A stretch of 35,751 nucleotides of DNA from a virus. The notes under the pieces were generated by a model. The model had not been told where the DNA came from, ran no database searches, and saw only the letters and a list, made by a program, of their open reading frames with translations. Below, in pieces: positions 1 to 35,751 of the stretch. Position 1 is the stretch's first letter. Each line of letters begins with the position of its first letter. The position numbers and the translations under genes were made by a program. The DNA lies in IMG/VR virus record IMGVR_UViG_3300024299_000026, positions 1 through 35,751 of that record; one strand, 5' to 3'.

Positions 1-8
1 CACTTATT

Positions 9-2519
9 TTAAAAGAAGTCATCAAGTGATACTCTAGATTCTACACTCCAACCAACAGCATCTAATATTGGTAAAATAGGAGCAAGAAAGGTTTTCTCAA
101 ATTGTAGTTCATAGTCTATATACTTCTCCAGTCCAAGTTCTGGTGGTAAATAATCAGGAAATGCTATAACATTTTCCTTAATAGGATTAGGCATTTTCAT
201 ATAACAGAACTTAATTTTTTCACCATTACCAATCAAAGGATATTTAGATTTTAAACCTTTAGCGATAACATGATGATTATAAAGAACCGATCCTCTTACA
301 TGAATTGGTGTTCCTTTCTTATAGATAACTTCAGAATCTTTCCATTTAGTAATATCCGATACACCTCTAGGAAATGATATCTCTTCTGGTTTGAATGTTA
401 AAAATTGATTCTTAAACTTTGCTATGGTGCTCTGAGTATTCTCTTCTGACCCTGTGATAATAACTTTAAACAGATCTTTTAGAGCAGTTCTACATACTGC
501 TGGTGTAGAAGATTTGATTGCTTCAATACCCATAATCTTTAACTTAGGTTCTTTATATTGTACACCTTCATTATTATGGACATTCAATATATACCTTTTC
601 TTTGCTGTCCAGATACCACGATCAGCAATTGCTTCTCTTGACATTTCCATTCTAGGTACAAGACAATTGAACTTCTCAAATAATCCAGCATAAGTTCTTT
701 GCAACATAGGTTCAAACTGATCTCTACAGATTTTATCAATTGCTCCTACTGGATTGTTATCACCCACATATTTCTTCACCAAAGGTGCAAAGTTTACATA
801 GACAGAATCTGTGTCAATAGCAATAACATAATCAACATCTTTAGTGCCAACTATCTTATTCATAAAAGCATTAACAGCTCTTTCAGCCAATCGAATAACC
901 ATTTGACCTGTTAACGTAATCCCTTCAGCAATTCTTAGATCATAATACTTGAAATATCTATTACCGATAGCACCATAAAGAGAGTTCATAAGAATCTTAA
1001 TTGCCATCTGTTGATTCTCATAGATAGAGATATCACGTTCAACACGATACAATTCCTTTTTATTATCTTTGGGTATTGTTTCCTTTTCTTGTTGAGATGC
1101 TAACATCTTTTTCTTGATCAACTTTCGTTCAGCATAATATTCTATAATGATTTTAGGTAGAATGCCTTGTTTATCTTTACGAAAATATACACCATTAGTT
1201 GCTAGAGTATAATCTGGATTTGTATTATAAGCACCATCAAGACACATATCAGGTGTTAAATCTCTTCTATCATTATCAACAATAGTTTCGGGTGACATAT
1301 TCCATTGTGCAATAATGTTTGGATAGAGTGAGTTTAAATCGAATGATACAACCCATTCATGTAATCCAACCATTGGCGATTTAACATAACCACCTGGATA
1401 ATCCTTCTTGATATTATCTTTAGTCGGTTGAGATATAATACCTTTCTTAGAGATGTCACGATATATAATGGATTCCCAGATTCCAGTGGTACCTAAGATA
1501 TCAATGTAATTTACACCACCACGATATGCCATAGTAAATGCAAGGGTAATTAATCCCAACTTATCTTCAAGTCTATCCACAAGTTCTACATCTTTAATGT
1601 TATATTCAATGAACCTTTGATAGTTATTGAGATATAACCCTTGTAGATTTGTGAATTCATCAAAAGAGATTTTACGATCTCCAAGTACTGTATGTGCAAT
1701 ATGATCTAACTTATAGGACTCTTGAGCACCATAGGAATATCCAAGTTTCTTAAATAAATCAAGATAATCTAATTGACTAACACCAGTCAAATCAAAATAT
1801 TGGGTTTCTTTGTTCATCTTTGTTACTGTACGAGGCGAAACTAAACCCCAAGGGGATAACTTCTTAACATAAGATTCATCTAATATACGAAATATTCTAT
1901 TAACAAGGTAAGGTATATCAAAGAACTTAGAATTCCATCCTGTAATCACATCAGGACAATTATCAGGTAATGCCCAATGTGTTAAGAATTTACTTAATAA
2001 ATCTCTTTCATCATTACAGTTCACATAGACTACTTTGTTTTCACAATTAGATGAATCAAATTCCCCCACACCCCAAGTATAATATATGTTATCAATATTG
2101 TTCTTTAGAGTAATTGCCGTGACAGGATATAAAGCATCTTCTGGTTTAGGGAAACCTTCATCAGAATAAACCTCAATATCAATAGTAGATACATTAATCA
2201 TATCTCTATTATATTCTATATCATCTGGAAATTTATCTTGAATAAACTGAGAAATAAAGTTAGAGTTACCATAAAGAGTATTATCAGCACCAGAAACACC
2301 ATCCCACCGATCTTTATAATCTTTGACTTCTCTCATGGAATGGAATTGTATAGGCATAACCTTTGTACCATCAAATGCAACAGCAGTACCATCAGGATCT
2401 TTTTGATACATTACCGGAGCAAACTTTATTCTGTCTTGAAATTTATAACCGTCTTTGTATCCACGATAGAGTAGTTGATTGCCGTAACGACTGACATTGG
2501 TATAGAAAGTATTCTGCAT
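9..2519 (-). CDS. 43: DNA polymerase, family B (T4 gp43-like)
   Basis: Replicative DNA polymerase with 3'-5' proofreading, 836 aa (T4 gp43 is about 900). Exonuclease motifs are seen: Exo I DIE (D114, E116), Exo II FFDIPYL (D201) and Exo III YNIKDVELVD (D310). Polymerase motif A is SFDLNSLYPNII (D394), motif B is KILMNSLYGAIGN (about 508-520) and motif C is DTDS (D569, D571). The C-terminus ends in SLDDFF, which looks like the clamp-binding tail by which gp43 docks on gp45. The ATG at 2519 follows a consensus promoter at 2548-2576 and is the last gene in the window in transcription order. It acts with gp45, gp44/62 and RegA encoded upstream. All catalytic residues are present, so it should be active. 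Confidence 0.98.
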   Translation of the reverse strand: MQNTFYTNVSRYGNQLLYRGYKDGYKFQDRIKFAPVMYQKDPDGTAVAFDGTKVMPIQFHSMREVKDYKDRWDGVSGADNTLYGNSNFISQFIQDKFPDDIEYNRDMINVSTIDIEVYSDEGFPKPEDALYPVTAITLKNNIDNIYYTWGVGEFDSSNCENKVVYVNCNDERDLLSKFLTHWALPDNCPDVITGWNSKFFDIPYLVNRIFRILDESYVKKLSPWGLVSPRTVTKMNKETQYFDLTGVSQLDYLDLFKKLGYSYGAQESYKLDHIAHTVLGDRKISFDEFTNLQGLYLNNYQRFIEYNIKDVELVDRLEDKLGLITLAFTMAYRGGVNYIDILGTTGIWESIIYRDISKKGIISQPTKDNIKKDYPGGYVKSPMVGLHEWVVSFDLNSLYPNIIAQWNMSPETIVDNDRRDLTPDMCLDGAYNTNPDYTLATNGVYFRKDKQGILPKIIIEYYAERKLIKKKMLASQQEKETIPKDNKKELYRVERDISIYENQQMAIKILMNSLYGAIGNRYFKYYDLRIAEGITLTGQMVIRLAERAVNAFMNKIVGTKDVDYVIAIDTDSVYVNFAPLVKKYVGDNNPVGAIDKICRDQFEPMLQRTYAGLFEKFNCLVPRMEMSREAIADRGIWTAKKRYILNVHNNEGVQYKEPKLKIMGIEAIKSSTPAVCRTALKDLFKVIITGSEENTQSTIAKFKNQFLTFKPEEISFPRGVSDITKWKDSEVIYKKGTPIHVRGSVLYNHHVIAKGLKSKYPLIGNGEKIKFCYMKMPNPIKENVIAFPDYLPPELGLEKYIDYELQFEKTFLAPILPILDAVGWSVESRVSLDDFF

Positions 2520-2547
2520 TGATTCCTCACTTGTTCATAATATAGGT

Positions 2548-2576
2548 ATTATAACATACATTTTATTGTATGTCAA
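2548..2576 (-). promoter_or_regulatory. Sigma-70-type promoter for gene 43 with palindromic spacer
   Basis: On the minus strand TTGACA (2571-2576) is separated by 17 bp from TATAAT (2548-2553), about 30 nt before the gene 43 start. The spacer holds an inverted repeat, ACATACA (2554-2560) against TGTATGT (2567-2573). A closely similar element lies before gene 44, so an operator or regulator site is plausible. Confidence 0.8.
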
Positions 2577-2617
2577 CAGGTGTACAAAAGGAATGTACAC
2601 CGTTTTACATTAGTTCT

Positions 2618-2896
2618 TTACACAATAATACTTGGAGTTGGTGCATAGATTTTAGAGAAGAGTGATTTATATTTTTCGACTAATCCCTCAACTGCTGTTG
2701 TGACAAATAGAACATGCTCTTTTTTGATTTCCGTGTCATCATTTTCAATGGTGGAATAGGGCATGAATGCCATTAAACCAATTCCATTTTCTGATGGAAC
2801 AATAAGCATAGGTTCTTTAATTATCCATCCAGTGTCTGTTTCAGTTGCTTCACAAAGGATTTCTTCGTGACTTAGTAATCTTAGTATTTTTATCAT
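2618..2896 (-). CDS. Sm-like small phage protein (copy 1)
   Basis: A 92-aa protein of the type common in marine T4-like phages. It opens with IKILRLLSHEEILCEA, then a run of short beta-strands and a conserved-looking GIGLMAFMPYS centre (about residues 39-49). The layout (R/KxIRLxxGEEV, then a PFMP-type motif, then a VxF strand) resembles the 114-aa product at 14781-15125, so the two look like distant paralogues. I infer an Sm/LSm-like small beta-barrel, which would suggest RNA or protein binding; this is not proven. It sits alone between the Hsp20 terminator and gene 43. No good Shine-Dalgarno precedes the ATG. Confidence 0.6.
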   Translation of the reverse strand: MIKILRLLSHEEILCEATETDTGWIIKEPMLIVPSENGIGLMAFMPYSTIENDDTEIKKEHVLFVTTAVEGLVEKYKSLFSKIYAPTPSIIV

Positions 2897-2921
2897 AATT
2901 TAATTTTAAAGGTTAATTCAT

Positions 2922-2948
2922 AAAAAAAGGGAAGATTGCTCTTCCCTT
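2922..2948 (-). terminator. Rho-independent terminator after Hsp20
   Basis: On the minus strand a 9-bp perfect stem (AAGGGAAGA / TCTTCCCTT, loop of 4) runs into seven T residues. It lies 34 nt past the Hsp20 stop and before the Sm-like gene. Confidence 0.9.
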
Positions 2949-2981
2949 CGAGGTAGTATTTTATCTATCTATAAATTGGTT

Positions 2982-3425
2982 TTATTTAGATTCGGTTAAG
3001 AACTGTGCTTTACCAATAGGGATAGATTTGGGTTGCATTTCTTCAGGAACAATAACATCTAAGGTAATAATTAAAATACCATCAATAATATCAGCCTCCG
3101 ATACTTCAACATAGTCGGAAAGTCTGAATTTCTTATTAAATTTCTTAGTAGAGATACCTCGGTGGATATATTCAAACGATTCATCATTTGATTTATCTGA
3201 ATCGCCAGAGATAGTGAGGGTACGATCTTCAACAGATATAGACAGTTCGTCTTGATTAAATCCTGCAACAGCAAGTTCAATCTTATATTTTGTTTCAGAT
3301 ATCTTTTTAAGATTATGTGGTGGGTAATGATTTTCGGAACTTCTTGTAATTGCTTGCATATCTGATAAAAGACTATCCAAACCAACAAAAGATGAACGTG
3401 GGAACATTGTGTTTAATTGTGTCAT
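2982..3425 (-). CDS. hsp20: Small heat-shock protein Hsp20 (alpha-crystallin family)
   Basis: An ATP-independent holdase chaperone of 147 aa. The alpha-crystallin domain runs from about residue 46 to 130, with the strands YKIELAVAGFNQDELSISVE and RTLTISG and a C-terminal DGILIITL strand. The short C-terminal tail contains a KSIPIGKAQ stretch holding an IPI-type I-x-I motif used in oligomer contacts. Hsp20 genes are typical of marine T4-like phages. AGGAGG lies 7 nt before the ATG. A TATAAATA late promoter (3493-3500) and its own terminator (2922-2948) make it a late single-gene transcript, fitting a role in folding or assembling virion proteins, though that role is inference. Confidence 0.93.
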   Translation of the reverse strand: MTQLNTMFPRSSFVGLDSLLSDMQAITRSSENHYPPHNLKKISETKYKIELAVAGFNQDELSISVEDRTLTISGDSDKSNDESFEYIHRGISTKKFNKKFRLSDYVEVSEADIIDGILIITLDVIVPEEMQPKSIPIGKAQFLTESK

Positions 3426-3465
3426 AAAATGACCTCCTAGTATTAAGCAAGGGTTATAGTAAAAT

Positions 3466-3500
3466 GAATCCAGACAATCTGCGATTCAAGTTTATTTATA
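3466..3500 (-). promoter_or_regulatory. Late promoter plus 5' hairpin for hsp20
   Basis: TATAAATA on the minus strand at 3493-3500 is the T4 late-promoter consensus. Just downstream, 3466-3487 can fold into a 9-bp stem (GAATC then CAGA paired with TCTG then GATTC, one bulged base, 3-nt loop), starting at about the expected +1. Confidence 0.75.
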
Positions 3501-3505
3501 TCAGA

Positions 3506-3772
3506 TTAATTTCTTAGTAAAATATCAACTATTATCGATCCAACAGTATCATGATAATGTGGGTTATGTCGTCTATGATAATTTCTATGATAATTTCCAT
3601 TATAATTATACCTCACAACATGTCTATGATTATGATGATTATTATGTTGCTTTCGTATCAAATATTCATTCCAATTTTTATTAACCATATATTGACTTTC
3701 AGTGTAATGTTCATGGTGTGCTAGAACATTAGTAGAAAATATCAACATAAGTATTGTAAGTGTTTTCATCAT
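3506..3772 (-). CDS. Exported histidine-rich small protein
   Basis: An 88-aa protein with a classical signal peptide: MMK, then a hydrophobic core, then cleavage predicted after NVLA (residue 18). The mature part begins HHEH and holds 13 histidines in about 70 residues, many in HNNHHNHRH and NYHRNYHRRHNPHYH clusters with Asn, Tyr and Arg. This composition suggests metal binding (Zn, Ni, Cu or Fe) in the periplasm, by inference only. GGAGG lies 5 nt before the ATG, which overlaps the stop of the 47-aa gene upstream (ATGA). I do not recognise a family. Confidence 0.75.
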   Translation of the reverse strand: MMKTLTILMLIFSTNVLAHHEHYTESQYMVNKNWNEYLIRKQHNNHHNHRHVVRYNYNGNYHRNYHRRHNPHYHDTVGSIIVDILLRN

Positions 3773-3912
3773 ATAGCCTCCAAATAAATTCTATTACAAG
3801 TTAAATCAAACATACTTCGAGTTTTCATGACCCATTTACTGGCATCATGGCCGTTACAAAAGTATGCCTGACAAACCCCATTAATAAAAACTTTATATCT
3901 AAATTTCATCAT
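3769..3912 (-). CDS. Small hypothetical protein, 47 aa
   Basis: A short ORF between the 62-aa gene (2-nt gap) and the His-rich gene (4-nt ATGA overlap), packed the way real phage genes are. It starts MMKFRYKVFINGVCQAYF and has three cysteines and a tryptophan. A second ATG at 3909 is an equal start candidate. No Shine-Dalgarno is seen, so it probably relies on translational coupling. The first strands look like a small beta-hairpin domain. Function unknown. Confidence 0.6.
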   Translation of the reverse strand: MMKFRYKVFINGVCQAYFCNGHDASKWVMKTRSMFDLTCNRIYLEAI

Positions 3913-3914
3913 GA

Positions 3915-4103
3915 TTAACAAGAAAATGAAAAGGATGATATTGTATTCAATTTATATCCTCGTTCTTTAAGATATGTAACACATTTACGTTTTGCATTTT
4001 TTAAAGTATAATCAGAGAAGTATACCTTCTCATCTTCTGGAAGGTATACTTTAAACGTTATTACACCGTTCTCATCAATCTTTTCTGCATTTACTAATTT
4101 CAT
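3915..4103 (-). CDS. Small hypothetical protein, 62 aa
   Basis: A 62-aa protein starting MKLVNAEKIDENGVITFKV and ending in a basic then Ser/Phe-rich tail. The pattern (two short strands, KNAKRKCVTYLKERGYKL helix, final strand) suggests a compact alpha/beta domain. AGGAAA precedes the ATG. It is the first gene after the promoter at 4138-4166 and heads the small operon 62 aa - 47 aa - His-rich protein. Family not recognised. Confidence 0.7.
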   Translation of the reverse strand: MKLVNAEKIDENGVITFKVYLPEDEKVYFSDYTLKNAKRKCVTYLKERGYKLNTISSFSFSC

Positions 4104-4137
4104 AATATATTTCCTGTATTTCTCAAAAGTAAGACTA

Positions 4138-4166
4138 ATTATACCTTATCTAGTGCTAGATGTCAA
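4138..4166 (-). promoter_or_regulatory. Sigma-70-type promoter, class 1 module
   Basis: Minus-strand TTGACA (4161-4166), 17 bp, TATAAT (4138-4143), followed by AGTCTTACTTTT. The whole stretch from about 4111 to 4168 is repeated with few changes at about 10034-10091. Confidence 0.85.
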
Positions 4167-4263
4167 CACTTATTTTTAGAATATTTTTAAAAATTGTCAC
4201 TATCCAAGTAATAATTGATATCGAAGAAAGTAGTAGTAGTAAATATTTAAACATTTCAGTTTT

Positions 4264-4494
4264 CTATAGATATTTTCCTAACTCAGATTGTTTTTCAAGT
4301 TTTAGTATCTGTTTCCATATTTTAAGTTCTTTAGATTTATCAATTTTAGAAGAAGCAAGATCTTCGTCACTTAACTCTTCTAATGCTGAAATGATACTGA
4401 ACATACCAGAAGAATCATAATAAGCAGATTTCACAGAACTAAGATCTGGAGTTTTAGCCTCTTTTAGAGTTTTAATTGTTTCTTTGTACAACAT
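4264..4494 (-). CDS. Small hypothetical protein, 76 aa
   Basis: A mostly helical, highly charged 76-aa protein rich in Lys, Glu and Ser (ELSDEDLASSKIDKSKELK, then KQILKLEKQSEL), possibly a short coiled coil. It is a single gene behind its own promoter at 4528-4557. An AAAAGGAAC-type Shine-Dalgarno precedes the ATG. No recognisable family; the early-type promoter suggests an early accessory function. Confidence 0.65.
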   Translation of the reverse strand: MLYKETIKTLKEAKTPDLSSVKSAYYDSSGMFSIISALEELSDEDLASSKIDKSKELKIWKQILKLEKQSELGKYL

Positions 4495-4527
4495 TATTGT
4501 TCCTTTTTAATTTTTAAAGTAAGATTC

Positions 4528-4557
4528 ATTATAGCATGGTGTTGACTTCCTTGTCAA
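4528..4557 (-). promoter_or_regulatory. Sigma-70-type promoter for 76-aa gene
   Basis: Minus-strand TTGACA (4552-4557), 18 bp, TATAAT (4528-4533), followed by a class-1-like AATCTTACTTT. Confidence 0.8.
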
Positions 4558-4580
4558 CCTTCATTTTTCAAATAAATGAA

Positions 4581-4979
4581 TTATTTTGAAACACATCCAG
4601 CAATAGCAGGACCGAAACCATCACAGTATACTAGAGGCACTTGTCTGAAATATACAGCAGGAGCAGGATCAACTAACTCTAGTGTAATATCCACTAAACC
4701 TTGTACACCTATAGCATCAAGGGACTCATCCACTAATACCATCAATGCACAATCATCAAGCAGATATGCTCGGTTAGTGTCAATCTCACTTTCTATCGAT
4801 GTAAAGTAAACACCCGTTAGACTGTCTACATTGTTGCATCTGTATTCCCAATAATATTGAGACTCAGAGTCTGGACTTACAAAACCCGATCCAGTTGTGT
4901 AGTGGTTAACTTTGGTATGGTTAGCACTAGCAGATGCTATTGATAGTGCAAGTAGTAGTGTTACGTGTAATATTTTCAT
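4581..4979 (-). CDS. Exported cysteine-containing protein, 132 aa
   Basis: Starts MKILHVTLLLALSIASASAN, a signal peptide with a likely cleavage site after ASA (residues 17-19). The mature part is about 113 aa, acidic, beta-rich, with five cysteines (RCNN, DDCAL, VYCDGF, AGCVSK and a signal-adjacent context without Cys), so disulfides in the periplasm are possible. It has no match I recognise. It has its own promoter at 5029-5057 with a hairpin at the expected transcript start. It lies among several other exported products, suggesting an envelope-directed role during infection (inference). Confidence 0.72.
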   Translation of the reverse strand: MKILHVTLLLALSIASASANHTKVNHYTTGSGFVSPDSESQYYWEYRCNNVDSLTGVYFTSIESEIDTNRAYLLDDCALMVLVDESLDAIGVQGLVDITLELVDPAPAVYFRQVPLVYCDGFGPAIAGCVSK

Positions 4980-5009
4980 TCTTAATGTTCTCGATTTTAG
5001 TTTAAAATT

Positions 5010-5057
5010 GGACTTTTAGAAGTCCGTTATTATAATATAGATCATATCAGTTGTTAA
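5010..5057 (-). promoter_or_regulatory. Promoter with hairpin at transcript start
   Basis: Minus-strand TTAACA (5052-5057), 17 bp, TATAAT (5029-5034). Immediately downstream a perfect palindrome, GGACTT-TTAG-AAGTCC on the plus strand (5010-5025), covers the expected +1 region. It could be an operator or a 5' mRNA-stabilising stem. Confidence 0.65.
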
Positions 5058-5518
5058 GGGTTATTTAAATCACACCAAGATTCTTTTTTCTTGCCATAAT
5101 ATTCACGAGCATAACCTTTTTCTAGTAACATCATTCTAAGACTTTTACCATCTAGGAGGATATCACCCAAAACTCGTCCTCCATATTTATCCCATTTTAT
5201 AATAGCGACTCGTTGAACTTTACTTTCTTTGATCATTTTTTTAGTGAAGTTGCTTGCTTCTTCACCATGCCGTGCTTCGGTTTCGCATTCTGCTCTCCAA
5301 CTCTTTTCAGGAGTATCAACACCAAACACTCGAATCGATAATTCTTGTTTCAATGGTGCGGGTAGAAAGTTTGCTTCAAATGCAACAGTATCTCCATCAA
5401 TTACTCTTGTGATTTTGTAGTCATATATAGCAGCAACTTTCTCTTTAGCAAATGCCAAAGGATTTATCACTAGTTTCATAACTATCATTAATCCTAGTAA
5501 TATTTTTACACTTCTCAT
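5054..5518 (-). CDS. Exported thermonuclease-like (SNase) nuclease
   Basis: Staphylococcal-nuclease-fold Ca-dependent nuclease, 154 aa. Residues 1-24 form a signal peptide (cleavage after LAFA). Catalytic residues of the family are present: D41 in VIDGDTV, R63, D68 and E71 in IRVFGVDTPE, and R115 in DKYGGRVLGDI. Two cysteines (C78, C148) could form a disulfide. The mature enzyme is expected in the periplasm or outside the cell. Possible roles are degrading incoming foreign DNA, scavenging nucleotides, or clearing DNA at lysis; the sequence does not say which. The gene stands alone after a 172-nt gap in which I see only weak promoter-like A+T blocks. Confidence 0.9.
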   Translation of the reverse strand: MRSVKILLGLMIVMKLVINPLAFAKEKVAAIYDYKITRVIDGDTVAFEANFLPAPLKQELSIRVFGVDTPEKSWRAECETEARHGEEASNFTKKMIKESKVQRVAIIKWDKYGGRVLGDILLDGKSLRMMLLEKGYAREYYGKKKESWCDLNNP

Positions 5519-5690
5519 ACCGTACCCACATTTAAACGATTTTAACCTTTATAAGTCATTGATTACTAACATGAATAATAGTGCTATTTTCACTTAATAT
5601 TGTTATTGATGCAATGATACCTATTAGTTCTAGTTATAATGCATTTTAAACGATTATAATATATAACATGTTGAAACTATTGTAGTTTTA

Positions 5691-5930
5691 TTACAAAGTA
5701 ACCCAACCGGTTTCAGTTAAAACCTTAACAGGATCATTAGTTTCTATCCAGACTCTAGCACCACAAGAAAGTGGTTTATCTTTACTATAAACAACTTTCC
5801 CATTAATAAAATCTGCTTCATACCCATATATATTATCTTTATATGTTTTACAGGTAATGACAGGATTATTTTGATCCCTGTTATTATTAGATTTTATCAC
5901 ATGTTGGTTGATATGTATTATACGTTTCAT
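5691..5930 (-). CDS. Hypothetical protein, 79 aa, after regA
   Basis: A 79-aa basic, beta-rich protein that starts 2 nt after the regA stop, so it is the last gene of the 45-44-62-regA cluster. It opens MKRIIHINQHVIKSN and ends KVLTETGWVTL, with central strands GYEADFINGKVVYS and GARVWIETND. I do not recognise the family. Co-transcription with regA suggests early/middle expression. Confidence 0.7.
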   Translation of the reverse strand: MKRIIHINQHVIKSNNNRDQNNPVITCKTYKDNIYGYEADFINGKVVYSKDKPLSCGARVWIETNDPVKVLTETGWVTL

Positions 5931-5932
5931 AA

Positions 5933-6352
5933 TTAATGAACAGTTCCTATATTATATTTTGGACTTAGTTCCCATTCAGATTTTTCTTTATGTGATATTA
6001 CTTTGATTTGTCTTAGAGGTGCAACATCAGTAGCAGTGGCAGGGTTTACCATAGAAATCAAACCCCAATCTGATAATAGTGTAGCAACTGTGTTACGTCT
6101 TTGTAAATCATTCACGGATAGATTAGATGGTTTAGCATCTAAAATAAACAATTCTTTAAAATGAACAATGAAATATCTACCTTGCTTATGTAAAATATGA
6201 CAAGACTGATATAAGATTTTATCTCTTCTTGAAGCAACACCAATACGTGTTAAAGTTTCTCTAACTTTCAAAAAATCATCTGGTTCATTCAAAGTGATTT
6301 CCAGCATCATCTCTGGAGTCCAATCCTGTACTTCTGTATTATTATTTTCCAC
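5933..6352 (-). CDS. regA: RegA translational repressor
   Basis: RegA binds the start regions of early phage mRNAs and represses their translation. T4-like signatures are clear: LNEPDDFLKVRETLTRIGVA, DKILYQSCHIL, GRYFIVHFKELF, LLSDWGLI and WELSPKYNIGT. The protein is 139 aa against 122 in T4. The extra residues are at the N-terminus: a GTG start at 6352 (AAGGA 9 nt upstream) adds about 15 residues before the MLEITLNEP that aligns with the T4 start. ATGs at 6310 and 6307 are alternatives without a well-spaced Shine-Dalgarno. The GTG start overlaps the gp62 stop by 11 nt, which fits coupling. Confidence 0.95.
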   Translation of the reverse strand: MENNNTEVQDWTPEMMLEITLNEPDDFLKVRETLTRIGVASRRDKILYQSCHILHKQGRYFIVHFKELFILDAKPSNLSVNDLQRRNTVATLLSDWGLISMVNPATATDVAPLRQIKVISHKEKSEWELSPKYNIGTVH

Positions 6353-6716
6353 CTTTAAATATCCTTAATTTCAATTCATCAATTTGACTATTTGATAGAA
6401 GCGGAATAACCTTTCTTGCCTTATCAGCAGAATAACCATAATATTCCATAACAACTTCTAATGCTTCAGATTCAGTTTCCTTTCCCCATTTAGAGAACCT
6501 TTTCCGTTTCCTAATTGTATTTAGGAGGAAATCGAACTGAAGTTTATTATCAAGTTTGTGATATTTATTCATTTCATTGGCATAAAGAATGGTATCATTG
6601 AAGTACGATAATGAACGATTTATAACAAATGAGTTATATTCCTTTTCAGTTAACGCATCAACGATAAGATTTTTTTTGGTTTTGTTAATAGCCGTTACAA
6701 AATCATATGGATTCAT
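6342..6716 (-). CDS. 62: Clamp-loader small subunit (gp62)
   Basis: The 124-aa partner of gp44 in the ATP-driven loader that opens and places the gp45 clamp. It is shorter than T4 gp62 (187 aa), as in marine T4-like phages. Recognition rests on position (1 nt after the gp44 stop and before regA) and on MNPYDFVTAIN, a helical middle with RKRKRFSKWGK, and the C-terminal YGYSADKARKVIPLLS. It has no ATPase motif, as expected for this subunit. Confidence 0.88.
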   Translation of the reverse strand: MNPYDFVTAINKTKKNLIVDALTEKEYNSFVINRSLSYFNDTILYANEMNKYHKLDNKLQFDFLLNTIRKRKRFSKWGKETESEALEVVMEYYGYSADKARKVIPLLSNSQIDELKLRIFKGGK

Positions 6717-6717
6717 A

Positions 6718-7659
6718 TTACTTGAACTCTACAGATGACATGATTTCAGTCATGCAAGCAACCAAATTGATTTCATGATCAGCAACGAATGAATTCTTGT
6801 ATTGATAATCAGCAATCAATAATACCAGTTGAGGTATAGATTGTGGTTGTATGTATTCCATCATGTTATCGTATAAGTTACGAAAGATTGCTTGAGGTTC
6901 TGAATCAATATTATTAACGACCCATTGACGCATTGACTTAAAATCTTTAGTTTTAAGATGTTTCATTAGATCTTTAATATTTGAATCAGATAGATTGACC
7001 AGTAATCCTGCATCAATCTTTCCTGTTATAGCATATCTCTGTAGTTCATTTAATACTCTTCTCCAATCAGGAAAATACTTTGTAATAACTTGTGCCACAA
7101 CTTCGGGTACAAATTCTACATTTTCTTCTTTCAAGATTTGAGTTACCCGTTTGAAGAATTGTCCAGCAAGTTCAGGTTTATCTTTATTGGATATACTAAA
7201 TTCATATACAGAACATCTTGAATGTAATGGTGCAATGATTTTATTCTTAAAGTTACAAGTTAAGATAAATCTACAGTTATTAGAGAATTCCTCAATGAAA
7301 CCTCTTAATGCAGGTTGAACAGAATCTGCATTAAGATAATCTGCTTCATCTAGAATTACTACTTTATAACCACCTTGTAAAGAAACAGATGAAGCAAAAG
7401 ATCTGATCTTGTCACGAACAGTATCAATCTTTCGTCCTTCATCTGATCCATTTATCAAAATGTAGTCTAACCCTAATTCGTTACACAATGCTTTTGCTAT
7501 AGTCGTTTTACCAACACCAGCAGAACCAGTAAATAACATATTAGGGATTTCACCTGACTTAACGATCTCTTTAAATACTTTCTTAATAGGTTTTGGTAGA
7601 ATGCAATCTTCTACAGTCCTAGGTCGGTATTTTTCAACATATAAAAACTCATTGCTCAT
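6718..7659 (-). CDS. 44: Clamp-loader ATPase subunit (gp44)
   Basis: AAA+ ATPase of the sliding-clamp loader, 313 aa from the ATG at 7659. A TTG two codons upstream (7665) is an alternative; AGAGG lies about 10 nt before the ATG. Motifs in order: EKYRPRTVEDCILP near the N-terminus, Walker A FTGSAGVGKTT (about 43-53), Walker B VVILDEADYL (about 101-110) and the arginine-finger SRC in LHSRCSVYEF. The C-terminal helical domain forms the loader collar. It works with gp62 directly downstream and gp45 upstream, and its promoter region shares a palindrome with that of gene 43. Confidence 0.97.
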   Translation of the reverse strand: MSNEFLYVEKYRPRTVEDCILPKPIKKVFKEIVKSGEIPNMLFTGSAGVGKTTIAKALCNELGLDYILINGSDEGRKIDTVRDKIRSFASSVSLQGGYKVVILDEADYLNADSVQPALRGFIEEFSNNCRFILTCNFKNKIIAPLHSRCSVYEFSISNKDKPELAGQFFKRVTQILKEENVEFVPEVVAQVITKYFPDWRRVLNELQRYAITGKIDAGLLVNLSDSNIKDLMKHLKTKDFKSMRQWVVNNIDSEPQAIFRNLYDNMMEYIQPQSIPQLVLLIADYQYKNSFVADHEINLVACMTEIMSSVEFK

Positions 7660-7685
7660 TTTCAAATAACCTCTTTCATTATAAA

Positions 7686-7719
7686 TTAATAGTATACATT
7701 ATATTGTATATCAAGTCAA
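7686..7719 (-). promoter_or_regulatory. Promoter region for gene 44 with palindromic spacer
   Basis: Two overlapping readings on the minus strand: TTGACT (7714-7719) with TATACT (7691-7696), or TTGATA (7709-7714) with TATTAA (7686-7691), both with 17-bp spacing. TATACA (7693-7698) and TGTATA (7705-7710) form an inverted repeat that aligns with the one in the gene 43 promoter. Confidence 0.65.
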
Positions 7720-7731
7720 GTGTTTCTTTGT

Positions 7732-7968
7732 TTAGACTAACTCAGTGGCATCTACACGATCTTCTTCTTCTTCAGGTGGACCATCAACACCTTCGGATTC
7801 TACTCTTGCTGCTTCAACGAATGCTGAAAACTTATCATATAATGTGCCAACAGCAGTTAATTCGTTGGGTTTAAATGCACCACGTTCAGTAGTGATATTG
7901 ATAATGGACAACACAGTTTGTAGATCTTGTAATGATAATCCAGCAGGTTGTTGTACTTCTTCTGTCAT
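7732..7968 (-). CDS. Conserved small acidic protein between gp45 and gp44
   Basis: A 78-aa protein starting 1 nt after the gp45 stop. The N-terminal half, LSLQDLQTVLSIINITTERGAFKPNELTA and onward, forms helices of a type often seen at this position in marine T4-like phages. The last 20 residues are strongly acidic (DGPPEEEEDRVDAT). Function is unknown. Position between clamp and clamp loader suggests a replication-linked role. Co-translated with gp45. Confidence 0.8.
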   Translation of the reverse strand: MTEEVQQPAGLSLQDLQTVLSIINITTERGAFKPNELTAVGTLYDKFSAFVEAARVESEGVDGPPEEEEDRVDATELV

Positions 7969-7969
7969 G

Positions 7970-8650
7970 CTATACTCCGTAGGTTGAATTCTTTTCTAAG
8001 GCAACAAAATATTCCATATCAGAATTTAATGTTTTGAACTTAGAAATAAGTTTTGATGATATTGATACTTCATAATCATCTTGAATGAATTTAAAATTAT
8101 TTATATTGAAAATTAGTTTACAAGTAACATCGGATACTTCCATATTCTGTACTTCAATATCAAAGGAGTTTGATGTTACATCTTTGGTGTCAGTAACGAC
8201 AAGTTTAGGGATATCACCTGGTGTACAAGTAAGCACCACATCAGTTACACCTAGAGTAGAACATGCAGTTCGGATATTAGACATATCATCAGCAGTCAAT
8301 ACAAAGGTGACATCAACAGGAGGCATCACAATTTCTTTGGTGGGTGTTGTAAGGATTGATGGACTTGCAAAGAAGTATTTTACTGAACGTCTACCTTCTG
8401 ATACCCGTACAAATTTCATATCAGGATCAAACACTAGATCTGGATCAGAAAACATATGGATAACACTAAGGAATTCATTTAGGTCATAGATACCAAATTG
8501 TGCTTCAATCTCTTGTTCAATCTTAGCAGTTGCCATAATGGTTTTTGCTTCAGACATAGTTTTGATTGTATTGCCTGGATTAAAAACAATGTTCGAATTG
8601 ATAGAACCAAAGTTCTTTAATACTGCTAATGTTTCTTCTGTAAATTTCAT
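7970..8650 (-). CDS. 45: Sliding clamp (gp45)
   Basis: Trimeric DNA sliding clamp that tethers gp43 and also serves as the mobile activator of late transcription with gp55. It is 226 aa from the ATG at 8650 (MKFTEETLAVLKNFGSIN, aligning with the T4 start). A GTG four codons upstream (8662) is a weaker choice. Recognised motifs: NFGSINSNIVF, YDLNEFLSVI, and the C-terminal FVALEKNSTYGV that matches the T4 ending VALEADSTHDF in pattern. Two domains with the clamp fold are expected. A class-2 promoter at 8684-8712 precedes it. Confidence 0.95.
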   Translation of the reverse strand: MKFTEETLAVLKNFGSINSNIVFNPGNTIKTMSEAKTIMATAKIEQEIEAQFGIYDLNEFLSVIHMFSDPDLVFDPDMKFVRVSEGRRSVKYFFASPSILTTPTKEIVMPPVDVTFVLTADDMSNIRTACSTLGVTDVVLTCTPGDIPKLVVTDTKDVTSNSFDIEVQNMEVSDVTCKLIFNINNFKFIQDDYEVSISSKLISKFKTLNSDMEYFVALEKNSTYGV

Positions 8651-8683
8651 TATATTATTCACCTTATTTAATTATAAAAAACT

Positions 8684-8712
8684 ATTATACTACACTTTTA
8701 ACTATTTGTCAA
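8684..8712 (-). promoter_or_regulatory. Sigma-70-type promoter for gene 45 (class 2)
   Basis: Minus-strand TTGACA (8707-8712), 17 bp ending GTGTAG, TATAAT (8684-8689). It overlaps the 3' end of the DUF3310-like gene. The GTAGTATAAT end is shared with the gene 55 promoter and the two plus-strand promoters. Confidence 0.85.
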
Positions 8713-8985
8713 GTCATCATCATCATTAAGATCGTGTTGATGAATTGCCATGATAGTATAATGTAAAGTCTTCATCAGATCATCCCGATTTGACCCATTC
8801 TTCTTTCCGTATCTTTGGGCATACTTCAATATATTACCAACGAAAAACCCCATCCCATGTCCAGAATCAATAATGAATTCTGATGCTTGGAACTTATTCC
8901 TTGAATAATGTTGAGAATATGTAGCATCTATATAGTGCTTAATATCATCAAGGATTTCATCTTCATTATATCTGTAGTTAATCAT
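8698..8985 (-). CDS. DUF3310-like protein
   Basis: A 95-aa protein with a recognisable DUF3310-type core: GHGMGFFVGNILKYAQRYGK followed by a DDLMKTLHYTIMAIH helix. I place the start at the ATG 8985, which overlaps the stop of the upstream 59-aa gene as ATGA and has GGGA just before it; a TTG at 8997 would add four residues. The family is common in phages and its biochemical role is not settled. The C-terminus is Asp-rich (HDLNDDDDL). Last gene of the four-gene coupled operon starting at 10019. Confidence 0.8.
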   Translation of the reverse strand: MINYRYNEDEILDDIKHYIDATYSQHYSRNKFQASEFIIDSGHGMGFFVGNILKYAQRYGKKNGSNRDDLMKTLHYTIMAIHQHDLNDDDDLTNS

Positions 8986-9161
8986 GCAATTTCCCAATCA
9001 GTTCTAAAAATATATTGTTGAAAACTTGGCGTTTTAAGAACTCCACCATCGGACAAACTAACCTTTACTATACCATCCTCCTTAAACCAATGACCAGACC
9101 ACTCAGGCAATTTCACACCATTCCCTTTGTTCATTTCTTCTACTGCTTCACCGTAAGTCAT
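8982..9161 (-). CDS. Tad2-like (DUF2829) anti-Thoeris candidate, 59 aa
   Basis: A 59-aa ORF in an otherwise unexplained gap. It starts MTYGEAVEEMNKGNGVKLPE, then WSGHWF, and ends IFRTDWEIA. This is the layout of the Tad2/DUF2829 family: an M-x-FGEAxExLKxG-x-xVxR-x-xW start and a terminal DWE-[IV] strand, though here compressed, with the middle reduced. Known Tad2 proteins bind and sequester the cyclic ADP-ribose isomer made by the bacterial Thoeris defence system. The assignment is by eye. The ORF is supported by overlap with both neighbours: 14 nt with the 92-aa gene upstream and ATGA with the DUF3310-like gene downstream. Moderately sure of the gene, less of the function. Confidence 0.62.
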   Translation of the reverse strand: MTYGEAVEEMNKGNGVKLPEWSGHWFKEDGIVKVSLSDGGVLKTPSFQQYIFRTDWEIA

Positions 9162-9426
9162 AATTACCCAAGTCCTCTTCCAGTCTTTCTAAAAACGATT
9201 CTTTACCATCATCACCACTAACGAACCAATCGATTCGTTGTGCATAAATTGAAGCAAGTTGTAAATGGTTTAATCCGATTTTTATATTATCTATAACTTC
9301 ATCATCATAACTGTACACGTCACCATATTCATCCTCTACATTATTATCCCGAATCAATTGCTCAACCTGATCAGCAATTTCACTAATTTTATATTGTTCA
9401 TAATCAAAAAAACCACCGCTCATCAT
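9148..9426 (-). CDS. Conserved phage protein of unknown function, 92 aa
   Basis: A small acidic protein with the recognisable start MSGGFFDYEQYKISEIADQV and the C-terminal YAQRIDWFVSGDDGKESFLE, a conserved family seen in many phages, function unknown to me. Two adjacent ATGs (9426, 9423) are possible; the first overlaps the HAD stop by 4 nt. Its own stop overlaps the Tad2-like start by 14 nt. Second gene of the operon HAD - this - Tad2-like - DUF3310-like. Confidence 0.8.
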   Translation of the reverse strand: MMSGGFFDYEQYKISEIADQVEQLIRDNNVEDEYGDVYSYDDEVIDNIKIGLNHLQLASIYAQRIDWFVSGDDGKESFLERLEEDLGNYDLR

Positions 9427-10019
9427 TTATCTCCTATCACTAACTTATAAACATCTTCCCAATTATACACCACTTTAGCACCACCTTTATATTCATAATT
9501 ATGTGAATGAGACATCAATAGAGAATCCAGACCTAACTCTAAACCAACCTCGGCATTCTCTGGTTTATCTTCAATCCAATAGAGATTAGAGTCTTTGTAT
9601 ACGGATAATGCTTCATCTTTATCTGCACCAGTATCAAGGTAAGTAAACTTTTCAATTGCTGTTTCACCAAATAATGCCTTTAGGTTTTGTGTTCTAAGTT
9701 CTTGAGCATTTACGTTAGATGTCATTGATGTGATTACATGAAACACATAACCATGTTCTTCATGGAGTTTCTTAATATACTTAATAGCATCCCATAAAGG
9801 AGGTAGATTTTTCATTCTAGCAGATTCATTAAACATTCGTACTAGAAATTTACCCTCTTTTCTTGGGATATTGTATTGTTCATTTACTTTATAGAGATAT
9901 TCAGAATTCTCAACAACGGTGAAACCATGTTCCGTCATCCATTCTTCAAAGTCACGTTCCCAATCAAGTAAAACACCATCACAGTCTACCAATATTACTT
10001 TATTTTTCATTTCAATCAT
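9423..10019 (-). CDS. HAD-superfamily phosphatase (5'-nucleotidase-like)
   Basis: A 198-aa hydrolase of the haloacid dehalogenase fold. Motif I is VILVDCDGVLLDW (Asp nucleophile and Asp+2 both present), motif II is the T/S stretch FHVITSMTSN, a lysine follows in GADKDEAL, and the acidic motif IV is WIEDKPENAEVG. The closest functional type is probably phage 5'(3')-deoxyribonucleotidase, dephosphorylating nucleoside monophosphates; the substrate is inferred. First gene of a four-gene overlapping operon behind promoter 10061-10089. A second in-frame ATG three codons in (10010) is possible. Confidence 0.85.
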   Translation of the reverse strand: MIEMKNKVILVDCDGVLLDWERDFEEWMTEHGFTVVENSEYLYKVNEQYNIPRKEGKFLVRMFNESARMKNLPPLWDAIKYIKKLHEEHGYVFHVITSMTSNVNAQELRTQNLKALFGETAIEKFTYLDTGADKDEALSVYKDSNLYWIEDKPENAEVGLELGLDSLLMSHSHNYEYKGGAKVVYNWEDVYKLVIGDK

Positions 10020-10060
10020 TGTAATATATATATTTCCTATATTTCCTAAAAGTAAGACTT

Positions 10061-10089
10061 ATTATACCTTAACTAGTCTTAGATGTCAA
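10061..10089 (-). promoter_or_regulatory. Sigma-70-type promoter, class 1 module
   Basis: Minus-strand TTGACA (10084-10089), 17 bp, TATAAT (10061-10066), then AGTCTTACTTTT. Near copy of the module at 4138-4166. Confidence 0.85.
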
Positions 10090-10332
10090 CTATAAATTAT
10101 TCATTCGAAGTAATCCTCTTTTTTTAATCTCTCTTAGTGTGACGCTAAAGATTAATCCAGAGGGTGTTGAATAGAATCTATCATAAATCCTATGTTGTGA
10201 ATATAAAAGTATCAACTCGTCATCAGATTTACTTTTAATATTAGTCACAATATCTTTTGGTGGTGTATCAAATCTACACCATCCATCAAGCAATCTTGTG
10301 AATGTTTTTGGTATTATTCTGAATAGTTTCAT
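10090..10332 (-). CDS. Hypothetical protein, 80 aa
   Basis: An 80-aa basic protein starting MKLFRIIPKTFTRLLDGW and ending EIKKRGLLRMNNL. It contains a DDELILLYSQHRIYDRF helix that resembles short DNA- or protein-binding helices, but I recognise no family. It begins 3 nt after the 56-aa gene upstream and stops directly at the -35 of the HAD promoter. Confidence 0.62.
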   Translation of the reverse strand: MKLFRIIPKTFTRLLDGWCRFDTPPKDIVTNIKSKSDDELILLYSQHRIYDRFYSTPSGLIFSVTLREIKKRGLLRMNNL

Positions 10333-10335
10333 TTA

Positions 10336-10506
10336 TCACGCCTCGGAGATTGCTAAAATATCAACAACAACACCAGTAGCATATTTCCTAAAGCACATCA
10401 AAGATGCTGCTTCAATAGATTCTGCAAAGAATAACTCACTTAGAGTATTATTAGCGTTAGCAAAGAACTGTTCGTATAGATTAAACTTAATTTTATAATT
10501 TTTCAT
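10336..10506 (-). CDS. Small hypothetical protein, 56 aa
   Basis: A short ORF starting MKNYKIKFNLYEQFFANANN and ending GVVVDILAISEA. A central AESIEAASLMCFRKYATG stretch is helical. The pattern strand - helix - strand suggests a small alpha/beta domain. It lies upstream of the 80-aa gene with a 3-nt gap. ATG at 10506 follows a GGAATATAA-like leader. No family recognised. Confidence 0.6.
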   Translation of the reverse strand: MKNYKIKFNLYEQFFANANNTLSELFFAESIEAASLMCFRKYATGVVVDILAISEA

Positions 10507-10541
10507 TTATATTCCAATTAAATATTTTCAAAGTATTACTA

Positions 10542-10570
10542 ATTATAACTCATATATTAACTTTGTTTAG
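10542..10570 (-). promoter_or_regulatory. Weak promoter candidate for 56-aa gene
   Basis: Minus-strand TATAAT at 10542-10547 followed by TAGTAATAC, similar to class-1 modules, but the -35 position (10565-10570) reads CTAAAC, a poor match. Confidence 0.4.
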
Positions 10571-10887
10571 GCAATCACTTGACTAATTAATATACACATA
10601 TCTTCCAGTTCTTCTTCTAGTTCAAGGGCATCTGGATAGATACCGTTGTCCGGTAAAAATAAAATATCACGGAGTTTCTTCTCTTTTAATATGTAAAGTG
10701 GAGAAGTCTCTGTATAGGTCACTGCTAAGGTACTATGGTTGATCTCATAACAAACTTTAGCAATTAGATCATCTTGTCCTGGTATAGCATCATCTTTACG
10801 GAATGCAACTTCAACAAACTCATCTGTCCATATGTAAACAGAGTAAATTCCTTCTTTGGTGTATGATGTAACATCTTTGATGTTCAT
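10567..10887 (-). CDS. Hypothetical protein, 106 aa
   Basis: An acidic 106-aa protein starting MNIKDVTSYTKEGIYSVYIW, with beta-strands in the first 70 residues and a Glu-rich helix (DALELEEELEDMCILI) at the C-terminus. Single gene behind its own promoter at 10920-10948. AGGTTATACA before the ATG gives a usable Shine-Dalgarno. I do not recognise the family. Confidence 0.68.
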   Translation of the reverse strand: MNIKDVTSYTKEGIYSVYIWTDEFVEVAFRKDDAIPGQDDLIAKVCYEINHSTLAVTYTETSPLYILKEKKLRDILFLPDNGIYPDALELEEELEDMCILISQVIA

Positions 10888-10919
10888 TGTATAACCTCTA
10901 TAATTTATTAGTATAAGTT

Positions 10920-10948
10920 AGTATAACTCAATTTGACATCATTGTCAA
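10920..10948 (-). promoter_or_regulatory. Sigma-70-type promoter for 106-aa gene
   Basis: Minus-strand TTGACA (10943-10948), 17 bp, TATACT (10920-10925). Confidence 0.75.
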
Positions 10949-10958
10949 CCTTTATTTT

Positions 10959-11216
10959 TCACCACCCAGTATACTTATATTTATTGTTTTGTTGTTCGAG
11001 TGTAAATCCCCAACTAAGTCTCCTCCTTTTCTTTGCATCCGATTCCTGTATAAATCGTTTCTGTTGTTGTTGATCGTAATGGTTTTGTATTGCTACTCTG
11101 GAATTCAAAGCTCTTCTATTAACCTCTTTTTCGTATCGAATATCATATGTATCAGCATTTGCTGTCGAACATATGATAGTTGCTGCCATTACTGCTACTA
11201 CTACTGAACCTTTCAT
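10959..11216 (-). CDS. Exported basic small protein, 85 aa
   Basis: Residues 1-21 (MKGSVVVAVMAATIICSTANA) are a clear signal peptide apart from a short basic start; cleavage after ANA gives a mature 64-residue protein rich in Arg, Lys and Gln, with DQQQQKRF and KKRRRLSW stretches, probably helical. A cysteine inside the signal is not followed by a lipobox-like context. Single gene with its own class-1 promoter at 11246-11274. Function unknown; periplasmic location expected. Confidence 0.68.
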   Translation of the reverse strand: MKGSVVVAVMAATIICSTANADTYDIRYEKEVNRRALNSRVAIQNHYDQQQQKRFIQESDAKKRRRLSWGFTLEQQNNKYKYTGW

Positions 11217-11245
11217 TTCTTCCTCTATTATTTAAACTATGACTA

Positions 11246-11274
11246 ATTATACCCTGTACTGACTTCTTTGTCAA
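11246..11274 (-). promoter_or_regulatory. Sigma-70-type promoter, class 1
   Basis: Minus-strand TTGACA (11269-11274), 17 bp, TATAAT (11246-11251), followed by TAGTCATAG. It overlaps the region just past the gp46 stop. Confidence 0.85.
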
Positions 11275-11279
11275 CACTT

Positions 11280-12995
11280 TTATTTTATATTTGAAAAGTT
11301 ATGATCCTTAACAAACTCTATCTTTGATCTAAATTTCCCGTCTAACATATCACCCTTATGACTAATAACAAACACATTGGTATCAGTTTCAAGGGTATCT
11401 AAGATTTTCATAAGAGTTTCAACTCCATCATTATCTAAAGAACTATCAAAGGTTTCATCTAATATCAATAGATTAGTTGCGGCAGAATTCTTCATTCGTG
11501 CAATTTGTCTCCATGTAAATAATAAAGCCAAATCTATTCTTGATTTTTCCCCTTCAGAGAATGATGAATAGTTAAAAGCATCCCTATGCCTACTTTTAAT
11601 GGTTTCATTGAACCCTTCATCTAAATGAAACAATACAAAGAAATCCATCACTTGGAGATACTTATTTATAAGACTATTCATTACAGGTAGGTACTGTTTA
11701 ATAACCTTAGTTTTGATACCAGTATCTTTTAACATTTCAGCAGCAACAGAATTATAAACCCGTTCATCTGTAAGTCTACTCTTCTCATTACTATTAACAT
11801 CAAGTTGATTTATTAGTGAAACTAGTTCCGCATTAGATTCAGATAAATCACCACTCTTTTCTGTTATACTATTAATGTCCTTTTCATAAGACTTGATGTT
11901 ATTCAATAGTAAATTAATAGACTTATTATTGCTGTCAATAACACTTTGTTTATTAATAATACTATTAGATTGTGTGGTTAGATCTTTTATCAGTGAATCT
12001 ATTGTAACTTCTTCATCAATGATTTTAGAGATACCTTCATTTAATTGTACTGCTCTGGTTTTTGCTTTATCTAATTTAACATCCTTTAATATACTATCAA
12101 TATCCTGTGAACAAGTAGGACAAGTATCATTCTCACTATAGAACTTTGACTCCTTTACCACTTGTGCTATCTGTGTATTAAACTGACCCATGAAATTGGT
12201 TAGTGATTGTTTCTTCTTAGTGATTTCACTAAGTTCACTTTGAATGTTATGGGCATTCTCTGATATAAAGGTGTGATGAGTTTCATTGTCAGTTCTATAA
12301 GACACTATAGTTTCTAATGTCTTATCAATATCTTTTTTCTTAGAGTTAATTTGATCATCCGAGATTTCAGCAATATCTTTAATATATTTCTTCTGTGAAA
12401 CAATTTTCTCTTTTAATCTATCGGTGTGGTGTGTGGCATTGAATAGATGTTCCTTTATCTTACCATCTTTTTCTTTAAGGATCTGGTTCATTTTAGAGAA
12501 CACTTGTATATCCAGTAAATCCTCAATGACTTCTCTACGGTGGTTTGTAGACAACTTCATAAATGGTATAAATGAAGAAGATCCTAATACCACAATTTGA
12601 TGGAATGATTTATGATTCAATTTCAATATATTCTGCTCAAGGTATTTCTGATAATCCTTAGCAGCAGAACTTTGGTTGATCATAACATCGTTTTGCCATA
12701 TCTCAAATATATTAGGCTTTATACCTCTTACAATCTTGAACTCATGTTTTCCTATAGAGAACTCTACAGTGACCACACAATTCTTATTGTTAATTGAATT
12801 GATTAGTTGACCTTTAGTAATAGATCTATGGGCTTTCCCAAACAACGCAAATGATAGAGCATCTAGGATAGTACTCTTACCAGAACCATTCTGTCCTATA
12901 ATAAGAGTAGATGGTGATTTGTTTAATAGTATAGTAGTGCTTTTAGTTCCTGTAGATAAAAAATTACTATAGGTTAGGGTTTTAAATGTGATCAT
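11280..12995 (-). CDS. 46: Recombination nuclease ATPase subunit (gp46, Rad50/SbcC-like)
   Basis: SMC-like ATPase of the gp46/47 complex that resects DNA ends for recombination-dependent replication and helps degrade host DNA. It is 571 aa (T4: 560). Walker A is GQNGSGKST (34-42), a zinc-hook CPTC at C292/C295 sits in the middle of two coiled-coil arms, the ABC signature SFSEGEKSR is at about 478-486, and Walker B ILDET at about 511-515. The start overlaps the gp47 stop as ATGA, so the two subunits are translationally coupled. Confidence 0.97.
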   Translation of the reverse strand: MITFKTLTYSNFLSTGTKSTTILLNKSPSTLIIGQNGSGKSTILDALSFALFGKAHRSITKGQLINSINNKNCVVTVEFSIGKHEFKIVRGIKPNIFEIWQNDVMINQSSAAKDYQKYLEQNILKLNHKSFHQIVVLGSSSFIPFMKLSTNHRREVIEDLLDIQVFSKMNQILKEKDGKIKEHLFNATHHTDRLKEKIVSQKKYIKDIAEISDDQINSKKKDIDKTLETIVSYRTDNETHHTFISENAHNIQSELSEITKKKQSLTNFMGQFNTQIAQVVKESKFYSENDTCPTCSQDIDSILKDVKLDKAKTRAVQLNEGISKIIDEEVTIDSLIKDLTTQSNSIINKQSVIDSNNKSINLLLNNIKSYEKDINSITEKSGDLSESNAELVSLINQLDVNSNEKSRLTDERVYNSVAAEMLKDTGIKTKVIKQYLPVMNSLINKYLQVMDFFVLFHLDEGFNETIKSRHRDAFNYSSFSEGEKSRIDLALLFTWRQIARMKNSAATNLLILDETFDSSLDNDGVETLMKILDTLETDTNVFVISHKGDMLDGKFRSKIEFVKDHNFSNIK

Positions 12996-14053
12996 AAAAT
13001 GTCCATCGACTGTGCTTCAACTAGTAAACTTTGCATCAAGTGTTTAATCCTTGGTTTGTCCAATTCAGTTTCAACTCCATCAACATAAGAATCTAATAAT
13101 TCTGTGGTGTCTTCTACTAGTACACCTTCATCATCAACATTCTCACCCAAGAATTCATCAAAGGATTCTGCAATTTTCAACTCATGTATATCTCGATCTT
13201 GTATTTTATCAATGAACTTATCAAAGAAATAAGGGTCTTTCTTTTTAACTACAAAAACCTTTACAAACTTATCATCAAGTTTCGTAAAATCATAGTCATC
13301 ATAGCACAACTCTTCATCATTGTATACAACTTTCTCAAACATTGTTATAGGGTTTAGAACCTTCTCTATGATATCAGTATCGGTGTCAAGGATATGGAAG
13401 TACTTTGGATCATGTGCATCTGCCCAAGTGAATTCCATTTGTGAACCAAGATAGTGTATATTATCGATAGAAGATTTTGTATGGAAATGTCCTGATATAA
13501 CCTTATCAAATCGTTTAAAGTTTGTTGTATCCATACCATGTGCATTGATAACACCTTTCATCATTTCAAACCCAACAAGTTCAAGATGTCCCGCCAGTAT
13601 AGTTGCTTTACAATTATTAACAAACTCAATAGATTTAGAATAGTTCTCAGAATTAATCCAAGGTAAAGCAGCAACAGAGGTTTTACCATATTTAAGAACC
13701 GTTGGGTTCATGATAATATTTACATTACCAGTATAATATCCAAGCAATTCTTTAAGGGAACAAAGTTCATTAGTATTCTTATAGAACACATCATGGTTTC
13801 CTGGAATAATATCCATATGTAAACCATTAAGTTTCAGTTTATCAAGGAAGTGTTTTCTATTAGCATTGAGTGCTTTAAAGTTGATGTACTTCCTGTGTTC
13901 GTAATAGTCACCAAGATGTAATATCTGTGTAATATTATTTTCCTTTAGGTAAGGAAAAAATACTTCAGAGTAGAACCTTTCTTGATAATTTATAAAAATA
14001 TCCGAAGAGTTCCTGACTCCCGCATGTGTATCGTTTAATATTGCTACTTTCAT
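12992..14053 (-). CDS. 47: Recombination nuclease subunit (gp47, Mre11/SbcD-like)
   Basis: Metallophosphatase-fold nuclease, 353 aa. Metal ligands are visible: D8 and H10 in NDTHAG, D49 in HLGDYYEHR, N86/H87 in PGNHD, then AGHLEL and SGHFHTK. It partners gp46, whose gene overlaps its 3' end by 4 nt, while its own ATG overlaps the gp55 stop by 4 nt. The C-terminal 90 residues are acidic and probably form the gp46-binding cap. Confidence 0.96.
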   Translation of the reverse strand: MKVAILNDTHAGVRNSSDIFINYQERFYSEVFFPYLKENNITQILHLGDYYEHRKYINFKALNANRKHFLDKLKLNGLHMDIIPGNHDVFYKNTNELCSLKELLGYYTGNVNIIMNPTVLKYGKTSVAALPWINSENYSKSIEFVNNCKATILAGHLELVGFEMMKGVINAHGMDTTNFKRFDKVISGHFHTKSSIDNIHYLGSQMEFTWADAHDPKYFHILDTDTDIIEKVLNPITMFEKVVYNDEELCYDDYDFTKLDDKFVKVFVVKKKDPYFFDKFIDKIQDRDIHELKIAESFDEFLGENVDDEGVLVEDTTELLDSYVDGVETELDKPRIKHLMQSLLVEAQSMDIL

Positions 14054-14628
14054 ATATCATCCATAAAGAATTCAAGTGCCTTTGTTTTTACTTCTTTCTC
14101 TTTGATTAGTTCCTTTACTTTTTCATCTTTATCTTTTACAAGAGTGATTCTTTCTTTTAGTTGTTCTACAAAGGAAACTTCAGAGTTCATATCTAATGCT
14201 TCGACTTCAGTTACATAGGAAACAAGGTCATTTATATCAATATTATCAATCCATTTGTATTTAATATCTTGCTGTTTCTTTTCTTTAGCAAGTCTTCTTA
14301 GGAAAGCATAGAAGCATATCTGTGTGAAATAAGAGAATGCGTTAGGTAATCCAGTTCTAGTCGCTGTTTCAATATTATAGTTCATGATAGCACGTAAACA
14401 GTTTTCAACACCGTCCATCACCATTTCATCTCTATAGGTGTATCGAATAAAGTTTGATTTGTGACTTAGACCTTCAGATATTTTTAGGAATGACATAGCA
14501 ATGTAGTCAGTCACTACAGGGATTGGTTGATCATCTTCGGTTGCTTTGTTAACAGACCTCACATAATCAACAACCGCATTACTAAATATTTTATTGTTTA
14601 CGTAGTGTGGTTTATCTTGTGGTTTCAT
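14050..14628 (-). CDS. 55: Late-transcription sigma factor (gp55)
   Basis: Divergent sigma factor that directs host RNA polymerase to TATAAATA late promoters, many of which are seen in this window. It is 192 aa (T4: 185). T4-like landmarks: YVNNKIFSNAVVDY at the start, ISEGLSHKSNFIRYTYRDEM, DGVENCLRAIMNYN, then NAFSYFTQICFYAFLRRLAK, the region 2-like core. The coactivator gp33 is not found in this window. Expressed from a class-2 promoter (14664-14692) and coupled to 47 and 46. Confidence 0.94.
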   Translation of the reverse strand: MKPQDKPHYVNNKIFSNAVVDYVRSVNKATEDDQPIPVVTDYIAMSFLKISEGLSHKSNFIRYTYRDEMVMDGVENCLRAIMNYNIETATRTGLPNAFSYFTQICFYAFLRRLAKEKKQQDIKYKWIDNIDINDLVSYVTEVEALDMNSEVSFVEQLKERITLVKDKDEKVKELIKEKEVKTKALEFFMDDI

Positions 14629-14663
14629 TGAGCATACTCTCCTTTACTTTTAATAATATAATT

Positions 14664-14692
14664 ATTATACTACATTTTCATAGAAAAGTAAA
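14664..14692 (-). promoter_or_regulatory. Sigma-70-type promoter for gene 55 (class 2)
   Basis: Minus-strand TTTACT (14687-14692), 17 bp ending AAAATGTAG, TATAAT (14664-14669). Back-to-back with the plus-strand promoter at 14718-14746, with 25 nt between the two -35 boxes. Confidence 0.75.
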
Positions 14693-14717
14693 GGGTTATT
14701 TTATATTGGGGAGGGGC

Positions 14718-14746
14718 TTGACATTTATGATAAAATGTAGTATAAT
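14718..14746 (+). promoter_or_regulatory. Opposite-strand perfect promoter, copy A
   Basis: Plus-strand TTGACA (14718-14723), exactly 17 bp, TATAAT (14741-14746). It faces away from gene 55 and into the antisense strand of the Sm-like gene and uvsW. About 35 nt downstream of the -10 are also conserved with copy B at 28557. No plus-strand gene is evident. Confidence 0.75.
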
Positions 14747-14780
14747 AAATCTGTCACCGGGGAAAATTGGGATAGGGTTA

Positions 14781-15125
14781 TTAATGTAGTGTAGAGGTAA
14801 AAGGCATTTCATTTACTAATAGTTCATCTATTGATGTTTCTTCATTGTGTGTTTCAGAAGCATTTATATATTCATCCCGTATATCATCAGTAACATAAGT
14901 AAAAGCAACAATATTGGATACTAATACTAATACTTCACCATCAACACCAAGTGGCATAAAAGGACTAAAAGTGTAACCATATATATCTTCTTTCTTTATG
15001 ATATGCAATTGTAATGGTGATGAAAGAACCATTACACCTCCTTCTGTTACTTCAAGTACCAAAGAGATAACTTCTTCACCAGTCACCAATTTAATATGCC
15101 TTATATCAACTTCTAATTCACTCAT
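14781..15125 (-). CDS. Sm-like small phage protein (copy 2)
   Basis: A 114-aa protein with VDIRHIKLVTGEEVISLVL, a typical opening of an Sm-like barrel found in marine T4-like phages, then YTFSPFMPLGVDGEVLVL and VAFTYV strands and an acidic tail. It resembles the 92-aa product at 2618-2896 in layout. ATG overlaps the uvsW stop (ATGA), and gene 55 follows. Function unknown; RNA binding is possible by fold only. Confidence 0.65.
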   Translation of the reverse strand: MSELEVDIRHIKLVTGEEVISLVLEVTEGGVMVLSSPLQLHIIKKEDIYGYTFSPFMPLGVDGEVLVLVSNIVAFTYVTDDIRDEYINASETHNEETSIDELLVNEMPFTSTLH

Positions 15126-16621
15126 ATGGAAACCTCATATATTTTGTATTTGAACTTCTCTCTAGTATATATTTTGATTCTTTCACTGGCATGTAGCAAA
15201 GTAAAATTCTTATTCTTTCTATAATGCAAATCATCAGCAATATCGAACAATCGGGTTTCTCGACCATCATCAGATTTTCTTAGACCACGACCAATAGATT
15301 GTAGCACTTTAATCTGTGATTTAGAAGGAGAAGCAAAGATGATATTATGTAAGTTCTTTATATTGATACCAGTAGAGAACGTTCCAAGTGAAGCAACAAT
15401 AATAGCATTCTTTTCAGTTTCTACAATAGTTCTAGTTTGTTCTCTAGTTTCGACATCAGTACCACCCGATACAAAGAATACTTTTCTTCTTGTATGTGCT
15501 AAACTCTTAATAATATCATACAAAGGTTTACCATGTTTCTCGACATATTGGTATAAAACTAAAGTATTACCATCTTGATCTAATGCTAATTTAGAGATGA
15601 ATTGATTTCTTCGTTCATGTCTAACAATATAATCTACTTCTTCTGGATACTTTGCTTTATTAACTAACTTGCATTCCACTTCTGGATATTTCAATAATAA
15701 TACAGAGATATCTAATTGAGCAAGTGAACCAGAATCCATTAATTTTTTAGTAGTAGTCACATAATAAGCAGGACCGAAACCACCTTCTAATACAAGTTTA
15801 TGAGTTGTTGTACCATCCAGAGTACCAGTAGTACCAAAACGATATTCCGCTTCTTTACATTTAGTAAGAATAGAAGTTAAAGATTTTGCTTTAAAGTTAT
15901 GTGCTTCATCACCAAGCACCATGCCATAAGGTTCAAACCATTGTCCATGTAATTTATAAACAGATTGCCAAGTTGATAAAGTTACTCTCTGATCAAATAT
16001 CTTTGCTTTACCTGAATAGATTTTATGACACATAGATTCCGCATCAAAGTTATCATCATACTGTGAATAATCCTCAAAATCTTTATATAACTGTTCCACT
16101 AGAGAAGTGGTTGGTACAATTATTAGTATTTTCTTTGAGTGGTTAGCAAGGTAATAACGTAATAAGATATAGATTATTAGAGATTTACCAGATGCTGTTG
16201 GTGATATTAGTAGTGCTTTTTTATTACAAAGACCATGATGTATTGCTTCTAATTGATAATCTCTTGGAACAATTTCTTTGCCACCTGAGGATAATGTTAG
16301 AGATGATATAAAGTTCATATCAATAACAGGTTTAGAATCAGGGATACCGTAGTAGTTACAGTGTTCCAATTCTATTACATAATCTCTACCAGGAGTACTA
16401 GCGAATTCTTTTACATATTGGAATAGTCCAGAGGGTAGTTCATGAGATCTAATATCGAATAATCGAATCTTACCATCCCACATTTTATTCTTATATGCGG
16501 GTATGAACTTATAACCAGGAACGTAGAATGTGAAAAAGTCACATAGTTCCTGAGCGATGCCGTAATCGCACTCTATCTGTAGGAATGCATGATTTTTATT
16601 ACGAATTTTAATGATTTCCAT
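15122..16621 (-). CDS. uvsW: UvsW-type recombination helicase
   Basis: SF2 DNA/RNA helicase that unwinds R-loops and branched DNA and drives the switch from origin- to recombination-dependent replication. It is 499 aa (T4: about 500). The N-terminal domain is about residues 1-110. Walker A is SPTASGKS (140-147), DEAH box GDEAHNF (D238-H241), a SAT-like FGTTGTLDG motif follows, and motif VI is QSIGRGLRK. The neighbour UvsY upstream and the gp55-47-46 operon downstream complete a recombination block. Confidence 0.96.
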   Translation of the reverse strand: MEIIKIRNKNHAFLQIECDYGIAQELCDFFTFYVPGYKFIPAYKNKMWDGKIRLFDIRSHELPSGLFQYVKEFASTPGRDYVIELEHCNYYGIPDSKPVIDMNFISSLTLSSGGKEIVPRDYQLEAIHHGLCNKKALLISPTASGKSLIIYILLRYYLANHSKKILIIVPTTSLVEQLYKDFEDYSQYDDNFDAESMCHKIYSGKAKIFDQRVTLSTWQSVYKLHGQWFEPYGMVLGDEAHNFKAKSLTSILTKCKEAEYRFGTTGTLDGTTTHKLVLEGGFGPAYYVTTTKKLMDSGSLAQLDISVLLLKYPEVECKLVNKAKYPEEVDYIVRHERRNQFISKLALDQDGNTLVLYQYVEKHGKPLYDIIKSLAHTRRKVFFVSGGTDVETREQTRTIVETEKNAIIVASLGTFSTGINIKNLHNIIFASPSKSQIKVLQSIGRGLRKSDDGRETRLFDIADDLHYRKNKNFTLLHASERIKIYTREKFKYKIYEVSI

Positions 16622-16641
16622 TACTTCACCTTGATTATATA

Positions 16642-17088
16642 TTAAGCACCAGATTCAAATCTACGAAAATCGAGGGCATTCTTAATTGTTGAATGTCTCC
16701 ATTTAACATTATTAATAATTTCTTCGAGTGTATCTAAAACAGTTTTTAGTTCGAACAATTGAAGTTGCATTGTTTGAATGTCTACATCGGAGTCGTAGTA
16801 TTTATCCATATCACCTTTAAGGATTTTCAGACCATTTAGTGCATCATACCCCCAACCAAGATCATCCATTTGTGATCTTGACAATTTACCATTATACCAT
16901 AAGAATTTATGTTTAAGTAGTGTTTTATATTTGAGGTCTAATTTCTTGTGTTGTAGTTTAACAATAGCATAAAGTTGAAGATATTTGGAATGAAGTTTAG
17001 GTGTTTCAAGTGAAGCATCATCTAATTTCAGTCTATCTATTTGACAATCTTTGTTCCACAATTCAAGTATATTTTCTAGTTGTAACAT
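16642..17088 (-). CDS. uvsY: UvsY recombination mediator
   Basis: Loads UvsX recombinase on single-stranded DNA displacing gp32. It is 148 aa (T4: 137). Similarity in pattern to T4 UvsY is clear at LKLDDASLETPKLHSKYLQL, the lysine-rich helix with YNGKLSRSQMDDLGW, and the ending IKNALDFRRFESGA, which corresponds to T4 IKHIQDMRAFEAGK. GGAGG lies about 7 nt before the ATG. Neither UvsX nor gp32 is in the window. Confidence 0.88.
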   Translation of the reverse strand: MLQLENILELWNKDCQIDRLKLDDASLETPKLHSKYLQLYAIVKLQHKKLDLKYKTLLKHKFLWYNGKLSRSQMDDLGWGYDALNGLKILKGDMDKYYDSDVDIQTMQLQLFELKTVLDTLEEIINNVKWRHSTIKNALDFRRFESGA

Positions 17089-17118
17089 AATAAAACCTCC
17101 ATCATAATAAAAGAATAT

Positions 17119-17634
17119 CTATAAGAATTTAAAATACGAATAATCGAAAGACACTGTTGCGGTTAAGTATTCTACATCAGTTTGTGTAATATCGAATGGT
17201 AATGATCCAAGGGATGTTGGAAAGGCATCGATAAATTGAATTTGTTTAATAACATTATTAGAAGATGATAGAACTAATAGAGTAAGATCTCTAGATTTCT
17301 TTACAGATCTACTATCTTGTTCTGATACTAGACCAAACAACCAATCATGTATTTCTTGATAGTTAGAGAGTTCTTCATCTATTAAAAAAGTCAAAGTCAA
17401 AGGACTATAGACAACTTTACCACCAGACATACTTATATCTCTAAGTGGTGTACTAAATGTTTGTGATGTGACTGACAATTCAGGTAGTTCGACTTGCTGA
17501 ACCATAAATTGTGCATTAGGATATTTGAGTGAATCAATAGTAAGTCTAAACCCTGTTGGATTTAATAAAGATAAATCTTCACTAAGAATAGATGTTCTTT
17601 CGTTTTTGAAATTAACATTAAGGTCGTATGGCAT
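17119..17634 (-). CDS. Tail-tube-fold virion structural protein
   Basis: A 171-aa protein beginning MPYDLNVNFKNERTSIL, with GFRLTIDSLKYPNAQFMVQQ, a PLTLTFLIDEELSNYQEIHD strand-helix and a terminal TVSFDYSYFKF strand. The pattern of opposed long strands resembles gp19/gp54-type tube or baseplate proteins, so I call it a virion protein; it is a frequent neighbour of gene 23 in marine T4-like phages. Own late promoter at 17664-17671, which supports a structural role. Exact position in the tail is not determined. Confidence 0.7.
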   Translation of the reverse strand: MPYDLNVNFKNERTSILSEDLSLLNPTGFRLTIDSLKYPNAQFMVQQVELPELSVTSQTFSTPLRDISMSGGKVVYSPLTLTFLIDEELSNYQEIHDWLFGLVSEQDSRSVKKSRDLTLLVLSSSNNVIKQIQFIDAFPTSLGSLPFDITQTDVEYLTATVSFDYSYFKFL

Positions 17635-17663
17635 AATAAATCTCTACATTGATAATATAGTAG

Positions 17664-17671
17664 TATTTATA
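17664..17671 (-). promoter_or_regulatory. T4-type late promoter
   Basis: TATAAATA on the minus strand, 30 nt before the 171-aa virion gene and directly after the gene 23 terminator. Confidence 0.8.
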
Positions 17672-17675
17672 AGAC

Positions 17676-17705
17676 AAAAAAAAGGGGACAATTAAGTCCC
17701 CTTTT
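17676..17705 (-). terminator. Rho-independent terminator after gene 23
   Basis: Minus strand: GGGGAC / GTCCCC stem extended by A-T pairs, 6-nt loop, then eight T residues. 26 nt past the gp23 stop, as expected for a very strongly expressed gene. Confidence 0.92.
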
Positions 17706-17730
17706 AACTTACATCCTTGTAAATTTCAAA

Positions 17731-19041
17731 CTATACTAAGATATTTGCAACAGCAAAGATACGGTAGTATTGGTTAGCACGGTTAGTACCAGTTTCGCTT
17801 GCACTTGCACCAGTAGCATATGGGTTAGCAACCATACCGTAACGAGTTTTGAATCCGATACGAGGTTGAAAGTCATTTTCGCCAACAGCACGAACCATAG
17901 TTAAAGGAACATATGGTGCATAGAACATACCAGCATCATAAGGGTTAGTACCACGGTAACCGACAGTTACGTAGTCTTGAGTTGCATAAGGATCGATATA
18001 AACTTTCATACTACCATTAAGAACACCAGCAAATGTAGAACCAGTATCATCAACATTCAATTTTGCAGAAAGTGCAGGAGTATAATCTAACATACCAGCA
18101 GCAGTTAAAGCAGAAGCAACATCAGAAGAACAGATAATGAAATTACCTTTTCCACGTCTTGTATCTTTAGCGATAGCATTTGCTTCACGTTCAATTTGAA
18201 TGATAAGACCTTTGAATTTCTCAACAGACCAACGACCATCAGCATCAGTAGAAACATCAAAAGTACCAGCAGAAGCAACATTACTAGACTGTGCTCCTAA
18301 TTTTGCTTTAACGTTGATAGTTCTAATAACTTCTCTATTGATCTCTGCAAGAATTTCAGCAGATAAGATGTTAGCAAGTTCAGTTTCAGCATCTAATCCA
18401 TGAACTGCTTTAAGATCTTGTGCTAATTCCATTGTGTAGTTAGCTTTCAATGCACGAGTTTTAGCAGTAACAGAAGTTTTCTCAATTGAGAAAGCCATTT
18501 CGCCAAATGCTGCACCAGTGTTTCCTAATGCTTCAGATTGAGCAGTAGTCATACCAGAACCGATTGCAAATGAATCTTCGATAGTATCAGCAGGAGTAGT
18601 ATCTACACCAGCACCAACTAAAGAACTAGAATCACCACCGTGAGTACCAGCACCAGAGAAAGCAGTATTTGCTTCATCTTGAAGTGCTTCTGTTCCACCT
18701 TGAGTAGAATAGTTAGATTTCATAGCGAAGATAAGACCAGTTGGTCCTGTCATTGGTTGAACACCAGCAACATCATACGCCATAAGGTTAGGCATAGAAC
18801 GTCTAACTAAAGAGATCAGAACTGGATCCCAGTTAGCCATTGGAGCAGCACCAGCATTAGTAGCGTTAGCAGCAGTTTCATTAATGAAACCCATTGCAGA
18901 ACGTTCTTCTGTCATTGCTTTTTCTTGGTTTTCTAATAATACAGCAGTTACCGATTTACGGTATGTATCTGTAATTTCAGGAATTGCAGCGTGTTCTAAA
19001 ATTGGCTGCCATTTACTTTGTACGGTTTCTGAATTAAACAT
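17731..19041 (-). CDS. 23: Major capsid protein (gp23)
   Basis: HK97-fold capsid subunit, 436 aa, shorter than T4 (521) and near marine T4-like sizes. Typical motifs: RSAMGFINE near the N-terminus, PNLMAYDVAGVQPMTGPTGL, then FAMKSNYS, and late in the protein YVTVGYRGTNPYDAGMFYAP and FKTRYGMVANPY. Possible gp21 cleavage sites of the (L/I)xE type lie very early (ILE at residues 14-16, IPE at 20-22), suggesting a short propeptide. AGGAG precedes the ATG. Terminator follows at 17676-17705. Confidence 0.98.
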   Translation of the reverse strand: MFNSETVQSKWQPILEHAAIPEITDTYRKSVTAVLLENQEKAMTEERSAMGFINETAANATNAGAAPMANWDPVLISLVRRSMPNLMAYDVAGVQPMTGPTGLIFAMKSNYSTQGGTEALQDEANTAFSGAGTHGGDSSSLVGAGVDTTPADTIEDSFAIGSGMTTAQSEALGNTGAAFGEMAFSIEKTSVTAKTRALKANYTMELAQDLKAVHGLDAETELANILSAEILAEINREVIRTINVKAKLGAQSSNVASAGTFDVSTDADGRWSVEKFKGLIIQIEREANAIAKDTRRGKGNFIICSSDVASALTAAGMLDYTPALSAKLNVDDTGSTFAGVLNGSMKVYIDPYATQDYVTVGYRGTNPYDAGMFYAPYVPLTMVRAVGENDFQPRIGFKTRYGMVANPYATGASASETGTNRANQYYRIFAVANILV

Positions 19042-19065
19042 TTTTGAATCTCCTAGGGTTTGTTG

Positions 19066-20151
19066 TTATTTAAGTGTTTTAGAAAGTACTGAAGAGTACT
19101 TTTCCATTGAAGATGATAGTTGTACTGATTCAGCAAGACTTCCATTTTCCATTTCAGCTTTTTCAACATCGAAATCGCTTAGTTTGTCAGAAAAATAAGA
19201 TTCTTTGACAGTAAAAACTTTCTTAATAAAAGTTTTCTCGTCTTCGAACTCAAGATCTTCTACAAGACCTTTTAATTTCTCTGATTGAGTACCTGCTAGA
19301 TCTTTAGCAGCTTCATCAATAATCATTTCGCGTTTTAACAATTGAACAGATTCTGTCAATTTAATGTTATCGCCAACCATATTATTAACTTGCTCTTCTA
19401 AAGAAGTTACTTCTTCAACTAAATCATCAACCAGATCGACTTTAGATTCAGGAACATCAATATAATGTTCTGTAAATAAACCTTTCAATGATTGCATAAA
19501 TGATTCAGAAATTTCAGTTCTGATACCAGCTTCAATTGCAAGTTTGTTATCTTCCATCCAAGATTCGACTACATAGTTCAAGTAACCATCTACTTTTTCT
19601 ACAAGTCCTTCTTTGATAACTTCACTTTCTTCTTGAAGTTGAACAGCATACTCTTCTTCTAATCTTTCGATCTCTGAAGTGATTTTAGACTTAACAGCAG
19701 TTTCAAAGATTGTTCCAGCTTTCTCTTGGAACTCTTCAGAAAGAGTAGAATCTGCAATTACTAAAGCGTCAAGGTCGTCTTTAAAATCATAAGATTCTTT
19801 AACTTTACCCTTTTTCTTTTTCTCTACAACTACTTTTTCATCGTCTTCGTCTTCCTCATCAGATTCTTTTGATTCTTCCTCATCAGATTCTTCATCTTCG
19901 TCATCGATTTCGACTTTTTCGCCAAGAATAGATTCATAGGCTTTTGCTAATTTGGTTTTATCCAATTTAGACATTTCTTCGTAGATAGATGCTAATAACC
20001 CTGCTTTAGTAGCAGGTTTTTCTACAGCAACTTCCTCAACGATTTCCTCTGTCGTAACTTCAACGGTTTCAACAAGGATTTCATCTTGGAGTTCTACTTC
20101 AGTAATATCTTCAATAAGATCCAACTCTTCGTTTTTGGTCTTCTCAGACAT
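19066..20151 (-). CDS. 22: Prohead core scaffold (gp22)
   Basis: Internal scaffolding protein of the prohead, later degraded by gp21, 361 aa (T4: 269). Strongly acidic and helical with a charged low-complexity block at about 75-105 (DEDEESDEEESKESDEE) followed by a KKKKGKVKES basic patch, then long coiled-coil-like helices to the end. The C-terminal VQLSSSMEKYSSVLSKT is typical of this family in marine phages. Position between 21 and 23 is that of T4. Confidence 0.9.
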   Translation of the reverse strand: MSEKTKNEELDLIEDITEVELQDEILVETVEVTTEEIVEEVAVEKPATKAGLLASIYEEMSKLDKTKLAKAYESILGEKVEIDDEDEESDEEESKESDEEDEDDEKVVVEKKKKGKVKESYDFKDDLDALVIADSTLSEEFQEKAGTIFETAVKSKITSEIERLEEEYAVQLQEESEVIKEGLVEKVDGYLNYVVESWMEDNKLAIEAGIRTEISESFMQSLKGLFTEHYIDVPESKVDLVDDLVEEVTSLEEQVNNMVGDNIKLTESVQLLKREMIIDEAAKDLAGTQSEKLKGLVEDLEFEDEKTFIKKVFTVKESYFSDKLSDFDVEKAEMENGSLAESVQLSSSMEKYSSVLSKTLK

Positions 20152-20176
20152 AATAGATTCCTTTAATAATCTAGAG

Positions 20177-20821
20177 TTAAAGTTTTGAGAGGAAATCTTT
20201 CCACACCAACATCTGTGCTTCCGCTAGATGTTTTTTAGATGCTTTCTTGATTTCAGTCCCATATTTTTCAATATCTTGTTGCTTTAGTATACCATTATCC
20301 CAAATCCAATCGACACCTTCCATAATCCCATTAACAAAGGCTTCTGGTGCTGACGGATCTTGAACAATGTCAATAGTTGAAAGATGAAAATCATCTCCAA
20401 CCATATTCACACCATTTCTAGTAACAAGACTTCCCATACCACGACTTGAAACACCTAGTTGGACACCACCTTCAACCAAACCCTTTACGATCTGACCCAT
20501 AGGAGTATCTAATATAAGTGCTTTTCCATTAACATTATTACCATCCCAATTAAGTTCGGTAATCCTGTGTGAAACTTTATCTAAATTAATAGATGGACCA
20601 TCCGGATGATTTAACTCACCAACCGCACGACCTTTTACAACTTGTTCTGTAACATATTTATCTACTGCTCTTTCCATGACTGGACGCGGATAAACTCTAC
20701 CGTTACGGTTTTTAGATTCTGCTTGCATGAAGATACCTTCAATGACAACACTCTTCTTACCGTTCTTTTCTTCGGTTATATAGTCTAAATTAGATTCAAG
20801 ATGTTCTGTAATAAGATACAT
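20177..20821 (-). CDS. 21: Prohead core protease (gp21)
   Basis: Serine protease that matures the prohead by cleaving gp22, gp23 and the core proteins, 214 aa (T4: 212). Catalytic His72 is in GELNHPDGPSI and the Ser in GVSSRGMG (S125/S126), the herpes-type assemblin arrangement. Other landmarks are NRNGRVYPRPVMERAV and DIVQDPSAPEAFVNG. Follows the gp68-position gene closely. Confidence 0.95.
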   Translation of the reverse strand: MYLITEHLESNLDYITEEKNGKKSVVIEGIFMQAESKNRNGRVYPRPVMERAVDKYVTEQVVKGRAVGELNHPDGPSINLDKVSHRITELNWDGNNVNGKALILDTPMGQIVKGLVEGGVQLGVSSRGMGSLVTRNGVNMVGDDFHLSTIDIVQDPSAPEAFVNGIMEGVDWIWDNGILKQQDIEKYGTEIKKASKKHLAEAQMLVWKDFLSKL

Positions 20822-20831
20822 TTTATTTCCT

Positions 20832-21038
20832 TTAAAGTTTCATTAAATCAATAAACTCAGATACTGAAGTTACAGCATCCTTTTCTGATTTAAAACTTGA
20901 ATCTAATAATTCCCCATCAATACTAGCAGAGAATTTAGATCCGTTCTTATCAATAGTTATTTTATGTTTGCCTACAGTATAACTTTTAACAGATTCTTGA
21001 ATATCAACAAACTCTCTTAGTTCTTTAAATGTCTTCAT
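20832..21038 (-). CDS. 68: Small prohead core protein in the gp68 position
   Basis: A 68-aa protein from the ATG at 21038 (MKTFKELREFVDIQESVKSY). An upstream in-frame codon would extend it by 20 residues but would lie deep inside the preceding gene. It contains VGKHKITIDKNGSKFSASID and a C-terminal helix. In T4 the order is 20-67-68-21 and this is the only gene between the gp67-like ORF and gp21, hence the call by position; it is half the length of T4 gp68 (141 aa) and I see no firm sequence proof. Confidence 0.65.
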   Translation of the reverse strand: MKTFKELREFVDIQESVKSYTVGKHKITIDKNGSKFSASIDGELLDSSFKSEKDAVTSVSEFIDLMKL

Positions 21039-21195
21039 TGTCAGGTTCTCTGTTGTATACTGAATTGCCAAGTTCAACTTTACGAGTTTCAATGGCATCC
21101 ATAATTCTGGATTTCATTGTACTATTAAACATATCAACAGTCTTTGTATTATCACCCACTGATATATTATCTATTAAATCTTTTATATTATTCAT
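21025..21195 (-). CDS. 67: Small prohead core protein (gp67-like), 56 aa
   Basis: A short ORF starting MNNIKDLIDNISVGDNTKTV and containing FNSTMKSRIMDAIETRKVEL, the pattern of gp67-type internal head peptides in marine T4-like phages. AGGA lies 7 nt before the ATG and a TATAAATA late promoter is 20 nt upstream. Its stop overlaps the next gene start by 14 nt. It is probably cleaved by gp21 during head maturation, as in T4 (family knowledge). Confidence 0.78.
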   Translation of the reverse strand: MNNIKDLIDNISVGDNTKTVDMFNSTMKSRIMDAIETRKVELGNSVYNREPDNEDI

Positions 21196-21214
21196 GTTTA
21201 TTCCTATATTATTA

Positions 21215-21222
21215 TATTTATA
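21215..21222 (-). promoter_or_regulatory. T4-type late promoter
   Basis: TATAAATA on the minus strand, 20 nt before gene 67, in the short gap after gene 20. Confidence 0.78.
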
Positions 21223-21242
21223 ACATTTAATATTTCAAGATA

Positions 21243-22736
21243 TTATATGTCATCTTCATCTGGAATATCACCCGATTTTCTTTCTTCATCGATTTCATCA
21301 GACATTTGTTTAATATCATCTTCTGATAACATTAAAACGTTTTTACGAATCCAATCTTTAGAATAATAATCACCAACATATTGATCAAGTTCGGTTAATA
21401 ATCCAACTCGTTCTCTTATGATCTCATTTTCTTTAAGTTCTGAGAAATAAGAGTCTTTAATATAATCAACAACAATATTCTCTCTGAAATCATACCAATC
21501 ACTCTCAGTAATAATACCCTTAAGTAATAATTGGGTTTTCAGTAAATCAAGTAATAACCAAGAAAACTTCTTGCGTAATCTATTAATAAACTTCTGAAAC
21601 TTAACTTCATCCCTTGAAATTTCAGTTGATCTACCTAAACTAAAACCATTTTCTGATTCTAATCTATCTACTGGTACATTCAATGATTTATATAGTTTCT
21701 TTTGGAAGTATAGTATATCATCAATTTGTCCAAGGTTTTCGCCACCAGGAAGTGTAGTAATTTCAGTACCACGACCACCTTCTCTACGCGGTAACCAAAA
21801 ATCTTCCAGCATAGACATATTCTTGCGATCATCTTTAATCTCACCAGTAGAAGCATCATACACCAATTTATTTCTATACTGGTTCATAATACCTTTCAGA
21901 TATTCTTCTGCTTTACCTTTTGGCAAGTTACCAACATCAATATAAAATATACGTCTTTCTGGTGCTCTTGATAATCTATAAATTACAAGAGAATCTTCCA
22001 TCATCCGTAATTGATTTACGGGTTTAATTGCTTTATGTAAATAACTTAATACAGTTTTCTTATTACCTTCTAGTAAACCAGAAGTAGTATATTGAACTGC
22101 ATCAGATGAAATCTTTAAACCTTGATTAGATTTATTTAAACTTGTATCTTGATAAATGTAATATTCATCAACTGATTTGATAAGTTCTGCCCCTGTTACA
22201 GGATCTTTGACTTTATCAATCTCTTTTACTTTACGAATTCGTGTAGGATCAATTGGTCTTAATTCCAATATACCTTTCTTTGGAGTTTTTTCATCAATAA
22301 TGATATGATAGAACAATCTACCATCAACATACCATTTACGAAAAATCTCATGACCATAATGATTAAATTGTAATAACCTTACAACATTCTCAAACTCTTC
22401 TTTGATAGTCTTTTTGATATTATCAGGTTGATCTAAGTCATCCATAATAATTTCAACAGGTGCCGAATTAGAATCTGAAACAATTGCTTCGTTGATAATA
22501 TCTTCAATAGCAGCATCACATTCTGGATGTTGTGCTATATCTCTATATCGTCTAACATTATCTGCTTCATTCTTATCACCGTCAGTACCACCAATATCTA
22601 CATACTGTCCATAATGACCACCAGCAGATACATAACTGGAACCATCATCTTCCATTGGAGCAACAAACGATTGTTTTTTATCGTCTTCTTTATCTTGGGA
22701 CTTTCTTTTAAATTCAAATCCAAATAATGATGCCAT
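21243..22736 (-). CDS. 20: Portal protein (gp20)
   Basis: Dodecameric portal and head assembly initiator, 497 aa (T4: 524). Conserved family stretches include YRDIAQHPECDAAIEDIINE, then VRLLQFNHYGHEIFRKWYVD, LRPIDPTRIRKVKE, RAPERRIFYIDVGNLPKGKA and LNVPVDRLESENGFSLGRS. This set is that of the standard cyanophage/T4-like g20 marker. The ATG at 22736 has AGGAAA upstream. A late promoter and 5' hairpin precede it (22761-22801). Confidence 0.97.
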   Translation of the reverse strand: MASLFGFEFKRKSQDKEDDKKQSFVAPMEDDGSSYVSAGGHYGQYVDIGGTDGDKNEADNVRRYRDIAQHPECDAAIEDIINEAIVSDSNSAPVEIIMDDLDQPDNIKKTIKEEFENVVRLLQFNHYGHEIFRKWYVDGRLFYHIIIDEKTPKKGILELRPIDPTRIRKVKEIDKVKDPVTGAELIKSVDEYYIYQDTSLNKSNQGLKISSDAVQYTTSGLLEGNKKTVLSYLHKAIKPVNQLRMMEDSLVIYRLSRAPERRIFYIDVGNLPKGKAEEYLKGIMNQYRNKLVYDASTGEIKDDRKNMSMLEDFWLPRREGGRGTEITTLPGGENLGQIDDILYFQKKLYKSLNVPVDRLESENGFSLGRSTEISRDEVKFQKFINRLRKKFSWLLLDLLKTQLLLKGIITESDWYDFRENIVVDYIKDSYFSELKENEIIRERVGLLTELDQYVGDYYSKDWIRKNVLMLSEDDIKQMSDEIDEERKSGDIPDEDDI

Positions 22737-22755
22737 AGTATTTTTCCTAAGTTAT

Positions 22756-22801
22756 AAAGGGGAGGGATAATTTCTTACCCCTCCATTCACTTATATTTAT
22801 A
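22756..22801 (-). promoter_or_regulatory. Late promoter plus 5' hairpin before gene 20
   Basis: TATAAATA at 22794-22801 on the minus strand. A 10-bp stem with one G-U pair (GGAGGGGTAA against TTATCCCTCC, loop of 4, 22761-22784) begins about 5 nt after the expected transcript start. Followed by CCCTTTATAAC only, so it is a weak terminator; it may end the gene 19 transcript or shield the gene 20 mRNA 5' end. Confidence 0.72.
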
Positions 22802-22811
22802 TAATAATTTT

Positions 22812-23345
22812 CTAGTTAGTTGTATCAGATTCCCAATATTGAACTTGAAGTTCAACGGTGAATTCTTGGATACCCTCAGTTTCATAACTTACATCAATTG
22901 CTGATAAGTTACTAGGCCAAAGACCTCTAAAAACATAACCTTTTAGTTGCTCACCACTCTTATCTAATTGATAGATACTTGCATCCGCAAAATAATCTGA
23001 AGTATTGGTTACACCAGTATTAGCAGAATGTGCATTAATACCATCCATCCATTTTTCAAATACATTTCTTAGTGCAAAGTTAGAATCATTGATTACAGTG
23101 ATAATCCAAGGTTCAAATGTACGATCTCCCGCAATTTGTAACTTTCTACCACGAAATGGTACTTCAATTGGTGCAATAACTGAAGAAGGTAAACTTGCTG
23201 CTTTGATTAAAAACCCCGCAAGTTCAGATTCCCCAGAACCCGCAAGTGCTACTGCTGGCCAACCCATTTCAACTTTGAAAAGGTTTGATCTTGCACCACC
23301 ACCGAATAATTTTGACTTAAAGTCATCTACGCCTAAAATTGCCAT
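22812..23345 (-). CDS. 19: Tail tube protein (gp19)
   Basis: Inner tail tube subunit, 177 aa (T4: 163). Matches T4 gp19 in pattern: ASLPSSVIAPIEVPFRGRKL, then IAGDRTFEPWIITVINDSNF, then GYVFRGLWPSNLSAIDVSYE and the terminal VELQVQYWES. The N-terminus carries a Gly-rich loop (KLFGGGARSN). Follows the sheath gene with an 11-nt gap. Confidence 0.96.
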   Translation of the reverse strand: MAILGVDDFKSKLFGGGARSNLFKVEMGWPAVALAGSGESELAGFLIKAASLPSSVIAPIEVPFRGRKLQIAGDRTFEPWIITVINDSNFALRNVFEKWMDGINAHSANTGVTNTSDYFADASIYQLDKSGEQLKGYVFRGLWPSNLSAIDVSYETEGIQEFTVELQVQYWESDTTN

Positions 23346-23356
23346 TTAAGATCCCC

Positions 23357-25036
23357 TTATTTTTGACCGATAATTTCTGCGAATTGAACACCAGTACGAG
23401 TGGCGATAAAATTCAAAGTAATGAAGTTGATTGAACGAGCAGGTTTAATATAGATATCAGCAACAAACTGATTAGATCCTATAATTTCTCCGGTATTATT
23501 AGTTTCATCACAGATAACTGCGAAGTCAGTAATACCCCTACGACCCTTTACGTCACGTAAGAATGGTTCAACCATGTTACGGAACATTGCTCTTGTAAAT
23601 TCGTCATTCAGTTCAAACAATTGATATTTAGCTGCGGTAGCAATTGCTTTTTCTAAAACGATGAACAATCTACGGACATTAATACGATCAAAAGCAGATG
23701 GTTTTGCTTGAGCAGTTTTATCACCATAAAGAAGTGTACCTTGACCAGGAAAAGAAACAATTGGATTGATTCTTGCTTTGTGAAGTGTATCACGATCTGC
23801 TTGCTTAGGGTTAAAAGCAATTTTAGTGACACCTAATACTTGACCACGTGTATAACCAGCAGGAGAGAACCAAGGATCTGCAACTGTATCTGTGTTAGCA
23901 CATAAACCAGCCATAACACCAGCAGCAGGAATCCAACGGTATACATCATTATATTTATCGTATACTTTTAATGCGGTTGAATCTATAACAGCATAAGAAC
24001 TTGAACTTACCTGATCAGCAAATGTTTTTACATCAGTTGCAGGAGTAGAAGTACCAACAGTATCTTGAATAGGAGGAGAAATGAATGCTACAACATCTTT
24101 ACGTGCTTCTGCTAATGCAATAAGGTAATTAGCAAATGTAACATCTTCACCACCATCAACACCAGGAACAGAGAATATTAAATTTACATCAACAGTATCT
24201 GCATCAGAGAAAAAATCAAATCCAGTTTGAAGTTCACCAAGTGTAGGTAAATTATCATCAGTACCACCAGAAAACGAATCAGAAACTTCAGCAGCAATAA
24301 CAGTAGCATTAAAATCTGCAACAGCAGAAGTAAGACCACCAGCATTTACTAATGTAGCGTCATGATCACCAAACCAAACATAATTAGAGTTTCCGTTTAA
24401 TACATCTTTGTAGTAACTAGAAGTTCCATCACTTGCTTTAGCATCAGATGCTTGAGATACAAATGGAAATGTTTCTAGAACAGAACCAGCAAGACCTGTC
24501 CAAGAACCATCTTCATCGATTATTGCTATATGCATTTCATCATTACTAGAAGAATGTGCAGCAGCATAAGTTGAAGTACTTGGTGCAGAATCAAAGTTGT
24601 CTGCATATGCCCAACTAGCAAATACAGTAGTATCAGCAGGACAAATAGAAACTTTTAAAGAGTTTCCTAATATGCCTGGATATTTCGCAACCCAAGAATC
24701 TGTTACAGTCGCTTCCTCATAATCATCACGATTCATGATTAACTGACCAACACCAGAACTTGTCGCGTTTAAATTAGTAGTAGCGGTACGAACAACTTTA
24801 AGAGCTCTTCCATATTGCAGGAAAGCAGCTGCTGATAAGAAGTAAGGTGCTGTATTATCATCGGGTATACCGAAGGTTGAGGCAAGTTCTGATTCTGAAC
24901 CTACCATCCGAATTTCGTTTACGGGACCCCAATTGAATGCACCAGCAAAACCACCAATAGAGGTAGATATCGCGGGAACAACATTTGTTAGGTCTATTTC
25001 TTTTACCTGAACGCCAGGTGAAACTTGAAAGCCCAT
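23357..25036 (-). CDS. 18: Tail sheath protein (gp18)
   Basis: Contractile sheath subunit, 559 aa (T4: 659). The N-terminal FQVSPGVQVKEIDLTNVVPA and FAGAFNWGPVNE, and the C-terminal KARINPIVSFPGQGTLLYGD, RINVRRLFIVLEKAI and DVKGRRGITDFAVICDE are diagnostic. The middle (about 90-330) is the variable protruding domain. The ATG is preceded by GGAGAGG and a late promoter lies about 82 nt upstream. Confidence 0.97.
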   Translation of the reverse strand: MGFQVSPGVQVKEIDLTNVVPAISTSIGGFAGAFNWGPVNEIRMVGSESELASTFGIPDDNTAPYFLSAAAFLQYGRALKVVRTATTNLNATSSGVGQLIMNRDDYEEATVTDSWVAKYPGILGNSLKVSICPADTTVFASWAYADNFDSAPSTSTYAAAHSSSNDEMHIAIIDEDGSWTGLAGSVLETFPFVSQASDAKASDGTSSYYKDVLNGNSNYVWFGDHDATLVNAGGLTSAVADFNATVIAAEVSDSFSGGTDDNLPTLGELQTGFDFFSDADTVDVNLIFSVPGVDGGEDVTFANYLIALAEARKDVVAFISPPIQDTVGTSTPATDVKTFADQVSSSSYAVIDSTALKVYDKYNDVYRWIPAAGVMAGLCANTDTVADPWFSPAGYTRGQVLGVTKIAFNPKQADRDTLHKARINPIVSFPGQGTLLYGDKTAQAKPSAFDRINVRRLFIVLEKAIATAAKYQLFELNDEFTRAMFRNMVEPFLRDVKGRRGITDFAVICDETNNTGEIIGSNQFVADIYIKPARSINFITLNFIATRTGVQFAEIIGQK

Positions 25037-25117
25037 ATTTGTTTCCTCTCCAAAAAGATTATAAAAAATGATTATAATGTAATAAGAATCATAATAAGAT
25101 TATTACTCATTCAATAC

Positions 25118-25125
25118 TATTTATA
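25118..25125 (-). promoter_or_regulatory. T4-type late promoter for gene 18
   Basis: TATAAATA on the minus strand in the 100-nt gap after gene 17's C-terminal part; an A+T-rich leader of about 80 nt with no strong stem leads to gene 18. Confidence 0.72.
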
Positions 25126-25136
25126 CTATTTAATAT

Positions 25137-26834
25137 TTAGAACATACCAGTATTTATAGTTTCCCATTGTACCCCATCTTCTACTGTAAAAGCATCTTCT
25201 CTACCATCATCAAAAATGCCTACAGGAACAATATCATCTTCCATTGCTCTTACTTTCTCTGAATATAATAAATTCTTAATATTTATATCAGTCATTTCAC
25301 CAAAGAATGGTGTGGAAGTGAACCAAGCAAACAGAACAAGGTTCATTACTAAATCATCATGGTTTCCTCGTGATGCCTCAAAAGAAGAACCTCGTGATAT
25401 AAAAGTAGATAACTCAATAATTGTATTAGCATCATTTATCTTTAATTTATTCTGCTCAATAATATCTTTCATATTAGATGTACCAATTCTTTTGATCTTC
25501 TTGGTCATTGTAACACCAATAGAATTGCTTTTAATTATCGATTCAACATAAACATTTTCATATTCTAGTTCATAATATAATCCATTACAAACAATAGAAC
25601 CTTGATCATTTGATTCTACTATTATATATGCCTCATTATATAACATAGCATATTTATATAATACATCAGGATATAATAAAGGAGATATATTATTATCTTG
25701 GAAAACACAAACTTGTTCAAAAGGTGATGATGTTATATCAATAATATTAAATGTAGAATAATCTTGACCACGACCTTTAGCAATATCAACGAACATCATA
25801 TACTCATGACCATGTTCTGGATCTTTATAAACTCTTAGATTATAAGTTTCCTTTATTGGATCAATCGCATTAAGTGTTAATAAACATTCTGGTGTTACCA
25901 GTGTATCAGAACCACCAATAAATGAGTTACCAAATTCTTGGGTAAATTGCAATTCAGAAGTGTTAGCAATAGTTTGTCTTTTCCATTCTTCATCACGTCC
26001 AGGAACATCTTGCCAATCTACCCTGAATGGTTTAAAGTCGTTAGTCTTTTGATTAGCACCTTCCCATAACTTATAGAATACATTACCAATACCATTAGCG
26101 GTTGAGGTGATAATAATTCTTGTAGATGTACCAGAAGATACAACAGGATAAGTTGATGTATAAAATGTAGCATCATTCTCAATGAAAGCAAACTCATCCA
26201 AGAACAATAATGATACAGATAAACCACGAATAGAAGAGCCAGAAGTTGCGGCAGCAACAATCTTAGAGTTATTAGAGAATTCTATTGAACCTTTATTTAG
26301 GGTTTTACATCCTGGTTGTAAGAAGAATGGTAAGTTTTCTAACATTAGGGTGACACGTGACAACATTTCACGAGCAGTGGCACCTTTGTTTGCTAGTATT
26401 GCGATCACTTTTTCTGGATTGAATATAGCATACCATAGCAGATATGCAACAGATGATATACTATTATGACTTAATATACCATTAGAATAAAATGTATGAT
26501 TATCCGAATCTATTGACAGATCATACATATGTTCTTTAAGATAATCTGGTTTAACCACTGAAGATACTATACTATTACCCTCAATAGTTTGTATCATAAC
26601 CCCTAGAGAATCTTTGGCATAAACTTCATTACCAAATGAATCTATAACGATGTGTGTATCCGCACACTCTAAGAAATGTCCATTTTCTGTAACCAATTTC
26701 CACACATCATATTCAATAGTTTTCTTACTAGATGTTATATCCTTATATCCATCCTCTGTAAGAATTTCATAATCACTCACATCAAATTCTTCAATAAACT
26801 TTCTTTCAGTTTTATCAGATAGTAATTGGTTCAT
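25137..26834 (-). CDS. 17: Intein-C fragment fused to large terminase C-terminal part (gp17-C)
   Basis: 565 aa. Residues 1-124 are an intein C-terminal fragment: a block-B-like ECADTH (His61) and the terminal NGILSHN, where His-Asn is the splice pair and Ser is the first C-extein residue. The rest is the packaging ATPase/nuclease: SISSVAYLLW continues Walker A, Walker B LLFLDEFAF (D213, E214), coupling motif ITSTANG, nuclease acids D350 in FVDIAKGRGQDY, E407 in IIVESND and D493/D494 in GNHDDLVM. The ATG at 26834 is chosen because AGAGG sits 6 nt before it; an upstream ATG at 26861 lacks a ribosome site. It overlaps the endonuclease gene by 20 nt. Active terminase requires trans-splicing with the product of 27836-28213. 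Confidence 0.95.
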   Translation of the reverse strand: MNQLLSDKTERKFIEEFDVSDYEILTEDGYKDITSSKKTIEYDVWKLVTENGHFLECADTHIVIDSFGNEVYAKDSLGVMIQTIEGNSIVSSVVKPDYLKEHMYDLSIDSDNHTFYSNGILSHNSISSVAYLLWYAIFNPEKVIAILANKGATAREMLSRVTLMLENLPFFLQPGCKTLNKGSIEFSNNSKIVAAATSGSSIRGLSVSLLFLDEFAFIENDATFYTSTYPVVSSGTSTRIIITSTANGIGNVFYKLWEGANQKTNDFKPFRVDWQDVPGRDEEWKRQTIANTSELQFTQEFGNSFIGGSDTLVTPECLLTLNAIDPIKETYNLRVYKDPEHGHEYMMFVDIAKGRGQDYSTFNIIDITSSPFEQVCVFQDNNISPLLYPDVLYKYAMLYNEAYIIVESNDQGSIVCNGLYYELEYENVYVESIIKSNSIGVTMTKKIKRIGTSNMKDIIEQNKLKINDANTIIELSTFISRGSSFEASRGNHDDLVMNLVLFAWFTSTPFFGEMTDINIKNLLYSEKVRAMEDDIVPVGIFDDGREDAFTVEDGVQWETINTGMF

Positions 26835-27940
26835 CAAATGCCTCTGTGGTTTTAAATCCATTATAGTTCACGTTAATTCTTATATCTTTATGCAAATTTA
26901 ATATAGATTGTTCTGCTTTAAAACACTCATAGAATGTCATATTTTTATTTTCAGTAATAATATCCATATTAAGATTATATTTATTCATTGAACCAAAACG
27001 TTCTTTTATTGTACGTGATGTTATACCAACCTTCCAAAATACTATATCTTCATTATAAAATTTAATAAGATATAATATACCTGGTATATTTTTCATCTCA
27101 GGTTTCCTGTTAAACAATTGGTTCATTCTTCCTGTACCTTTCTTTTGATTAATAATATCAATTTCTTCAGGTGTCTTATCTTTAAGGGTTTCTTGCCACA
27201 CATCTTGTCTTTGTTGCCATCTTAATTTTCCCGCTTCTTCTCCATATTTTTCAATACACGATTTTAGTGAGAATGTCGATTGCCTTTCTGATAGTGCTGC
27301 CTTAGCATCATCTATTGATAAACCTTGTGCTAAATAAAATTCAATATTTGTGTGTTGATTTTGTGGATTATCTTTAACACTTTGCATCTTCTTTTTAACA
27401 ACATCTTCAATTGAATAATCAACAGAACCATCTTGATATTTCACAAACTTATTTGAAAATGGACTTAATCTCCCTCCATGCTGAAATGCTGGATTCTTAC
27501 TACCTAACATTCTATCAGAATATTTAGTTAATACTTTATCAGACAATATAGCAGCAGAATCATATCTATCCTTATATTCACTTATAGTAACATTATGGGA
27601 ATTTATTATATGTTGTCTTATATCATCTCTGTAATATATATTACATATTCTACAAGTAACACCACCAATATCAGGTCTTTCCAATTCATTATATAATCTT
27701 GAGATCTTTTGACCTATAGGTTTATTCTTCATATTCTCAAATATCATATCATGCGTGGATATGATATTTTCTATGTTATCTTTATATAACACATGTTTAG
27801 ATCTACCTTTGTTGTTAGATTCTTTAATTATTCTGTTACATATTTCTTTTAATTCTTTCATGAAAATCTCCAATGCTTATACGTTCTTCTATATTAGTTT
27901 TCTTGTTCCTAATATATATATAAGAATTAAAAGTTTGACA
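26463..27940 (-). mobile_element. Split intein with embedded homing-endonuclease gene in gene 17
   Basis: The cassette interrupts the Walker A codons of the large terminase between Lys and Ser. In transcription order: intein-N (34 codons, 27940-27839, first residue Cys), stop codon, endonuclease ORF (27861-26815), then intein-C (124 codons, 26834-26463, ending His-Asn). If removed, the exteins join as CRQSGK-SISSVAY, a complete Walker A. The very short intein-N and long intein-C match the atypical TerL split inteins described from aquatic metagenomes (for example AceL-TerL, same protein), and the in-between endonuclease matches the published 'fractured gene' arrangement. Confidence 0.92.
26815..27861 (-). 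CDS. Homing endonuclease between split-intein halves
   Basis: 348 aa from the ATG at 27861, which has GGAG 6 nt upstream (a TTG at 27873 is unlikely). N-terminal third has a C2H2-like zinc site (CRICN with HIINSH), then a SKNPAFQHGG motif. The middle carries LAQGLSIDDAKAALSERQST and KYGEEAGKLRWQQRQDVWQE, a module common in marine phage homing endonucleases. The C-terminal 85 residues (GILYLIKF, then FWKVGITSRTIKERFG, then FKAEQSIL) look like a GIY-YIG-clan nuclease (T5orf172/MUG113 type), with Tyr, Gly, Arg and Glu in order. A Vsr-like (EDxHD) reading cannot be excluded. It overlaps both terminase parts, so all three are translated in tandem. It should cut intein-less gene 17 and spread the cassette. 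Confidence 0.82.
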   Translation of the reverse strand: MKELKEICNRIIKESNNKGRSKHVLYKDNIENIISTHDMIFENMKNKPIGQKISRLYNELERPDIGGVTCRICNIYYRDDIRQHIINSHNVTISEYKDRYDSAAILSDKVLTKYSDRMLGSKNPAFQHGGRLSPFSNKFVKYQDGSVDYSIEDVVKKKMQSVKDNPQNQHTNIEFYLAQGLSIDDAKAALSERQSTFSLKSCIEKYGEEAGKLRWQQRQDVWQETLKDKTPEEIDIINQKKGTGRMNQLFNRKPEMKNIPGILYLIKFYNEDIVFWKVGITSRTIKERFGSMNKYNLNMDIITENKNMTFYECFKAEQSILNLHKDIRINVNYNGFKTTEAFDEPITI

Positions 27941-28213
27941 TTTACCAGATTGTCTACAAGCAAGAACAATAGAGAATCTATTATTATTGAAGTGATCGAA
28001 CATATTTTCTTGATAATCGTATAGATCGAATGGAACTAAACCTCTATCAAGATGAATAACTTTTAGATAAGTTCTAGCAAAGTATGCAGGATCATTCATA
28101 CACTTTGAGTATTCATCAATCTCTTCTTGAGTCCAGTTCTGATTTATACCATCTTTTTTGACAAGGGGATTACCAAGATACCCCTTTGTTTCAACTTTCT
28201 GAATCGATTTCAT
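27836..28213 (-). CDS. 17: Large terminase N-terminal part fused to intein-N (gp17-N)
   Basis: 125 aa. Residues 1-91 are the terminase N-terminus: YFARTYLKVIHLDRGLVPFD, then LYDYQENMFDHFNNNRF, then IVLACRQSGK, ending at the Walker A lysine (K91). Residue 92 is the intein Cys1, followed by 33 residues with the block-A-like CQTFNSYIYI and ERISIGDFHERI, then stop. A frameshift is not the explanation: the break lies at a classic intein site and the second half starts with an intein-C. The ATG overlaps the gp16 stop by 23 nt and has no good Shine-Dalgarno, so it is probably coupled to gp16. Confidence 0.95.
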   Translation of the reverse strand: MKSIQKVETKGYLGNPLVKKDGINQNWTQEEIDEYSKCMNDPAYFARTYLKVIHLDRGLVPFDLYDYQENMFDHFNNNRFSIVLACRQSGKCQTFNSYIYIRNKKTNIEERISIGDFHERIKRNM

Positions 28214-28538
28214 TTGGAGTCACATCTTTCACATTCTCTAATAACAATCTCTGTAGATCTGTTGTAGATCCAATATAAACATTATTTTGAGTTAATTGTG
28301 CTGGGGTTTCAAGTTCACCAGATTTAATGACTTCTATTTTCTTCTTTTGTAGTTCCATTAATCTATCGGCAATCTCAGAGTTTTGTTTGATCATATTAGA
28401 TAGAACTTCAAAGGTACGTGGTGCTTCTTGTTCTCTTGCCAGTTCCATCATCATATCAATTGCTTCATCATTCTTGGTGATCATGTCGTAGTATTTAGAT
28501 CTTGCATACTCATAATCTGCATCTATTTCAGTTTTCAT
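28191..28538 (-). CDS. 16: Small terminase (gp16)
   Basis: Small terminase subunit that recognises DNA and regulates the gp17 motor, 115 aa (T4: 164). The T4-like centre is seen: DYEYARSKYYDMITKNDEAI, MMMELAREQEAPRTFEVLSN, a LQKKKIEV helix and the C-terminal NNVYIGSTTDLQRLLLENV, equivalent to T4 NATVFMGSPTEL. The central antiparallel helices form the oligomer ring. It overlaps gene 17 by 23 nt. The opposite-strand promoter B lies just upstream. Confidence 0.88.
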   Translation of the reverse strand: MKTEIDADYEYARSKYYDMITKNDEAIDMMMELAREQEAPRTFEVLSNMIKQNSEIADRLMELQKKKIEVIKSGELETPAQLTQNNVYIGSTTDLQRLLLENVKDVTPNEIDSES

Positions 28539-28556
28539 AATTTAGTTCCTAGTGGG

Positions 28557-28585
28557 TTGACATTTGTTATAAAATGTAGTATAAT
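28557..28585 (+). promoter_or_regulatory. Opposite-strand perfect promoter, copy B
   Basis: Plus-strand TTGACA (28557-28562), 17 bp, TATAAT (28580-28585), in the gap between genes 15 and 16. Nearly identical to copy A at 14718-14746 from the -35 through about 30 nt past the -10. Transcription would be antisense to genes 15, 14 and 13. TGACAT before and ATGTCA after form a wide inverted repeat. Confidence 0.75.
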
Positions 28586-28616
28586 AGATATGTCACTGGG
28601 AAAGATTGGGATACTA

Positions 28617-29363
28617 TTAATCTTTAACATTATTATTAATATTATCAATACCTATTACTATAGGATCGACAGTACCATCAACAGTGATTTCTTCTAAGAA
28701 CCCAAATGTATCACCATCAATAAAATCAATAGCAGCAGTTTTAATAATAGCATGAGTAGAAACTGGACCATAGAATCTTACTCTTAGATCAAAGTCTAAA
28801 GAATATACAATTGCTCTACGAGTCATAAAGTCACCAGTATAATCATCTGATAAAGTCACACCAGTTAATACAATAGGAACATCCCCTTTAATACCCAACT
28901 CAGGAACTTCATTAATAGTGATAGTATATTCTGGTTGAAAATATGGCATTATCTGTTCTATTACTTGAAGAGCATCATCTTGGTTCTTTGCCATAATGGA
29001 TAATTGAATACCCATTCTATAAGGAGCACTAGTATATACTACACTTTTATTATCAGGATCACCAATAATAGGTTTAGACATCCTGTTCATTTTATTAAGT
29101 TTAGAAGTATTATCGTATGTCAAAGAAGTAATTTCAAAAGACATACGAGGTAATTTAATAGCAACTTTAGGATCATTCAAGTTGCTTTGTTCTTCTAATC
29201 TAGCAAGGAACTTCTGTCTTGGTCCATATGCTAAAGGTACTCTTGTAATTTGTTTTACTTCTCCAGCAGAATCCTTTCTTATAACTTTTATATCATTAAA
29301 TAATGAACCAAAAGCGGCAATTGTTCTTCTAATTGAGGCATGATAAAAATGATTATTCAACAT
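28617..29363 (-). CDS. 15: Tail completion/sheath terminator (gp15)
   Basis: Caps the sheath and joins tail to head, 248 aa (T4: 272). T4-like stretches: NNHFYHASIRRTIAAFGSLF, TRVPLAYGPRQKFLARLEEQ, then LPRMSFEIT, APYRMGIQLSIMAKNQDDAL and VIEQIMPYFQPEYTITINEV. Shares one base with the gp14 stop (TAATG). Confidence 0.94.
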   Translation of the reverse strand: MLNNHFYHASIRRTIAAFGSLFNDIKVIRKDSAGEVKQITRVPLAYGPRQKFLARLEEQSNLNDPKVAIKLPRMSFEITSLTYDNTSKLNKMNRMSKPIIGDPDNKSVVYTSAPYRMGIQLSIMAKNQDDALQVIEQIMPYFQPEYTITINEVPELGIKGDVPIVLTGVTLSDDYTGDFMTRRAIVYSLDFDLRVRFYGPVSTHAIIKTAAIDFIDGDTFGFLEEITVDGTVDPIVIGIDNINNNVKD

Positions 29364-30280
29364 TATATGTCACCAAATGGATTAGTTTCTGAGAAGTCTA
29401 TAATAGAATCTCCTGCTTGTTCAAATACTTGATTATCGGCATAAGGTTCATCACTAAAAGCATTTTTTGATACAACAGAATTGATATCATATACTTCAAC
29501 AACATCCCAAATAGCACCAGAAGTTAATCCTGTAAGAGGTGTTGTGTTATTAAAGTTATGATATAAACCATCGGTAGTTGCCCAATCAGTTAAAGTAATT
29601 TTAGTATTATCAACATCAACAATTTCTTTTGTGACTACTCTACCAGTGACATATTCACCAGAACCTAAAGTAATTTCTTGTTGGACATTTTCGTTAATAA
29701 TAAAATCTATAGCATTAGTATTATTAATAATTAAAGTTAATTGAGCAGCAATACTAACATTAATATCATCAATGTTATCTATACCAGTATTAATAGATTC
29801 ACCTGAATATTCAAATAATTCACATTGAATTTTATAAACTGGTAGATCTTGTAATTGATAGAAAGGGGATTCATGTTCAACGAATCTAACTTCGAATAGT
29901 GATTTAGATAAAGGTAAATAAACCAAATCACCTTCAGCAGGTCGAGATGAATTTATACCGTTATTATTAACACCAACAAGTTGTTCCCATCTTCTTTTAG
30001 AAACAATAAAGGTTGCTTGATCTCTTAGTTCAATACCAAACTTTTGAAGAATATCACCTTCACCCGCGAATCCATCAGCACCTTCAATATACATTTCAAT
30101 AGTATATGCGGTATCATAATTGGATTCAATATCTTCATTAAGGATATTATCAACCGATACCATTTCTCTTGGAAGATAATAAACATCTTGACCGTACATC
30201 TTAACAGATTCGATAATCAAATCAGAATAAAGATTTTGTTCGGATGCCACTTTACCAGAGAAATATACATTAGTTGCCAT
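29363..30280 (-). CDS. 14: Neck protein (gp14)
   Basis: Neck component, 305 aa (T4: 256). Recognised by YSDLIIESVKMYGQDVYYLP followed by REMVSVDNILNEDIESNYDT, then EGDLVYLPLSKSLFEVRFVE and SPFYQLQDLPVYKIQCELFE-YSGE, all with T4 counterparts. The region from about 205 to 275 is an extra beta-rich insertion relative to T4. Ends FSETNPFGDI, like T4's SPFDNDFMD. Confidence 0.93.
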   Translation of the reverse strand: MATNVYFSGKVASEQNLYSDLIIESVKMYGQDVYYLPREMVSVDNILNEDIESNYDTAYTIEMYIEGADGFAGEGDILQKFGIELRDQATFIVSKRRWEQLVGVNNNGINSSRPAEGDLVYLPLSKSLFEVRFVEHESPFYQLQDLPVYKIQCELFEYSGESINTGIDNIDDINVSIAAQLTLIINNTNAIDFIINENVQQEITLGSGEYVTGRVVTKEIVDVDNTKITLTDWATTDGLYHNFNNTTPLTGLTSGAIWDVVEVYDINSVVSKNAFSDEPYADNQVFEQAGDSIIDFSETNPFGDI

Positions 30281-30285
30281 ACTGA

Positions 30286-31038
30286 TTAACCTGTATAGAA
30301 GTCGGCTGGCATCTCATAATTGAGTTGCATTTGTTCTCTTATAGCAACCAATTCTGTTGTAGCATCATCAAAGAGTTGTCTACCATTAATACTAACACCA
30401 CCAGGAAGTTGCATACCTTCAAACTTGATAAGATTTGATCCCCATTGTTGTTTCAATAAAGCAGTAGCATATTGTTTAAGAAACATATCATTGTAAACAT
30501 CAGGATAAGTAGCGGGATCCACAATTCTCATACATTCAACTATAACATATTTACCTTCATAAATCTCTGTTGACCAATCAAGATCTAGATGAAGTTGATT
30601 CATATTTCTATTAAATCTAATTGCTTCACCTACACCATTAATTTTCATATCAATCAAAGAAAGATATTGTTGAGTCATTTCATAATTCACAAGATCACCA
30701 ATAAAGGACAGGTCTTGGAAATCATTTAGGTGCATTTGATATTTAATTGAGAACATATCATTAGCACTATCTAATCCTTCAGCATTAGAGAATATTCTTT
30801 TCACATAAAGGATATTATCATTTAGAGTAAGATATTTATTTGCAATATCATCTGCTGTAATTTGGTGTTTAAGATAAATCCTCATGGTAGCATCAGAATG
30901 GTACTCTTGATAGAACTGAAGAGCATCATCTATTCTATCTTCTACTTGGTCTTCATCTACATTTATTTCGATTACTGGGCTTCCAAGTCTACGTAGACAA
31001 TAATCTATAAGAGTTGGTCTTGATGTTGGATTTGCCAT
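30286..31038 (-). CDS. 13: Neck protein (gp13)
   Basis: Head completion/neck protein, 250 aa (T4: 309). Landmarks: PTLIDYCLRRLGSPVIEINV, then DEDQVEDRIDDALQFYQEYH, KYVIVECMRIVDPATYPDVY, FLKQYATALLKQQWGSNLIK and the LPGGVSINGRQL motif, which matches T4 LPGGVTIDGQRL. It starts the neck cluster 13-14-15. Confidence 0.94.
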   Translation of the reverse strand: MANPTSRPTLIDYCLRRLGSPVIEINVDEDQVEDRIDDALQFYQEYHSDATMRIYLKHQITADDIANKYLTLNDNILYVKRIFSNAEGLDSANDMFSIKYQMHLNDFQDLSFIGDLVNYEMTQQYLSLIDMKINGVGEAIRFNRNMNQLHLDLDWSTEIYEGKYVIVECMRIVDPATYPDVYNDMFLKQYATALLKQQWGSNLIKFEGMQLPGGVSINGRQLFDDATTELVAIREQMQLNYEMPADFYTG

Positions 31039-31059
31039 AATTTTATATTCCGATATATA

Positions 31060-31392
31060 TTATCTTGTTACGGTAGGAGTTACTTCTAATTGACCTTCAA
31101 CGACTCTTGTAACAACACCAATATCACTAACAATTTCAACATCATAAACATATCTACCAGCTTTCATTGCTAGTGATTGATCATTGGTCAATTTAATTTG
31201 CACTTGCCCATCAGTAGGATTCAGTATAGATGTTATAAAATCCACTGCTGTTGATGATGAATGGGATTTACGAATTTGAGCACTAGATGTATAATTTGTA
31301 AGGTCTAGGATATCACCGACATTATCAGTTACGAATATTGTTGATGAAAAATCTGATCCTTGATCTACTATAAGGTTTGCATAAACTGCCAT
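31060..31392 (-). CDS. Virion-associated beta-sandwich protein
   Basis: A 110-aa protein starting MAVYANLIVDQGSDFSSTIF, with VGDILDLTNYTSSAQIRKSH and a C-terminal GRYVYDVEIVSDIGVVTRVV followed by EGQLEVTPTVTR. This pattern recurs in marine T4-like phages next to fibre genes and looks like a small Ig-like sandwich used in adhesins or baseplates. GGAG precedes the ATG and a late promoter is at 31421-31428. Precise role unknown. Confidence 0.68.
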   Translation of the reverse strand: MAVYANLIVDQGSDFSSTIFVTDNVGDILDLTNYTSSAQIRKSHSSSTAVDFITSILNPTDGQVQIKLTNDQSLAMKAGRYVYDVEIVSDIGVVTRVVEGQLEVTPTVTR

Positions 31393-31420
31393 AATTAATT
31401 AACTCCGATATATTTTATAG

Positions 31421-31428
31421 TATTTATA
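31421..31428 (-). promoter_or_regulatory. T4-type late promoter
   Basis: TATAAATA on the minus strand, 28 nt before the 110-aa virion gene; probably also serves 13-14-15 downstream. Confidence 0.75.
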
Positions 31429-31432
31429 TAGT

Positions 31433-31891
31433 TCAAGAACCGATACGTTTAATAGTTATATTATTAATAGCATTAGTAGGAGAGAATAATATTCTACAAG
31501 TACCCGTTAATATATCGGCATCGAGAATACCTAATGATACTGTAGAATACATTGTAGCATATTCTGATAAAAACACATTAGTGCCATTATGCATAAGAAA
31601 TACTTCTGTACAATGAATATCAGTACCAGATTTAACTTGTATTAAAAACTTAACACTAGAGTATTCTGTTATATCAAAAGAATCTATTATTTGATTGGTA
31701 TTAGTAGTGGTGGTATTATATACTATAGTTTCAAATAAACCACCACTACCGATAGATGTTATTGCGTTGGATGAATCTTTGAAGTATAATTTATTATCAG
31801 CATAGTTTAATGCTAATTCACCATAATCCAGATCCGCATTTAGTGGAACTTTTCCGGATATAGAAGATTTTTTTAATAACAGTTTAGACAT
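31433..31891 (-). CDS. Fibre/adhesin protein with Mtd-N-like start
   Basis: A 152-aa protein. Residues 1-48 (LLLKKSSISGKVP, then ADLDYGELALNYADNKLYFK, then DSSNAITSIG) match the repeated trimeric-fibre N-terminal motif seen at the head of phage adhesins (Mtd N-terminal type). The remainder is beta-rich without a match. Probably a virion attachment component. Late promoter with 5' hairpin upstream at 31924-31960. Confidence 0.72.
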   Translation of the reverse strand: MSKLLLKKSSISGKVPLNADLDYGELALNYADNKLYFKDSSNAITSIGSGGLFETIVYNTTTTNTNQIIDSFDITEYSSVKFLIQVKSGTDIHCTEVFLMHNGTNVFLSEYATMYSTVSLGILDADILTGTCRILFSPTNAINNITIKRIGS

Positions 31892-31923
31892 AAAAATGAC
31901 TCACAAATAATAGTGTTAATAAT

Positions 31924-31960
31924 AGAGGGAATAAAAATCCCCTCTTTTTATATATTTATA
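31924..31960 (-). promoter_or_regulatory. Late promoter plus GC hairpin
   Basis: TATAAATA on the minus strand at 31953-31960, touching the stop of the upstream fibre gene. AGAGGG (31924-31929) pairs with CCCTCT (31940-31945), starting near the expected +1. The T run after this stem is better on the plus strand (TTTTTA at 31945-31950), so it could also stop plus-strand transcripts. Confidence 0.68.
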
Positions 31961-32881
31961 CTAGTAAGTTCCGCCATCCACTACAGTAATAGAAACTGCA
32001 CCAGCAGTGACATCAAAGTTATTAGCATTAAATGAAGCAACACCTAAAACAGAAGTTGAAGCAGTATTAATATTTGCGTTGATAGAAACATTAGATGAAC
32101 CATTAAATGAAACTGAACCTTGAACATCACCAGATAATGATATTGTTCTTGCTGTTTCAAGTGTAGTTGCTGTAGAAGCATTACCAGTTAATCCACCAAT
32201 AACATTAGCATTTAAAGAAGCAAGATTAATACCCGTAAAGTTAATAGTATTATCAGTTGGTTCAGAACTATAGTTATTAAACAGATACCATTCATTATCA
32301 GCATGATTTCTTAATAAACCAGTATGTGCATAAGTGCCACTATTATAACCACCCATGAAACCAATATCGACAGAGTTTGTTACATTATTTCCTTCCGCGA
32401 TATACAGAATAGGATCAGCAACAACAAGTTCTGTTGTATTAATAGTCGTTGTGGTACCATTAACGGTTAGATTACCGGTAACTAATAAATCAGAAGTAAG
32501 TTCAACATTAGTAGAGAATATTGATTTACCACTAGGAGTGAATGATAGATTTCCATTGGCATTAGTAGTTGATATAGTATTACCATTTAGAGTAATATTA
32601 TCGACATTAAGAATATCAATTTTATTATCTGTATTAGTAATAATGGCAGAAGATGCAGTTAGAGTACCAGGTGCATGATCTAATTTATCTGTAAAGTATT
32701 GTCCACCAATAACAAGATGAGAAGCAGCATCTCCAGCAGTTTCAGCACCGACACCAATAAATAATCTGCCACCACCCGCTACATTTCCATAATCAGCTGC
32801 TGAGTATGCTAAAACGCCATCACCTAAAACAGAAGGATCTCCAGCAGTTGTTGTACGTTTTATACGAATAATTGTTGACAT
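31961..32881 (-). CDS. Tail fibre/structural repeat protein
   Basis: A 306-aa protein. The start MSTIIRIKRTTTAGDPSVLG, followed by DGVLAYSAADYGNVAGGGRL and FIGVG, is the usual N-terminal domain of marine T4-like fibre proteins. The centre has GNLTVNGTTTTINTTELVVA and ADPILYIAEGN, a very widespread fibre module, then LTGNASTATTLETARTISLS, typical fibre shaft repeats. Asn/Thr/Ser-rich, no cysteine. It likely forms a trimeric fibre, and no receptor-binding tip can be assigned. Confidence 0.85.
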   Translation of the reverse strand: MSTIIRIKRTTTAGDPSVLGDGVLAYSAADYGNVAGGGRLFIGVGAETAGDAASHLVIGGQYFTDKLDHAPGTLTASSAIITNTDNKIDILNVDNITLNGNTISTTNANGNLSFTPSGKSIFSTNVELTSDLLVTGNLTVNGTTTTINTTELVVADPILYIAEGNNVTNSVDIGFMGGYNSGTYAHTGLLRNHADNEWYLFNNYSSEPTDNTINFTGINLASLNANVIGGLTGNASTATTLETARTISLSGDVQGSVSFNGSSNVSINANINTASTSVLGVASFNANNFDVTAGAVSITVVDGGTY

Positions 32882-32912
32882 ACTTATTATTTCCTGTTTT
32901 TAAAATGTAATT

Positions 32913-33128
32913 TTAATAATGACCGCACTCTATATAAGTTCCATCGTCTAATGTAGATTTTGCTTTCCATATTTCAAGGGTTGCATCATAAATTAACAAT
33001 GACCCTTGTTCTATTTGAGAAGAATCTATATCACTTAATTCTGTAAGTTTATTAGAGGCGCCTATTATTATAGATTGTGTTTTAATGTTTTTACTGTCGG
33101 GTGATATTCTAGCGTTAATTACACTCAT
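32913..33128 (-). CDS. Small fibre-associated protein, 71 aa
   Basis: A 71-aa protein starting MSVINARISPDSKNIKTQSI and containing LTELSDIDSSQIEQGSLLIY, a motif (L-x-D-V-D-x-x...GxxLxYD) that is common inside phage fibre proteins just before their shaft, and ends with WKAKSTLDDGTYIECGHY. It could be a free-standing fibre adaptor or connector. Own late promoter at 33153-33160. Confidence 0.65.
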   Translation of the reverse strand: MSVINARISPDSKNIKTQSIIIGASNKLTELSDIDSSQIEQGSLLIYDATLEIWKAKSTLDDGTYIECGHY

Positions 33129-33152
33129 TAAATTCTTCCTTATTTACACTAT

Positions 33153-33160
33153 TATTTATA
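33153..33160 (-). promoter_or_regulatory. T4-type late promoter
   Basis: TATAAATA on the minus strand, overlapping the end of the large fibre gene and 25 nt before the 71-aa gene. Confidence 0.75.
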
Positions 33161-34949
33161 ACAATGATTGGACTAAAGTTTTTAGTGTATCAATTTCCTT
33201 TTGTTGTTCTTGCACAGATGCAACTAGTAGAGGAACAATTTTAGCAAGATCGATTACTTGATAAACTGGAACTTGTCGTTCAGCATTAACACCAGGAGAT
33301 ATTTCATAAACTTCAGTTCGTGTAGCATCCTTAGTACCAATAACACTTTCGGGAACAATCTCTTGTGCTTCATGTGCCAAGAAACCATCAATAACAATTT
33401 CAGGATCAGATATAAAATTAAACCTAGAAGGATTTAGTGCTACTAATCTATCAATTGGATCTGACAAAGGAACAACATTTTCTTTTAATCTATAATCAGA
33501 ATAGTTAGATGAAATGTTTAATTTTAAATCTAGTTTAGTATCAACTTCAGTCTTTGTATATGTTGTTGTTTGTGGTGCATAACCATCAAGTAAACCTTGA
33601 AGTCCAGTTACACTAGCAACGTTGGTACCAGTTACTTCCCAACCGCTTGTGATCACATCCCAAATATAAATGTATTTAGTATCTTTAGCATAAGCTAAGT
33701 CACCACCTTTGTTACTCACATAAGGTAGGTACGAAGCATCTTCATAAAGTTTAATAGAGGCAACAAGTGAAGTTCCGTCAGCAGCAACAAGTGTTGCAGT
33801 ACCAGCAACTTCTTTAATCTTGTTTTTGAATGATGGTGTATTTTCTACATAGGTTGCCAAATCTTGTGGCACAAACTGGTTATTTGATGCATCATAAACA
33901 AGACACATCTGATTAACAAGAGTAGGAAGAGGTCTTAACTCAATAGGGGTTTTCATGCCCTCATGGGTATGTTGGAAATAAACAACAAAGTTACCAGCGT
34001 CATTAACCTCAACCGCTAAGTCTTTAATGGTAATAACACCACGCATTGAACTATGATTGCCACATTGATAATAAAGGTTATCAGGTGCATCAGCAGGAAC
34101 AGCAAAGGATAATGTCGTTTTACCTGTTGACCCATCATTCCTTGAACCAGTAACTCCTGTTGTATATTCACCAACATACGAACCAGAAACATAATTTGCT
34201 CCGTTGTCTGTACTTAGGTAAAATGGATGACCCGCAAGTGATGCATCAAGGGTAAAGGTATACGTTGATCCTCTATACATTGGACCAATATTTGGATTAT
34301 CACCTTCAACAACCGATGTTAAATCGCCTCCACCAACATTACTAGCACCGAATGTATAAGAACCAGCTGTTGCATGTGAAACCATATAACCAATACCACT
34401 AGGAGCAGTTAGAACTGGTGGGGTGATATTTGTGGGTAAATTAATCGTTATCTTTTGAACATCAATGGCAACGCCACCATTAATATCTGGGTGACTTTCT
34501 GATACAACTGATTTGGTACTTGCCCAAGATATTTCATTATCAAATCCAGCACCATCAACCCATTTTAGTGAAGCTCCGTGGGTTTGATCCAACATACCAT
34601 GAATCGTATTAGTAAAGTTACTAATAGTATAATTTCCGTCCTCATATAAAGGGACTGATAACTGAAAACTATTTGTGATAGGAGTTCTTGCAAATGGTAG
34701 AGAAGAGTTTTCCCAAGTCCAAACCCAAGGCATATCATCACCAGCCATAACAGCATCAACTTGTATTGCTAAAGATTCTGGGGTGATTACTAAATTGGCT
34801 TTAGGGATGTCTGAACCATCCTCTAATATTATTGCATTAGGTAATACCACCTTACCAGATTCATCTGTTGTAATAGGTGTTGATGACACGCCTAAAGGAC
34901 TAGTTACTACTAGCCCACTCTTTACTATAAAATCCTTACTTATTGCCAT
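33156..34949 (-). CDS. Tail fibre with cupredoxin-like domain and S74 intramolecular chaperone
   Basis: 597 aa. The N-terminus (FIVKSGLVVTSPLG) is a fibre attachment start. Residues about 223-310 form a cupredoxin-like domain: GHPFYLS (H241), then YYQCGNHSSMRG with C296, H299 and M302, the ligand order of a type-1 copper site. Residues about 484-597 are the peptidase S74 / endosialidase chaperone: SDYRLKENV (Ser484, Lys489 dyad), GFLAHEAQEIVPESV and a C-terminal coiled coil. This chaperone folds the trimer and then cuts itself off before Ser484. Late promoter at 34987-34994. Likely a distal receptor-binding fibre. Confidence 0.88.
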   Translation of the reverse strand: MAISKDFIVKSGLVVTSPLGVSSTPITTDESGKVVLPNAIILEDGSDIPKANLVITPESLAIQVDAVMAGDDMPWVWTWENSSLPFARTPITNSFQLSVPLYEDGNYTISNFTNTIHGMLDQTHGASLKWVDGAGFDNEISWASTKSVVSESHPDINGGVAIDVQKITINLPTNITPPVLTAPSGIGYMVSHATAGSYTFGASNVGGGDLTSVVEGDNPNIGPMYRGSTYTFTLDASLAGHPFYLSTDNGANYVSGSYVGEYTTGVTGSRNDGSTGKTTLSFAVPADAPDNLYYQCGNHSSMRGVITIKDLAVEVNDAGNFVVYFQHTHEGMKTPIELRPLPTLVNQMCLVYDASNNQFVPQDLATYVENTPSFKNKIKEVAGTATLVAADGTSLVASIKLYEDASYLPYVSNKGGDLAYAKDTKYIYIWDVITSGWEVTGTNVASVTGLQGLLDGYAPQTTTYTKTEVDTKLDLKLNISSNYSDYRLKENVVPLSDPIDRLVALNPSRFNFISDPEIVIDGFLAHEAQEIVPESVIGTKDATRTEVYEISPGVNAERQVPVYQVIDLAKIVPLLVASVQEQQKEIDTLKTLVQSLL

Positions 34950-34986
34950 TTCGTTTCCCTATCCACGAAGTGTTATTATGTGATAT

Positions 34987-34994
34987 TATTTATA
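34987..34994 (-). promoter_or_regulatory. T4-type late promoter for the large fibre gene
   Basis: TATAAATA on the minus strand, 37 nt before the fibre ATG; the gap 34950-35093 holds only this and the terminator at 35059-35087. Confidence 0.78.
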
Positions 34995-35058
34995 ATAATT
35001 TTAATTTGATTCAGTTTCAATTCATAAGCAGAAACCATTATATAAATGACTATTTTAA

Positions 35059-35087
35059 AGAAAAAAGGAGGATTTTACACCTCCTTT
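35059..35087 (-). terminator. Rho-independent terminator after tail-fibre chaperone gene
   Basis: Minus strand AAAGGAGG / CCTCCTTT stem, 8-nt loop, then a T run; 7 nt past the stop at 35094. Confidence 0.88.
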
Positions 35088-35093
35088 ACTAAA

Positions 35094-35594
35094 CTACGAG
35101 ACGATTAATAACTCAGGATAAACAGGATTAAATACATCTACCGTATTAGCCGGTAAATCTCTCAGTGCTTGGCGGTAAGTAGTCATTTCTGGACTCATAG
35201 TTACATCAGTCAAGGCATAGAAGTCTGTAGCCGCCAGTAACTTGTTACGTTCTGCTCTTAGTGCTTCAGTAGCAATATCTTCGAGAGATTGTAAGTAAGC
35301 AGTTTCTTGTTCCAATTGGGTATGGGTTACATCAGCATCATCAGTATAAGTAGTAAACTTATCAATGATGAGCCACTTGTTTACCCAGTTACCTAAAGCA
35401 TCAAGTTCTACACCATCAGCTACTACTTGTTGTAGATTAGTAACCTCTGGTTTAGGTGCTTCAAGTACTGGGTCAATGTCTAGGCTCTCACAGACTGCTG
35501 AGTCCCATACACGAGGGAATGAAGAGTTTGAATTAGCTCGGCGGATCTCACCTTGAGTGCTAACTAAGCCACTAGTTTTATTTCTGTATTTCAT
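35094..35594 (-). CDS. Tail-fibre assembly chaperone-like protein
   Basis: 166 aa. The C-terminal third, ALRAERNKLLAATDFYALTD followed by TTYRQALRDLPAN, is the hallmark of phage tail assembly chaperone proteins (R-x-x-L-L-x-x-T-D-[WF]...YRQALRDLP), found beside fibre genes in many phages. The N-terminal part is a short, poorly conserved adaptor (GLVSTQGEIRRANSNSSFP). Probably assists oligomerisation or attachment of the neighbouring fibre, or is itself a small virion appendage. Confidence 0.78.
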   Translation of the reverse strand: MKYRNKTSGLVSTQGEIRRANSNSSFPRVWDSAVCESLDIDPVLEAPKPEVTNLQQVVADGVELDALGNWVNKWLIIDKFTTYTDDADVTHTQLEQETAYLQSLEDIATEALRAERNKLLAATDFYALTDVTMSPEMTTYRQALRDLPANTVDVFNPVYPELLIVS

Positions 35595-35605
35595 AGTTGA
35601 TTGTC

Positions 35606-35751
35606 CTATGCGATTGAGTAAAAAATGTATTCGCCAGCGGATACATTGATATTAGTTGCTGCTACTTGATTCACTATAAAACCTGAACTATCAGGGTCTA
35701 CAGAGTCATCGGTTGTTACTTCTGCTGCTGTTGTGTTCAATGATAGATGTG
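35606..35751 (-). CDS. Partial CDS, C-terminus of a probable fibre/virion protein
   Basis: An open frame enters from the right edge and ends at TAG 35606-35608. The visible 48 residues end VNQVAATNINVSAGEYIFYS-IA and are Ser/Thr/Val-rich and beta-like. The start is outside the window. Adjacent to the tail-fibre chaperone gene, so a fibre or adhesin is likely. Confidence 0.55.
   Translation of the reverse strand, partial: HLSLNTTAAEVTTDDSVDPDSSGFIVNQVAATNINVSAGEYIFYSIA

Follow-up and report, generated by a model that had tools for sequence, protein, structure and literature searches.

A conserved antisense promoter cassette beside the late sigma factor gene of T4-like marine phages, with a possible role in replication

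Genes and promoters around the cassette

The window, i.e. the whole stretch of 35,751 nt of viral DNA under study, carries its substantial genes on the minus strand throughout, as a first-pass annotation had stated. They include a gp55-like late sigma factor, a small gene, the helicase uvsW, and the recombination mediator uvsY (Table 1). The small gene, which in cyanophages is called 'methylamine utilization' or T4-GC 139, had been labelled 'Sm-like'. This label found no support, as nothing in Pfam passed the threshold and the PHROGs matches were weak, to families either without known function or annotated as 'methylamine utilization'. Besides UvsW and UvsY, the window encodes a polymerase, a clamp, and a clamp loader. 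The large terminase gene (window 25137-28213, minus strand) is split into the pieces 27836-28213 and 25137-26861. An ORF inserted in it (26815-27873) has the look of a homing endonuclease, and the second piece carries an intein-like sequence at its start.

Table 1. Genes, promoters, and conserved transcript starts around copies A and B (positions in the window)
Feature	Position	Strand	Remarks
gp55-like late sigma factor	14050..14628	-	PHROG 234, E 9e-48
gp55 sense promoter, TTTACT-17-TATAAT	14664..14692	-	divergent from copy A
Copy A antisense promoter	14718..14746	+	-35 TTGACA 14718-14723, 17-nt spacer, -10 TATAAT 14741-14746
Conserved start of copy A transcript, AAATCTGTCACCGGGGAAAATTGGGATA	14747..14774	+	part of 63-nt repeat shared with copy B; sharply bounded in the four copies
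Small gene between uvsW and gp55	14781..15125	-	
uvsW helicase	15122..16621	-	PHROG 16, E 1.5e-101
uvsY recombination mediator	16642..17088	-	PHROG 231
gp16 terminase small subunit, one flank of copy B	28191..28538	-	PHROG 445
Copy B antisense promoter, TTGACA-17-TATAAT	28557..28585	+	in the gp15/gp16 intergenic gap of 78 nt
Conserved start of copy B transcript, AGATATGTCACTGGGAAAGATTGGGATA	28586..28613	+	63-nt repeat
gp15 tail sheath stabilizer, other flank of copy B	28617..29363	-	PHROG 227

The gap before gp55 contains a flawless TTGACA-17-TATAAT promoter on the plus strand (14718-14746), which opposes the genes and stands back-to-back with the gp55 promoter (14692-14664, minus strand); both features had been claimed from the sequence and both are borne out. 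The RNA of this copy, termed copy A, is predicted to begin at about position 14753, and the 3' end of the small gene lies opposite its transcript. Perfect TTGACA-N15-19-TATAAT sites occur eight times in the window, compared with 0.22 expected from shuffles. Six of them are found on the minus strand, the gene strand, and the remaining two are copy A and a second plus-strand promoter, copy B, whose transcript runs opposite the 3' end of the gp15 gene. The T4-type late promoter TATAAATA is present 14 times, in every case on the minus strand, which indicates that the two promoters on the plus strand belong to the early or middle sigma70 class and run counter to late transcription. An overlapping sense-strand promoter was considered for copies A and B and rejected by eye, as no convincing -10 box was seen.

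Copies of the cassette and their conservation in relatives

Copies A and B share 63 nt at 86% identity (14712-14774 and 28551-28613). A conserved stretch of about 35 nt beyond the -10 box had been described earlier; the conservation stands, the length does not, as the conserved part stops about 28 nt after the -10 box. Shuffled sequence gave zero chance matches to the 20 nt downstream, TGTCACYGGGRAARATTGGG, even when three mismatches were allowed. A pattern scan of IMG/VR returned 18 stretches, with copies A and B and, in other contigs, a third copy C. Copy D was found by a mismatch search of the IMG/VR records from that scan. Contig G004 overlaps both the window (16,861 nt, 99.99% identity) and contig G002 (23,025 nt, 100%). 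The window, 312 nt, and G002 were joined into a piece of 107 kb belonging to one phage, and a T4-type RNase H and gp59 are encoded on its G002 part. The cassettes are located at positions 14718 (+), 28557 (+), 65173 (-), and 88048 (+) of this piece. The phage carries at least four copies, so the further copies that the first-pass annotation had proposed to look for do exist.

All four copies are intergenic, and in each the promoter is directed against both flanking genes. Copy A is placed between the uvsW-adjacent gene and gp55. Copy C is flanked by a gp4-like gene and one of PHROG 429 ('DNA end protector'), and copy D by genes of PHROG 407/DUF7207 and PHROG 18642. Copy C is on the opposite strand because its flanking genes are as well. 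Compared in pairs, the four copies have identities of 0.86-0.93 across the promoter and 0.72-0.90 across the next 29 nt; in the 40 nt before the cassette, identity falls to 0.20-0.47, and in the sequence after it to 0.31-0.59. These sharp edges identify the promoter and the first ~20-25 nt of the transcript as the unit that is copied or kept. The element is a discrete repeated cassette of about 60 bp with flanks at background identity.

Other noncoding repeats were observed in this phage. A 145-nt segment occurs at window 5530-5674 (-) and at G002 52052-52196 with 93% identity, the latter directly downstream of promoter copy D. The two ends of the segment bear near-identical AATCGTTTAAA, and a search of the segment for RNA structure found none. 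Repetition is also seen among the early promoters of the gene strand, which fall into families whose leaders are conserved (TTGACATCTAG..GGTATAATTAGTCTTAC..AGGAAATATATTATG), located at window 4105-4167 and 10028-10090 (-) and at G002 38361-38438, 38537-38614, and 59040-59118.

For the comparison with relatives, 80 related loci were pulled with uvsW, and the gap before gp55 was compared in 41 non-redundant sequences, named phages included. An antisense promoter is present in 39 of the 41, with 17-nt spacing in 37 and 16 nt in one more (S-SM2); the gp55-gap element of locus L075 was recovered by a profile HMM. In a control with 40 dinucleotide shuffles of each gap, the promoters were usually unmatched. 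Ten further cyanophages, Syn9 among them, carry the antisense promoter at this site. The antisense start is predicted near 123,698 (minus strand) in Syn9 (NC_008296.2) and near 120,709 (minus strand) in P-HM2 (NC_015284.1), where the promoter is weaker; the isolate C48C1 has the strong form. Cyanophages with the element include S-CAM9, P-SSM2, S-SM2, S-PRM1, S-CAM7, MITS9220M01, S-SRM01, S-H38, ACG-2014d, ACG-2014e, S-RIM2, S-RIM12, S-RIM14, P-SSM7, Syn9, and P-HM2; it was present in every cyanophage examined, with a weaker -10 box in some. The two exceptions among the 41 are L007 and Melnitz, whose gp55 gaps lack the antisense element. L007 is a close sister with a 93% identical gp55, and its 79-nt gap between the uvsW side and gp55 (4489-4565) keeps the sense promoter. 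When this site was compared with the named phages by blastn, only chance-level matches were obtained, and the conservation is visible by synteny alone. The lack of conservation in related phages that the first-pass annotation named as grounds against its proposal is thus not what was found.

The -35 box follows the dialect of each phage. In the phage studied here, the cassettes have TTGACA, as do 18 of 18 other promoters, and in G013 both the cassettes and 21 of 21 other promoters have TTTACA. The cassette of G014 has TGTACA, in a genome where TGTACA and TTTACA occur in a ratio of 4 to 2. This covariation argues strongly that the element works as a promoter, and the element is almost certainly a conserved antisense promoter cassette. 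It also bears on a very unlikely alternative, in which the promoter likeness is incidental and the gene-sense strand carries a C-/U-rich stretch after the stop codon that serves Rho-type termination or protein binding. The cassette does often begin a few bases from the upstream stop codon, and in the sense direction it is C-rich and G-poor. However, the exact 17-nt spacing, the invariant -10 box, and the dialect-following -35 box are hallmarks of an antisense promoter, and an intrinsic terminator was not found at copies A or B.

Additional strong copies are known from two relatives by profile search, one in G013 beside a ribonucleotide-reductase-like gene and one in G015 in the tail region, both intergenic and antisense to both neighbours. 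Across all loci, the strong profile matches are antisense wherever they could be placed. Weak matches on the sense strand (E above 1e-5) were rejected, as those inspected looked like ordinary promoters followed by ribosome sites. Judged by sequence comparison, the gp55 site is family-wide in the Kyanoviridae, and the other sites are lineage-specific.

The family-wide conservation of the gp55 site would also be expected of a divergent switch, in which a polymerase sitting on the antisense promoter would set the timing of late transcription, either by competition with the gp55 promoter or by twisting its DNA. The antisense -35 box of most cyanophages examined overlaps that of the divergent gp55 promoter, often as CTTGTCAAG, so two polymerases could hardly be bound together, and such a switch is plausible in these phages. 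As a general explanation it is unlikely, since the two promoters are about 50 bp apart in several relatives, and copies B, C, and D as well as the second copies of G013 and G015 are not near gp55.

Composition of the transcript start

The first-pass annotation had suggested that the RNA start itself may matter, and the start of the transcript was indeed found to be conserved together with the promoter. An alignment of 36 sequences of this phage's non-cyanophage clade shows the order of an invariant -10 box, ten purine columns, and then TATAC. The purine columns, at about +11 to +24, contain 9 pyrimidines in 357 cells (A 104, G 244), compared with 245 pyrimidines in 612 cells of the promoter spacer. 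Purine runs of at least 10 are found in 19 of 32 elements and in 1 of 68 other perfect promoters, and GGG runs in 30 of 33 elements versus 6 of 71 ordinary promoters. That A and G are interchangeable while pyrimidines are excluded points more to selection for hybrid stability or strand composition than to a base-specific protein site.

Hybrid stability was scored as the nearest-neighbour energy of RNA:DNA minus DNA:DNA over 30 nt. The elements have a mean of -6.3 kcal/mol, compared with -0.4 kcal/mol for other promoters of the same genomes (p 6e-16, which overstates the independent evidence because the sequences are kin). The four copies of this phage score -5.2 (A), -3.5 (B), -5.1, and -4.5 kcal/mol. 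The transcript starts of cyanophages are related in sequence, e.g. AACTCTGTAAGGGTTGATGGGAT in P-SSM2, but are not hybrid-stable (mean -0.4, p 0.31 versus other promoters). In the non-cyanophage clade, the conserved transcript start is very probably functional. In S-CAM9 (L113), the antisense leader AACTCTGCCAGGGTTCAAGAGA is also found behind two sense promoters, at 141740 and 170646, one of them directly before an ATG; part of the conservation may therefore be that of a general leader.

The combination of a strong promoter with a conserved transcript start could also indicate a small RNA that acts in trans. This is highly improbable, as the transcript has no RNA fold (z = +0.38), which leaves the idea of a structured small RNA unsupported. 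Moreover, it matches no Rfam family, no reading frame in it is consistently kept, no terminator was found near copies A and B, and its conservation stops so soon after the -10 box. An antisense coding start was likewise rejected: the ATG that often comes after the purine tract corresponds, on the other strand, to the final His codon and stop of the upstream gene, and in several phages a stop follows immediately, here as ATG TAG. A G-quadruplex was rejected by eye, as this phage has too few G tracts.

Candidate roles and known systems

The tentatively favoured reading is that the cassette acts in cis as an early promoter whose nascent RNA forms an R-loop, as part of a T4-type origin module. Host RNA polymerase, unmodified or in middle mode, would fire the promoter early. 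The nascent RNA of the non-cyanophage relatives, rich in purines and G, would remain on the C-rich template as an R-loop, the T4-type RNase H of the phage would trim it to a primer for leading-strand DNA synthesis, and UvsW, made late, would remove the R-loop. Replication would then start as it does at T4 oriE and oriF, but from a sequence module common to several sites, which the T4 origins do not have. A cis role is made likelier than the regulation of one target by the fact that the copies face different genes (gp15, gp4, PHROG 407/DUF7207, and others). The same fact weakens the idea of a target-specific antisense RNA, as the genes opposite the other copies are unrelated. The promoter class, perfect sigma70 and not the late type, fits the predicted use before late transcription, and UvsW, RNase H, clamp, and polymerase are all encoded. 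Regarding other origin features, GC skew shows no switch at copies A, B, and D, and cumulative skew tracks the gene strand; no distinct A+T-rich unwinding element was seen in a genome that is 66% A+T throughout. The R-loop idea, raised in the first-pass annotation, thus fits the purine- and G-rich start of the non-cyanophage relatives but not the cyanophage versions, which keep the promoter without a hybrid-stable start. The absence of the element from the gp55 site of the sister L007 and of Melnitz also counts against the origin reading.

Antisense interference, with no role in replication, is a possible if somewhat doubtful alternative. Here, the late operon whose end lies at the cassette would be opposed by early RNA or by colliding polymerases. 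Premature expression of late genes (at copy A, uvsW and the small gene beside it) would thereby be curbed, and the next operon insulated. This would agree with the placement of the copies, all of which are antisense and adjoin gene 3' ends, several of them in late-gene blocks, and with the confinement of the late promoters to the opposite strand. Furthermore, the promoter alone would suffice, which is the part that cyanophages retain. However, interference leaves unexplained why the first ~25 nt belong to the sharp-ended copied unit and why a tract in them is restricted to purines, and its targets vary from copy to copy.

More tentative still than the R-loop origin proposed for this phage is the generalisation that the Kyanoviridae may carry a sequence-defined, multi-copy origin module, with a fixed site before gp55, lineage-specific extras, and an antisense promoter joined to an R-loop-forming start. 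Until R-loops or nascent DNA are observed, the cassette is best classed as a candidate and not as an established T4-type origin. To our knowledge, the replication start sites of T4-like marine phages are not established. Even for T4, what governs R-loop formation at origins is counted among the open questions (PMC3016281). With a conserved sequence that pattern searches can pick out in many genomes, the mapping of origins would become directly testable. Even if the cassette were merely a regulatory antisense promoter, its family-wide conservation at one site and its repeated, always antisense copying are unexpected and suggest a common control step near the genes of the late sigma factor and UvsW.

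Several known systems resemble the cassette in part. PeSL of T4-type phages are mobile early-promoter cassettes, and the elements described here are likewise dispersed, intergenic, and equipped with an early promoter. They differ in that no stem-loop terminator is present (fold z +0.38; none at copies A and B), and whereas a PeSL drives a gene, all copies here are antisense to both flanks. CfrI in cyanophage S-PM2 is an antisense RNA over psbA and thus an example of antisense transcription in a T4-like marine phage, as predicted for the present cassette. It concerns another gene, however, and is not known to involve a promoter cassette common to several genomes. At the mitochondrial light-strand promoter with CSB II and in ColE1 RNA II, a G-rich transcript behind a promoter remains hybridised and serves as a primer for DNA synthesis. 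This likeness is one of mechanism only, as hosts and polymerases are unrelated. The T4 origins oriE and oriF/oriG share with the cassette a promoter of pre-late type, several sites per genome, and a location in late-gene regions, and the phage studied here encodes UvsW and, on contig G002, gp59 and a T4-type RNase H. In contrast to the single copied cassette with a G-rich transcript start, for which an origin role is inferred, the T4 origins share no sequence motif, and they use MotA middle promoters together with an A+T-rich unwinding element at oriF/oriG.
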